Below are positions 1 to 46,725 of a stretch of DNA of 46,725 bases, one piece after another. The notes under the pieces are model-generated. The model was not told the DNA's origin. It worked only from the letters and a program-made list of their open reading frames with translations, and did not search any database. The stretch's first letter is position 1, and each line of letters starts with the position of its first letter. The DNA lies in assembly GCA_017461475.1 (NCBI GenBank), contig JAFTXX010000009.1:1-46725 (forward strand), written 5' to 3'. This DNA is from Clostridia bacterium. GTDB lineage: Bacteria; Bacillota; Clostridia; Oscillospirales; CAG-272. The position numbers were made by a program, and so were the translations under genes.

Positions 1-183
1 CTCGCTTTGCGAGTATGGCAGGAACCTTCGGTTCCTTGTGCTCCGTTCGAGGATGACAAGCGGGGGTGTTGCAATGCGATAAAACAAGGCTTTTTTAGCA
101 CTTTGCTAAATCCCGCCCTTGTCATCCTTGAGCGTTAGCGGAGGATCTCGGGCGGAGATGGCAGTAACATAAACATTAATTTA
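1..183 (-). repeat. Repeat A copy 1 (245-bp class, truncated by window edge)
   Basis: Member of the main palindromic repeat family. It shows the right terminal inverted repeat TAAACATTAATTTA (170-183), the inner arm motif GATCTCGGGCGGAGAT, the TGTCATCC/GGATGAC arms, and the variable hairpin containing CTCGCTTTGCGAG. The left end lies outside the window. It matches the copies at 27310-27554 and 29751-29995. It lies just past the stop of the SDR gene. Confidence 0.85.
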
Positions 184-194
184 CTTTACAAAAC

Positions 195-992
195 TTATTT
201 TTTCTGCATATCCGCGTAGGAACGTTTTGGCATGCAAACGCGGCCGCCGTCTATCATGTAGTTTGAGCCGGTTATAAACGCCGCTTCTTCGGAGCAGAGA
301 TAGGTGATGAGGTTTACTATTTCAATAGGTTCTGCCGCACGGTTCATAAGCGTGCTCATCTTGCCCATTGCTTCTCTTGTGAGTACGGGTCCCGGAGAAA
401 CGCAGTTGCAACGGATGCCGTGGGGCGCGCCGTATTGCGCAATTGATTTTGTAGTGCCGTACATAAGACCCGCTTTTGCGGTGGAGTAGTCGCAGGATGA
501 ACCTCCGCCGCCCTCTGCGCCTGCTATTGAGCCAAGATAGATTATAACGCCGCTCTTTTGCTTTATCATCTGACCGATAACGCTTCTTGTAAAGTAAAGC
601 GGACCCTTGAGATTTACGTCAATGCCCCAGTCGAGCGCCCAAAGCGGGAAATCCTTGAAGGTTTCCTTGATTTGGTTTACACGGCAGGAAGCGCCGCCCG
701 CGCAGTTTACGAGAATGTCGATAGAGCCGTAGGTCTCAATTGCCTTGTCCTTTGCCGCCTCTATTTGCTCAAAGTCGCGTACATCAACAACAACGCCGAT
801 GGCGTTTCCGCCCTTTGCGCGTATTTCTGATGCCGCTGCTTCAACGGCCTCGGGATTGACATCGGTAAGCACGACGTTTGCGCCGCACTCCGCAAAACGC
901 TCGGATGTGAGACGGCCCATACCGCTTGCCGCGCCGGTTACAATTGCGGTCTTGCCGCTGAAATCAAAATCAAGTTTTCTTGTACTTATCAT
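195..992 (-). CDS. SDR family NAD(P)-dependent oxidoreductase
   Basis: A 265-residue classical short-chain dehydrogenase/reductase, presumably cytosolic. The N-terminal cofactor-binding motif TGAASGMG, the VNCAGG motif, the catalytic Ser about 13 residues before the Tyr, and the YSTAK active site (Tyr-x-x-x-Lys) are all present, followed by the usual CVSPGPV segment and a C-terminal GSNYMIDGG signature. The family reduces carbonyls or oxidises alcohols with NAD(P)(H); the substrate cannot be told from sequence. The start was set at 992 because GGAGG lies 8 bases upstream; a longer frame from 1013 lacks such a site. A consensus promoter lies upstream at 1028-1056, so this is probably a single-gene unit. 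Repeat A abuts its 3' end and no separate terminator is visible. Confidence 0.88.
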   Translation of the reverse strand: MISTRKLDFDFSGKTAIVTGAASGMGRLTSERFAECGANVVLTDVNPEAVEAAASEIRAKGGNAIGVVVDVRDFEQIEAAKDKAIETYGSIDILVNCAGGASCRVNQIKETFKDFPLWALDWGIDVNLKGPLYFTRSVIGQMIKQKSGVIIYLGSIAGAEGGGGSSCDYSTAKAGLMYGTTKSIAQYGAPHGIRCNCVSPGPVLTREAMGKMSTLMNRAAEPIEIVNLITYLCSEEAAFITGSNYMIDGGRVCMPKRSYADMQKK

Positions 993-1027
993 TTCGTTGC
1001 CCTCCGGTAGCATTAATATCTAATAAA

Positions 1028-1056
1028 ATTTTAGCACCGATTTTAAAAAGGGTCAA
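1028..1056 (-). promoter_or_regulatory. Promoter for SDR gene
   Basis: On the minus strand TTGACC, 17-base spacer, TAAAAT, with an extended -10 TGC directly before the hexamer. It lies about 36 bases upstream of the chosen start. Confidence 0.6.
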
Positions 1057-1102
1057 CCCCAAAACAGACTGCAAGCGGCAACATATGAATTTACAAGTTT
1101 TG

Positions 1103-1141
1103 AAAAAACACCCCGCTAAAGGCTTGCCTTTAGCGGGGTGC
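1103..1141 (-). terminator. Intrinsic terminator of murA
   Basis: A near-perfect hairpin (arms CACCCCGCTAAAGGC and its complement, 1109-1140) followed on the minus strand by six T. It starts a few bases after the murA stop. Confidence 0.85.
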
Positions 1142-1146
1142 GGTAT

Positions 1147-2400
1147 TTAAAATGATACTTTTCTTATATCCGCGCCGAGGGAGCGGAATTTTTTTACTAT
1201 GTTGTCGTAGCCGCGCTCAATGGTGTGGATGTCGACAATTTCGGTTCTGCCGTTTGCGGCAAGACCCATTATTACCATAGCTGCGCCTGCACGCAGGTCA
1301 ACAGAACGCATCGGCGCGCCGACAAGTTCGGTGCCGCCGTGGATAATGGCGGTATCACCCGCAATGTCGATATTTGCGCCCGTTTTGCGAAGTTCTTCAA
1401 CATAGCGGAAGCGGTTTTCCCAGACAGCCTCGGTAACCTTGCTGTCGCCTTTTGCAAAGCAGAGCAGTGCGGTCATCTGCGGCTGCATATCAGTGGGGAA
1501 ACCGGGGTATGGACGCGTTTTTACGTTGATACTTTTCATATCGCCCTCGCGCTTGACAATGATAGCGTCGTCGAGCTCCTCGACGTAAACGCCCATTTCG
1601 GAAAGTTTTGCCGAGATGGAGTCAAGGTGCTTGGGGATAACGTTGTTTATCTTAACTTCGCCGCCTGCTGCCGCCGCCGCAAACATAAATGTGCCTGCTT
1701 CTATCATATCGGGAATGATAGCATATGTGCAGCCGTGCAGTTTTTCAACCCCCTTGATTTTGATGGTATCTGTACCCGCACCGATGATATTTGCGCCGCA
1801 GGCATTAAGAAAGTTTGCAAGGTCAACGATGTGCGGTTCGCGCGCAACGTTTTCAAGCACGGTGGTTCCCTCGGCAAAGACGCTTGCAAGGATAACGTTT
1901 ACCGTTGCGCCGACTGAGACGATGTCAAAATACACCTCTGTGCCGACAAGACGCTCTGCCTTGGCTTCGACAAAGCCGCCGAGCGTAGCCACTTCGGCGC
2001 CGAGAGCCTTAAATCCCTTCACATGCTGGTCGATGGGGCGAATACCAAAGTTGCAGCCGCCCGTCATGCCTACCTTAGCCTTTTTGAATCTGCCGAGCTC
2101 CGCGCCTATAAGGTATGTAGAACCGCGCATACGGCTGACAAGCTCATAGGGAGAGCGGCATGGCAGGATGTCGGATGTATCTATTTCGACCGTAGTATGG
2201 TCACGGCGCACTTTTGCGCCCATCTTTTCGAGAATTTCGAGAGTGAGGTCAACGTCGAGTATTTCGGGTACGTTTTCAATAACACAGTTGTCGGCGGTGA
2301 GAATGGTGCCCATAAGAATTGGTAGCGCCGCGTTTTTTGCGCCGCTTATCTCTACGGTGCCGTTTAGCGGCTTTGCGCCGTTGATTACGATTTTATCCAT
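1147..2400 (-). CDS. murA: UDP-N-acetylglucosamine 1-carboxyvinyltransferase
   Basis: First committed step of peptidoglycan synthesis: transfers enolpyruvyl from PEP to UDP-GlcNAc in the cytosol. 417 residues, the usual family length. The N-terminus shows the KNAALPIL motif with the conserved Lys-Asn pair, and the catalytic loop reads GGCNFGIRPID with the fosfomycin-sensitive Cys at about residue 116. The two-domain EPSP-synthase fold is supported by the repeated GxxR/PD patterns and the C-terminal DLRAGAAMVIMG segment. The start at 2400 has AGAGG five bases upstream; the in-frame ATG at 2439 lacks a site. It is last in the minus-strand envelope cluster, 76 bases after the YycI-like gene, with a possible TATAAT (2443-2448) in the gap, so it may have its own promoter as well as wal read-through. 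A strong terminator follows. Confidence 0.97.
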   Translation of the reverse strand: MDKIVINGAKPLNGTVEISGAKNAALPILMGTILTADNCVIENVPEILDVDLTLEILEKMGAKVRRDHTTVEIDTSDILPCRSPYELVSRMRGSTYLIGAELGRFKKAKVGMTGGCNFGIRPIDQHVKGFKALGAEVATLGGFVEAKAERLVGTEVYFDIVSVGATVNVILASVFAEGTTVLENVAREPHIVDLANFLNACGANIIGAGTDTIKIKGVEKLHGCTYAIIPDMIEAGTFMFAAAAAGGEVKINNVIPKHLDSISAKLSEMGVYVEELDDAIIVKREGDMKSINVKTRPYPGFPTDMQPQMTALLCFAKGDSKVTEAVWENRFRYVEELRKTGANIDIAGDTAIIHGGTELVGAPMRSVDLRAGAAMVIMGLAANGRTEIVDIHTIERGYDNIVKKFRSLGADIRKVSF

Positions 2401-2476
2401 GTAGCCTCTGTGTCCTTTCGTGAAGAATCTCATTAACAATTCATTATATCATACAATTTGCGTTTTGGGAAGAGTA

Positions 2477-3325
2477 TCAGTATAATTTTTTGCTAACCCC
2501 GTTGACGGCGTGAACGGTGCCGTCACGGTAGGTCAGCGCGTAGGATGGGATAAACAGCATAAGACCGCTGTCGGCGTTCTCGTAAAGGGTGTAGCAAAGC
2601 TCTGCGCTTTCAAGCGTGCCGCGCACTCCGCGCTCTTTTTCACTAAACATTATATTGACGCGGTCGAGAAGTTGTGCATTTTCCTCGCCTGTGGGGGTGA
2701 GGAAAAAGTATTTGCCGCAGGCATACACTATCTCGCCGTCGCGTACTCCGAAGGTACATTCCATACCGTAGAGTTTGAGTCCGCGCTCTGCACGCCCGAG
2801 GGTGACAAACGTACAGTCCCCGCTCACTTTGCAGTCGCTTTCTTTTATGGAGCCCTCAGCAAGCGCAAATTTTTCCTCAAGAAACTCACGCGCCGCTTTT
2901 GTCATTTCACCGTCAGCGGATTTTGCATTTTCAAGCGCCGACGAAATATTTTCACCCGCGGTGTACTCGACAGACATGTCATATCCGATGTAGGCGGTTT
3001 TGCCGTCAAGCGTTTCGGCGCGCACGCCGTGCGGGAGCATGTAAATGCCGTCGGGCTCTTTGCCAAACAGCAGATGTGCAACAAGGCATACGTATGTTTC
3101 GCGGTCGTAGCTCGTATACAGCGCCGGTGCGGTGTCATTTTTTACACTAAGCATGCCGCTTTCTACGTAAAGTCCGCTTTTTTCAAGTATTTTTGCGGCG
3201 CCGGCGGCAGTATCGGCGCTTGTGAAATTTGAATCTGTGTAGTAGTCAAATGCAAAGACTGCAAGCAGTATGTTAACGGCGATAAGAAGCAGTATCAAAA
3301 GGTTTTTAACTGTTTTCCAGCTCAT
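2477..3325 (-). CDS. YycI-like WalRK accessory membrane protein
   Basis: 282 residues with one N-terminal membrane helix (residues about 8-27, after MSWKTVKNL) and an extracytoplasmic remainder. Position, topology and the N-terminal Trp-Lys-x-x-Lys pattern match YycI, which with YycH modulates the WalK sensor kinase at the membrane in Bacillus relatives. The start at 3325 is set by GGTGG just upstream and by an ATGA overlap with the stop of the preceding gene (3322-3325), showing translational coupling. Similarity is judged from topology and synteny rather than strict motifs, because this family diverges quickly. It is third downstream of walK in effect: walR, walK, YycH-like, YycI-like, murA. 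Confidence 0.7.
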   Translation of the reverse strand: MSWKTVKNLLILLLIAVNILLAVFAFDYYTDSNFTSADTAAGAAKILEKSGLYVESGMLSVKNDTAPALYTSYDRETYVCLVAHLLFGKEPDGIYMLPHGVRAETLDGKTAYIGYDMSVEYTAGENISSALENAKSADGEMTKAAREFLEEKFALAEGSIKESDCKVSGDCTFVTLGRAERGLKLYGMECTFGVRDGEIVYACGKYFFLTPTGEENAQLLDRVNIMFSEKERGVRGTLESAELCYTLYENADSGLMLFIPSYALTYRDGTVHAVNGVSKKLY

Positions 3326-4659
3326 TTTTCCACCGTCCTTTCGCCCGTGCAGTACCACGCGGCAGCAAGCTCGTTTGCGGGCAGCTTATCTACGTGGTAG
3401 CGAAGTCCCATAGTGGTGATTTTTGCACTTTTTGACGCGTGGCGATATTCCCATGCTGAAGAAAAAGGCGATACCGAGTAATTGCTTCTATCCGCAGAGA
3501 GCATATAAAATTCCGCGCTCTTCAGTTTGCCGCCCTCGGCAGTGACCTTTGCAAGGTAGGGGAACGCGTCGCCCGAGAGCGGGACTGTGTTTTCGCTCGC
3601 GCCGAAAACTATGGTATAAACATCGTCGCTTCTGTAAAAGCCGTCGATGTAGATGTCAAGCGGATTTTGCACGGCGCGGCTGAGACTTTCGACCAGAGAG
3701 ACCGAGGAGAGAAGAACGTCGTAAAGCGAGATATCGAGGTCGCTTTTTGCAGCGCTGAGGAAAGAGGAAAGCGAAATTCCGCCCTCGCTTGCCGCGGTGT
3801 AGACAACTTTGCCGTCACCGATGTGCAGGTTGCCGTGCGGGGCAACCGCGGTGTAGATGTCCGCCATCGCCATCGGCTGAGTGCCGCTCGTTCCGAAATC
3901 AAGGAGCGAAAGAATGCTTTCAAGCGCGCCGTTTGCGAGAGTGTCGGAGCGCGAGAGCGTAAGCGTGCGAGCCATCGGCACGGTTTCGGAGTATGCAACG
4001 CCGTCGGACAGTTCAAAGTCGTAAAGTCGTGCGTCGCTTGCCATTGCCGACAGTTCGGAAAGGCTGAATGTGCAGTTCCCCGCCGACTTGTAGCATGCGT
4101 CCTTGGTACGCATATAAAGCGAAGCGTTTCCGCCCTCATCAAAGGAAATAAGAAGCGTGCTCGGACTGATAGCACGGTCTGAGCCGAAAGGCGCGGAGTA
4201 TTCGCCGCTGAGCGCGTAGATTATCTGATACGGAAGCGCGCTCGTCAGCGAAATACAGATGTATTTTTCACCTGCGGCGGCGCTTTCAAACTGCTCGCTG
4301 TCGATTTTTTCAACCGTCGAAGACGACGAAAGCAGAGCGTGAAGCGGCTCAAGCGCAATTTCAAATAGGTCGCGCGCCGCCTGCTCGGTTGCGTATGCAC
4401 CGCCCCCGTTTTCGCCGCATCGAATACCGATAAAGGAGAAAGACAGCAGATTTTTTTCATAAACCGCCGTCTGTTTCGGCGCATCTTCACCCGCGGGCAC
4501 AGCGCCAAGCGGCATATCCTGCGCGTTTATCGCGGCACCCGCCCCGGAAAACTGCGCACCGCCGATATAAAGGCAAGCCAGAGCCAGCATGGTAACGATA
4601 AGAACAGCGATGATAACGGTTTTTATTTTTTCAATAGGCTTTTGCTTAATTTTTTCCAT
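3322..4659 (-). CDS. YycH-like WalRK accessory protein
   Basis: 445 residues with a short basic cytoplasmic N-terminus (MEKIKQKPIEKIK), one membrane helix at about residues 14-34 and a long extracytoplasmic domain. The layout matches YycH, the other WalK-modulating membrane protein. The start at 4659 has AAAGGAG six bases upstream. A longer frame reaching 4749 would read through the palindromic repeat and was rejected. The gene is separated from walK by repeat A (4685-4887), which sits inside what is otherwise a compact operon, and overlaps the next gene by ATGA. Sequence identity to characterised YycH is expected to be low, so the name is a family-level inference. Confidence 0.68.
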   Translation of the reverse strand: MEKIKQKPIEKIKTVIIAVLIVTMLALACLYIGGAQFSGAGAAINAQDMPLGAVPAGEDAPKQTAVYEKNLLSFSFIGIRCGENGGGAYATEQAARDLFEIALEPLHALLSSSSTVEKIDSEQFESAAAGEKYICISLTSALPYQIIYALSGEYSAPFGSDRAISPSTLLISFDEGGNASLYMRTKDACYKSAGNCTFSLSELSAMASDARLYDFELSDGVAYSETVPMARTLTLSRSDTLANGALESILSLLDFGTSGTQPMAMADIYTAVAPHGNLHIGDGKVVYTAASEGGISLSSFLSAAKSDLDISLYDVLLSSVSLVESLSRAVQNPLDIYIDGFYRSDDVYTIVFGASENTVPLSGDAFPYLAKVTAEGGKLKSAEFYMLSADRSNYSVSPFSSAWEYRHASKSAKITTMGLRYHVDKLPANELAAAWYCTGERTVEK

Positions 4660-4684
4660 GATGGCTCCTTTCTTGCTAAAATGA

Positions 4685-4887
4685 AAATTAATGTTTATGT
4701 TACTGCCATCTCCGCCCGAGATCGCAACGCTGACGCTCAAGGATGACAAGGGCGGGAGTTAGCAAAGTGCTGAAAAGGCTTATTCTATCGCGTTGTAACA
4801 ATCCCCGCTTGTCATCCTCGAACGGAGCGCAGCGAAGTGAAGGATCTCGCGGGGAGATGTTTGCTTGAACTTCTAAACATTAATTTA
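4685..4887 (+). repeat. Repeat A copy 2 (204-bp class) inside the wal operon
   Basis: Ends AAATTAATGTTTATG and TAAACATTAATTTA form the terminal inverted repeat. Inner complementary arms are ATCTCCGCCCGAGATC with GATCTCGCGGGGAGAT, and AGGATGACAAG with CTTGTCATCCT, so the whole unit can fold as one long imperfect hairpin. It has no coding capacity. It lies between walK and the YycH-like gene. Confidence 0.88.
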
Positions 4888-4892
4888 TCTTC

Positions 4893-6656
4893 TTACGCCT
4901 TAGGAAAACTTATAACAAACTCGGTTCCCTTGCCGACTTCGCTTGCAACTTTTATGTCGCCGCCGTGGGCGGCGGCAAATTCTTTTGCTATGGCAAGGCC
5001 AAGGCCCGTGCCGCCCTTGTCGCTGTTGCGCGCTTTTTCAACTCTGTAGAAACGCTCAAACAGACGCGGGATGTCCTCATTTGGGATGCCTATGCCGTTG
5101 TCGCGAACGGAAATCTCAACATTGCCCGCTGATTCGCTTAGCGAAATGTGAATTTCGCCGCCGTCGGGCGTGTATTTTATCGCGTTTGAAACGATGTTTA
5201 TTACCGTCTGCTCAACTCTGATGCGGTCGCCGTTTATGTAAAGCGGCTTGTCCTCGCCGTCAAACGTGAGCGACTGTCCTTTTGAGGCGGCGGTGAGAGA
5301 AAGTGTGTTTGCTATCGACTTTACAGACTCTGTGATGTTCATTTTCTTCATCTCGAAGTTGACGGTCTTTGAGTCGAGCTGTGAGAGGGTGAGAAGATTT
5401 TTTATAAGGGCTTCCATGCGGCTGCTTTCGGAGTCCGCCATTTCAAGAAAGCTGCGTGTCAGCTCGTTTTTAGTGATGTTTTCGTCGCCCGAGAGCGTTT
5501 CAAGCACCATTTTTATCGTTGTAAGCGGGGTGCGAAGCTCGTGAGACGCGTTTGCCACAAATTCGCGGCGGCTGCGGTCGAGCTGATAGCTTTGGGTGAC
5601 ATCGTGGATAGCCACAATAAATCCGTCGCGCATTTTTTCACTCTCGCGGTAACGGATGTTGCCGAAGTAGAGTTCATATACGCGGCCGCGGTAATGCACT
5701 GCGGGAACGCCGCCGCCCTCGCTGCCAAGGTCAATGTCTATGTCGTCTTTGTCGAAGTTCAACAGACTGAACATGTAGTCAAGCGAAATGCGGTCGATGT
5801 CCTCTTTGAAAAGCTTTCTTGCAGAGTCGTTTATCTGCAGCGGCTTGCCGTCCTCGCCGAATGTGAGCACCGCGTCTTTGAGGCAGGAAAGCACGGTTTC
5901 AAGCTTTTCGCGCTCGCCGTTGATGTCGTCGAGGTTTTCCTCAATCATGCGGCTCATGTGGTTGAAGTTTTCGGTAAGTACGCCTATCTCATCATTGGAC
6001 TGCACGCGTATCTTTTCCTTGAAGTTACCGCTTGCAACGCGCTGAACGCCGGCGGTAAGCCTTGACAGCGGCTGTGAAATTGCGCGCGCGAGGAAAAACG
6101 CAAGCACAAATGCTATGATAAGTCCAATAAAAAGCGCCTGAAGAATTATGGAGAAAAGCATCCACGTAATTTCGCCGAGCTCTTCCTGCGTGTCGCGGAT
6201 GTATATGATGCAGCCCGTGCCGCCGTTTGACAGCGGAAGCGCAAAGTCGGCGAAATCCGAGCTTTGATTTTCACTGCTGCCCACATCGCCGCCGATGGCT
6301 TTGATAAGGTTTGGCGTCAGCGCGATACTGCCGTCGGCACCGTCGCTGCCCGCAAGAAAATTACCCTCGCCGTCGAGAATATAGTATGCTCTGTAGTCGT
6401 CAATTCCGAGCTTTGAGGAGTACGCGTCGAGGATGCTTCGCTGGTTTTCGGCAAAACCGTTGGTGTCGCCGAGCGCATTTTCAAGGTAAACGCGGAGCTG
6501 ACTGCCCGAGGAGAAGTTTTGCTCCATGCACTCCGAAAACTCGCCGTTGTAATACGCAAGCACGTTTGAAATAAGCACCGCGCCGACAACGCTCATTACT
6601 ATCAGAATAAAGATGACGAGTATGAGTATTATTTTGAAATAAAGTCCCTTTTGCAT
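4893..6656 (-). CDS. walK: WalK-type sensor histidine kinase
   Basis: 587 residues. Two membrane helices (about 7-30 and 165-188) flank an extracytoplasmic sensor domain (31-160). They are followed by a HAMP linker (about 189-240), a PAS-like domain (about 250-360), a HisKA domain with phospho-acceptor His at about 372 in the H-box ASHELRTPL, and an HATPase_c domain carrying DNGIGIP and GGTGLGLAI. Members of this family autophosphorylate and control WalR, which governs peptidoglycan hydrolases. It lies 9 bases after walR. Pairing with WalR, YycH-like and YycI-like genes supports WalK over a generic PhoR-type kinase, though PhoR shares the architecture. Repeat A follows the stop by only a few bases. 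Confidence 0.88.
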   Translation of the reverse strand: MQKGLYFKIILILVIFILIVMSVVGAVLISNVLAYYNGEFSECMEQNFSSGSQLRVYLENALGDTNGFAENQRSILDAYSSKLGIDDYRAYYILDGEGNFLAGSDGADGSIALTPNLIKAIGGDVGSSENQSSDFADFALPLSNGGTGCIIYIRDTQEELGEITWMLFSIILQALFIGLIIAFVLAFFLARAISQPLSRLTAGVQRVASGNFKEKIRVQSNDEIGVLTENFNHMSRMIEENLDDINGEREKLETVLSCLKDAVLTFGEDGKPLQINDSARKLFKEDIDRISLDYMFSLLNFDKDDIDIDLGSEGGGVPAVHYRGRVYELYFGNIRYRESEKMRDGFIVAIHDVTQSYQLDRSRREFVANASHELRTPLTTIKMVLETLSGDENITKNELTRSFLEMADSESSRMEALIKNLLTLSQLDSKTVNFEMKKMNITESVKSIANTLSLTAASKGQSLTFDGEDKPLYINGDRIRVEQTVINIVSNAIKYTPDGGEIHISLSESAGNVEISVRDNGIGIPNEDIPRLFERFYRVEKARNSDKGGTGLGLAIAKEFAAAHGGDIKVASEVGKGTEFVISFPKA

Positions 6657-6665
6657 AGCCGCGCC

Positions 6666-7367
6666 TTATTGGATGTAGTAACCCACACCGCGCTTGGTGA
6701 TAAGGTATTCGGGGTTGGATGGGTCTTTTTCAAGTTTTTTGCGAAGTCTCGATACGGTAACGTCCACGGTGTTTACATCGCCGAGGAAGCCGTCATATCC
6801 CCACACTTTTCCGAGGAGCTCCTCGCGGGAGAACGGTTTGCCTGCGTTTTCCATGAGGAAAAGGAGCAGGTCATATTCCTTTTTGGACAGTTCAAGCTCG
6901 TTTCCGTCCTTGCGGACAACGTATCTGCCGCGATCTATCTCAAGTCCGCGCACGGTGGTCGTGCCGCCGCCCTCTGCTAGGTGGGTGATCATTTCGTCGC
7001 GGCTGCGGCGGATATTTGCGCGGATGCGCGCAATAAGTTCCTGCAGCTTGTACGGCTTTGTAACGTAGTCGTCCGCGCCGTTTTCAAGTCCCGCTATCTT
7101 ATCCTTGTCGTCGTCGCGCGCCGTTACCATGATAACGGGCACGTCACTGCGCGTGCGTATGCCCTCAAGTACCTTGAAGCCGTCAAGCTTCGGGAGCATG
7201 ATGTCAAGGAGCACGATGTCAAATTTTTCGGTGAGTGCTTTTTTGAGACCTTCCTCGCCGTCGTATGCTATGACGGTTTCATATCCCGCGCTGTTCAGGT
7301 TGTGCGCAAGCAGGAGCGCGATGTTTTTTTCGTCCTCAACGAGTAAAACTCTTCTTCTTTCGTCCAC
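6666..7367 (-). CDS. walR: WalR-type response regulator (OmpR family)
   Basis: 233 residues. The receiver domain has the acidic pocket (Glu-Asp at about 11-12), phospho-acceptor Asp at about 55 in LLDIMLP, a conserved Thr in MVTARD and Lys in VTKPY. The C-terminal winged-helix DNA-binding domain (about 130-233) shows the ELSKKEYDLL and TVDVTVSRLRKKL signatures typical of OmpR/PhoB regulators. It is encoded 12 bases after the deacetylase-like gene and 9 bases before walK, so it belongs to the same transcript. In low-GC Gram-positives WalR controls cell-wall turnover genes and is often essential; here murA and accessory envelope genes share its cluster. Confidence 0.92.
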   Translation of the reverse strand: MDERRRVLLVEDEKNIALLLAHNLNSAGYETVIAYDGEEGLKKALTEKFDIVLLDIMLPKLDGFKVLEGIRTRSDVPVIMVTARDDDKDKIAGLENGADDYVTKPYKLQELIARIRANIRRSRDEMITHLAEGGGTTTVRGLEIDRGRYVVRKDGNELELSKKEYDLLLFLMENAGKPFSREELLGKVWGYDGFLGDVNTVDVTVSRLRKKLEKDPSNPEYLITKRGVGYYIQ

Positions 7368-7379
7368 GGTGAAACTCCT

Positions 7380-8441
7380 TTATTTGATAGAGCTCGATTC
7401 CTTCAGCGGCACCGAGCGAAGTGTTTTGTATGCGGAAAGTTTGCGGAAAAAGTAGCTGTAGTAACCTCGCGTCGCCTTGTCGCTCGCAAGCGAGAAGTTG
7501 TAACTGCCGGACAGCGGCGCTTCGTAAAACGCGGTGTTTATCATGCGGTCGCTCACAAGGTCGTTTACGACAAGGTGCAGACGGCAGGATTTTGCAAAAT
7601 ATCCGTCTATTTCGGGGATTTTTTCATACCTTTCGGTCGAAATGTATATGCGGTTCGTCTTTCCGACAAGCGAGAACAGATATTCGTTGGCTTCGTCCAT
7701 TTGTTCTTTGAAAAGAGCCTTGTCCACGGCCCCGTCCATGTAGTAGACGAGCGTATGCCCGTTTGCGTAAATCTTTGATACCGTCTCGGCGTATTGCTTT
7801 ATTTCTGCCGGCGATATAGCAAACGAGACCCCGTTTTTGCCGAGGATGCCGATGGCTTCTTCAACGTTTGTAACCGATGGGTTGAGCAGTATTGGGTGTA
7901 CAAACGAGCCTGCCGCGGTCTTGCCGGTGGGGTTGTAGAGGTAGGGGACAACAGTTCCCGCGTCGTCGGCGTGCGAGGAGAGCAGTGTGTTAAAGTCTGC
8001 GGTTTCGCTGCCGTCTGTCAGCCTCGCGGTGAGATACCCGTCGGGCGCATATGCGGTTTCAAATTTGAGTCCGAACTTTTCGCAAACTGCGTCGGGCTCA
8101 AGGTATATCTGACCGCCGTAACGGAAAATGTCGCACTCTGTGACATTGCCGCCCTCATCAAGTCTGGTGCCGAAGTTAAGGTTGTAGGACAGATATTTGT
8201 CCTCACCCTCAATAAGAAGCGAGCCGAGCGTGTCCGATTGAGACACGGCAAGACCGTCAAATTCCGCAAAGGCGATGGCGGGGACAAGCATTTTGCCGCC
8301 CGACTCGATGAAAGGCAAAATAGAGTCGCTTTCCCATTTCGCGTCGCCGATATAAAGCGTAGCATGCTCAGCGGCGAAAACGGGGACCGCGCAAAAAAGA
8401 AGAAGCAAAGCCGCAAGCGCGGCGGAGATTATTTTTTTCAT
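7380..8441 (-). CDS. Secreted protein with N-terminal stalk-like domain and degenerate polysaccharide-deacetylase-like domain
   Basis: 353 residues with a clear signal peptide (MKKIISAALAALLLLF, cleavage near AFA/AE at about 23). Residues about 25-160 resemble the copper-amine-oxidase-N/stalk modules of clostridial envelope proteins (short beta units with LVPAIAFAEF). Residues about 180-353 resemble a NodB deacetylase fold: a strand with ILLNP, then an EEAIGILGKNGVSFAI stretch and an IYANGHTLVYY segment. The metal-binding Asp-Asp and His-x3-His of active deacetylases are not visible, so catalysis is doubtful. The start at 8441 has AAAGGAG upstream. It lies directly before walR (12 bases), which suggests an envelope role, perhaps sensing or scaffolding. 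The domain reading is inference. Confidence 0.6.
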   Translation of the reverse strand: MKKIISAALAALLLLFCAVPVFAAEHATLYIGDAKWESDSILPFIESGGKMLVPAIAFAEFDGLAVSQSDTLGSLLIEGEDKYLSYNLNFGTRLDEGGNVTECDIFRYGGQIYLEPDAVCEKFGLKFETAYAPDGYLTARLTDGSETADFNTLLSSHADDAGTVVPYLYNPTGKTAAGSFVHPILLNPSVTNVEEAIGILGKNGVSFAISPAEIKQYAETVSKIYANGHTLVYYMDGAVDKALFKEQMDEANEYLFSLVGKTNRIYISTERYEKIPEIDGYFAKSCRLHLVVNDLVSDRMINTAFYEAPLSGSYNFSLASDKATRGYYSYFFRKLSAYKTLRSVPLKESSSIK

Positions 8442-8510
8442 GCTGTCTCCTTTCTTTTGTGAGTTCGGCTTCCGCCTTTTGGGAAGCTCCCGCAAGGAGG
8501 CGTTGTTTTG

Positions 8511-9611
8511 TCACTTATAATTTTCAAGTATATACGCCGCGGCGAGGGAGCTTACAAGGCCGTAGCTGTCCGCGCCTGCACTCTGTCCCTGTGATTTTAA
8601 ATATGCGTCGTTTGCCGCGTGCGAAACATCGCCTACGGCGCTGTTTGCATAAGGCGAAAAGCCTTGTACATATCCCGTGTATTCAGTGAGAAGTTCGCCC
8701 GAAAAATGTTCGCTCAGTTCATAAAACATGTCCTTGTCCGCTTCGTACAGCGTGTTTGAGAGGTGGTTTGCTATCTCTGCAAATCCGCAGTAGCGGATGT
8801 ACGGGTCGTCGGAGTTAACACATGCGAGAAACGCAACAAAGTTTGCCTCATCCTCGGGTGCAACGCCGCGCTGGTGCGCCATTTCGTGCGCCGCGGTAAA
8901 TGTTACCGAGTAGTCGGGGAAGTTGGTGTTGACGTTAGCCTCGCCCGTGAAAAATGTGTATATCCCCGAGATGCGGGTGTATGTCATCGGTTTTGACAGC
9001 GCTATGCGCTTTGGCGAGACGTAAAGAGGCGAGAGAAATTTGTACTCGCCGTAGAGATTTTCAAACGAAACATTCAATTTTTTGCCCATGTCCGAAAAAC
9101 CGTAGGGCATTACCGCTGAACCAATTTCATCGCGGACTATCTCGCTTTCAAGCGCGTCAGCTTCGGCGAGCGCAATTATGCATGCGTCATAGATGTCACT
9201 TGCGGTAAGGTCGCCTGCGTCGAGCCCCGCTTTTTCTTCCATAGGCGTACAATCGTATGCGATGCCGAAGTTCACGGTGAATATCGCAAGCAACAGGCAG
9301 ATAAGTCCGACAAGGTCGAAAACGCGCCGCGTGAGCCTATCCGAGTTAAGGCTTGTTGCACAGTAGATAAGAAAAATCACCGCCGCGGGAATGAGCATTA
9401 TTATAATGGCTTCGGCAAGCGAAAAGGGCAAAACCGCCGTCATATATGCAAGCGCCCCGCGGAAAAACGAGGAAATGTATCGGTTGAAAAAGTCCGCGAA
9501 AGCGGGCGAGAGCATCGCGATAAACTTTGCAAGCATTGCAAAGGCGAAAACGCATACCGAAATTTTTGCAAACGGGGTGATGTATCTTCTTTTGAAATCT
9601 TTAAATTTCAT
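8511..9611 (-). CDS. DUF3810-type membrane protein with zinc-metallopeptidase motif
   Basis: 366 residues. Three N-terminal membrane helices (about 13-32, 52-84, 99-117) are followed by a soluble domain containing HEMAH at about 242-246 and EDEAN at about 253-257, the arrangement expected for a gluzincin-like zinc site (HExxH plus a downstream Glu). This matches the DUF3810 family, whose substrate is unknown. The start at 9611 overlaps the upstream pseudouridine-synthase gene by 11 bases and is preceded by AAGGAA, so the two are translationally coupled. Being in the wal cluster hints at envelope-protein processing, but nothing in the sequence identifies a target. Confidence 0.78.
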   Translation of the reverse strand: MKFKDFKRRYITPFAKISVCVFAFAMLAKFIAMLSPAFADFFNRYISSFFRGALAYMTAVLPFSLAEAIIIMLIPAAVIFLIYCATSLNSDRLTRRVFDLVGLICLLLAIFTVNFGIAYDCTPMEEKAGLDAGDLTASDIYDACIIALAEADALESEIVRDEIGSAVMPYGFSDMGKKLNVSFENLYGEYKFLSPLYVSPKRIALSKPMTYTRISGIYTFFTGEANVNTNFPDYSVTFTAAHEMAHQRGVAPEDEANFVAFLACVNSDDPYIRYCGFAEIANHLSNTLYEADKDMFYELSEHFSGELLTEYTGYVQGFSPYANSAVGDVSHAANDAYLKSQGQSAGADSYGLVSSLAAAYILENYK

Positions 9612-10494
9612 TTTTTATTTCCTTAAGAAAAGTTTCCATGTCGGCGGGAAGCGGCGCTTTGAGCTCGAGATGTTCTCCCGTAAAAGGGTGGGTAAAGCGC
9701 ATTACCCCCGCGTGGAGCGCCTGGCGCGGCATTTCTTTCCCGCCGCCGTAAAGGTCGTCGCCGACAATGGGCGAACCCATTGAGGAAAGATGTACGCGGA
9801 GCTGGTGTGTCCTGCCGGTAACGGGTTCGCACTCGACCACACTGACCCCGCCGCACTTTTCAAGCACGCGGTAGCGCGTGTGAGCAAATTCGCTGTCGCG
9901 CCCCTCGTCATACACTGCGCGCGTGATGATGCTTTCTTCCACGCGGCGGATGTAGCTTTTTATCTCGCCCTCGCCGTCAAGACTGCCGCGGCAAAAGGCG
10001 GTGTAAAGTTTTTCATAGTGCAAATTCGTCTTTGCAAAACGGTCGGCGGCATAGCGGTTTTTTGCCACTATGACAATGCCGCTCGTGTCCCCGTCAAGGC
10101 GGTTGACCGCGCGCATCACAAAGGGCACGCCGCGCTTGTCAAATTCAAATTTCAAAGCATTTGCAAGCGTGTCCATCCTGTGCCCGTGCGAAAGGTGGGT
10201 AGGCATGTACGGCGGCTTGTTTATCGCCATAATGTGCGCGTCCTCGTAGATGATGTCAAGCGGCATCTCACACGGATAAAGCGACTCGTCGCAGTCGGCG
10301 TAGGTGTCTTCAATCTCAAGTGAGACCACGTCGCCCACCTGCAGTTCAAACCGAACCGTAACGCTCTCGCCGTTTACTTTGATGCCGTCCTTTTTCTTTA
10401 AGTCGGTGACAAGAGAGTGCGACATACAAAGCCGTTTTTGTAAATAATCCCGCAGTTTTCTGCCGCCAAAATCGCCGTCAACCGTAAATTCCAT
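9601..10494 (-). CDS. RluA/RluD-family pseudouridine synthase
   Basis: 297 residues. An S4-like RNA-binding N-terminus (about 1-60) precedes the catalytic domain with INKPP and the NRLDGDTSGI motif, in which Asp at about 134 is the nucleophile (most relatives have HRLD). C-terminal GRTHQLRVH and VGDDLYGG motifs are intact. It isomerises uridine in rRNA or tRNA; whether its target is that of RluD, RluA or RluC cannot be decided here. It is first in the minus-strand envelope cluster, with a promoter at 10529-10558, and overlaps the next gene by 11 bases. Confidence 0.92.
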   Translation of the reverse strand: MEFTVDGDFGGRKLRDYLQKRLCMSHSLVTDLKKKDGIKVNGESVTVRFELQVGDVVSLEIEDTYADCDESLYPCEMPLDIIYEDAHIMAINKPPYMPTHLSHGHRMDTLANALKFEFDKRGVPFVMRAVNRLDGDTSGIVIVAKNRYAADRFAKTNLHYEKLYTAFCRGSLDGEGEIKSYIRRVEESIITRAVYDEGRDSEFAHTRYRVLEKCGGVSVVECEPVTGRTHQLRVHLSSMGSPIVGDDLYGGGKEMPRQALHAGVMRFTHPFTGEHLELKAPLPADMETFLKEIKNEI

Positions 10495-10528
10495 CAGAGC
10501 CTACTCTTCCATATTAATATATATTATT

Positions 10529-10558
10529 AGTATAGCATAAATTTATAGCCGTAGTCGA
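10529..10558 (-). promoter_or_regulatory. Promoter of the pseudouridine-synthase/wal cluster
   Basis: On the minus strand TCGACT, 18-base spacer, TATACT, about 35 bases upstream of the first gene. Repeat A copy 3 starts only 18 bases further upstream, so the promoter lies between repeat and gene. Confidence 0.45.
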
Positions 10559-10576
10559 TAGATTTTTGAAAAAAGA

Positions 10577-10866
10577 TAAATATTAATGTTTATGTTACAA
10601 ACATCTCCGCCCAAGATCCTTCGCGCTGCGGCTCGCACTGATTTAACCGCCGCAAAACGCGGCGGATGATGCGACGGAACTAAAGTTTTCTTACGCAGGT
10701 AGTCAGAGCCGCATTGCTCAAGGATGACAAGGGCGGGATTTAGCATAGTGCTAAAAAAGCCTTTTTTTACGCACTGTAACAACCCCCGCTTGTCATCCTC
10801 GAACGGAGCGCAGCGAAGTGAAGGATCTCGCGGGGAGATGTTTGCTTGAACTCTAAACATTAATTT
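10577..10866 (+). repeat. Repeat A copy 3 (290-bp class)
   Basis: Same terminal repeats (TAAATATTAATGTTTATG at left, TAAACATTAATTTT at right) and inner palindromic arms as the other copies, with an extra block of about 86 bases near the left end containing CCGCCGCAAAACGCGGCGG. It has the same orientation and length class as the copy at 11501-11790. Together they bracket two small genes. Confidence 0.88.
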
Positions 10867-10874
10867 TCCCCACA

Positions 10875-10912
10875 AACAGCAAAAGGCTCACATTGTGTAA
10901 GCCTTTTGCTGT
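10875..10912. terminator. Possible terminator of the small 77-residue gene
   Basis: Hairpin with 12-bp arms (CAGCAAAAGGCT and its complement). It lies 15 bases past the stop of the minus-strand gene. The T-run on that strand is weak (TTTG), and a better T-tract faces the plus strand. Confidence 0.5.
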
Positions 10913-10926
10913 TTTGTTTTGTTACG

Positions 10927-11160
10927 TTAAAAATCATGCCTTCCGCCGCAGTTTAATCCGTTGGCTTCAAACAGACAGACAATTTCTTCGACAACATCAA
11001 AATCTTTATATTCTTCATTTTGAATTATTTGCTGGATTTTTCCCAGAATTGATATTGCTTTGCTGTTTGCAATTTCATCTGCGTTAATTACAAAATCTTC
11101 AATTCGGTCATTGATAAAACTTATAATGTGGTCTTTTAACAATTCGGTTTTTATTTTCAT
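10927..11160 (-). CDS. Small acidic protein of unknown function
   Basis: 77 residues, mostly predicted helix, acidic in its C-terminal half, ending in CGGRHDF. No known family recognised. The start at 11160 (ATG AAA ATA AAA) is preceded by AGAGGTAAAAA, a usable ribosome-binding site. It is transcribed divergently from the XRE regulator with 89 bases between starts, and shared repeats in that gap suggest joint control. Its DNA is much richer in A+T than flanking genes, and both genes lie between two direct copies of repeat A, which points to acquisition as a unit. A toxin or antitoxin role is possible but unsupported by any motif. Confidence 0.6.
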   Translation of the reverse strand: MKIKTELLKDHIISFINDRIEDFVINADEIANSKAISILGKIQQIIQNEEYKDFDVVEEIVCLFEANGLNCGGRHDF

Positions 11161-11175
11161 TTTTTACCTCTGATA

Positions 11176-11220
11176 AATGGTACCGAATGATACCAAAATT
11201 ATAATACAATAATACCATTT
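11176..11220. promoter_or_regulatory. Operator-like inverted repeats between divergent small genes
   Basis: AAATGGTA (11176-11183) is repeated inverted as TACCATTT (11213-11220), with a further TACC at 11191-11194 and a TATAAT at 11200-11205. Small XRE proteins usually repress their own divergent promoter region from such half-sites. Confidence 0.4.
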
Positions 11221-11249
11221 AGTAACATTAAAATCAAGAGGTGATTTTG

Positions 11250-11447
11250 GTGTTTTTCAAAAGGTTGTATGACCTGCGCGTAGACAATGACATGACACAG
11301 CAAGATGTTGCGGACTATCTTACATGCAACCGTCAGGTCTATGCAAGGTATGAACGTGGCATACGTGAGATTCCCGTTTCAATGCTGATAAAACTTGCAA
11401 AATTGTATAACGTTTCAACTGATTATATATTAGGTTTGGACGAGTAA
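11250..11447 (+). CDS. XRE-family helix-turn-helix regulator
   Basis: 65 residues, essentially one HTH_3/Cro-CI domain: MTQQDVADYL forms helix 2, CNRQVYARYERG the recognition helix region, and LAKLYNVSTDYILGL the closing helices typical of SinR/CI-type proteins. The GTG at 11250 was chosen because AGAGGTG ends 6 bases upstream; a GTG at 11241 would overlap that site. Probably a DNA-binding repressor acting on the divergent intergenic region. It is AT-rich relative to neighbours and ends in an intrinsic terminator. Confidence 0.85.
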   Translation: MFFKRLYDLRVDNDMTQQDVADYLTCNRQVYARYERGIREIPVSMLIKLAKLYNVSTDYILGLDE

Positions 11448-11476
11448 AAGGATTGCATTTGCGTGCAGTCCTTTTT
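11446..11476 (+). terminator. Terminator of the XRE gene
   Basis: Arms AAAAGGATTGCA and TGCAGTCCTTTT (one G-T pair) end in a T-run, starting at the stop codon. Confidence 0.7.
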
Positions 11477-11500
11477 GCTATGCGACCGGTGTTAGTGAGG

Positions 11501-11790
11501 TAAATAAATGTTTATGTTACTAACATCTCCGCCCGAGATCCTTCGCGCTGCGGCTCGCACTGATTTAACCGCCGCAAAAAGCGGCGGATGATGCGGCGGA
11601 ACTAAAGTTTTCTTACGCAGGTAGTCAGAGCCGCATTGCTCAAGGATGACAAGGGCGGGATTTAGCAAAGTGCTAAAAAAGCCTTGTTTTATCGCATTGT
11701 AACAACCCCCGCTTGTCATCCTCGAACGGAGCGCAGCGAAGTGAAGGATCTCGCGGGGAGATGTTTGCTACTCCGCTAAACATTAATTTA
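11501..11790 (+). repeat. Repeat A copy 4 (290-bp class)
   Basis: Near-identical to the copy at 10577-10866, same orientation and length. Left end TAAATAAATGTTTATG, right end TAAACATTAATTTA. It carries the same extra CCGCCGCAAAAAGCGGCGG block. Confidence 0.88.
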
Positions 11791-11794
11791 CCAA

Positions 11795-11828
11795 ACAAAA
11801 AAGGCTTGCACCAATGCAAACCTTTTTG
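11795..11828 (-). terminator. Terminator of the Ldh_2-family gene
   Basis: On the minus strand, arms AAAAAGGTTTGCA and TGCAAGCCTTTTTT end in a T-run a few bases after the stop. Confidence 0.8.
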
Positions 11829-11834
11829 CTTATC

Positions 11835-12968
11835 TTAATAATTTCCGCTGAACATTTTGTCTGTCTTGACTGCGTCGACGTGGTCGCCGAAGTATTTCTT
11901 CGGGTTGATGCCGACGAACTTTGCAAACTCTATCATCTCGCGGAGGGTGTTGATGTTGACGGGTGCGCCTTCCTTCATGATGCGCGCGGTTGCTTCAACT
12001 TCCTTTTCGCCGTGGGTGTAGATACGGGTTGCACCCTCAGCCTTGGGAGACTCGCGAAGTTCGCGGAGGTATGTAGAAAGGTGTTCCTTAATGGCCTCGG
12101 GGTTGCCGAAGTTCTTCGGGTCAATTGCGATAAAGCCGTGGCAGATACCGCTCTTGCCGCCGTGCATTGCGTAGTTCGAGGTGGTACCCATGGAAAGGAT
12201 GGAACAGAAGATTTCGCAAATCATGCCGTAGCCGTAACCCTTGTGGCTGCCGAGAACCTCGGTGTTGCCGCCGAGAGGCATAATGCCGCCGCCGTTCTTT
12301 GCAACGATGTTTGCAAGTACGTCGGGTGCGTCGGTGGAAGCCTTGCCGTCCTTGTTAAGCGCCCAGCCGTCGGGGAGAGGCTTTTCCATCTTGTTGTACA
12401 TTTCGAGCTTGCCGCGGGTAACAACGGTGGTGGAAGCGTCAAAGAAGAAGTCGTAGGGCTCGGCGGGCATTGCAATTGCAATGGGGTTGGAACCGAGCAT
12501 TGCGAGCTTGCCGAAGGTGGGAACCATGATAGCCTCGGAGTTTGTGAACGCCATACCGATAAGACCTGCGTCGCACGCCATCTTTGCGTAGTAGCCAGCG
12601 ATACCGAAGTGGTTGGAGTTGCGTACGGAAACGATACCAACGCCGCTCTTCTTAGCCTTCTTGATAGCGAGCTGCATAGCCTTGTGACCTGCGAGCTGAC
12701 CCATTGCATCGTGCGCGTCGATAACGGCGGTGGTGCCCGACTCGTGAACTACCTCGGGTTTAGCCTTAGGGTTGATAAGACCTTTTTCGATACCCTTGTG
12801 GTAGCGAACGAGACGCTGCATGCCGTGGGACTCAATGCCGAACTTGTCGGACATAAGAAGTACATCGGTGATGATACGGCACTCGGATTTTTTAAAGCCG
12901 AGCTTCTTGAACGCGGTCATGCAGAAATCGTCAAGCAGCTCGACGGGAAGATGTACATATTCTGTCAT
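11835..12968 (-). CDS. Ldh_2 family malate/L-lactate (or ureidoglycolate-type) dehydrogenase
   Basis: 377 residues, the usual size of this NAD(P)-dependent family, which is unrelated to the Rossmann-type lactate dehydrogenases. Recognisable are SHGMQRL (catalytic His at about 48), NSNHFGIAGYY, GSNPIAIAMPA and HKGYGYGM near the C-terminal third. Members oxidise malate, L-lactate, L-sulfolactate or ureidoglycolate; the substrate cannot be assigned. The start at 12968 has AAGGAG seven bases upstream. It is separated from tpiA by a terminator, so it is transcribed on its own, although no clear promoter is visible in the 91-base gap. Confidence 0.9.
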   Translation of the reverse strand: MTEYVHLPVELLDDFCMTAFKKLGFKKSECRIITDVLLMSDKFGIESHGMQRLVRYHKGIEKGLINPKAKPEVVHESGTTAVIDAHDAMGQLAGHKAMQLAIKKAKKSGVGIVSVRNSNHFGIAGYYAKMACDAGLIGMAFTNSEAIMVPTFGKLAMLGSNPIAIAMPAEPYDFFFDASTTVVTRGKLEMYNKMEKPLPDGWALNKDGKASTDAPDVLANIVAKNGGGIMPLGGNTEVLGSHKGYGYGMICEIFCSILSMGTTSNYAMHGGKSGICHGFIAIDPKNFGNPEAIKEHLSTYLRELRESPKAEGATRIYTHGEKEVEATARIMKEGAPVNINTLREMIEFAKFVGINPKKYFGDHVDAVKTDKMFSGNY

Positions 12969-13000
12969 TTTCGTTCTCCTTGTTATGTTTTTAACGATAA

Positions 13001-13041
13001 TAAAAGCACCGCCTTGCACCGCTTCGGTGCTAAGGCGGTGC
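13001..13041 (-). terminator. Terminator of pgk-tpiA
   Basis: A long GC-rich hairpin (GCACCGCC with GGCGGTGC, an inner GCACCG/CGGTGC pair and a TTC-type loop), then TTTTATTA on the minus strand. Confidence 0.85.
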
Positions 13042-13059
13042 CTTGATGCCTTGGTTAAA

Positions 13060-13818
13060 TTACTGAGCAGCGCTTACAATAGCGGTGAAAGCGTCTGTCT
13101 TGAGGGACGCGCCGCCGATAAGACCGCCGTCGATGTTCTCTTTTGCGAGAAGGTCGGCAGCATTCTTGTCGTTCATCGAACCGCCGTACTGGATGATAAT
13201 TTCCTTTGCAGCAGCTTCGCCGTAAAGCTTAGCTACGGTTGCGCGGATAACGCCGCAAGTCTCGTCGGCCTGCTCGGGAGTAGCGGTGAGACCTGTGCCG
13301 ATAGCCCATACAGGCTCGTATGCGATGATAACGTTCTTGAGGTCGTCAGCGGAAATACCTGCGAGGTCGAGCTTAACCTGCATTGCAACGAGTTCGTCGG
13401 TGATGCCCGCCTGTCTTGCGTCGAGCATTTCGCCAACGCAAAGGAGAACCTTAAAGCCTGCGGCAAGTGCAGCCTTGGTGCGCTTGTTAACGGTCTCGTC
13501 GGTCTCGCCGAAATACTGACGGCGCTCGCTGTGACCGATAATAACGTACTCGGTGCCGATCTCTTTGAGCATGTTTGCGCTTACTTCACCGGTGAACGCG
13601 CCCTTTTCCTCAAAGTGAACGTTCTGCGCGCCGATATGGATGTTTGTGCCCTTAGCAGCCTCAACAGCGGTTGCAATGTCAACAAAGGGAACGCAAAGAA
13701 CGATGTCGCAGTTATCCTTGCCCGCAACCATAGGTGCAAGCGCGGTGATAAATTCTTTAGTCTGTGCGGGGGTCTGGTTCATCTTCCAGTTGCCCGCGAT
13801 AACGTAACGTCTAGCCAT
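13060..13818 (-). CDS. tpiA: Triosephosphate isomerase
   Basis: 252 residues, standard length. It interconverts dihydroxyacetone phosphate and glyceraldehyde 3-phosphate in glycolysis. The active-site residues are all present: Asn10 and Lys12 in GNWKMN, His96 in IGHSERR, Glu168 in AYEPVWAIGTG, and the phosphate-gripping IQYGGS loop near residue 210. It is downstream of pgk with a 63-base gap and followed by a terminator, forming a two-gene glycolytic operon. Its GAGG ribosome-binding site can pair with an upstream CCTCA (13836-13840), giving a small hairpin over the site. Confidence 0.97.
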   Translation of the reverse strand: MARRYVIAGNWKMNQTPAQTKEFITALAPMVAGKDNCDIVLCVPFVDIATAVEAAKGTNIHIGAQNVHFEEKGAFTGEVSANMLKEIGTEYVIIGHSERRQYFGETDETVNKRTKAALAAGFKVLLCVGEMLDARQAGITDELVAMQVKLDLAGISADDLKNVIIAYEPVWAIGTGLTATPEQADETCGVIRATVAKLYGEAAAKEIIIQYGGSMNDKNAADLLAKENIDGGLIGGASLKTDAFTAIVSAAQ

Positions 13819-13881
13819 TTTATAACCTCATTCATTGAGGATGGGCAGATTTGCACCTGCCCAACCGCATTGTGTTTTTAA

Positions 13882-15078
13882 TTATTTGTCCTGGAGACAA
13901 GCGATGCCGGGAAGCTCAAGACCCTCGAGGAATTCGAGAGAAGCGCCGCCGCCGGTGGAAATGTGAGTGATTCTGTCAGCAAAGCCGAGCTGCTCGCAAG
14001 CTGCTGCGCTGTCGCCGCCGCCTACGATAGTGGTAGCTTCGCTCTCAGCGAGTGCCTTTGCAACAGCAATAGTACCCTTTGCGAGAGTGGGGTTTTCAAA
14101 TACGCCCATAGGACCGTTCCAAACTACAGTCTTTGCGCTCTTTGCAGCCTCTGCATAGAGCTCCATGGTCTTTTCGCCGATGTCGAGACCTTCCATGTCA
14201 GCGGGGATAGCGTCAGCGGAAACGTTCTTGGTCTCAACGGGAGCGTCGATAGGATCGGGGAAACCTGCGCAAACGGTGGTATCAACGGGGAGAAGAAGCT
14301 TAACGCCCTTTTCCTCAGCCTTCTTCATCATATCCTTGCAGTAGTCGATCTTCTCTTCGTCGAGGAGGGACTTACCAACGCCGTAGCCCTTAGCTGCGAG
14401 GAAGGTGTAAGCCATACCGCCGCCGATGATAAGGGTGTCAACCTTGGTGAGAAGGTTGTTGATAACATTGAGCTTATCCTTAACCTTTGCACCGCCGAGG
14501 ATAGCAACGAAGGGACGCTCGGGGTTAGCGAGAGCCTTGCCCATGATGCCGATTTCCTTCTGGATGAGGTAGCCGCAAACTGCGGGGAGGTAATCAGCAA
14601 CGCCAGCGGTGGTAGCATGTGCACGGTGAGCGGTACCGAATGCGTCGTTTACATAAACTTCTGCCATGGAAGCGAGTTCCTTAGCAAATTCGGGGTCGTT
14701 CTTCTCTTCGCGAGCGTCGAAACGAACGTTTTCGAGAAGCATTGCCTGACCCTCTTTGAGAGCGGCAGCCTTAGCCTTTGCGTCCTCGCCTACGATATCG
14801 TTTGCGAGTTCAACAGTCTGACCGAGAAGCTCGGTGAGGCGAGCCGCAACGGGAGCGAGAGAGTACTTGGGGTTAACTTCGCCCTTGGGCTTACCCATGT
14901 GAGAGCAGAGGATAACCTTTGCGCCCTGCGCGAGCAGGTACTTAATGGTGGGAAGAGCCTCAACGATTCTCTTGTCACTGGTGATCTTACCGTCCTTGAG
15001 CGGAACGTTGAAGTCACAGCGTACAAGTACCTTCTTGCCGGCAACGGCAACATCTTCGATTGTTTTCTTGTTATACAT
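13882..15078 (-). CDS. pgk: Phosphoglycerate kinase
   Basis: 398 residues. It transfers phosphate from 1,3-bisphosphoglycerate to ADP. The N-terminal VRCDFNVPL and substrate-binding SHMGKPKG and LLENVRF segments, the GGAKVKDK hinge region, and the C-terminal nucleotide-binding WNGPMGVFE and GGGDSAAA motifs are complete. The start at 15078 has AAAGGAG upstream. It is first gene of a pgk-tpiA operon with a good promoter at 15134-15162. Glyceraldehyde-3-phosphate dehydrogenase, often next to it, is not present here. Confidence 0.97.
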
Positions 15079-15133
15079 TAGATGTACACTCCTTTATATT
15101 AATTTGTAATAAACAAAATGTTTTCCACCTTTT

Positions 15134-15162
15134 AATATATCACATTCTTTTGAGAATATCAA
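15134..15162 (-). promoter_or_regulatory. Promoter of pgk-tpiA
   Basis: On the minus strand TTGATA, 17-base spacer, TATATT, about 56 bases upstream of pgk. Confidence 0.65.
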
Positions 15163-15195
15163 CATAATTTGTTAATTTTTTGGCATAAAAAAGTG

Positions 15196-15224
15196 TTTAC
15201 TTTTTACACCGAATATATTAGAAT
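15196..15224 (+). promoter_or_regulatory. Promoter of the methyltransferase gene
   Basis: TTTACT, 17-base spacer, TAGAAT, ending 31 bases before the start codon. It is divergent from the pgk promoter. Confidence 0.55.
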
Positions 15225-15255
15225 ATTAAAGTAGACTTAAAATAGGGGGAAGAGC

Positions 15256-16014
15256 ATGACCGACAATTATTTTGCGCTTTCAAAGGTGTATGATAAGCTC
15301 AACGCCGACCTTGACTATGCGGCATGGGCGAAGTATATAGATGAAAAAATCAAGGTGCACTCGGATATTGATGTGTCGCTTGTGCTCGACCTTTGCTGCG
15401 GCACGGGCGCAATGACTTTTGAACTTGATAAACTAGGCTACGACATGACCGGCATTGACCTTTCGCCCGATATGCTCGACATAGCACGCGGGAAGGCATG
15501 TGAAGCGGGCCGCATGGAAAATATCCTTTTCCTTTGCCAGGACATGTGCGAGTTTGAGCTCTACGGCACCGTGCAGGCGGTGGTAAGCTGCCTTGACAGT
15601 CTCAATCACCTTGACTCGGCAGAAGATTTGAAAAAGGTCTTCGGCCTCGTGCACAACTACCTTGAGCCGGGCGGGCTTTTTATGTTTGACTTGAATTCGC
15701 CCTATAAATTCAAAAACATCTACGGTACAAACGCTTACGTCCTCGAGGACGAGGGTATTTACTGCGGCTGGCAGAATATATACGATAAGGAGAGCCGCAT
15801 CTGCGACTTTTACACCACCGTTTTCACCCAGAATGAGGACGGTACATATTCCCGCTATGATGACTACGAGCGCGAATATTGCTTTACGCAAAGGGAAGTT
15901 GAAAAGCTGCTCCAAAAATGCGGCTTTGACATAGTCACAGTCGACGGCGACATCGACGGCAGCCCCGTGGAGAGGGACACCGAGAGATTGTACTTTACGG
16001 TTAAGAGAGTATAG
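15256..16014 (+). CDS. Class I SAM-dependent methyltransferase
   Basis: 252 residues. The SAM-binding motif I is LDLCCGTGAM (residues about 44-53), followed by the acidic GIDLSPDML motif II and an LEPGGLFMFDLN motif near residue 135. This is the Methyltransf_25/ubiE-like fold with a C-terminal beta extension typical of clostridial small-molecule methyltransferases. The acceptor substrate is unknown. A GGGGGAAG site lies upstream of the ATG. It is divergently transcribed from pgk, followed by repeat B and then hslO. Confidence 0.88.
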   Translation: MTDNYFALSKVYDKLNADLDYAAWAKYIDEKIKVHSDIDVSLVLDLCCGTGAMTFELDKLGYDMTGIDLSPDMLDIARGKACEAGRMENILFLCQDMCEFELYGTVQAVVSCLDSLNHLDSAEDLKKVFGLVHNYLEPGGLFMFDLNSPYKFKNIYGTNAYVLEDEGIYCGWQNIYDKESRICDFYTTVFTQNEDGTYSRYDDYEREYCFTQREVEKLLQKCGFDIVTVDGDIDGSPVERDTERLYFTVKRV

Positions 16015-16034
16015 TTAATGTAACATACCAACCC

Positions 16035-16109
16035 GTAGGGGCGATTATTAATCGCCCGAAAAGCAGGGATGAGATGTTGTACAAGCGGGCGATTACCAAT
16101 CGCCCCTAC
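16035..16109. repeat. Repeat B copy 1 (palindromic)
   Basis: GTAGGGGCGATTATTAATCG at the left is mirrored by CGATTACCAATCGCCCCTAC at the right, around a loop of about 28 bases. Related copies are at 41982-42008 (loopless) and 46591-46665. Confidence 0.85.
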
Positions 16110-16149
16110 AGATTTGTGCGGTTTATGCACAAGCGTGTAAGGAGAAATA

Positions 16150-17043
16150 ATGAAAACTACGACTAATTCACAGATACTTCGCGCGATGACGCGCGACGGA
16201 AGTGCGAGAATACATGTTATTAACTCAACCGCCATGGTTGAAGAATTTCGCCGACTTCATAACACCGCGCCGACTGCAACGGCGGCGGGGGGCAGACTGC
16301 TCACCGCGGTTTCGATGATGGGCTCGATGAACGGCGAGGTGCAGGACACCACCACCGTGCAGATAAGCGGAGACGGTCCCATAGGTAAGCTCATTGCCGT
16401 CGGTGACTACTACGGCAACGTAAAAGCGTACGTCGAAAACCCCGAGACGCATCTGCCAATCAAAGCAAACGGCCACCTCGATGTTGGCGGCGCTGTAGGC
16501 TATGGACGCATGACCGTTGTAAGAGAGTGCGGACAGGCAGAGCCACATATCGGCATGGTTGAACTGCGAAGCGGAGAGATTGCCGAGGACATCGCGGGCT
16601 ACTACGCTGAAAGCGAGCAGGTTCCGACCCTTCTTGCGCTCGGAGTGCTTGTTGACAAGGACGCAACCGTTCGCGCCGCGGGCGGCGTACTCATTCAGCT
16701 TTTGCCGTTTGCCGATGAGGCTGTGATTTCAAAGCTTGAAGAAAATTCCGCAAAGCTTTCAAACGTTTCGCGCCTTTTCGACGAGGGCAAAACTCTCGAA
16801 GAAATTGCCGCAATTGCGCTTGAAGGCATCGAATACGACCCCTTTGACGTGCTCGACGTTGAATACAAATGTGATTGCTCCCGCGACCGCATGAAGCGCG
16901 CGCTCATTTCGGTCGGCAAAAAGGACCTCGAAGAAATGTTCGCAGAGCAGGTTGCCGAGGGCAAGCCCGAAGAGATTGAAATTTCCTGCCGTTTCTGCAA
17001 TAAGGCGTTCAAGTTCGGCAAAAAAGATTTGGGACTTGCATAA
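16150..17043 (+). CDS. hslO: Hsp33 redox-regulated chaperone
   Basis: 297 residues. The N-terminal substrate-binding core includes the TATAAGGRLLTA and GDGPIGKL segments. The C-terminal zinc switch has Cys241 and Cys243 (CDC) and Cys280 and Cys283 (CRFC). In reduced cells these bind zinc; oxidation releases it and activates the holdase. The ATG has AAGGAG 6 bases upstream. It is preceded by repeat B and the methyltransferase gene, and followed by the first of three foldase genes, placing several protein-quality-control genes together. Confidence 0.96.
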   Translation: MKTTTNSQILRAMTRDGSARIHVINSTAMVEEFRRLHNTAPTATAAGGRLLTAVSMMGSMNGEVQDTTTVQISGDGPIGKLIAVGDYYGNVKAYVENPETHLPIKANGHLDVGGAVGYGRMTVVRECGQAEPHIGMVELRSGEIAEDIAGYYAESEQVPTLLALGVLVDKDATVRAAGGVLIQLLPFADEAVISKLEENSAKLSNVSRLFDEGKTLEEIAAIALEGIEYDPFDVLDVEYKCDCSRDRMKRALISVGKKDLEEMFAEQVAEGKPEEIEISCRFCNKAFKFGKKDLGLA

Positions 17044-17063
17044 TAAAATTCACGCAAATTTCA

Positions 17064-17092
17064 TTTACATTTTCATTTGTATATAGTATAAT
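17064..17092 (+). promoter_or_regulatory. Promoter of the foldase cluster
   Basis: TTTACA, 17-base spacer, TATAAT, about 30 bases upstream of the first foldase start. Confidence 0.7.
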
Positions 17093-17122
17093 ATACAAGA
17101 TATTTATTTTTCGGAGGAAAAA

Positions 17123-18484
17123 ATGAGAAGAATTTTTGCGGTCACGCTTACGCTTGCCGCGGTTTTCTGTTTTGCTTCCTGTGATTTGACTGACAAGGAC
17201 AAGACCGAGAACACAGGCACGGTGACCGCTATCCATACAGCAACCGATTTCACGGAAACAACGGTTTTTGTTGAAACGTCGGAGTGCGTCACATCTCCCG
17301 AGGAGACCGTCACAGCGGAAACTTCCGCTGTATCGGTTGATACAACATCGGAGATGTGTGTGACTGATGTTACAAAAGAAACCGTTACAGAGACTGTCGC
17401 CGTCACCGAAGACACGACGGTTTCCGCCGAAATCACATCCGCCGATGAGCCGGTGACACCGCCCGATGTCACTGTGACCTCGACGGAAACTTTACCAGAT
17501 GAAACGGCAGAGCCCGAGGAATTTGACTTTGCGACGGCAGACCTTACAAAGTATATCGCGCTCGGCAAATATCTCGGCATAGAGGTGCGTGTTGCGCCTG
17601 CGGTAACCGTCAGTGAAGAACAGGTTGACGCTGAGCTTGCTGAGTTTGTTTTTCTGCTCCCCAAAGAGGCAATGATTTTTGACGGAGTGTGCAAGAGCGG
17701 CGATAAGGTAAGCGTTGACTACACATCTTCTTTGGGCGACGGCGAGACAAACGCCGTTGTTACGGTAGGCGCAGGTGAGTACATCGAGGGCTTTGAAGAG
17801 GGAATTGTCGGCATGAATGTCGGCGAGACCCGTCAGCTTGCCTTGACTTATCCGGATTATTACGGCTCGCTTGCCGGTCAAACGGTGACTTATACCGTAA
17901 CTCTCAATTATATATACCCCACACTTAATGACGCCATAGTGCTTGAATATTTCGGATACAATTCACTTTCGGAGCTCCGCGCCGACCTGCGGGACGGTCT
18001 TGTAAACGCCGCCGCAGAAGATGCTGAGAGCGTCCGCACCGAGGCGGCATGGACAAAGGTGGCGGCAAACTCGCGTATAATTGCGTACCCGACGTCTGCG
18101 GTAAACGCGGCGCTTGAAAAGGAACTCGAAGGCTACAAAACCTACGCCGAGCAATGCGGCATTACCTACGAGGAGCTTATCGAAAGCACTTACGGCATCA
18201 CAACCGCCGAAGCGGAGAGCATTTTCACGGAGTATGCCAAAAACGCTGTTGCTCAGCAGCTTTTGCTTTATGCGATAGCACGCGACATGGGTATGGATAT
18301 AAGCGACGCGGCGTATGATGAACGCATTTCGGACATTGCCGCGGAGTACGGCATGTCAAGTATAGAGGTGCTTGTTGCCGCTACGGGTCAGACAAAGACG
18401 TATTTCAAAGAACTTCTCATTTATGATGACGTTCTCGAAAAAATAGTAAAATATGCAAACTTTGTCGAAACAGCTTCAAATTAA
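17123..18484 (+). CDS. Lipoprotein FKBP/trigger-factor-like peptidyl-prolyl isomerase (paralog 1)
   Basis: 453 residues. The signal peptide ends in a lipobox (CFASC, lipidated Cys20), so the protein is anchored outside the membrane. A Thr/Val/Glu-rich low-complexity linker spans about 31-130. An FKBP-type domain follows (about 193-264: GDKVSVDY, GAGEYIEGFEEGIVGMNVGE, then a PxxYG-like segment), inside a trigger-factor-like frame whose helical C-terminal chaperone arms occupy about 270-450. The predicted role is folding of exported proteins. A GGAGG-type site precedes the ATG. It is first of three adjacent paralogs with different membrane anchors, 29 bases before the second, and has its own promoter. 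Confidence 0.85.
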   Translation: MRRIFAVTLTLAAVFCFASCDLTDKDKTENTGTVTAIHTATDFTETTVFVETSECVTSPEETVTAETSAVSVDTTSEMCVTDVTKETVTETVAVTEDTTVSAEITSADEPVTPPDVTVTSTETLPDETAEPEEFDFATADLTKYIALGKYLGIEVRVAPAVTVSEEQVDAELAEFVFLLPKEAMIFDGVCKSGDKVSVDYTSSLGDGETNAVVTVGAGEYIEGFEEGIVGMNVGETRQLALTYPDYYGSLAGQTVTYTVTLNYIYPTLNDAIVLEYFGYNSLSELRADLRDGLVNAAAEDAESVRTEAAWTKVAANSRIIAYPTSAVNAALEKELEGYKTYAEQCGITYEELIESTYGITTAEAESIFTEYAKNAVAQQLLLYAIARDMGMDISDAAYDERISDIAAEYGMSSIEVLVAATGQTKTYFKELLIYDDVLEKIVKYANFVETASN

Positions 18485-18513
18485 ATATCAAGTTAAATTT
18501 AAGGAGAAAACAT

Positions 18514-19974
18514 ATGATTTGCCCTAAATGCCAAAAAGAAGTTTTATCCCCTGATGAATTTTGTCCCTATTGCGGTGAAAAAATGAGCGCCGAAGAGGCC
18601 GCCACGGCTGAAACTGTCGAGGAAACCGCGGAAAACACTGCCGAGGAAACAACCGAGGAAGTAACCGAGGAAGTAACCGAGGAAATGGCAGAGGAAGCAA
18701 AAGCTATCGTCAGCGAAGCTGAGGTTTCGGAGAAGAAGGCAAAGACCGCTGTTAATATTTTGGCGGCGCTTATCGTTGTTGCAATTGCCGTTATCGCGTT
18801 TTTGCTCGGCGGCAAACTGCTTGGCACCGTCGGCGATACCGCACAGACGACCGACGCAACTTCGGACGCTGTTACCGACATCACGGCTGACACTTCCTAT
18901 GTTACCGATGTAACCGACACCGGCGCAGTTCCTTTTGACGGCGCTTACGATAACTATACCACCGTTTACGCAAACGGCTTCGACTACAGAAATGTAAGCC
19001 TTTCCGAGTACATAACCCTCGGTAACTACAAGGGTCTGACCGCGGAGGTCACCGTGACCGAGGATTTCACCGATGAAGAATTTGCGGACATGGTCAACTA
19101 CTTCCTGCTTCAGTACGCCGAACTCGGCGACGCTGTTACCGACCGCCCCGCCGAGATGAACGATACCGTAGTCATTGACTACGCAGGCACTGTTGACGGC
19201 GTTGCGTTTGAAGGCGGCACCGCCACAGAGCAGACCGCAACCATTGGTCTCGGTCAGTACATCACAGGCTTTGAAGAGGGTATTATCGGCATGAGCATCG
19301 GCGAAACACGCGATGTTCACGTTACCTTCCCCGAAAACTACGGCGTTGAGTCTCTCAACGGCAAGGATGCCGTGTTTAAGATTACTCTCCGCTCGATTAC
19401 CGAAAACATTCTCCCTGAGTACAACGACGAGTTTGTTTCGACAAACTTTGAGTTTGCGGACGTCGCGGAGTTTGAGCAGAGCATGCGCGACGCAAGAAAA
19501 GAAGACGCGCTTTCCGAGAAATATGAAGTGATTATGCAGCTTCTCACCAGCACTTCCGAGATGATAAAGTACCCCGACGGCGCTATTGAGGACTACATTT
19601 ATCAGCAGGTTTCCTATGATAATTACTATGCTTCCTACTACGGCATGGATATCGGAAGCTTTATTTCCGCTTACTACGGTATCTCTCTTGACGCGTATGA
19701 GGCTCAGCTTGAGACTAGGGCTGAAAACATGATAAATCAGGAGTTCGCGCTCTACGCTGTTGCCAAGGCTGAAGGCTTGACAGTCACCGACGAGGAAATG
19801 GCGACCGCAACGGCGGAATATCTTGCTTACTACGGCTATGAGGACGTTGCAACTCTTTGCGCCGAGATGGGTGCAAGCGAAGAACTTCTTCAGAATTCGC
19901 TCCATTTCTCGCTTATTTACAGCAAGGTAATGGAATTTATGATTGAAAATACAACTTTTACAGTTGTACAATAA
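18514..19974 (+). CDS. Zinc-ribbon, membrane-anchored FKBP/trigger-factor-like isomerase (paralog 2)
   Basis: 486 residues. A cytoplasmic zinc ribbon (Cys3, Cys6, Cys17, Cys20) is followed by a Glu/Thr-rich repeat stretch (about 25-75, recurring TEEVTEE), one membrane helix (about 79-98), an extracytoplasmic Thr/Asp-rich spacer, an FKBP domain (about 217-295, with GQYITGFEEGIIGMSIGE) and trigger-factor-like helical arms. The inferred role is an envelope foldase whose inside zinc ribbon could bind a partner. AAGGAG lies upstream of the start. It is 29 bases downstream of paralog 1. Element D copy 1 begins 9 bases after the stop. Confidence 0.83.
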   Translation: MICPKCQKEVLSPDEFCPYCGEKMSAEEAATAETVEETAENTAEETTEEVTEEVTEEMAEEAKAIVSEAEVSEKKAKTAVNILAALIVVAIAVIAFLLGGKLLGTVGDTAQTTDATSDAVTDITADTSYVTDVTDTGAVPFDGAYDNYTTVYANGFDYRNVSLSEYITLGNYKGLTAEVTVTEDFTDEEFADMVNYFLLQYAELGDAVTDRPAEMNDTVVIDYAGTVDGVAFEGGTATEQTATIGLGQYITGFEEGIIGMSIGETRDVHVTFPENYGVESLNGKDAVFKITLRSITENILPEYNDEFVSTNFEFADVAEFEQSMRDARKEDALSEKYEVIMQLLTSTSEMIKYPDGAIEDYIYQQVSYDNYYASYYGMDIGSFISAYYGISLDAYEAQLETRAENMINQEFALYAVAKAEGLTVTDEEMATATAEYLAYYGYEDVATLCAEMGASEELLQNSLHFSLIYSKVMEFMIENTTFTVVQ

Positions 19975-19983
19975 AGGAGATTA

Positions 19984-20130
19984 GCGCGAAAGTTTAATCA
20001 GCAATATTTTTCGCATAGATTATTTCGCGCCCGAACTCCTCGCAAAATGAGCCTCTAACTCATTTTGCCGCACGAAGTGCGGTACCGAGGATTTCATTAA
20101 AAAATTTTGTGCCGCTGCGCGCGGCAGAAT
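19984..20130 (+). other. Element D copy 1: structured 147-bp leader-like element
   Basis: A 147-base unit that recurs once, inverted and ungapped, at 26081-26227. Stems: GCGCGAAA (19984-19991) with TTTCGCGC (20023-20030), continued by TAATC/GATTA; GCAAAATGAG (20042-20051) with CTCATTTTGC (20059-20068); CGCAC/GTGCG at 20069-20081; outer CCTC/GAGG around those two; TGCCGC/GCGGCA at 20110-20126. It is flanked on both sides by GGAGATTA (19976-19983 and 20131-20138), and the right one is the ribosome-binding site of paralog 3. It may be a mobile element with an 8-bp target duplication, or an RNA leader. Confidence 0.8.
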
Positions 20131-20141
20131 GGAGATTAAAA

Positions 20142-21128
20142 ATGAAAAAGACACTTGCACTTGTACTTACGGCGGCTATGCTCGCCCTGTCGCTCGTTTC
20201 CTGCGGCAGTTTCGACGTAACCAAGGTAGACCTCGTTGCCGACGGCTATGTAACCGTAGGCGATTACGAAAATCTCGACCTGAACCTTGCGGATTACGAA
20301 GCCGAAGACCCCACCGACGCTGACGTTTATGCTCACGCTGTAGAACACCTCGGTCATTCCGAAGATGTCGCAACCGTTGACCGCGCCGCTGAGGAATTTG
20401 ACCTTGTAAACATTGCGTTTGTCGGCTCTATCGACGGCGTAGAGTTTGAGGGCGGCACGTCCGACTCCACCGACCTCGTTATCGGTGCGGGCAATTTCAT
20501 CGACGGTTTTGAAGACGGTATTATCGGCATGAACATCGGCGAGACCAAGGATGTTACCGCAACTTTCCCCGAAGATTACGGCAAGGAAGAGCTTAACGGC
20601 AAAGAGGCAGTATTTGCAATCACCCTCAACACCGTTTATGACCCCGCAGTTCTCGATGATGTAAGAGCAGAGCTCACCACAGAGTATGACGAGGAAACCC
20701 TCAAGACCGACGTTTGGGCGGCACTTGAAGAGAGCGTTACAGTTGTAAACTATCCCGCAAACTATGTCAAGGAACTTGCAGATGCTCAGTACAAGTATTA
20801 TGAGTACATGTACAGAAGCTGGGGCATGATGGACGACATGGAAGACCTCGGCGTTACCATGGAAAGCTGCGAGGAATACGCAAAGAGCCAGATCGACTAT
20901 GAGTTCGCGGTTTACGCACTTGCAAACGCTCAGGGTATCACCGCAACCGAGGAAGAACTCGCGGCTAAGGTTGCAGAGTACGTAGCAACCTATGTAGGCT
21001 ACGGCTACACCGAGGAAGAGGCAAATTCGATGTTCTCCACCGAGAGCGTTGAAAGCGAAGTTCTCTACGAAAAACTCGTAGACGCGGCAATTGCAACCCT
21101 CGAAGCAGCAGAACCCGTAGCGGAGTAA
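20142..21128 (+). CDS. Lipoprotein FKBP/trigger-factor-like peptidyl-prolyl isomerase (paralog 3)
   Basis: 328 residues. The lipoprotein signal ends at LSLVSC (Cys21). It is shorter than its two neighbours because the Thr-rich linker is missing. The FKBP domain (about 86-165) has the same GNFIDGFEDGIIGMNIGETK core, then helical trigger-factor-like arms with several Tyr-rich helices (YKYYEYMYRSW). The start at 20142 is set by GGAGATTA; an upstream in-frame ATG at 20109 would read through element D and was rejected. The element separates it from paralog 2, so it may be read from the upstream promoter through the element. A strong terminator follows. Confidence 0.85.
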   Translation: MKKTLALVLTAAMLALSLVSCGSFDVTKVDLVADGYVTVGDYENLDLNLADYEAEDPTDADVYAHAVEHLGHSEDVATVDRAAEEFDLVNIAFVGSIDGVEFEGGTSDSTDLVIGAGNFIDGFEDGIIGMNIGETKDVTATFPEDYGKEELNGKEAVFAITLNTVYDPAVLDDVRAELTTEYDEETLKTDVWAALEESVTVVNYPANYVKELADAQYKYYEYMYRSWGMMDDMEDLGVTMESCEEYAKSQIDYEFAVYALANAQGITATEEELAAKVAEYVATYVGYGYTEEEANSMFSTESVESEVLYEKLVDAAIATLEAAEPVAE

Positions 21129-21143
21129 TATATAATAATGTAG

Positions 21144-21173
21144 AAAAAGGAGCGCCCCGCGCTCCTTTTTTTG
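21144..21173 (+). terminator. Terminator of the foldase cluster
   Basis: AAAAAGGAGCGC and GCGCTCCTTTTTTT arms around CCC, 15 bases after the stop. Confidence 0.9.
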
Positions 21174-21220
21174 CTGTGGAGAGTGAATGGGTATGGGAAT
21201 AGTTAGTTTGACCACGTAAG

Positions 21221-21321
21221 TCCCTCATCCGTCGCTACGCGCCACCTTCCCCAACCATGCAGGACATGGCTATAATATTTGTCATTGGGGGAAGGTGGCG
21301 GCGTAGCCGACGGATGAGGGA
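21221..21321. repeat. Repeat C: palindromic intergenic element
   Basis: TCCCTCATCCGTCGCTACG at the left pairs with CGGATGAGGGA at the right, and CGCCACCTTCCCC with GGGGAAGGTGGCG, around a loop with a smaller inverted pair (CCATGCAGGACATGG). Only one copy is in this window. It has no coding sequence. Confidence 0.75.
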
Positions 21322-21399
21322 GATTGCCAAGTTTGCCGCTACCACCCATTTCAATTTCAACCTCGCATTTCCGTAAAATGTAACTGTTTTTATGCACGG

Positions 21400-21429
21400 T
21401 TGACAATACAAACGTGGTAATGCTATAAT
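21400..21429 (+). promoter_or_regulatory. Promoter of the SLH protein gene
   Basis: TTGACA, 18-base spacer, TATAAT with extended -10 TGC. It lies 34 bases before the start codon and is one of the strongest promoters in the window. Confidence 0.8.
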
Positions 21430-21463
21430 ATACTCGTTAAATTATCCCATTTTGGAGGTATAT

Positions 21464-23269
21464 ATGAAAAAATTGCTTTCCGTTTTGCTCGCGGCATTTA
21501 TGCTTGTTTTGGCTATGCCCGTATCAGCGGCTGACCTCACTCTTGGTGATCTTCCTTATATCACTTGTGAGGATGTAGGCTATATCGACTACACCGGCTC
21601 GGATGATGCGTCGGGTGCGTCCGCGTCCAGTGCAAAGAAAACTTTCGGCACCGCTCGTGCTTCGGGCGTTGTAGGTCTTCTTGCAAACGGCGGTACCATG
21701 GTAGTGTCGGGCAAGGCGTATCTTTCCAAGTCCTATTCTCTTCCTAAACTTAAATCTCCTCTCCTCATCACTTCTAAGTATGCGGATGTAAACTATATGA
21801 ATGCCGAACCCGCGTCCAACCCCGCTTGTGCATTCAAGATGGCATCTGGCGCACAGTTCACCGTGCAGAGTGACGTTATCATTGATGACATTGTTCTTTT
21901 CCAGGAACATGCGGATGCTAATGCTTTCGTAGTTACAAACGGCGCAACTTTGGTTATCGGCGACGGCGTTGTAAGTATGTCAAAGTCCGGCACCAAGATG
22001 CAGATTATCGTTGAGTCCGGCTCGCGCGCTATTATCGCAGGCGGCGATTTCGACGTTATAAACAACGGCGGCGAGGTAGTTGAGGATTACACCTACGAAT
22101 ATCTCAAGGTTTCGCAGACCGCAGCTCCTGAGGAGGACAACTCCGAGCTTATCAACGTTCCCCCCGCGGTTGCGTACATTTCTTATAACGGCGGCAAAAA
22201 CGCAAACGACGGTCTCACTCCCGCCACCGCTAAAAAGCAGATGCTTGAGCTCACTTCAAACGGTGCGCTTTCGGTAGTTGCCGGCGGCGGCACGCTTGTT
22301 GCTACAGGCAGACTGTACATCGGCAGTGACTATACCATTCCGAAACTCGGCAGTCAGCTTACCATCACAGGTGTGTACGACGGAGTTAACTATGTCAACG
22401 CAGAAAACGAGTCCAACCCCGAAAGCGGCATGCTCAAGATGCTCTCGGGCAAGACCCTCACCATTCAGGGCGATGTTCGCTTTGAAAACATCATCCTCTT
22501 CCAGGAAAACAGCCAGAATACCATCAAGGTTGTAAACGGCGGTACGCTCACCATCGGCGAAAACGTTATATTTATGACAAAGCAGCTCTACACGATGAAG
22601 ATTGAAGTCGAGCAGGGCGGTACGGTTATCTTTGAGACAGCCGAGCACGGCTTTGACGCTATCACCGGCGATGGCATTGTAATTATGCCCGAGACCGAAA
22701 AAGGCGGCTTTACCAAGACCCGCGCATATGACGGACGCTTTACCGATGTAACCACCGAAAAGTGGTTCTACGATTACGTAAAGACCGCATACGAATACGA
22801 GCTCGCAAACGGTACTTCCGCTACCAAGTTCTCTCCTGACAACAAGTTCACCGTAGCGCAGGCACTCACCGCGGCGGCTAATATTCACACCGCATACTAC
22901 GGCAAGAGCGTTCCCGCGGCAAAGGCAGGCGAAAGCTGGTATACACCTTATGTAAATTACTGCCTCGACAACGGCATTATCGTTGTAGGTCAGTTTGCAG
23001 ATTACAATAAGAACATCACCCGCGGCGAAATGGCGACAGTTTTTGCAAACATTCTTCCCGCAGACGAATATGAAGCGACCCGCAACGGCACCTGCCCCGA
23101 CGTAACAAGCAGTATGGCTTGCTATGCGGCGGTTACAAAACTGTATAACGCAGGTATTGTCGGCGGCGACGCCAAGACAGGTAACTACCGTCCGAATGAC
23201 GAGATAGTCAGAAGCGAAGCATGCGTAATCTTCACCCGCATCGCCGCAACCGAATACAGAGCAAAGTAA
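21464..23269 (+). CDS. S-layer-homology surface protein with duplicated beta-rich module
   Basis: 601 residues. A signal peptide (MKKLLSVLLAAFMLVLA, cut near VSA/AD) is followed by two homologous modules (about 18-215 and 228-420) sharing NGGT, LPKL/IPKL, DVNYMNAE/GVNYVNAE, IVLFQE/IILFQE and TLVIGDGV/TLTIGENV, which suggests a right-handed beta-helix or adhesin fold. The C-terminus holds three SLH motifs (about 430-600: FTDVTTEKWFYDYV, ESWYTPYVNYCLDNG, YNAGIVGG), which bind secondary cell-wall polymers. It is therefore a cell-wall-attached exoprotein; the ligand is unknown. The start at 21464 has GGAGG 7 bases upstream; the ATG at 21452 does not. It has its own strong promoter and terminator. 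Confidence 0.85.
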   Translation: MKKLLSVLLAAFMLVLAMPVSAADLTLGDLPYITCEDVGYIDYTGSDDASGASASSAKKTFGTARASGVVGLLANGGTMVVSGKAYLSKSYSLPKLKSPLLITSKYADVNYMNAEPASNPACAFKMASGAQFTVQSDVIIDDIVLFQEHADANAFVVTNGATLVIGDGVVSMSKSGTKMQIIVESGSRAIIAGGDFDVINNGGEVVEDYTYEYLKVSQTAAPEEDNSELINVPPAVAYISYNGGKNANDGLTPATAKKQMLELTSNGALSVVAGGGTLVATGRLYIGSDYTIPKLGSQLTITGVYDGVNYVNAENESNPESGMLKMLSGKTLTIQGDVRFENIILFQENSQNTIKVVNGGTLTIGENVIFMTKQLYTMKIEVEQGGTVIFETAEHGFDAITGDGIVIMPETEKGGFTKTRAYDGRFTDVTTEKWFYDYVKTAYEYELANGTSATKFSPDNKFTVAQALTAAANIHTAYYGKSVPAAKAGESWYTPYVNYCLDNGIIVVGQFADYNKNITRGEMATVFANILPADEYEATRNGTCPDVTSSMACYAAVTKLYNAGIVGGDAKTGNYRPNDEIVRSEACVIFTRIAATEYRAK

Positions 23270-23272
23270 AAT

Positions 23273-23307
23273 AAAAACGCCGAGCCGCAGGCTCGGCGTT
23301 TTTTTGC
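23273..23307 (+). terminator. Terminator of the SLH protein gene
   Basis: AAAAACGCCGAGCC and GGCTCGGCGTTTTTTT arms, directly after the stop. Confidence 0.92.
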
Positions 23308-23420
23308 AGAGCGGCATGAGGGAGATGCTTTCCTTGCTGCTCAGTCGGAATTTTTACATCTGCATCACTCTTTTTTGTAATTTTTGTACACATTATAAAA
23401 GAACTTGTACATTTATTCTG

Positions 23421-23449
23421 TTGACTTTGCCCTTGAAATATGAGAAAAT
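23421..23449 (+). promoter_or_regulatory. Possible promoter of the two-module secreted protein
   Basis: TTGACT, 17-base spacer, GAAAAT. The -10 is poor, so this is tentative. Confidence 0.35.
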
Positions 23450-23495
23450 ATATGTGTAAATTCAAAATAATTCCGTAATTTCAAGGAGGACAATT

Positions 23496-25304
23496 ATGAA
23501 AAGGTTTTTACTCTGCCTTTGCACAGTAATACTCGCTACGGCCATGCTTGCAGTAGGCGCATTTGCGGCTGAGACCGTAATTTATGAGAACGATTTCTCT
23601 GACGCAAGCACCATTTCCGACTTCACTCAGTACAGTTTTGAGTGGGCAATCAAAGACGGCGGCCTTTATTACACCGGTACAAAGACCAACGGCTCTGCTG
23701 ACTTCGGTCATATTCTCTGGAACGGCGGCAGCGGCCTCACCGACTACATCGTTGAGGTTGACTATATGAACGTTCAGACCGCAGGCGGCATTGTTTTCCG
23801 CTGCGACCTTTCCAAGGCTGACGAAACTTCCAACGGCTATTACGGCTATCTTGCATTTATTGCAAACGACGCTGCAAAGGGCGCGTTCGGCTGTCCCAAC
23901 ACAGACGGCGTATGGAAAAACAACATCAATGTCGGTAAGAGCGGCAACTGCAATCTCGGCTCCAACGTTCACATCAAGGTTACCGTTAAGGGCAATGACA
24001 TCAAGGTTGAAATGACCAACATTGACAACGGAAAGACCGTTTATTCTTATTCTTACACCATCGGCTCTTCCGAGCACGACACCGCTAATTGGGCAAGCGG
24101 CACCGCGGGTCTCCGCATTCGCTCGGATTTTGCTTCCACCAGCGCAAAGTCTGCAAACAACGCTTACTTTGACAACTTCAGAATCCTTACCGCGGATTCC
24201 GCTTCGGAGTATGTTCCCACAACTCCTACTACTCCCACCACACCCACCACTCCTACAACACCTACAACTCCTTCCACTCCCGTTGTAGCAAAGGCTATCG
24301 ACACATCCAACCTCGTTCCCGTTTACACAAATACCTTTGACAATGCGGCAGCTATTGCTGATTTTACTCAGTATCGCGGCACTTGGGCGGTTTACCAGGG
24401 TAAGCTCTTCCTCTCCGCTCTTGCGGCAGGCACACAGTCCTACATTCTCTACGGCGGCGACATGGATCTTGTAACTCTTGAGGATTATGTTGTAGACGTT
24501 GATATGTACAACACCCAGACTCAGGGCGGTATTATCATGTGTTCGGACTATGCAAACGTTACCGGTGACACCGATGACGGCTTCATGGGCTACATGATGT
24601 TCATTTCCAACGACGGTACTCTCGGCGCTATCGGCGCAGGCCTTTCCGACGGCAAGTGGTACCAGGGCAACATTGAAGTTTCTAAGGCTGTGCTTTCTCC
24701 CGGTATGGATATCCACATTCAGGCGGCAGTTAAGGACGGCGTAGTTCAGATCACCATTACCGAGCTCGCAACCGGCAAGGTTCTCTGGACTCACTATGAA
24801 GCAAACGACTTTTGGTCAAGCGGTACTTTCGGCTTCCGTCTCCGCGGCAAGGCTACAAATGCAGGCCTTGACAATCTCAACACCACCGCATTTGACAACC
24901 TCGTAATTTCTACTTTCGGCGAAGAGACCGAACCCACCGTTGTTAAACTCACCATCGGTGAGACTGTAGGCTACATCAACGGTGTTGCAAACACTCTCGA
25001 CGCAGCGCCCATTATCCGCGAGAGCCGCACAATGCTCCCCGTACGCTTTGTAGCAGAAGCATTCGGCGCAACTGTTGGCTGGGATGGCGCAACTTCCACC
25101 GCAACTCTCACCACCGCTGACACCACCATTGAAATCACCATCGGTGCCACCACCGCGAAAGTAAACGGTCAGACTGTTACACTCGACGCACCCGCGTTTA
25201 TTGAAAACAGCCGCACCTACCTCCCCGTACGTTTCGTTGCCGAAAACCTCGGCGCAACCGTCGCGTGGGACGGTGCTACCTCGACAGCTACGCTGACGAA
25301 GTAG
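23496..25304 (+). CDS. Secreted two-module (LamG/sialidase-fold-like) protein with copper-amine-oxidase-N C-terminus
   Basis: 602 residues. Signal peptide at 1-24 (cut near AFA/AE). Two homologous modules (about 25-240 and 270-470) share the DFTQY, YIVEVDY/YVVDVDM, GGIV/GGII and FDNFRI/FDNLVI patterns of beta-sandwich glycan-binding or DUF1080-like domains. They are joined by a (T-T-P)n linker (about 243-265). The C-terminal 120 residues are a copper-amine-oxidase N-terminal type domain with two SRTMLPVRFVAEAFGA / SRTYLPVRFVAENLGA repeats, a common wall- or matrix-associated module in clostridia. No catalytic residues are recognised; a carbohydrate-binding or scaffold role is inferred. AAGGAGG precedes the ATG. 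It lies downstream of the SLH gene with its own transcription unit. Confidence 0.8.
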   Translation: MKRFLLCLCTVILATAMLAVGAFAAETVIYENDFSDASTISDFTQYSFEWAIKDGGLYYTGTKTNGSADFGHILWNGGSGLTDYIVEVDYMNVQTAGGIVFRCDLSKADETSNGYYGYLAFIANDAAKGAFGCPNTDGVWKNNINVGKSGNCNLGSNVHIKVTVKGNDIKVEMTNIDNGKTVYSYSYTIGSSEHDTANWASGTAGLRIRSDFASTSAKSANNAYFDNFRILTADSASEYVPTTPTTPTTPTTPTTPTTPSTPVVAKAIDTSNLVPVYTNTFDNAAAIADFTQYRGTWAVYQGKLFLSALAAGTQSYILYGGDMDLVTLEDYVVDVDMYNTQTQGGIIMCSDYANVTGDTDDGFMGYMMFISNDGTLGAIGAGLSDGKWYQGNIEVSKAVLSPGMDIHIQAAVKDGVVQITITELATGKVLWTHYEANDFWSSGTFGFRLRGKATNAGLDNLNTTAFDNLVISTFGEETEPTVVKLTIGETVGYINGVANTLDAAPIIRESRTMLPVRFVAEAFGATVGWDGATSTATLTTADTTIEITIGATTAKVNGQTVTLDAPAFIENSRTYLPVRFVAENLGATVAWDGATSTATLTK

Positions 25305-25415
25305 CAGTTATATTCGCCTATCGGCGAGTTATATTGCTTCGCAGTGATATTCGGCTTCGCCGAGTGATATTGCCCTTCGGGCAGTTTATCACGTTTGCGG
25401 CAGCAAACATATCAC
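25305..25415. repeat. Hairpin array 1 (constant linkers, variable stems)
   Basis: Five small hairpins in tandem: TCGCC-TATC-GGCGA, TGC-TTC-GCA, TCGGC-TTC-GCCGA, TGCCC-TTC-GGGCA, GTTTGC-GGCA-GCAAAC. The linkers are nearly constant: AGTTATAT, AGTGATAT, AGTTTATCAC, ATATCAC. Stem sequences differ but each is self-complementary. The array starts right after the stop of the secreted-protein gene. Confidence 0.8.
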
Positions 25416-25416
25416 T

Positions 25417-25448
25417 AAAAAGAGGAACTCTTTCGAGTTCCTCTTTTT
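25417..25448. terminator. Bidirectional terminator
   Basis: AAAAAGAGGAACTC and GAGTTCCTCTTTTT arms around TTTC, between convergent genes. The T-run overlaps the stop of the minus-strand ThyX-like gene. Confidence 0.9.
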
Positions 25449-26070
25449 ATTCATCTTTGCAACAAATCAAATCTTTTGCATACGGCAGCGACAATATCCA
25501 GTCGCACAGCGTATGCCACTCGTCGAGTTTGTGGGAGCGGCGGGCATAGTAGATGTTTACGAGCGTTTCGTAGTTCATCGTTATTGTGCGAAGTTGGTTG
25601 TATGACGAGGGAAGAAGCTGGATAAGGTCATACCAGTAGGTCTTGTCCTTGTTTTCCATGTAACGCAGACGCGTTTCTTCCATATACTTAATATAGGCAG
25701 TGAACGCTTCGAGCGCGCCGTCCGTCATATGGTCGGTACTGAAGTCCGAGAGTTCAAAGGGCTTCGCGTGTATCTTGTGCATTGTACTTGTGGAGTTTGC
25801 GACGGTAGCCACTTTGTAGGTGTCAAATTCCTTCCACCAGTACATCGGTGCGGTTATGTCCACAGAGACTAAAATCTGACGCATAAATTTGCGGTGGTCG
25901 CTGCCCGCTTTGCAAAGTCGCTTTGCAAGGTCAAGGTCGTTTTCGCCGAGAATGTAGTTCCCGTTTTCGTCATACGCGCTGTCCGAGCGCGCCCACGAAT
26001 TAAGCGGATTGCGCGCACCGCGGATGGCGTTTTCAAGATTCATTACACAGCCGTGTTCAACTTTAAGCAT
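25447..26070 (-). CDS. Conserved ThyX-like hypothetical protein
   Basis: 207 residues. Core SDHRKFMRQI...APMYWWKEFDTYK...NSTSTMHKI, then LPSSYNQLRTITMNYETL and RRSHKLDEWHTLCDWI. The spacing of His-Arg, Trp-Trp-x-Glu-Phe and Ser-x-Ser-x-x-His, and the final Arg-Arg-x-His-x-x-x-Glu-Trp helix, recall flavin-dependent thymidylate synthase (ThyX), but the canonical RHRxxSxNExSxR motif is not intact, so thymidylate synthesis is not claimed. The start at 26070 has GGAGATTA upstream; a frame running to 26205 passes through element D and is rejected. Its 5' leader of about 175 bases contains element D copy 2, downstream of a consensus promoter. Confidence 0.6.
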   Translation of the reverse strand: MLKVEHGCVMNLENAIRGARNPLNSWARSDSAYDENGNYILGENDLDLAKRLCKAGSDHRKFMRQILVSVDITAPMYWWKEFDTYKVATVANSTSTMHKIHAKPFELSDFSTDHMTDGALEAFTAYIKYMEETRLRYMENKDKTYWYDLIQLLPSSYNQLRTITMNYETLVNIYYARRSHKLDEWHTLCDWILSLPYAKDLICCKDE

Positions 26071-26080
26071 ACTAATCTCC

Positions 26081-26227
26081 ATTCCGCCGCCAAGCGGCGG
26101 CACAAAAAGTAAAATGAAATCCTCGGTACCGCACTTAGTGCGGCAAAATGGGGGTGGGTCCCATTTTGCGAGGAGTTCGGGCGTGAAACAATTCGTGTAA
26201 AACAAATTGCTAATTAAATTTTCACGC
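26081..26227 (-). other. Element D copy 2: structured 147-bp leader in 5' UTR
   Basis: The inverted, ungapped partner of 19984-20130, also exactly 147 bases. On the minus strand the first stem is GCGTGAAA/TTTCACGC where copy 1 has GCGCGAAA/TTTCGCGC; the second is GCAAAATGGG/CCCATTTTGC where copy 1 has GAG/CTC. The changes compensate and keep pairing. The last stem is GCCGCC/GGCGGC. It is followed by GGAGATTA as the ribosome-binding site of the ThyX-like gene; the upstream flank GGTGTTTA matches 6 of 8 bases. Confidence 0.8.
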
Positions 26228-26254
26228 TAAACACCTCATTTCTTTGTTATATCT

Positions 26255-26283
26255 AGTATACAATATGGAGTGGTTTTCGTCAA
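26255..26283 (-). promoter_or_regulatory. Promoter of the ThyX-like gene
   Basis: On the minus strand TTGACG, 17-base spacer, TATACT. The predicted transcript start near 26248 lies upstream of element D copy 2, so the element should be transcribed as a 5' leader. Confidence 0.65.
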
Positions 26284-26338
26284 TAAAAACTCATATATTG
26301 TGGTTGAAAAAATTTTTTAATTTTTTTTTAAAAAAGTG

Positions 26339-26367
26339 TTGACAAAAGGTAGTGGTTATGCTATACT
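26339..26367 (+). promoter_or_regulatory. Promoter of the tRNA cluster
   Basis: TTGACA, 17-base spacer, TATACT, about 60 bases before tRNA-Val. This is a strong consensus, as expected for stable RNA. Confidence 0.85.
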
Positions 26368-26426
26368 AATGAAGTCGCAAGGCTGGTGAACAAAAAACTC
26401 TGGGCCTTAAGATTAAAGCATAAGAT

Positions 26427-26502
26427 GGAAGTTTAGCTCAGCTGGGAGAGCATCTGCCTTACAAGCAGAGGGTCAGAGGTTCGAGCCCTCTAACTTCCAC
26501 CA
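26427..26502 (+). tRNA. tRNA-Val (TAC)
   Basis: 76 bases with complete cloverleaf: acceptor GGAAGTT/AACTTCC, anticodon loop CTTACAA, T-loop GGTTCGAGCC, encoded CCA. First of five genes in the cluster. Confidence 0.97.
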
Positions 26503-26505
26503 TAT

Positions 26506-26582
26506 GGCCCGGTAGTTCAGTTGGTTAGAACGCTAGCCTGTCACGCTAGAGGTCGTGGGTTCGAGTCCCATCCGGGTCGCCA
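26506..26582 (+). tRNA. tRNA-Asp (GTC)
   Basis: 77 bases; anticodon loop CTGTCAC, T-loop GGTTCGAGTCC, encoded CCA. Only three bases separate it from tRNA-Val. Confidence 0.97.
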
Positions 26583-26601
26583 ATTTAATGGTAATTCACT
26601 T

Positions 26602-26677
<76 letters not shown>

Positions 26678-26694
26678 GCGGCATTGACCGCTAT

Positions 26695-26770
26695 GCGGAT
26701 TTAGCTCATTTGGTAGAGCGCCACCTTGCCAAGGTGGAGGTGGCGGGTTCGAGCCCCGTAATCCGCTCCA
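26695..26770 (+). tRNA. tRNA-Gly (GCC)
   Basis: 76 bases; acceptor GCGGATT/AATCCGC, anticodon loop TTGCCAA, T-loop GGTTCGAGCCC, encoded CCA. Confidence 0.97.
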
Positions 26771-26802
26771 AAATCGGACACGAAAATTCGTGTCCGATTT
26801 CT
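26771..26802 (+). terminator. Hairpin between tRNA-Gly and tRNA-Cys
   Basis: A perfect inverted repeat AAATCGGACACGAA with its complement, followed by only TCT. It could be a partial terminator or a processing site inside the tRNA transcript, as no new promoter precedes tRNA-Cys. Confidence 0.45.
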
Positions 26803-26808
26803 ATTCTC

Positions 26809-26883
<75 letters not shown>

Positions 26884-26884
26884 G

Positions 26885-26923
26885 AAAAACAAAAAGCACC
26901 CGAGACGGGTGCTTTTTGTTTTT
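26885..26923 (+). terminator. Terminator of the tRNA cluster
   Basis: AAAAACAAAAAGCACCC and its complement around GAGA, with T-runs, directly after tRNA-Cys. Confidence 0.92.
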
Positions 26924-26927
26924 CAGC

Positions 26928-27091
26928 TAAATCCGTCCTTGCGGACGGGATAAATCACTGCGTGATGAAATCTGCTGACGCAGATGAAATCGCCTTCGGC
27001 GGTTAATGACGGATTTAATTTCATCAAAGCCGCAGGCTTTGATTTCATCCAACGCAGTTGGATTTCATCGTGCGCTTGCGCACGATTTCAT
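26928..27091. repeat. Hairpin array 2 (constant linkers, variable stems, two mirrored halves)
   Basis: Left half bounded by TAAATCCGTC (26928-26937) and GACGGATTTA (27008-27017), with hairpins CCGTCC/GGACGG, ATCAC/GTGAT, ATCTGC/GCAGAT, CGCC/GGCG joined by GAAAT-type linkers. Right half has CAAAGC/GCTTTG (27025-27041), CCAAC/GTTGG (27049-27061), CGTGCGC/GCGCACG (27069-27084), each separated by exactly ATTTCAT. The linker of the right half is the complement of the left one. No coding capacity. It fills the space between the tRNA terminator and the next small gene. Confidence 0.85.
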
Positions 27092-27103
27092 TTTTAGGCA
27101 GAG

Positions 27104-27109
27104 TATAAT
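27104..27109 (+). promoter_or_regulatory. Possible -10 element of the DUF3006-like gene
   Basis: TATAAT, 27 bases before the start codon. No matching -35; that position is occupied by the last hairpin of array 2. Confidence 0.4.
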
Positions 27110-27136
27110 ATGTATTTTATTTTGTGAGGTATTTAT

Positions 27137-27301
27137 ATGGAACCGCGGGACTACACACTTACACGCATTGAGGGCGAATACGCATATCTTGCCGACGAAG
27201 ACGGCGGTGAGGTGTTTATTGCGCTTGCGCTGCTCCCTGCGGGCGCAACCGTCGGTTCGCGCTTGCACTGCGAGATGTTTGAATATACCCTCATAGGGTA
27301 G
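27137..27301 (+). CDS. Small DUF3006-like protein
   Basis: 54 residues. The pattern TRIEGEYAYLADEDGGEVFIALALLPAGATVGSRL-type (Arg-Ile-Glu-Gly, Ala-x-Leu, Asp-Gly-Gly, Leu-Leu-Pro-x-Gly-Ala) matches the short beta proteins of DUF3006, whose role is unknown, although relatives sit next to metallo-hydrolase or proteolysis genes. GTGAGG lies 7 bases before the ATG. It lies between hairpin array 2 and repeat A copy 5, which begins 9 bases after the stop. It is expressed alone, if at all. Confidence 0.65.
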   Translation: MEPRDYTLTRIEGEYAYLADEDGGEVFIALALLPAGATVGSRLHCEMFEYTLIG

Positions 27302-27309
27302 TAAAAAGG

Positions 27310-27554
27310 TAAATAAATGTTTATGTGTTCAAGCAAACATCTCCCCGCGAGATCCTTCACTCCTGCCATACTCGCTTTGCGAGTATGGCAGGAACCTTCG
27401 GTTCCTTGTGCTCCGTTCGAGGATGACAAGCGGGGGTTGTTACAGTGCGTAAACAAAGGCTTTTTTAGCACTTTGCTAAATCCCGCCCTTGTCATCCTTG
27501 AGCGTCAGCGTTGCGATCTCGGGCGGAGATGGCAGTAACATAAACATTTATTTA
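27310..27554 (-). repeat. Repeat A copy 5 (245-bp class)
   Basis: Ends TAAATAAATGTTTATG and TAAACATTTATTTA; both differ from the family consensus by compensating changes, so the ends still pair. It carries the extra hairpin CTGCCATACTC/GAGTATGGCAG and AACCTTCGGTT. The last three bases (27552-27554) form the stop codon of the flippase gene on the minus strand. Confidence 0.88.
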
Positions 27555-29081
27555 CCTAACGGCTTTTTCTTTCACCACGCCGCCTAGCCACGTGCGTTCT
27601 TCTTTGCCTATGGCACCGAGGCAGGCGGCGAGGGCGAAGTAGCAGAGGATATAGACGACGCATTCAAAAATCAGCGTTGCGGCGGAAGCCTTATGCGGGG
27701 CGAGCGAGAGCAGGATGTTACAGATATTCGCCGCGCCGATGGCGGCGGCGAGGGGAGAGAGCAGGATTTTTGCGAGGTTTATCTTCATATCGACGAGGCT
27801 CAGCAATTTCCAGATGCTGAACACGGTGTTGACGCACTCGGAGACGTAGATGACGACGATGTAACCGTAAACGCCCATCTGTGGCACGAGAAGCCACACA
27901 AGCAGTACGCTTATCGCGGCATCGGCGATATTGACGCACATGGTGTAAAACTGCTTGCCGAGGCCTTTTAAGACCGAGTCGGTGACGGTGTCAAGGAACA
28001 TCACGGGCATGAGCGGCGCGAGCGCGCGGAGATACTTGGCGCCCTCTTCGGACGAGTAGATGACATTGCAAAAGTCGCTTGCAAAGGTGCTGAGCATACC
28101 GGCGCAGAGCATTGAGAAAAACAGCGTTACAAAGAAGGCGCGCGAGGTTATGTAGGCGACTTCTTTTTTGTTGCCTGCGGCGTGAAATTCGGTTATCTCG
28201 GGTATGACCTGCCCCGAAAACGCGCCGACGAAGGACGACGGATAGAGCACTATGGGTAGTGCAACGGCGCTGACAATGCCGTATGTGGCGAGGGCGTTTG
28301 GGTCGCCGTAGGCGGTGAGGCCTATCGGAATCAGAATATGCTCGACGGTGACAAGTCCCGAGCGGACATACGCGGAAAAGGCGACGGGCAGGGAAATGCT
28401 TGTGACCTCGCGCATTTTCACCTTTTTTCCGCCGCCTTTTAATGTGCGGATGTCGGCAATGTATGAGAGTATCTGTACAAAAAATGAAAAAATTTCGCTT
28501 ATCGTGCCGCCGAGGACGAGTGCAAGGCAGGCGTATTCAACGCCGCGCGGCACGAACAGCGAGAGCAGAAATGTGCAACTCGAAATTTTGACGGTTTGCT
28601 CAAGGACTTGCGAAATTGCGTTTTTATAAACGCGGCGCACTGCGGCGTAGTACCCTGAGAAAGCTGAGCAGAGTGACAGCGGGAGCAACGACAGCGACAG
28701 GGCGCGGATCGACATCGCGGCGCGCGGCTCGTTTAAAAAGTGTTCCGCCGCAAACGAGGAGAATATAAACAGCAAAATGCTTGCCGCCGCGCCGAAACAC
28801 GCGCTGTAGAGCAGGCATTTTTTCATCGCGCTTTTGACGCTTGCGCCCTCGTTTTTGCCGAAGTAAAGCGCTACAAGCCGCGTTGCGGCGAGGTTTACGC
28901 CCGACGTGGCAAGTGTGACTGCAAAGGTATAAACGCTCATTACAAGCGAAAAAAGGCCCATGCCCTCACTGCCGACCTTGTTGACGCAGAAAGCGTTGAA
29001 CGCCACCGAAACCGTGCGCATCAGCAGTGTGCACGCGCTCAGAATCAGCGCGTTGATGAAGTATTTTTTTGCTCTGTTCAT
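27552..29081 (-). CDS. SpoVB/MATE-like polysaccharide flippase
   Basis: 509 residues with about 12-14 membrane helices. The N-terminus (NALILSACTLLMRTVSVAFNAFC, GSEGMGLFSLVMSVYTF) and the GLVTVEHILIP and SFVGAFSGQVIPEI segments match the stage V sporulation protein B / MurJ-like branch of the MOP superfamily, which flips lipid-linked sugars across the membrane. Whether it serves the spore cortex or another wall polymer cannot be told. The start at 29081 has AAGGGG upstream; an ATG at 29114 lacks a site. The stop codon TAA is supplied by the terminal repeat of repeat A, so the original C-terminus may have been longer or shorter. Confidence 0.82.
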   Translation of the reverse strand: MNRAKKYFINALILSACTLLMRTVSVAFNAFCVNKVGSEGMGLFSLVMSVYTFAVTLATSGVNLAATRLVALYFGKNEGASVKSAMKKCLLYSACFGAAASILLFIFSSFAAEHFLNEPRAAMSIRALSLSLLPLSLCSAFSGYYAAVRRVYKNAISQVLEQTVKISSCTFLLSLFVPRGVEYACLALVLGGTISEIFSFFVQILSYIADIRTLKGGGKKVKMREVTSISLPVAFSAYVRSGLVTVEHILIPIGLTAYGDPNALATYGIVSAVALPIVLYPSSFVGAFSGQVIPEITEFHAAGNKKEVAYITSRAFFVTLFFSMLCAGMLSTFASDFCNVIYSSEEGAKYLRALAPLMPVMFLDTVTDSVLKGLGKQFYTMCVNIADAAISVLLVWLLVPQMGVYGYIVVIYVSECVNTVFSIWKLLSLVDMKINLAKILLSPLAAAIGAANICNILLSLAPHKASAATLIFECVVYILCYFALAACLGAIGKEERTWLGGVVKEKAVR

Positions 29082-29124
29082 TTCATCGCCCCTTTTAGAT
29101 AAATGTATGCGCAATAGGCGAAAA

Positions 29125-29158
29125 AAAGAATAAAGCCCGCTTTAGGCGGGCTTTATTT
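29125..29158 (-). terminator. Terminator of the amidase-like gene
   Basis: AAAGCCCGCC and GGCGGGCTTT arms around TAAA, then TATTCTTTTTTT on the minus strand. Confidence 0.8.
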
Positions 29159-29705
29159 ACAGCGGCAGACTCTCCCCGCTGAGCAGGCGTTCAAAGCAGA
29201 AACTCGAATTGAACTCTATTTCAAACCTCACGCCTAGGATATGTATAAACCTTGCCGAGCCGTAGTTGTAACTTGACAGCGGGCGGTCAAAGGCATCGTC
29301 CGAGTGCGCGGCGACAAGGATGCCGCCGTCGTCTCCGAACCCGCTGACAAAGAGAGTATGATAAAAGTCGCCGTCACGCTCAAGTTGAACCACGTCGCCG
29401 ACTTCCACCTCGCTTTCGCTGACCTCTTCGCCAAATGGACCTACGCCGCGGTTACCCGTAATAAAGTTGTAAAAATACTCCACTCCCGTCCATGATGCGG
29501 TGCGGGTCTCGCTGTCTATGTAATACCATCCGAATGTCGGAGTGAAGTTCATCTGACAGCTTCCCGCAAGCACGGCTTGCGAAACGAAGTTTGTGCAGTC
29601 GCCGCCCTGCCCCGTGTAATTATAAAAAAGCGGATTGCGCGCAAACGCCCAAGTCTCGGCGTACTTAACTGCGTTTTCGCGGTTGTATCTTCTCTGAACA
29701 AGCAT
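29157..29705 (-). CDS. Amidase_6-type putative cell-wall cysteine hydrolase
   Basis: 182 residues. YNYTGQGGDCTNFVSQA contains the conserved GGDCTNFVSQ signature of the amidase_6 family, with the probable catalytic Cys at about 37; a His follows in DFYHTLFVSG, and the NYGSARFIHI end is typical. The family is related to CHAP/NlpC-like cysteine hydrolases. No signal peptide is visible from the chosen start (29705, with GGAGGTG upstream), so export is uncertain; a frame extending to 29780 would add a hydrophobic stretch but has no ribosome-binding site. Monocistronic with its own terminator. Confidence 0.8.
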   Translation of the reverse strand: MLVQRRYNRENAVKYAETWAFARNPLFYNYTGQGGDCTNFVSQAVLAGSCQMNFTPTFGWYYIDSETRTASWTGVEYFYNFITGNRGVGPFGEEVSESEVEVGDVVQLERDGDFYHTLFVSGFGDDGGILVAAHSDDAFDRPLSSYNYGSARFIHILGVRFEIEFNSSFCFERLLSGESLPL

Positions 29706-29750
29706 AAAAGCACCTCCTAAGAGCAGGATATGCGCGAAGAGGAGAAAAGG

Positions 29751-29995
29751 TAAATTGATGGTTAGAGGCGGGGCAAACATCTCCCCGCGAGATCCTTCAC
29801 TCCGCCCATACTCGCTTTGCGAGTATGGCAGGAACCTTCGGTTCCTTGTGCTCCGTTCGAGGATGACAAGCGGGGGTTGTTACAGTGCGATAAAATAAGC
29901 CTTTTTTAGCACTTTGCTTAAACCCGCCCTTGTCATCCTTGAGCGTCAGCGTTGCGATCTCGGGCGGAGATGTCAGTTCAATAAACAATAATTTA
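29751..29995 (-). repeat. Repeat A copy 6 (245-bp class)
   Basis: Nearly identical to the copy at 27310-27554, including the CTCGCTTTGCGAG hairpin. The left end is diverged (TAAATTGATGGTTAG), the right end is AATAAACAATAATTTA. Orientation matches copies 1 and 5. Confidence 0.85.
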
Positions 29996-30025
29996 AAAAG
30001 GAACTGCCGTCGACAGTTCCTTTTT
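29995..30025 (-). terminator. Terminator of the ABC importer operon
   Basis: AAAAAGGAACTG and CAGTTCCTTTTT arms around CCGTCGA, just after the ATPase stop, abutting repeat A. Confidence 0.8.
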
Positions 30026-30028
30026 ACT

Positions 30029-30577
30029 TTACAACCTTATTATATTGTCCGCGAATGCTGCTTCTTCGTCGGAATGGGTAACAAGCACCACGGTTTTCGC
30101 TCGCATAAGCGGCATGAGATTCTTTACCACAGTTTCCTTTGTGTCCTTATCGAGCGCGGAAAACGGCTCGTCCATGAGCCAGATGTCGCCGCCGAAGGCG
30201 GCAAGCCTTGCAAGTGCAACACGCTGACGCTCGCCGCCCGACATTTCATCGGGTTTTTTATCGGAAAGAGATGCCGCCGCGCAAAGGTCAAGCGCGCGCT
30301 TTGCATCCTCGTCGCTGTCCGTGACAAGACGCACGTTTTCAAACGCTGTGAGCGAGGGCAAAAGGCGATGCTCCTGAAAGAGATATCCCACCTTGCCGCT
30401 TGCCTTAACTTTGCCGCCGTCGGCTTTTTCAAGCCCAGAAAGCAGGCGCAAAACGGTGGTCTTGCCGCGCCCCGATACGCCGAGCAGAGCGGTTATTTTG
30501 CCGTCCTCAAAGTTCAGAGTGACATTGTCAAGCACAGTGCCGTCATATGCCTTTGTAACATTTTCAAATACTATCAT
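30029..30577 (-). CDS. ABC transporter ATP-binding protein (NitT/TauT type)
   Basis: 182 residues, shorter than the usual 240 or so for this family. Walker A GVSGRGKT (33-40), signature MSGGERQRV (112-120), Walker B WLMDEP (133-138) and switch His at about 168 are all present, so it should hydrolyse ATP; the helical subdomain is compact. It pairs with the permease, whose stop overlaps its start (ATGA, 30574-30577). Last gene of the three-gene importer operon, followed by a terminator. Small thiamine-precursor or aliphatic-sulfonate importers look similar; the substrate is undetermined. Confidence 0.9.
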   Translation of the reverse strand: MIVFENVTKAYDGTVLDNVTLNFEDGKITALLGVSGRGKTTVLRLLSGLEKADGGKVKASGKVGYLFQEHRLLPSLTAFENVRLVTDSDEDAKRALDLCAAASLSDKKPDEMSGGERQRVALARLAAFGGDIWLMDEPFSALDKDTKETVVKNLMPLMRAKTVVLVTHSDEEAAFADNIIRL

Positions 30578-31326
30578 GCGGCAACTCCTTTTACTCTGCC
30601 GAGCAGTTTTTTCAAACATTTTTCCAGTGCCAGACTGATGATAATAACAAGCAGGGTGTATGCAAAGGTATCCACCGTTTCAAGATAGGTCTTTGAATCG
30701 TAGAGATACTTGCCTATCGAGTTGCGCGGAGTGCAAAGCACCTCGGCGGCGATACCCGCTTTCCAGCCGAAACCGAGCGCGGTCAGCGCCTGACCGAGGA
30801 AATGCGGCAAAACGGTCGGAATGTACAGCGTTTTCAGTTTTTTGCCAAACGAAATTTTATACACCTTTGTCATTTCAAGCAGCGCCTTGTCGGTCGAGCC
30901 GAGCGAGGTGAACACGCTTGACGCCATCATGGGGAGTACCATCAAAAACGTGATAAATACGGGGATAGCGGTGTCGGTGATGATAAAATACGCAATAAGG
31001 ATAAACGACGCGACGGGCGTGCTTTTAACTACGGTCAAAAACGGCGAAAACATCGCGCGCACGGGCGGTACAAAGTACATTGCCGCGCCGAGAAGCGCGC
31101 CTATGACTACACCTGCCGCGTAACCGCTCATTATGCGGCAAAGCGAAAGCGCGGTGGCTTTCCAAAACGGAGCCGTTTTGGCGAGCGCGAAAAAGCGCCC
31201 GAACACCGAAAGCGGTGTCGGCAAAATTATCTCGCGCCCGACGCACATTGCACATACCTGCCACACGGCGAGCCACAGAACAAGTACCGCGGCACCCGTG
31301 AGCAGTTTTTTTATTTTAGTTTGCAC
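30574..31326 (-). CDS. ABC transporter permease (NitT/TauT/ThiX type)
   Basis: 250 residues, about six membrane helices. The EAA loop region (EMTKVYKISFGKKLKTLYIPTVLPHF) that contacts the ATPase and the family motif GFGWKAGIAAEVL are present. The start is taken as GTG at 31326, since the longer frame to 31407 lies wholly inside the binding-protein gene in another phase. It overlaps the binding-protein gene by 11 bases, consistent with coupling, but no good Shine-Dalgarno is visible, so the start is uncertain. Middle gene of the importer operon. Confidence 0.85.
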   Translation of the reverse strand: MQTKIKKLLTGAAVLVLWLAVWQVCAMCVGREIILPTPLSVFGRFFALAKTAPFWKATALSLCRIMSGYAAGVVIGALLGAAMYFVPPVRAMFSPFLTVVKSTPVASFILIAYFIITDTAIPVFITFLMVLPMMASSVFTSLGSTDKALLEMTKVYKISFGKKLKTLYIPTVLPHFLGQALTALGFGWKAGIAAEVLCTPRNSIGKYLYDSKTYLETVDTFAYTLLVIIISLALEKCLKKLLGRVKGVAA

Positions 31327-32371
31327 CGTAGTAGAAGTCGTCAGCGGGAAGTGCGCCGCCGACGGATGCGGGATTTGCGTCGTAGAGCACGGAGAGGAAC
31401 GCGCCAAGGTCAGCCTTCATATCATCGCCCGTTACAAATACGATGTTGCAGTTGGGGTATGCGCGCTGTGCTATGGCTGCCTTAGGCACGATGCCGTAGG
31501 TCTCGCACATTGCCGCCGCTGTTTCGACATTTGCATTTACAAACTCAACGCTTGCGGCATACTCTGCCATAAATGCGGCGAGCGCATCGGGATTTTCCTC
31601 TGCAAATGCGCGGTTTACGATTACGCAACCCTGAACTGCGCTTGTGTCGGAGACCTTGTCCCACTCTGCGGTGAGGTCAAGCGCCTGACGCAGCCCCTCG
31701 GTCTGCATCATTGCGGAACTTACATTAGGCTCGGGGAGCATGCCGAGAGTAACCTCGCCTGCGGTAAAGAGGGAAACGAGAGCGGTGTGTTCAGCCTCGT
31801 ACTCAACGGTCACTTTGCCTGTAAGACCGTTCTTTTCGAGAATATAGTTGAGAATATACTCGGGAGTTGAGCCCTGACCTGTTGCGTAGAGAGTCTTGCC
31901 CTCAAGGTCTGCTATGCTTTGCACGCTGTCGCCGACTTCGAGAATGTGAAGCACGCCGAGAGTGTTTATCGCAAGGCAGATGTACTCTCCCTCGGTCTTG
32001 TTGTAGAGAGTGCTTGCAAGGTTAACGGGAACGCACGCAACATCGACCTCGCCCTTGATTACCGACGCGCTCACCTGGGTGGGGTCGCCGACGAGGGTAA
32101 AGGTGTAGTCATTTTTCGCGGTGCCGTTTGCGTCAGCGTCCATGAGCGCGGCAAGTCCCATGCCTGTGGGTCCTTTGAGCGCCATAACACTGATTTCGGC
32201 GGGAACGTACTCAGCCTCGGTGGTGACGCTCTCCTCGGCGGTCACAGAGGTTTCGATGTTTTCGGGTTCGCCCGTTACGATATCGTCACCCGTGACGACA
32301 GCGGTTTCGCCGCATGAAGCAAATGCAAAAAGCATTGCCGCGGCAAGAAGAACAGAAAAAATTTTTTTCAT
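31316..32371 (-). CDS. ABC transporter substrate-binding lipoprotein (NMT1/THI5-like)
   Basis: 351 residues. A lipoprotein signal (MKKIFSVLLAAAMLF, lipobox FASC, Cys20) is followed by a Thr/Glu linker (about 22-55), then a type II periplasmic-binding fold: LKGPTGMGLAALM, GEVDVACVPVNLAS, LEGKTLYATGQGSTPEYILNYIL and a C-terminal NPDALAAFM segment, as in NitT/TauT and HMP/thiamine-precursor binding proteins. AAAGGC lies upstream of the ATG. First gene of the operon; a TATAAT with extended TGC lies about 50 bases upstream, and the divergent etfB promoter is in the same gap. No TPP-type riboswitch sequence is seen, so thiamine-related uptake is not supported. Confidence 0.88.
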   Translation of the reverse strand: MKKIFSVLLAAAMLFAFASCGETAVVTGDDIVTGEPENIETSVTAEESVTTEAEYVPAEISVMALKGPTGMGLAALMDADANGTAKNDYTFTLVGDPTQVSASVIKGEVDVACVPVNLASTLYNKTEGEYICLAINTLGVLHILEVGDSVQSIADLEGKTLYATGQGSTPEYILNYILEKNGLTGKVTVEYEAEHTALVSLFTAGEVTLGMLPEPNVSSAMMQTEGLRQALDLTAEWDKVSDTSAVQGCVIVNRAFAEENPDALAAFMAEYAASVEFVNANVETAAAMCETYGIVPKAAIAQRAYPNCNIVFVTGDDMKADLGAFLSVLYDANPASVGGALPADDFYYGAN

Positions 32372-32477
32372 TGTTTTTGCCTTTCTATATTTATAATATA
32401 CCACCACGATTATAGCACATTGCTTCATTTTTTGGTTGCCCAACGCATCAAAAATGTCAATTTTGGCAGATTGCTAA

Positions 32478-32495
32478 AAAAATAACGTTATTTTT
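32478..32495. promoter_or_regulatory. Perfect 18-bp palindrome in the divergent intergenic region
   Basis: AAAAATAACGTTATTTTT, between the importer operon and etfB and about 44 bases upstream of the etfB -35. It could be an operator; no regulator gene is adjacent. Confidence 0.35.
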
Positions 32496-32538
32496 ATAAC
32501 AATCTGTGAAACTTCCACAAAAAATATGCGCAAAATCC

Positions 32539-32567
32539 TTGAAATGAGCTTTATTTTCTGTTATACT
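32539..32567 (+). promoter_or_regulatory. Promoter of the etfBA-lactate dehydrogenase operon
   Basis: TTGAAA, 17-base spacer, TATACT, about 39 bases before the start codon. Confidence 0.7.
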
Positions 32568-32605
32568 CAAAAAGTAAATTAATATCACTAAAGGAGGTGC
32601 GTTTT

Positions 32606-33394
32606 TTGAACATCCTTGTATGTATCAAGCAGGTACCGGGTTCGAGCAATGTTGAAGTCGACCCCGTAACAGGTGTATTAAAGCGCGACGGCGTTGCCAG
32701 CAAGATGAATCCGTATGACCTTTACGGTCTTGAAGTGGCGATGTCACTGACAGAAAAATACGGCGGCACGGTGGAGACCATCACCATGGGTCCCCCGCAG
32801 GCGAAAGCGATAATCGACGAATCCATCTGCATGGGCGCAAAGTGCGGCACTGTGCTTTCTGACCGCAAATTTGCAGGTGCAGACGTGCTTGCAACGGCTT
32901 ACACGATTTCGCAGGGCATACGCAAATGCGGCGAGTACGACCTCATCATCTGCGGCAAACAGACCACCGACGGCGACACCGCGCAGGTCGGCGCGGAGGT
33001 CTCGGAGTACCTCGGCATCCCCTGCGTTGCAAATGTTTTGTCGGTCGACGACGTAGCCGACGGCAAAATTTATGTTACCGTTTCGCTTGACAACATCGTT
33101 GTCAAGGAAAGCGTGAAACTCCCTTGCCTTATCTCGGTGGACAGCGATATCAACTCGCCCCGTCTCCCCTCATACAAGGTAAAGAAGACGCTCACCGACG
33201 ACATGGTAAAGTTCATTTCCTTTGCCGACTTTGAGGACCAGGATGCAAACCACTACGGCTTGAATGGCTCGGCAACACAGGTCGAGCGCATTTTCCCGCC
33301 CGAGAAGAACACCGAAAAACACAGCATCACGGGCGATGCAAAAGAGCAGGCAAGCGGCATTTTCGACGTGCTGAAGAGCCGCAAATTAATTTGA
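32606..33394 (+). CDS. etfB: Electron-transfer flavoprotein beta subunit (lactate-dehydrogenase associated)
   Basis: 262 residues. N-terminal NILVCIKQVPGS, the DPVTGVLKR insert, MNPYDLYGLEVAM and the GKQTTDGDTAQVG signature identify an EtfB of the bifurcating type, which binds FAD and NADH. The TTG at 32606 was chosen because GGAGGTG ends 6 bases upstream; a GTG at 32597 lies inside that site. It is first gene of an etfB-etfA-LDH operon, the arrangement seen for the Acetobacterium-type lactate dehydrogenase complex (LctBCD), in which lactate oxidation by NAD is driven by reduced ferredoxin. Confidence 0.92.
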   Translation: MNILVCIKQVPGSSNVEVDPVTGVLKRDGVASKMNPYDLYGLEVAMSLTEKYGGTVETITMGPPQAKAIIDESICMGAKCGTVLSDRKFAGADVLATAYTISQGIRKCGEYDLIICGKQTTDGDTAQVGAEVSEYLGIPCVANVLSVDDVADGKIYVTVSLDNIVVKESVKLPCLISVDSDINSPRLPSYKVKKTLTDDMVKFISFADFEDQDANHYGLNGSATQVERIFPPEKNTEKHSITGDAKEQASGIFDVLKSRKLI

Positions 33395-33407
33395 CGGAGG
33401 TATTGAC

Positions 33408-34613
33408 ATGGGACAGTTAAAGATAAATCAAGGCCTTGTCAATGCTGATAATGCCAAAGAACTTGTAAAGATATGCCCGTTCGGCGCAATAAGTTACGAC
33501 GGAGCAAAACTTGACGTTTCCTCGGCTTGCAAGATGTGCAAGATATGCGTAAAGAAAGGCCCCGCGGGCGTCATGGAATACGTGGAGGAAGAAGAACCAA
33601 AGGAGACTGTTGACAAGTCTCTCTGGAAAGGCATCTGCGTTTACGTTGACCACGAGGGCGAAAACATCCACCGCGTTACATACGAACTTATCGGCAAGGC
33701 AAAGGAACTTGCCGCTGTGATAAAGCACCCAGTTTACGCGCTTATCATCGGCAAGGATGCTGCAAAGAGCGCAAAGAAACTGCTCCGCTACGGCGTTGAC
33801 AAGGTTTACGTTTACGAGGATGAGGCACTTTGCGATTTCCGCATCGAGCCTTACACCGCGGCATTCTGCGACTTTATCGACAAGGTAAAGCCGTCAAGCA
33901 TTATGGTCGGCGCCACAAACCTCGGCAGACAGCTCGCGCCCCGCGTTGCGGCACGTTGCCGCGCGGGTCTCACCGCCGACTGCACGGTGCTGGAGATGAA
34001 GGAAAACACCGACCTTGTACAGATTCGCCCCGCGTTTGGCGGCAACATCATGGCACAGATAATTTCTCCCTCCAACCGTCCGCAGTTCTGCACGGTGCGC
34101 TACAAGGTATTTGCCGAGCCGAAGCCGTCCGACACCGAGAGCGGCGAAATTGTACTGATGAACATTGCCAAAGACGCGCTTGCAAGCGGCATCGAAATTC
34201 TTGCCAAGACCGAAAAGCCGCGTGATATCGACATTTCCGAAGCCGACATTATCGTGGCGGTAGGCAGAGGTGCAAAGAGCGAGCAGTCACGCGCCATGGC
34301 AAAAGAACTTTGCGACGTGCTCGGCGGCGTTATGGCTTGCACCCGTCCGCTTGTCGAAGAAAACGTCATGGACGCAAAGCACCAGATAGGCCTCAGCGGC
34401 AGAACGGTCAAACCGAAACTTATTATCTGCCTCGGCATTTCGGGCGCGGTTCAGTTTGCTGCGGGTATGAAGTCGTCCGACTGCATAATTGCGATAAATT
34501 CCGATAAAAACGCACCGATTTTTGACGTTGCACACTACGGCATTGTCGGCGATGTCAATGAAATCGTGCCTATGCTTTTAGAAAAAATAAAGGAGGATGC
34601 GGCAAATGTATAA
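33408..34613 (+). CDS. etfA: Electron-transfer flavoprotein alpha subunit with N-terminal ferredoxin-like domain
   Basis: 401 residues. Residues 1-60 form a small ferredoxin-like domain with Cys23, Cys41, Cys44 and Cys47 (CPFGAI, CKMCKIC), enough for one [4Fe-4S] cluster. The EtfA domain follows, with [22 protein letters not shown] and the C-terminal FAD-binding [22 protein letters not shown] and [10 protein letters not shown]. The extra cluster is a known trait of EtfA in bifurcating LDH-Etf complexes, where it links ferredoxin to the flavins. GGAGG lies upstream; the gene is 13 bases after etfB and overlaps the dehydrogenase by 8 bases. Confidence 0.93.
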
Positions 34614-36000
34614 TGTAATAAATGAAAACGACCTTGCCGTCCTCCGCTCTGTTGTCGGCGATGTAAACGTGCTTTACGGCGAAGAGATTTCGCCCGACTA
34701 CAGCCACGACGAACTCGGCGGTATTTCCCGTATGCCCGACGTGCTTGTGCGCGTTCACTCCACCGAGGAGATTTCGGCGATAATGAAGCACGCTTACGAG
34801 CGCACCATTCCCGTAACCGTCCGCGGTAGCGGCACAGGACTTGTAGGCAGCGCTGTTGCGGTCGAGGGCGGCATCATGCTTGAAACCACGCAGATGAACA
34901 AGATATTGGAACTTGACGAGGACAATCTCACCGTCACGGTTCAGCCGGGCGTGCTGCTCATGGAACTTTCCGCCTTTGCGGAAGAACATGACTTTCTCTA
35001 TCCGCCCGACCCCGGTGAAAAGTCTGCTACAATAGGCGGTAACATTTCGACGAACGCGGGCGGCATGCGCGCTGTCAAATACGGCGTTACCCGCGACTAT
35101 GTGCGCGCGCTGACCGTTGTAATGCCCAACGGCGATATTATGCAACTCGGCTCAAAAGTCGTAAAAAACAGTTCGGGTTATTCGCTCAAAGACCTCGTTA
35201 TAGGTTCCGAGGGTACGCTTGCCATAATCACCGAGGCAGTGCTTAAACTCATGCCTCTGCCCAAGTTCTCGGTGAGCTTGCTCGTTCCTTTCCCCGACAT
35301 GAAGAGCGCCATTGAATCGGTGCCGAAAATCATCCGCTCAAAGGTTATCCCCACCGCTATCGAATACATGTCGCGCGACACTATTCTTTTCTCGGAGAGC
35401 TATCTCGGAAAGAAGTTCCCCGATTCAAAGAATGACGCCTACATTCTGCTTACTTTCGACGGCAACACCGACCATCAGGTGCAGACCGATATGCAGACGG
35501 TCGCAGACCTCTGCCTTGAGATAGGCGCGCTTGACGCGTATATCGTCGACACCGACGAGCGCAAAAAGTCGGTATGGTCGGCAAGAAGTGCGTTCCTCGA
35601 AGCAATAAAAGCGTCCACCACCGAAATGGACGAGTGCGACGTTGTTGTTCCCCGCAGTAATGTTGACGAGTTTATCAAGTATACCCATCAAATCGCCGAG
35701 GAAACGGGTGTGCGTATCCCCAGTTTCGGCCACGCGGGCGACGGCAATCTCCATGTTTACATCTGTCGCGATGCGCTCGACGACAAAAAGTGGGAAGAGG
35801 TACTCGCACACTGCTTCGACCTCATGTATAAGAAAGCCGAGGAACTCGGCGGTCTGGTATCCGGCGAACACGGCATAGGCTACGCAAAGAAGTCGTACAT
35901 GCGCAAGCAGTACGGCGAGGAGCAGATAATGCTCATGCAAGGCATCAAAGCCGCATTTGACCCGAAGAATATCTTAAACCCCGGAAAAGTTTGCTATTAA
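34606..36000 (+). CDS. FAD-linked lactate/glycolate dehydrogenase (GlcD/LctD family)
   Basis: 464 residues. The FAD-binding PCMH domain (about 30-220) shows [19 protein letters not shown] and the [21 protein letters not shown] motif. The C-terminal oxidase domain shows [11 protein letters not shown] and [11 protein letters not shown]. It is the catalytic subunit of the Etf-linked lactate dehydrogenase. The start at 34606 is set by GGAGG nine bases upstream and overlaps the etfA stop. No lactate permease gene is adjacent, unlike the classical lct operon, and lactate racemase is also absent, so the stereochemistry (D or L) is open. A terminator follows. Confidence 0.92.
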
Positions 36001-36004
36001 ACCG

Positions 36005-36034
36005 AAAAGGTCACACCCATGTGTGACCTTTTTT
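36005..36034 (+). terminator. Terminator of the etf-lactate dehydrogenase operon
   Basis: AAAAGGTCACAC and GTGTGACCTTTTTT arms around CCAT, five bases after the stop. Confidence 0.9.
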
Positions 36035-36133
36035 GGCGGTGTTTGAGATTAAGAGATTATTGATTAGAAAGAATAACAATAAAATGAGAAGGCTGCCCGA
36101 TGACGATTTGTACAGGCTTTTCCGCCTTTTCAA

Positions 36134-36163
36134 TTGACATTGTTCACATCCTTGTGATATACT
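36134..36163 (+). promoter_or_regulatory. Promoter of the GSIII gene
   Basis: TTGACA, 18-base spacer, TATACT. The spacer carries an inverted pair TCACA/TGTGA (36146-36157), a possible regulator site. Confidence 0.7.
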
Positions 36164-36194
36164 GATATATAAGTTATTTTTCGGAGGAACACAC

Positions 36195-38288
36195 ATGGAA
36201 AATCCCAACAGAATTCCGGAACTCTTCGGTTCGCTGGTTTTCAACGACCGTGTTATGCAGGCGAAACTTCCCAAGGACGTTTACAAGTCGCTGAAAAAGA
36301 CCATTGAAGAAGACGCTCCGCTTGAAATTGACGTTGCAAATGTTGTTGCAAACGCCATGAAAGAATGGGCACTTGAAAACGGCGCTACACACTACACCCA
36401 TTGGTTCCAGCCGATGACAGGTATCACCGCGGAAAAGCACGACAGCTTTATAGAGCCCGTCGGCGACTCCGTTGTAATGGAGCTGAGCGGTAAAAGCCTT
36501 GTAAAGGGCGAGACCGATGCTTCATCTTTCCCCTCGGGCGGTCTGCGCGCTACGTTTGAGGCGCGCGGCTACACCGCGTGGGACCCTACATCTTACGCTT
36601 TTATCAAGGATAAAACTCTCTGCATTCCCACCGTTTTCTGCTCTTTCGGCGGTCAGGTGCTTGACAAAAAAGCGCCCTTGCTCCGCTCTATGGAGGCAGT
36701 GTCCGCGCAGGCTATGCGCGTGCTCCGTCTCTTCGGTCACACAAATGTCGCAGGCGTGCGCACCACGGTCGGCGCAGAGCAGGAATATTTCCTCGTAGAT
36801 AAAGAAATGTTTGACGCTCGTGAAGACCTCCGCCTTTGCGGACGCACTCTTTTCGGTGCCAAGCCGCCGCGCGGTCAGAGTCTTGACGTGCACTATTTCG
36901 GCACTATCAAGCCGCGCGTAAAGGCATTTATGGAGGAGCTTAATGACGAGCTTTGGAAACTCGGTATCACATCCAAAACCGAGCACAACGAAGCCGCGCC
37001 CGCGCAGCATGAACTTGCGCCGATTTTCTCTACCACAAACATTGCAAACGACCACAATCAGCTTATAATGGAACTTATGAAGAAGGTTGCAAGAAAGCAC
37101 GGTCTTGTCTGCCTGCTTAACGAAAAGCCTTTCGCGGGCGTTAACGGCAGCGGCAAGCACAATAACTTCTCCATTTCCACAAAGAAGGGCAAAAATCTGC
37201 TTTCCCCCGGCGACTCCCCCGCCGACAACGCGCAGTTCCTTATTTTCCTCTCCGCCGTTATCAAGGCGGTTGACGAGTACAGCGACCTGCTCCGTATCTC
37301 GGTTGCCTCCGCGGGCAACGACCACCGTCTCGGCGCGGCTGAGGCTCCCCCTGCGATAGTTTCAATCTTCCTCGGAAGTGAACTCACCGAAATTCTCGAT
37401 TGCATCGAAGCCGATAAGCCGTACGAAGGCAAAGAAGCGCAGGTAATGAAGATAGGCGCAAGCGTGCTGCCCGACTTCCCGATGGATAACACCGACCGCA
37501 ACCGTACTTCGCCGTTTGCATTCACGGGTAACAAATTCGAGTTCCGCATGCTCGGCTCGTCGCTCAATATTTCCGAGCCGAATGTAGTTCTCAACACCGC
37601 TGTTGCCGAGTCGCTGAAGCAGATTGCCGACATCCTCGAAACTGCCGATGACTTCGACACCGAGGTGCATAACATCGTTAAACGTGTTTACAGCACCCAT
37701 AAGAAAGTAATTTTCAACGGCGACGGCTACTCCGAGGAGTGGCACAAAGAAGCCGAGAGACGCGGTCTGCCCAATTACAGAACCGTTCCCGACGCTATCC
37801 CCCACCTCAAGGACGAAAAGAATATTAAACTTTTCACCGACCACAAGATTTACACCGAGGAAGAAGTAATTTCCCGCACCGAGATTACGCTCGACTCCTA
37901 CTGCAAAACGGTTAAAAGCGAGGCTCACGTTATGAGCGACATGGTAAAACGTCAGATTCTCCCCGCGGTGCAGGGTTATATGAGCGAACTTTCAAACAAC
38001 GCGCTCAGCAAAAAGTCGCTCGGTATCAATGTAATGGCATACGAAACGGAAACGCTCAAAGAACTTTCCGAGTACACCGACAAGCTCTATAAAGCCACGG
38101 TCGAACTCGACTCCCTCACGGAAAACATACCCGCAGAGTCAAGAGAAAAAGCCGCGTGCCACTTCCGCGACAAGGTTCTCACAAAGATGGCAGAGGTAAG
38201 AGAATACGCCGATGCCCTCGAAGTGATCACCGCCGACGAATATTGGCCTTTCCCCACATATAAAGATTTGCTCTACGGCGTAAACTGA
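36195..38288 (+). CDS. glnN: Type III glutamine synthetase
   Basis: 697 residues, typical of GSIII (about 700-730) and much larger than GSI. It condenses glutamate, ammonia and ATP to glutamine. Signature segments include HWFQPMTG, DASSFPSGGLR, GAEQEYFLVD (metal-binding Glu), HNEAAPAQHELAP, the NEKPFAGVNGSGKHNN core and NRTSPFAFTGNKFEFR near residue 440. The C-terminal third (about 500-697) is the helical GSIII extension. GGAGG lies upstream of the ATG. It is transcribed alone, with a consensus promoter and terminator. No GlnK, ammonium transporter or glutamate synthase is adjacent. Confidence 0.96.
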   Translation: MENPNRIPELFGSLVFNDRVMQAKLPKDVYKSLKKTIEEDAPLEIDVANVVANAMKEWALENGATHYTHWFQPMTGITAEKHDSFIEPVGDSVVMELSGKSLVKGETDASSFPSGGLRATFEARGYTAWDPTSYAFIKDKTLCIPTVFCSFGGQVLDKKAPLLRSMEAVSAQAMRVLRLFGHTNVAGVRTTVGAEQEYFLVDKEMFDAREDLRLCGRTLFGAKPPRGQSLDVHYFGTIKPRVKAFMEELNDELWKLGITSKTEHNEAAPAQHELAPIFSTTNIANDHNQLIMELMKKVARKHGLVCLLNEKPFAGVNGSGKHNNFSISTKKGKNLLSPGDSPADNAQFLIFLSAVIKAVDEYSDLLRISVASAGNDHRLGAAEAPPAIVSIFLGSELTEILDCIEADKPYEGKEAQVMKIGASVLPDFPMDNTDRNRTSPFAFTGNKFEFRMLGSSLNISEPNVVLNTAVAESLKQIADILETADDFDTEVHNIVKRVYSTHKKVIFNGDGYSEEWHKEAERRGLPNYRTVPDAIPHLKDEKNIKLFTDHKIYTEEEVISRTEITLDSYCKTVKSEAHVMSDMVKRQILPAVQGYMSELSNNALSKKSLGINVMAYETETLKELSEYTDKLYKATVELDSLTENIPAESREKAACHFRDKVLTKMAEVREYADALEVITADEYWPFPTYKDLLYGVN

Positions 38289-38292
38289 TATG

Positions 38293-38333
38293 AAAAAAAC
38301 TTGCGAAATCCGTATAGGATTTTGCAAGTTTTT
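38293..38333 (+). terminator. Terminator of the GSIII gene
   Basis: AAAAACTTGCAAAATCC-type arms (one bulge) followed by TTTTTGTTTTTTT, just after the stop. Confidence 0.85.
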
Positions 38334-38348
38334 GTTTTTTTGGGGAAG

Positions 38349-38552
38349 TAAATTAATGTTTATGTTACTATTATCTCCGCCCGAGATCGCAACGCTGACG
38401 CTCAAGGATGACAAGGGCGGGTTTGAGCAAAGTGCTGAAAAAGGCTTATTTTATCGCACTGCAACAACCCCCACTTGTCATCCTCGAACGGAGCGCAGCG
38501 AAGTGAAGGATCTCGCGGGGAGATGTTTGCTTGAACTCTAAACATTAATTTA
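38349..38552 (+). repeat. Repeat A copy 7 (204-bp class)
   Basis: Ends TAAATTAATGTTTATG and TAAACATTAATTTA with full palindromic arms, nearly identical to the copy at 4685-4887. Confidence 0.88.
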
Positions 38553-38596
38553 CAACACTTTTTATTTACCGCGCCATGGGACAAGGTGAAATCATT

Positions 38597-38676
38597 CCGG
38601 ATTCGAGACCTGCAAAGTCTTGCTTCGCAAGCCTTACAAAAAAAGCCTGCGGCTTTTAGGCAGGCTCGAATCTGCC
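38597..38676 (-). other. tRNA T-arm-like fragments and small hairpins
   Basis: On the minus strand, GGCAGATTCGAGCCTGCC (38659-38676) has the T-loop core TTCGA with a paired stem, and GCAGGTCTCGAATCCGG (38597-38613) resembles a second damaged T-arm. Between them are two small hairpins (AAAGCC/GGCTTT, GCTTGC/GCAAG). It lies just downstream of tRNA-Arg and its terminator. It could be remnants of integration at the tRNA 3' end. Confidence 0.4.
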
Positions 38677-38688
38677 GCCAAACGCACC

Positions 38689-38722
38689 AAAAAAGCAGTA
38701 CCGCGTTGCGGTACTGCTTTTC
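38689..38722 (-). terminator. Terminator of tRNA-Arg
   Basis: On the minus strand AAAAGCAGTACCGC and GCGGTACTGCTTTTTT arms, directly after the encoded CCA. Confidence 0.88.
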
Positions 38723-38798
38723 TGGCGCGCCTGGCAGGATTCGAACCTGCGACCTACCGGTTCGTAGCCGGGCACTCTATCCACTGAGCTACAAGCGC
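38723..38798 (-). tRNA. tRNA-Arg (ACG)
   Basis: 76 bases; acceptor GCGCTTG/CAGGCGC, anticodon loop CTACGAA, T-loop GGTTCGAATCC, encoded CCA. The A34 is expected to be edited to inosine by TadA. Confidence 0.96.
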
Positions 38799-38874
38799 AT
38801 ATATAAGTCAGTTTTGCTGACCTATATATATTATCACTATTTTTCAGATTTGTCAACAACTTTTTGAAAAAAGT

Positions 38875-40581
38875 TTAATCAATTGTTTTATCAATCTGGA
38901 AACGCATGATTTTTCTGAGTGTATTCTTGGGGAATTCGGTCTCTCTTACCTTGAGAACGCTGATTTTCTTGTATGCAACGGCATTGCGGTTGAAGTCGTT
39001 TACATACTTCTTGAAATACTCCTGCTTATCCTCGATGTTGTTCTTTTCAAAATACTCTGCATCGGGGAAAATCTCGGCAACTATTGCATTGTGCTCGGTG
39101 CCGCGGCGGGACTGACCCTCGTATACAACGACGTCGATAACGCCGGGAACTGCGGCGAGTTCAACCTCAATTTCCTCGGGGTAAACATTTTTACCGTTGG
39201 AAAGAATGATGAGGTTCTTTGCGCGGCCGGTGATGTAAAGCCAACCGTTTTCATCAAATTTGCCGATGTCGCCGGTGCGGAAGTAACCGTTTTCGTCAAA
39301 TGCCGCCGCGGTCGCTTCTGCGTCCTTGTAATAGCCAAGCATTACATTGGGACCCTTTGCGCAGATCTCACCCTCGAGATTTTCATCGGGGTCTTTGATA
39401 ATAACGCGCGTACCGGGAACGGGGAAGCCTACGCTACCCTTTACCTGCTGGCAGGTGCGGTTAGCCGCAAGCAGGGGTGCGCACTCGGTGATGCCGTAAC
39501 CGTTGAGAATGGTAAGGCCGAAAGCCTCAAATGTGTCGGCAATTTCGCTTGCAAGCGGAGCGCCGCCTGAAACTACGATCTTGAGCTCGCCGCCAAACGC
39601 TGCAAGCACGGTCTTGTAAAGCTTTGCACGAAGGTCGATACCTATTTTGCTGAGCGGTGTAGTGACCTTCATCATGCCGCTTATAAGCTTGTCCTTGCCG
39701 CTGTCGGCAAGCGCCGCCTTTATTTTGCGGTAGAAAGTCTCAAGATACAGAGGAACAAGGACCATAAAGTAGGGCTTGTGCTCCTTGAGCTCCTTAACAA
39801 CATAGCGAACGCCCGAAGAGAGGTACATGTTGCTGCCGAACATAAACACGGCGAGAATACCGACGGTGGAGCCGTAGGTGTGGTGAGGGGGAAGAACGCC
39901 GACGGTTCTGGAACCTCTCGGAACGTCTATAAGACGCATAGCGCCCGTAACGTTTGAAGTTATAGCGGTCTGGGTAAGCATAACGCCCTTACCTTTACCC
40001 GTTGTACCCGAAGTGAATACCAAAAGCGCGAGCGCATCAGGCGAGATTCTCGCAGTCTCATATGCAGTATTGCCGCTTGCGCGAAGCTGCATACCCTCAA
40101 GAAGAAGTGAGTTCAAGGTGCAGTCGCTCTGTGCATAATCAATGGTAATAACGTCTTTGATGCCCGCTGTCGAAGCGATAGTCTCCGACTTCTTTGCAAA
40201 AACATCGTCATTGCAGAAAAGGACAGTGCACTCAGCCTTTTTAACGGTATCGGCAAGGTCTTCGGCGCTCCAGTCGGGGTCAAGGGGAACAAGGACAGCA
40301 CCAACGGAAAGAAGTGCGAGATATGTGCAGATCCAGCCGTATGTGAGCTTGCCTATAAGCGCGCAGTGTGTGCCGTTTGCATAGCCGTGTTCCACAGCGG
40401 CGGTAGCAATGGCACGGACATCCTCTGCAAGTCTCTCGTAGGTGCGGACATGGATCTTTTCCTTGTGAGGATTGCTTCTGAACGAGCATGCGATATTGCC
40501 GCCGTAATGCTTATCAATATATTCAACTATTTCGCGAACGTTTACAAACGTGGGAGCGTCATATAAAGGAAGGTTTTTCAT
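38875..40581 (-). CDS. AMP-forming long-chain acyl-CoA synthetase-like ligase
   Basis: 568 residues of the ANL (adenylate-forming) superfamily. Present are the ATP loop FTSGTTGKGKGVML, the NGYGITECAP substrate/AMP motif, the hinge YFRTGDIGKFDENGWLYITGRAKN and the catalytic Lys in NTLRKIMR near the C-terminus. It should activate a carboxylic acid as acyl-AMP and pass it to CoA or another thiol acceptor; the closest layout is the FadD/long-chain acyl-CoA synthetase group, but chain length is unknown. It is 20 bases downstream of a MarR regulator and thus probably under its control. Confidence 0.9.
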   Translation of the reverse strand: MKNLPLYDAPTFVNVREIVEYIDKHYGGNIACSFRSNPHKEKIHVRTYERLAEDVRAIATAAVEHGYANGTHCALIGKLTYGWICTYLALLSVGAVLVPLDPDWSAEDLADTVKKAECTVLFCNDDVFAKKSETIASTAGIKDVITIDYAQSDCTLNSLLLEGMQLRASGNTAYETARISPDALALLVFTSGTTGKGKGVMLTQTAITSNVTGAMRLIDVPRGSRTVGVLPPHHTYGSTVGILAVFMFGSNMYLSSGVRYVVKELKEHKPYFMVLVPLYLETFYRKIKAALADSGKDKLISGMMKVTTPLSKIGIDLRAKLYKTVLAAFGGELKIVVSGGAPLASEIADTFEAFGLTILNGYGITECAPLLAANRTCQQVKGSVGFPVPGTRVIIKDPDENLEGEICAKGPNVMLGYYKDAEATAAAFDENGYFRTGDIGKFDENGWLYITGRAKNLIILSNGKNVYPEEIEVELAAVPGVIDVVVYEGQSRRGTEHNAIVAEIFPDAEYFEKNNIEDKQEYFKKYVNDFNRNAVAYKKISVLKVRETEFPKNTLRKIMRFQIDKTID

Positions 40582-40601
40582 AATTTTCTCCTTATATAAA
40601 T

Positions 40602-41057
40602 CTAATTACTGCCGACAAGGTCGGTTTTTTCTAAGTTGTAATTTATCTTTTCCAGAACAGAATAAAAAATTTCGAGGTCGCTTTTGCTCACGCCGTCATC
40701 GGCAAGATTTTGAAAATCCATCATGATGTCACGCATTTTATGCGCGGCTTCTATGCCGCTTTCGGTGAGCACTATTTTTGAATTGTAGCCGCGTTTTCCG
40801 CTTTGCTTTTCGGCGCGTATATAGCCTATCGATTCAAGCGCTTTTATCTCACGCGAGATAAGCGAGCGGTCTATCTTGCTGCTTGCCGCAAGAGATGCGG
40901 CGCTGAGTCCCTCGGGGTGCGACAAAAGCTCATATACCCAAAAAACGTGAACGCCCTTAACGCCGAAATTCGCCGCATAATCGGTTCGCAGCTTCTGTAC
41001 GCGCTTATGGATGCCGTCGATGAGATGAGTGAAGTGTATAACTCGCTCTTGCTCCAT
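40602..41057 (-). CDS. MarR-family transcriptional regulator
   Basis: 151 residues with the winged-helix layout of MarR: N-terminal dimer helix, LSAASLAASSKIDRSLISREIKALESIGYI (helix-turn-helix and recognition helix), then a wing with basic EKQSGKRGYNSKIVLT. GGAGGA lies upstream of the start. It is first gene of a two-gene operon with the acyl-CoA ligase. A perfect 7+7 inverted repeat overlapping its own -35 box (41110-41125) suggests autorepression, perhaps relieved by an aromatic or acyl ligand. Confidence 0.9.
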   Translation of the reverse strand: MEQERVIHFTHLIDGIHKRVQKLRTDYAANFGVKGVHVFWVYELLSHPEGLSAASLAASSKIDRSLISREIKALESIGYIRAEKQSGKRGYNSKIVLTESGIEAAHKMRDIMMDFQNLADDGVSKSDLEIFYSVLEKINYNLEKTDLVGSN

Positions 41058-41094
41058 AAATTCCTCCTTCGCTAAACATAATCGTTCAACTTAT

Positions 41095-41123
41095 ATGATA
41101 CCACAACGATGTTGACTTGTCAA
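41095..41123 (-). promoter_or_regulatory. Promoter of marR-ligase operon
   Basis: On the minus strand TTGACA, 17-base spacer, TATCAT, about 38 bases upstream of the MarR start. Confidence 0.7.
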
Positions 41124-41125
41124 CA
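41110..41125. promoter_or_regulatory. MarR operator candidate
   Basis: TGTTGAC-TT-GTCAACA, a perfect inverted repeat covering the -35 of the marR promoter. A second inverted pair ATCGTT/AACGAT (41081-41086 and 41104-41109) flanks the -10. Confidence 0.6.
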
Positions 41126-41137
41126 TTTTTTACATAC

Positions 41138-41166
41138 TTGTATTTTTTTTCGATTGGTGGTATGAT
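41138..41166 (+). promoter_or_regulatory. Promoter of the MBL-hydrolase gene
   Basis: TTGTAT, 17-base spacer, TATGAT, 22 bases before the start. It is divergent from marR with the operator 13 bases upstream, so the regulator could affect both. Confidence 0.5.
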
Positions 41167-41187
41167 GAAATCTGGTGAGGTGAGACT

Positions 41188-41964
41188 ATGGATTTTGAAC
41201 ATATTACCGATGACATTCTGCGGCTGAAAGTACCGTTTGAGAACATATACACCGCGGTTTTTCTTATACGCGGAGAGGGTGGATACATCCTCGTTGACGC
41301 GGCGGCGTGCGAGAGAGATGCAAAGGAAGTCATTCTTCCTGCGCTGACAAAATGTATTGACCCGTGCGAGATAAAATATCTGTTCTGCACGCATCTGCAC
41401 GGCGACCACGGCGGGGGTATACGCCATTTGTTGCCGTATCTGAAAAACGCAAAGGTTGCCGCCGCTTCGGCGCGCGCCGTGGAACTTTACGGTAAAGAAA
41501 ATGTGCAGACAGTGCACGACGGCGACATGCTCTGCGGCATAAAGGCGCTCTCCCTTGCAGGTCATTCGCTTGACAGCATGGGACTTGTTGATGAACGTTC
41601 TTCCACGCTCATCTTAGGCGATGCGGTTCAGCTCTACGGCATTACCAAGTACGGCTGCGGCGTAGGATTTCCCAAAGAGTACCGCGAGACGCTTAGTCAC
41701 ATCGGCAAAATGGGCGTGCAAAGGCTTGTTGCATCGCACGAATATTACCCCCTCGGCGCCGACGCCGAAGGCGACAACGTAGGCGCATACATAGAAAAAG
41801 CAAAAAGCGCGTTTTTGCATGTAGAAAATTTTGTGCGCGAGAACCGCCACATCGGCGATGCCGCAGCGATAGCAGCGTCGTTCACCGCCGAGGCAAGAAA
41901 AAGCGAACCCGATATGCCCGCGTTGCAAAGTTACACCGTGAAAGCGTTGCTTAGTGAGAGGTAA
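41188..41964 (+). CDS. Metallo-beta-lactamase-fold hydrolase
   Basis: 258 residues. The metal motif THLHGDHGGG supplies His69, His71, Asp73 and His74, with further ligands in GHSLDS, ILGDAVQ and ASHEYY. This is the hydrolase set of the MBL superfamily (glyoxalase II or hydrolase-like); the substrate is unknown. A GGTGAGG site lies upstream of the ATG. Divergently transcribed from marR with a possible shared operator, suggesting functional linkage to the acyl-CoA ligase (for example thioester hydrolysis), which is only inference. Confidence 0.88.
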   Translation: MDFEHITDDILRLKVPFENIYTAVFLIRGEGGYILVDAAACERDAKEVILPALTKCIDPCEIKYLFCTHLHGDHGGGIRHLLPYLKNAKVAAASARAVELYGKENVQTVHDGDMLCGIKALSLAGHSLDSMGLVDERSSTLILGDAVQLYGITKYGCGVGFPKEYRETLSHIGKMGVQRLVASHEYYPLGADAEGDNVGAYIEKAKSAFLHVENFVRENRHIGDAAAIAASFTAEARKSEPDMPALQSYTVKALLSER

Positions 41965-41981
41965 ATCGACGCACAAACCGT

Positions 41982-42008
41982 GTAGGGGCGATTATTAATC
42001 GCCCCTAC
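41982..42008. repeat. Repeat B copy 2 (minimal palindrome)
   Basis: 27-base near-perfect palindrome starting GTAGGGGCGATTA and ending TAATCGCCCCTAC, the arms of repeat B without the internal loop. Confidence 0.85.
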
Positions 42009-42044
42009 GGTGTCAGTGAATAGCCATTTGCCTACATTAAGCAC

Positions 42045-42081
42045 AAAACCGACCGAGTTCTTTGAACTCGGTCGGCTTTTT
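42045..42081. terminator. Bidirectional terminator between convergent genes
   Basis: AAAACCGACCGAGTTC and GAACTCGGTCGGCTTTTT arms around TTT, serving the MBL gene and the YhaN-like gene. Confidence 0.85.
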
Positions 42082-44335
42082 ACATTTCTATCAAATTTGC
42101 AACGCCGAGAGTGTCGGCGATTTTTTCTTCGCGGGTGTGGCAGGTGAGGATTATCGACTGTGTATTGTCTGCCGCGAGGGCGAGGAGTACGCGAAGCATC
42201 TGCTTTGTGCGTTTGTCGTCAGCGTGGGCAAAGCACTCGTCGAGGATAAGCGGGAGTTTTTCCTCTTTGGAAACGAGGTCGCATAGCGCAAGACGAAGCG
42301 CAAGATACGCGCTCCCGCGCGTGCCTTTGGAAAGGTATGCGACATCGTGCGCGGTGCCGTCGGTGACAAAGGTCATCGCCATTTCACTGTCTACGCCGAT
42401 GTCGGTGTACTTGCCCTCGGTCATAACCGAGAGAAGTTTGCCCGCGTATTCGGCAAGGCGGGGAGAAATGCGGGTGCGGAGACCCGTCGACGCGTTTTCA
42501 ATTGAGCGCATCGCAAGTTCTGCCGCGGCGTACTTTGCCTTTGCCGCCTCTTCCTTTTTGCCAAGCTCGTCAAGCGTTGCCTTGAGAAGCGAGGGGTCCT
42601 CAACCGTTGCGTGGAGTGCGGCGAGCGACTTTTCAAGTTCGTTTTTCTTTATCTCAAGCGCTGAAATTGCGTTCTCGAGGAAGTCGCGCTTGCGGCTGTA
42701 CTCGGAGATGTCCACCTTTTCAAATACCGAGAGGTCGCCGACAGCCGAAAGGATTTTTTCGACGTACTCGTGGTCGTAGGCGGATGTGTCCTTTTTAAGC
42801 TGCGCATGCTGCGCGGTGAGGATTTTTTCCTTTGCGGAAAGCTCGCCGCTCTCGGCGATATAATCTTCGACAATGGCAAAAAGTTTGCCGCCGTCCTCGC
42901 CGCTCTGACCTATGCGTTTTGCTTCGGTTTCAAACGCTTCTTTAACCTCGGCGTAGCGTTTTTCCTCATTTTCAAGGAGTGCGCGCGCGGTGCTTTCGCT
43001 TTCTTTGGCTCTTGCAAGCGCCTCTGCCGAGCGCACGCCCACTGCGGTCATTTCTTTTGCCTTTTCGATAAGCTCAAACTCGCTTGAAACGCCGTAGGTG
43101 GTGAGCAATGAGCGGAGACGGTTTTTGCTGTTTGCGCCGAGCAAAATCAGCGCTATACCGAGCACCGCCAAAGCTGCCGCCGCACCGTAAAGCGCAGTTC
43201 CGAGCTTCATAAGATACACGCCGCACGCGAGCAGTATACCGACGGCTATCGCCGCAATCCCCGCGGCGGTGAGCGCCTTTGCTGCTTTTTTTGTCTTGCC
43301 GAGCGTCGCCGCTCCCTCGTCAAGGGGCGTTCTGTCGCCGCCGTCGGTGAGGTTGTCCTCTGCCGCCGCTCTTGCGGCCACGGCATTTTCATACTTTGCT
43401 CGCGCTGTGGTTACACTGCGGTCGTAGCTTTCGAGATTTTCGGCGGTCTGGCGAAGTCTGCCGAGATACTCACCGTCGGGAATAAAGCCTGCGTATTTAT
43501 TTTCAAGACCGTCTTTTTCGGCGGCGAGTTTTTCGAGGTTTTCCTCAAGCTCGTCGAGCTTTTTGAAACGGGTGTATGCGATGTAATTGTCGTAAAGCTC
43601 ACAAAGCTTTTTGCACCTTGCGTGCTCGGCGGAATTTTCTTCGATGCGGCTTACCGTATCGAGGAGACTTCCTTCTTTTGCGATGATTTCGATGTTGTCG
43701 GCAAGCGCTTTTGCATGGCGCGCTTCAAGCTCCTCACGCTCTTTTGCAATTTCAAAAAGCTGACCGCCCTTGCCGTTTTTGTGAAGCAGACTTACTCTGA
43801 GCGCATCGAGTTTTTTGAGTGCCTTGTCTGTGCTGACGGTCTCATCAGCCGAGAAAAGCAGGTTTTCAATTGCGCTACCTAGCTCGGCACCGCCTGTGTA
43901 CGCCTCGTTTTCCTGCGAGATGTAGGCAACTTTTTTAAATATACTTTCGGGAATGCCAAGCAAAACGTCGCCCGCGTTTTCACCTTTGAGCACCTGCACC
44001 TTTTTGTCAAGGTCGGTTATTGTAAGATTCTCGCGGAACGCGCCGCTCTGCGTGCGGTCAACCCGTCGGTCAATGCTAAAGCGTCCCTTTTCGGTGACAA
44101 CTTCCATACGGCCGCCAAACGAGCTTTTGCCGAAAGAAAGATATTTAAGTCTCTCGGCCATGTCGCCGCCGTCGCCGCGGGAAGCCGCGCCGTACAGCAT
44201 AAACTTGATAAACTCCGCGACGGTGCTCTTGCCGCTTTCATTGTCGCCGCGAATAATATTTACTCCGAGTGAAAAGTCAATGTCACGTTCGGTCGTGCCC
44301 ATAAAGGAGTCGATATGTATTTTTTCTATTCTCAT
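42080..44335 (-). CDS. YhaN/SbcC-like AAA ATPase with internal membrane helices
   Basis: 751 residues. The N-terminal Walker A is GDNESGKST (about 30-38) and the C-terminal half has the ABC-like signature LSKGTRGSAYLALRLAL and Walker B LPLILDECFAHAD, so the termini form an SMC/Rad50-type head. Long coiled coils occupy about 195-350 and 410-640. Unlike SbcC, two hydrophobic helices (about 355-375 and 381-400) replace the zinc hook, as in Bacillus YhaN, tethering the coiled coil to the membrane. The start at 44335 has GAGGAG upstream. It lies 10 bases after the YhaO-like nuclease gene; the pair probably acts in DNA-end or structure processing. Confidence 0.82.
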   Translation of the reverse strand: MRIEKIHIDSFMGTTERDIDFSLGVNIIRGDNESGKSTVAEFIKFMLYGAASRGDGGDMAERLKYLSFGKSSFGGRMEVVTEKGRFSIDRRVDRTQSGAFRENLTITDLDKKVQVLKGENAGDVLLGIPESIFKKVAYISQENEAYTGGAELGSAIENLLFSADETVSTDKALKKLDALRVSLLHKNGKGGQLFEIAKEREELEARHAKALADNIEIIAKEGSLLDTVSRIEENSAEHARCKKLCELYDNYIAYTRFKKLDELEENLEKLAAEKDGLENKYAGFIPDGEYLGRLRQTAENLESYDRSVTTARAKYENAVAARAAAEDNLTDGGDRTPLDEGAATLGKTKKAAKALTAAGIAAIAVGILLACGVYLMKLGTALYGAAAALAVLGIALILLGANSKNRLRSLLTTYGVSSEFELIEKAKEMTAVGVRSAEALARAKESESTARALLENEEKRYAEVKEAFETEAKRIGQSGEDGGKLFAIVEDYIAESGELSAKEKILTAQHAQLKKDTSAYDHEYVEKILSAVGDLSVFEKVDISEYSRKRDFLENAISALEIKKNELEKSLAALHATVEDPSLLKATLDELGKKEEAAKAKYAAAELAMRSIENASTGLRTRISPRLAEYAGKLLSVMTEGKYTDIGVDSEMAMTFVTDGTAHDVAYLSKGTRGSAYLALRLALCDLVSKEEKLPLILDECFAHADDKRTKQMLRVLLALAADNTQSIILTCHTREEKIADTLGVANLIEM

Positions 44336-44345
44336 AGCAGGCTCC

Positions 44346-45476
44346 TCAGTCAGTGATATTTCTGCCTTCAAGCGCGGCAAGTCCCATTTTGAGGGCCGCC
44401 GACGCTGTCGCGCGCTCCTCGGGCGTGCCGCCCTCAAGCAGGGGCAGAAGCTCGCGGTAAAGCTCACCGCGCATGGTCATGTCTTTTTCAAGCGCGCCGC
44501 CGTCAAAGGTGGGGCTTGTCTTGTCGTCAATTTCAAGCAGGAAAAGTCCGCGTACCGCGCTTTCAAGGCGGGGTAGATTTTCAAGCGAGGGCGCGACTGC
44601 GCCGTAAAGCGTAACGCGGAGCAAAGTTTCCTCGGTATAATGTTTCTCTCTGATAAGCGCGTCTATCTTTTCCGCAACGTCGCTGAGAGTACCTGCACCG
44701 CTCACGTCTATCTTTTCCCACTCATAGTGGCGGCGGGCGATGTTCTTGCGTTTGATACTCAGCGCAAAATCGCCCGAGGTCTTCGCCTCGATGTAGTAAA
44801 TGCCGCCCTTGCCGCACTCGTCAAAACTTCTGCCCTCTACAAAACCCGAATACGACCATGCAACGCCGCCCTCGGTGCAAAGCTCGGGCGTTTTGTGGAT
44901 GTGCGAAAAGCCGTTGTAATGCGCGCCGAAGCGTACAACGTCGTCCTTTGTGACGGGGCAATATGTCGAAAGCGGACTTGCCATGTCGCAATGGCCGCAT
45001 ACAAGGTGTAAGCGTCCGTTTTCGTCAACACGTCTGCCCGCAAGCGGACTGTCGGTCATAGACGGCGAGCAGAACGCCCAGCCGTAGACCTCGGTGTTGA
45101 GGTCCTCGAAAACATAGCGCGAAAGTCCCTCGCCGTGGAAAATGCAGACATTGCCTGGGAACTTTTTGGACGCGTAAATACTGCCGCGGGCATAGGGGTC
45201 GTGGTTGCCGGGTGCAATTACAAAGCGACAGTCGGGGAGCGCCGCAAACTCCTTGATAAGCAGGTCGGCGGTGTCCTCGGTGGCATATCCGTTGTCGAAA
45301 AGGTCGCCCGAGATAAGCACGATGTCAGCGGCGACTTCCTTGATATAATACATTATGGATGTAAACGTCGCGCGCATTTCGCGGCGGCGAATCTCGCTCT
45401 TGTCAACTCCGAGCGATGAAAATGGGGAATCGAGATGCAGATCCCCCATGTGTATGATTCGGATGGTGTCTTTCAA
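44346..45476 (-). CDS. YhaO/SbcD-like metallophosphoesterase
   Basis: 376 residues. The calcineurin-like metal site is complete: MGDLHLDSPF (Asp12, His14), SGDLFD (Asp57), PGNHDP (Asn90, His91), GHCD, and a final SHIHK where most have GHxH. The C-terminal domain (about 260-376) resembles the capping region of Mre11/SbcD nucleases. It starts with TTG at 45476, preceded by AAGGAG. With the downstream ATPase it forms the YhaO-YhaN pair. A TATAAT lies about 40 bases upstream but no good -35, so the promoter is uncertain. Confidence 0.87.
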   Translation of the reverse strand: MKDTIRIIHMGDLHLDSPFSSLGVDKSEIRRREMRATFTSIMYYIKEVAADIVLISGDLFDNGYATEDTADLLIKEFAALPDCRFVIAPGNHDPYARGSIYASKKFPGNVCIFHGEGLSRYVFEDLNTEVYGWAFCSPSMTDSPLAGRRVDENGRLHLVCGHCDMASPLSTYCPVTKDDVVRFGAHYNGFSHIHKTPELCTEGGVAWSYSGFVEGRSFDECGKGGIYYIEAKTSGDFALSIKRKNIARRHYEWEKIDVSGAGTLSDVAEKIDALIREKHYTEETLLRVTLYGAVAPSLENLPRLESAVRGLFLLEIDDKTSPTFDGGALEKDMTMRGELYRELLPLLEGGTPEERATASAALKMGLAALEGRNITD

Positions 45477-45554
45477 CGTGCCTCTCCTTAAATTTGATAA
45501 TAAAATATTATATCATACAATAAACAAATTTGCTATAGTTAATTAATAATATTT

Positions 45555-46526
45555 TTAATTCTGCATGTTTATTGTTTGCGTTTTTTCAAGAGGATAGCTG
45601 TACAATGCGGAGCCGTCAAGGTCGCATTTGTGCATGTCCACGGCACAGATGCAGTTGTTTTCGTATGTCGTGTAATAGTAGATACCTTTGTCCGTGTTGA
45701 TGCAGGATGTGTACAAGGTTATTTCCTCGGAACCGTCGGGGAGCGTTGCACAGCCGCGAGGCTGGGCTACCGAGCCGAGGATGTGGAAAAATTGGCTCAC
45801 GCTTGCGTTTTCGTCCGCATCTGACACGGAGTTTAGTTTCACAAACGCGGCGCGTACAAAGCGCGATGCGGAAGATAGGTCGCCCGGCAGTCCCATTGCT
45901 CCCATGCCGCGGCTGTAAGCGGTAAGTTCCACTCCGCCGAAGTGGTTTTCGGGTGGCAGATGAGTGAGGTTCATATAATCGGCAAGGTGCGTCATGTGGT
46001 AGTCAAACGGCGGATTGTTTGTCAGCACGCCGATGGGGTTTTCATAAATTTTCAGACCGTCCGCGACGCTTTCAACGGTAACGGCGCCCGTGCGGTCGGC
46101 GATTATCCAATGCAACGGCGACAGCGGCATCCCGTCGCTGAAACTGATGTTCACAAGGTTAATTTTTGCGAGCAATTCCCGCGCTTCGTCAAGGGTGGCG
46201 CATTGCGAAAGTATCCACGGTATAAATTCAAACGGCGCGACATTGTCCATGCCGTCAATTTCGGGAAAATAATACGCATTTGACGGGAAATTCAGCCCCG
46301 CCATAGCGAGTCCGCACTCGTTTGCCGCTTCAAAATACAGCGGGTAGTTGTCGGCAACCGTCGCCATGCCGATTATGGCATAGTGGCTGTAAACGGTTGC
46401 CTTTTTTCGGAAGTTAAAAGGGAAGTTTCTCGGCGTAACGGTGACTGTCTCACCGAAAGAATGCTCATAGTCCAGCGTGCGCCCGAAATAGTGGCACGCG
46501 GTGGTATAAGTTATTGCTGTGCACAT
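45555..46526 (-). CDS. Choloylglycine hydrolase family (bile-salt-hydrolase-type)
   Basis: 323 residues, an Ntn hydrolase whose nucleophile becomes Cys2 after Met removal (MCTAITY). Expected bile-salt-hydrolase residues are visible: Arg16 and Asp19 in FGRTLDYE, Asn79 in AGLNFP (penicillin acylases usually have Tyr here), Asn170-Asn171 in LTNNPPFDYH and Arg222/Arg225 in SASRFVRAAF. This suggests deconjugation of glycine/taurine bile salts, as in gut Firmicutes, although cleavage of other N-acyl amides, including homoserine lactones, is possible in this family. No signal peptide, so cytosolic. AAGGAG lies upstream; no operon partner or bile transporter nearby. Confidence 0.88.
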   Translation of the reverse strand: MCTAITYTTACHYFGRTLDYEHSFGETVTVTPRNFPFNFRKKATVYSHYAIIGMATVADNYPLYFEAANECGLAMAGLNFPSNAYYFPEIDGMDNVAPFEFIPWILSQCATLDEARELLAKINLVNISFSDGMPLSPLHWIIADRTGAVTVESVADGLKIYENPIGVLTNNPPFDYHMTHLADYMNLTHLPPENHFGGVELTAYSRGMGAMGLPGDLSSASRFVRAAFVKLNSVSDADENASVSQFFHILGSVAQPRGCATLPDGSEEITLYTSCINTDKGIYYYTTYENNCICAVDMHKCDLDGSALYSYPLEKTQTINMQN

Positions 46527-46550
46527 AGTAAATCTCCTTTGTGGGAAAGT

Positions 46551-46590
46551 AAATTAATGTTTATGCGAGTAATGGCGATGCACCAACATC
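46551..46590 (+). repeat. Isolated repeat A left end
   Basis: TAAATTAATGTTTATG matches the left terminus of repeat A, but the following sequence diverges (GCGAGTAATGGCG) and repeat B follows instead of the usual palindromic arms. The window ends before a right end could be seen. Confidence 0.55.
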
Positions 46591-46665
46591 GTAGGGGCGA
46601 TTATTAATCGCCCGTTTGCAAAACATCTACGCCCTGCTTTTCGGGCGATTAATAATCGCCCCTAC
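46591..46665. repeat. Repeat B copy 3
   Basis: GTAGGGGCGATTATTAATCG at the left pairs with CGATTAATAATCGCCCCTAC at the right around a 33-base loop. The outer CAACATC/GTTGG extends the pairing slightly. The remaining 60 bases to the window end show nothing further. Confidence 0.85.
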
Positions 46666-46725
46666 GTTGGCTGGATTACAGCCACATGCGATGATTAAAG
46701 ATTTTGCCTTTAGGGACGTCGAGGA

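Follow-up and report, generated by a model that had tools for sequence, protein, structure and literature searches.

The window, i.e., the whole stretch of 46,725 nt that was analysed, contains two copies of a structured repeat, each located directly upstream of a start codon, as the first-pass annotation had claimed. That annotation described a unit of 147 bases followed by a Shine-Dalgarno (SD) sequence. The unit was found to comprise 154 nt, from AGCG to GGAGAT (limits of the covariance model), the SD GGAGAT being part of the element and the next TA belonging to the flank; this boundary is good to approximately 2 nt. The two loci contain the following features.

19976..19981, + strand: SD-like GGAGAT left of copy 1, presumably native (sequence inspection)
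19983..20136, + strand: copy 1 of the putative non-autonomous (mini) IS110-type element, termini AGCGCGAAAG to GCAGAATGGAGAT
19984..20030, + strand: stem P1 of copy 1, GCGCGAAA/TTTCGCGC (folding, consensus structure)
20033..20095, + strand: P2 domain of copy 1, Y-shaped, with two sub-hairpins (folding, alignment)
20105..20134, + strand: terminal hairpin of copy 1, GCCGC..GCGGC, with the SD region weakly paired
20131..20136, + strand: SD-like GGAGAT supplied by copy 1, with the downstream ATG 5 nt later
20142..21128, + strand: gene after copy 1, FKBP_C and Trigger_C domains (Pfam)
25447..26070, - strand: gene after copy 2, encoding a 207-aa protein, ATG at 26070-26068
26075..26080, - strand: SD-like GGAGAT supplied by copy 2, with the downstream ATG (26070-26068) after 4 nt
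26075..26228, - strand: copy 2 of the mini element
26232..26237, - strand: native SD-like GAGGTG left of copy 2 (compare the empty orthologous site in G002)

The product of the gene after copy 1 had been called a foldase lipoprotein, which is a fair description of a protein with these two domains. The 207-aa protein gave no Pfam or NCBIfam match at E 0.001, and its designation as ThyX-like was left unsupported. Judging from its sequence, GGAGAT at 19976..19981 is probably the original ribosome-binding site of the gene after copy 1. This copy sits between the second and the third of three tandem ORFs (17123-18484, 18514-19974 and 20142-21128), which share a repeated stretch; in the third ORF, the one scanned with Pfam, the stretch lies in the FKBP-like part.

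BLAST against the host's own genome gave 81% identity between the two copies (E 1.9e-36). They had been reported to align without a gap; the high similarity was upheld, but the MAFFT alignment contained gaps, all of them single bases, in two loops. Copy 1 matched positions 1-152 of 152 of the covariance model with 125.5 bits, and copy 2 reached 150.5 bits, both copies also being in the training set. The host genome (2.06 Mb, 86 contigs, 76% complete) harboured four mini copies, as found by BLAST and by the covariance model. The two further copies (L002 and L004) were also located directly upstream of an ATG, and an SD-like sequence was present immediately left of all four (GGAGAT, GAGGAG, GAGGTG and GAGGTA).

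Fold and placement of the mini elements

The two window copies folded far better than their dinucleotide shuffles (z-scores of -4.9 and -8.2), and the compensatory changes that had been named in two stems were seen as described. An alignment of 31 mini elements (minis) of the same architecture gave a consensus of 30 pairs, 12 of which were changed on both sides, compared with 7.3 for shuffled partners and at most 7 for slid partners. Under the consensus structure, 95.8% of the cells were paired, versus 88.4% with shuffled and at most 56% with slid partners. Four of five measures exceeded all of 500 shuffles, and the fifth, further pair types, was matched by 71 of the 500. In a shorter mini type (13 sequences), 8 of 26 pairs were changed on both sides, a figure taken from the alignment without shuffle controls. 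The conserved structure with covariation is thus real. The P2 domain is the part that differs between clades, and it is absent from some minis in the same genus. A search of the element with the Rfam covariance models returned no family at the gathering score, the sub-threshold matches being chance only, and a known Rfam family was thereby ruled out. The interior structure is kept more than a pure end-donor would need, a point against the origin proposed below; this fold may help to insulate the SD that the element supplies, or it may aid mobilisation.

Matches to the final 30 nt of the element were far more widespread than matches to the rest. A pattern for the terminal hairpin, which demanded no start codon, was searched for in a named genome collection. 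It matched in at least 116 stretches (L055-L170, several of which share one genome), with 117 distinct matches among those listed. Among the listed matches, 80 titles were from Clostridia or other Bacillota, some of them placed there by the genus name, an assignment that we take to be correct. An ATG with an ORF (40 codons or more, or open at the edge of the locus) was found 3-12 nt downstream of 111 of the 117 listed matches and exactly 4 nt downstream of 95. The controls were 39,651 random positions, 591 other GGAGAT sequences and 95 other GC hairpins; such an ATG followed at exactly 4 nt in 231, 11 and 3 of them and within 0-12 nt in 3,021, 75 and 7, respectively. Cultured carriers include Roseburia sp. 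831b. Among 246 genomes of the window's family, the hairpin pattern occurred in 26 and the reversed control pattern in none.

A census was carried out with a covariance model built from the 31 minis, which leaves out the ATG. In 79 genomes it gave 71 matches, spread over 17 of them, one being the host. The model (R1) had 31 training copies, of which at least 15 come from census genomes, and the census is circular to that extent. The genomes G028 and G012 carry 16 and 18 minis, respectively. For 68 of the 71 matches, an ORF of 40 codons or more began 1-10 nt further on (with ATG in 66 cases, GTG in one and TTG in one), and 56 matches lay exactly 4 nt before an ATG. Of the remaining three, two had an ATG at 4 nt with a short ORF and one adjoined another element. 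Such a census had been proposed in the first-pass annotation as a check on a leader RNA: the placement at start codons is indeed non-random and covariation is present, but the element was found to carry transposon ends, as described below.

The left flank was examined in 59 minis, a set that overlaps with the 71 census matches. An SD-like motif was present at most 13 nt left of the mini in 49 of the 59, whereas each of two control windows had it in 6 of the 59. In the same scan, another 117 end matches lacked a left end that could be recognised; they comprised full-length IS ends, truncated loci, degenerate copies and repeated places.

The proteins encoded downstream were sought for 42 copies, and 26 were found by motif or by hand, many of them cut at approximately 165 aa. 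A Pfam match was obtained for 20 of the 26 scanned, in 20 different families, including enolase, an arginyl-tRNA synthetase domain, dihydrodipicolinate synthase and glycerol-3-phosphate acyltransferase. Some of these genes are, we presume, usually essential. A regulon is unlikely, the downstream families being all different.

Orthologous sites were compared for two of the four host loci. At the blaI/blaR-like locus, the filled junction in the host reads ..GAATATGAGGAGGAG|element|TAATATG, and the site was empty in five other genomes: G002 (GAGTATGAAGAATGATGG), G003 (GAGGAGGAATAAACATG), G004 (GAGGAGGACTAAATG), G005 (GAGGAGGATTGAGATG) and G015 (GAGGAGGAATAAGAATG). The site orthologous to that of copy 2 was empty in G002 (TGAGGTGCAACACCATG) and G004 (AAGGAGACCGATATG). 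From these empty sites, it may be concluded that insertion of the element separated an SD that was already there from its start codon, at a junction known to approximately 2 nt. At two loci (L090 and L060), a second copy was located directly behind the SD of the first, and a third tandem was found in the census; rebuilding of the target at each insertion would produce such tandems. The element is therefore mobile rather than a regulatory leader.

Full-length IS110 relatives and putative guide segments

At Lachnospiraceae-type loci, an IS110-family transposase was found upstream of the terminal hairpin, on the opposite strand. The transposases P0001 (L144) and P0002 (L162) passed the cut-offs of Pfam DEDD_Tnp_IS110 and Transposase_20 and of NCBIfam NF033542 (IS110 family RNA-guided transposase); for the other full-length elements, membership of IS110 was recognised from similarity or a motif alone. 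Once this transposase had been found beside the same end, IS200/IS605, HEARO-like and group II elements were set aside.

The far end of the full-length elements begins with TAGCGTGAAA, as in L144 and in L202, which is from the window's family, or a close variant, and in most of them it is preceded by an SD-like sequence. In both of these elements, TAGCGTGAAA.. and ..GAATGGAGAT|TAATATG flank a transposase, and the mini ends AGCGTGAAA and GAATGGAGAT are common to both. The terminal hairpin is of the type found in copy 1. A second element from the window's family, L201, has a matching end, with its SD end off the contig. The minis thus have their two ends and their insertion site in common with the full-length IS110 elements. 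The layout was that of the IS110 group, with a long non-coding region by the transposase start and a short one at the other end: in L162, 291 nt separate the element end from the transposase ATG, and in 27 elements the far terminus lies 90-139 nt from the transposase stop codon. Five full-length loci searched against Rfam gave nothing but tRNA at the gathering score.

A related transposase was detected in 15 of the 246 genomes of the window's family (E 1e-30), among them G005, from the same genus as the host, whose IS110 element falls into a second subgroup and differs in its ends. The host genome, which is 76% complete, yielded no IS110 transposase, and neither did 13 others of the 17 mini-bearing genomes; among mini-bearing genomes at least 90% complete, 8 of 10 were without one. 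Multi-copy IS are often lost from short-read MAGs. The absence of the transposase from MAGs is possibly due to assembly loss, past activity or transient delivery. Because no IS110 was found in the host genome, the claim made here is that the minis are derived from such elements, not that they are presently mobilised in this strain. The window copies resemble MITEs in their length of 154 nt, in having no transposase inside, in their four dispersed copies and in their empty sites.

These 14 genomes with minis and no detectable transposase would also be expected if the minis were mobile via another transposition system and their ends resembled those of IS110 by convergence or end capture, and the minis have a long structured interior that was not seen in the IS. 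Such a system is nevertheless unlikely, since the minis match IS110 elements at the two termini, in the point of insertion and in the SD that they supply, and two of these IS110 elements (L201 and L202) come from the window's own family.

The relationship between the IS110 elements and their insertion sites was studied in the non-coding end of the full-length elements, read in gene orientation. There were 37 transposase-bearing elements, of which seven without an anchor (L209 twice, L210-L212, L231 and L251) were left out. Among the 30 anchored elements, 26 had a guide 4-mer and a flank, 27 a terminus pair and 21 a left-flank pair. The end and guide patterns were set by eye on the same elements; the guide pattern ignores the flank.

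Three segments were recognised. The first, CAC(TG)AT-NNNN-AT, contains four bases that were identical, in 25 of the 26 scored elements, to those separating the element from the ATG after it. When identical copies within a genome were collapsed, the identity held in 21 of 22, with 12 distinct 4-mers. The permutation mean was 2.5, and none of 20,000 permutations was as high, kinship of the elements not being modelled. The one exception (L223) differed by a single base. Outside the 26, three elements (L203, L205 and L358) agreed with the guide pattern by eye, and L362 had a guide-flank mismatch. The second segment is a 6-mer with which the opposite terminus also starts, in 27 of 27 elements, with eight distinct 6-mers: TAGCGT, TAGTGT, TACTGT, TAGGTT, AAGTTT, AAGGTT, AAGTCT and AAGATT. 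After collapsing, the match was 23 of 23 against a permutation mean of 4.1; some of the six positions are set by the search patterns and stay so in the permutation, and kinship is again outside the model. No guide segment was recognised for the second donor end. The third segment is pyrimidine-rich and resembles an anti-SD, e.g., CTCCTCC or CACCTCC. Its complement shared longer runs with the element's own left flank than with the flanks of other elements: for 17 collapsed elements, the run sum was 96 versus 82.5 when permuted (p 0.0016) and 62.7 with shuffled flanks, kinship not being modelled. By analogy with bridge and seek RNAs, the guide-flank and guide-terminus matches are presumably signatures of target and donor guides, and the matching segments would act as guides in an RNA. 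RNAalifold gave only a partial structure for 20 non-coding regions.

Four elements (L221 and L227-L229) were left unscored owing to an insertion in the putative RNA region. They are IS110 copies of two kinds in one genome, G457, and the putative guide-RNA region is interrupted at ATTTGTGCTTG^GTGCGAGC..; by eye, the insert presumably represents something resembling a group II intron.

The complete genome G847 contains eight IS110 copies that share the guide TTTT. Seven of the eight are located at TTTTATG, three of these seven in one and the same context, and only two of the eight precede an ORF of at least 199 aa. Because these copies sit at TTTTATG and mostly not before long ORFs, it may be concluded that placement follows the putative guide and not genes as such; gene starts are hit as most guides spell SD and ATG. 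The shared context is that of L239, L359 and L361, three of the eight copies of this one IS110, and by eye we take it to resemble a TnpB-type gene.

When the alignment columns of the minis were compared with the flank, 1 of 296 reached p<=1/300, with approximately 1 expected. No column tracks the flank beyond chance, and therefore the minis carry no detectable target guide; a self-guiding mini was rejected.

Proposed origin and relation to known systems

In all likelihood, the element is a non-autonomous miniature of an IS110 clade that homes to translation starts, and it is probably mobilised in trans. Full-length members would combine the DEDD transposase with a putative bridge RNA encoded in the long non-coding end by its start codon. 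One guide of this RNA would resemble an anti-SD, a second would contain NNNN-AT(G) and a third would match the element's own far terminus. Combined, they would address the junction between the SD of a gene and its start codon. Insertion would strand the native SD upstream, and the element end (GC hairpin and GGAATGGAGAT) would put a new SD approximately 6 nt before the same ATG. If the supplied SD is used, the gene could stay translated and the target site would be rebuilt. The minis, with both ends and a conserved fold and without a transposase or a detectable target guide, would be moved in trans by the IS110 transposase. The first-pass suggestion of a mobile cassette targeting translation-start regions is borne out by the empty sites, the tandem copies, the 68 of 71 census matches at start codons and the ends shared with IS110.

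The same annotation had offered a second suggestion, a new structured RNA leader. A cis-regulatory leader, riboswitch-like or protein-binding, that controls a regulon and whose structure is kept for regulation would agree with the compensatory changes in 12 of 30 pairs, the near-fixed distance to the start codon and the occurrence of minis where no transposase is detectable. However, the 20 downstream proteins with a Pfam match fall into as many families, sister genomes carry the same two genes without the element, and the native SD is left stranded; in addition, there are tandem copies, the ends are common to IS110, and no Rfam family was reached at the gathering score. A regulatory family of this kind is thus very unlikely, and a regulatory effect of single copies is possible. 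Random insertion, with the bias toward SD and start codons produced by selection alone as only gene-preserving insertions survive, is extremely improbable: the element end does carry an SD at good spacing and insertion inside genes is usually harmful, but selection does not make an internal 4-mer equal to the flank in 25 of 26 scored full-length elements, neutral intergenic insertions are nearly absent (3 of 71 not at a scored start, with a model lacking the ATG), and the G847 copies follow TTTTATG, mostly away from the starts of long ORFs.

In broader terms, the data probably point to an RNA-guided transposon clade with guides that mimic the ribosome, anti-SD on the left and start codon on the right, for which gene starts would be safe, self-regenerating landing sites. 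Across gut Clostridia, its small structured passengers would have remodelled the 5' untranslated regions of genes that are unrelated to one another, some of them presumed to be usually essential.

MITEs of Coxiella burnetii are reportedly linked to IS1111. In the available text of the report on them (PMC5896051), they are small non-autonomous elements attributed to an insertion sequence, and the window minis resemble them in being small, non-autonomous and IS-derived.

RNA-guided members of the IS110 group are a known kind of element. In the IS621 bridge-RNA system (Durrant et al. 2024, PMC11208160), as presented in its main text, a DEDD transposase, a long non-coding end upstream of the transposase and an outer-end hairpin are likewise found, and target- and donor-matching segments vary together across elements. 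Unlike in IS621 as described there, the two putative target guides found here read as an SD-like sequence and as NNNNATG, and the SD is restored by the end of the element. The main text of PMC11208160 contains none of the terms "start codon", "Shine", "ribosome binding" or "MITE".

For the seekRNA-guided IS1111/IS110 elements ISEc11 and ISEc21 (Siddiquee et al. 2024, PMC11187229), the available text describes targets chosen by an RNA from the non-coding region and natural redirection via guide changes, as proposed here. The target of ISEc21 is one conserved site in other IS, whereas here it is the generic translation-start signal of many genes; natural minis exist here, in contrast to the description of ISEc11 and ISEc21 in the same text. 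A mini-IS with 29-bp and 16-bp ends and target-carrying flanks was moved there with an outside transposase and seekRNA (PMC11187229), which makes trans-mobilisation of the minis plausible. In the parts of that article available, "start codon" and "ribosome binding" occur in methods and cargo design only. The literature searched by titles and abstract openings, with most subscription papers and all preprints outside its scope, contained no description of guides directed to the SD and start codon, of a rebuilt SD or of minis dispersed among unrelated genes, and neither did the available text of PMC11208160 and PMC11187229. Within these sources, guides for the SD/start-codon junction, the rebuilt SD and the spread of minis are the new part.

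Bridge-RNA recombinases are known to be re-programmable, and what their natural guides target is still a young question. The natural guides described here appear to have settled on a generic signal, SD and start codon, and not on one gene, and the element appears to repair the signal that it splits. This would be a natural example of a programmable inserter that uses safe harbours at gene starts. The 12 distinct natural guide-flank 4-mers are a resource, and the minis are a source of new, structured 5' untranslated regions. They are also a warning that a structured leader may recur and show covariation and yet be a transposon passenger, not a riboswitch.

Other repeats and RNAs in the window

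Two Gut-1 RNAs (RF01706) were detected in the window. The one at 25305-25375 starts at the first base past the stop codon of the ORF at 23496-25304, and the one at 26924-26995 comes after a tRNA cluster. A second dispersed repeat of approximately 200-300 nt occurs at seven places in both orientations (1-192, 4685-4896, 10582-10873, 11492-11796, 27301-27561, 29749-29995 and 38339-38558; approximate limits). A third, short repeat containing GTAGGGGCGATTATTAATCGCCC is located at 16020-16109, 41967-42004 and 46576-46666.
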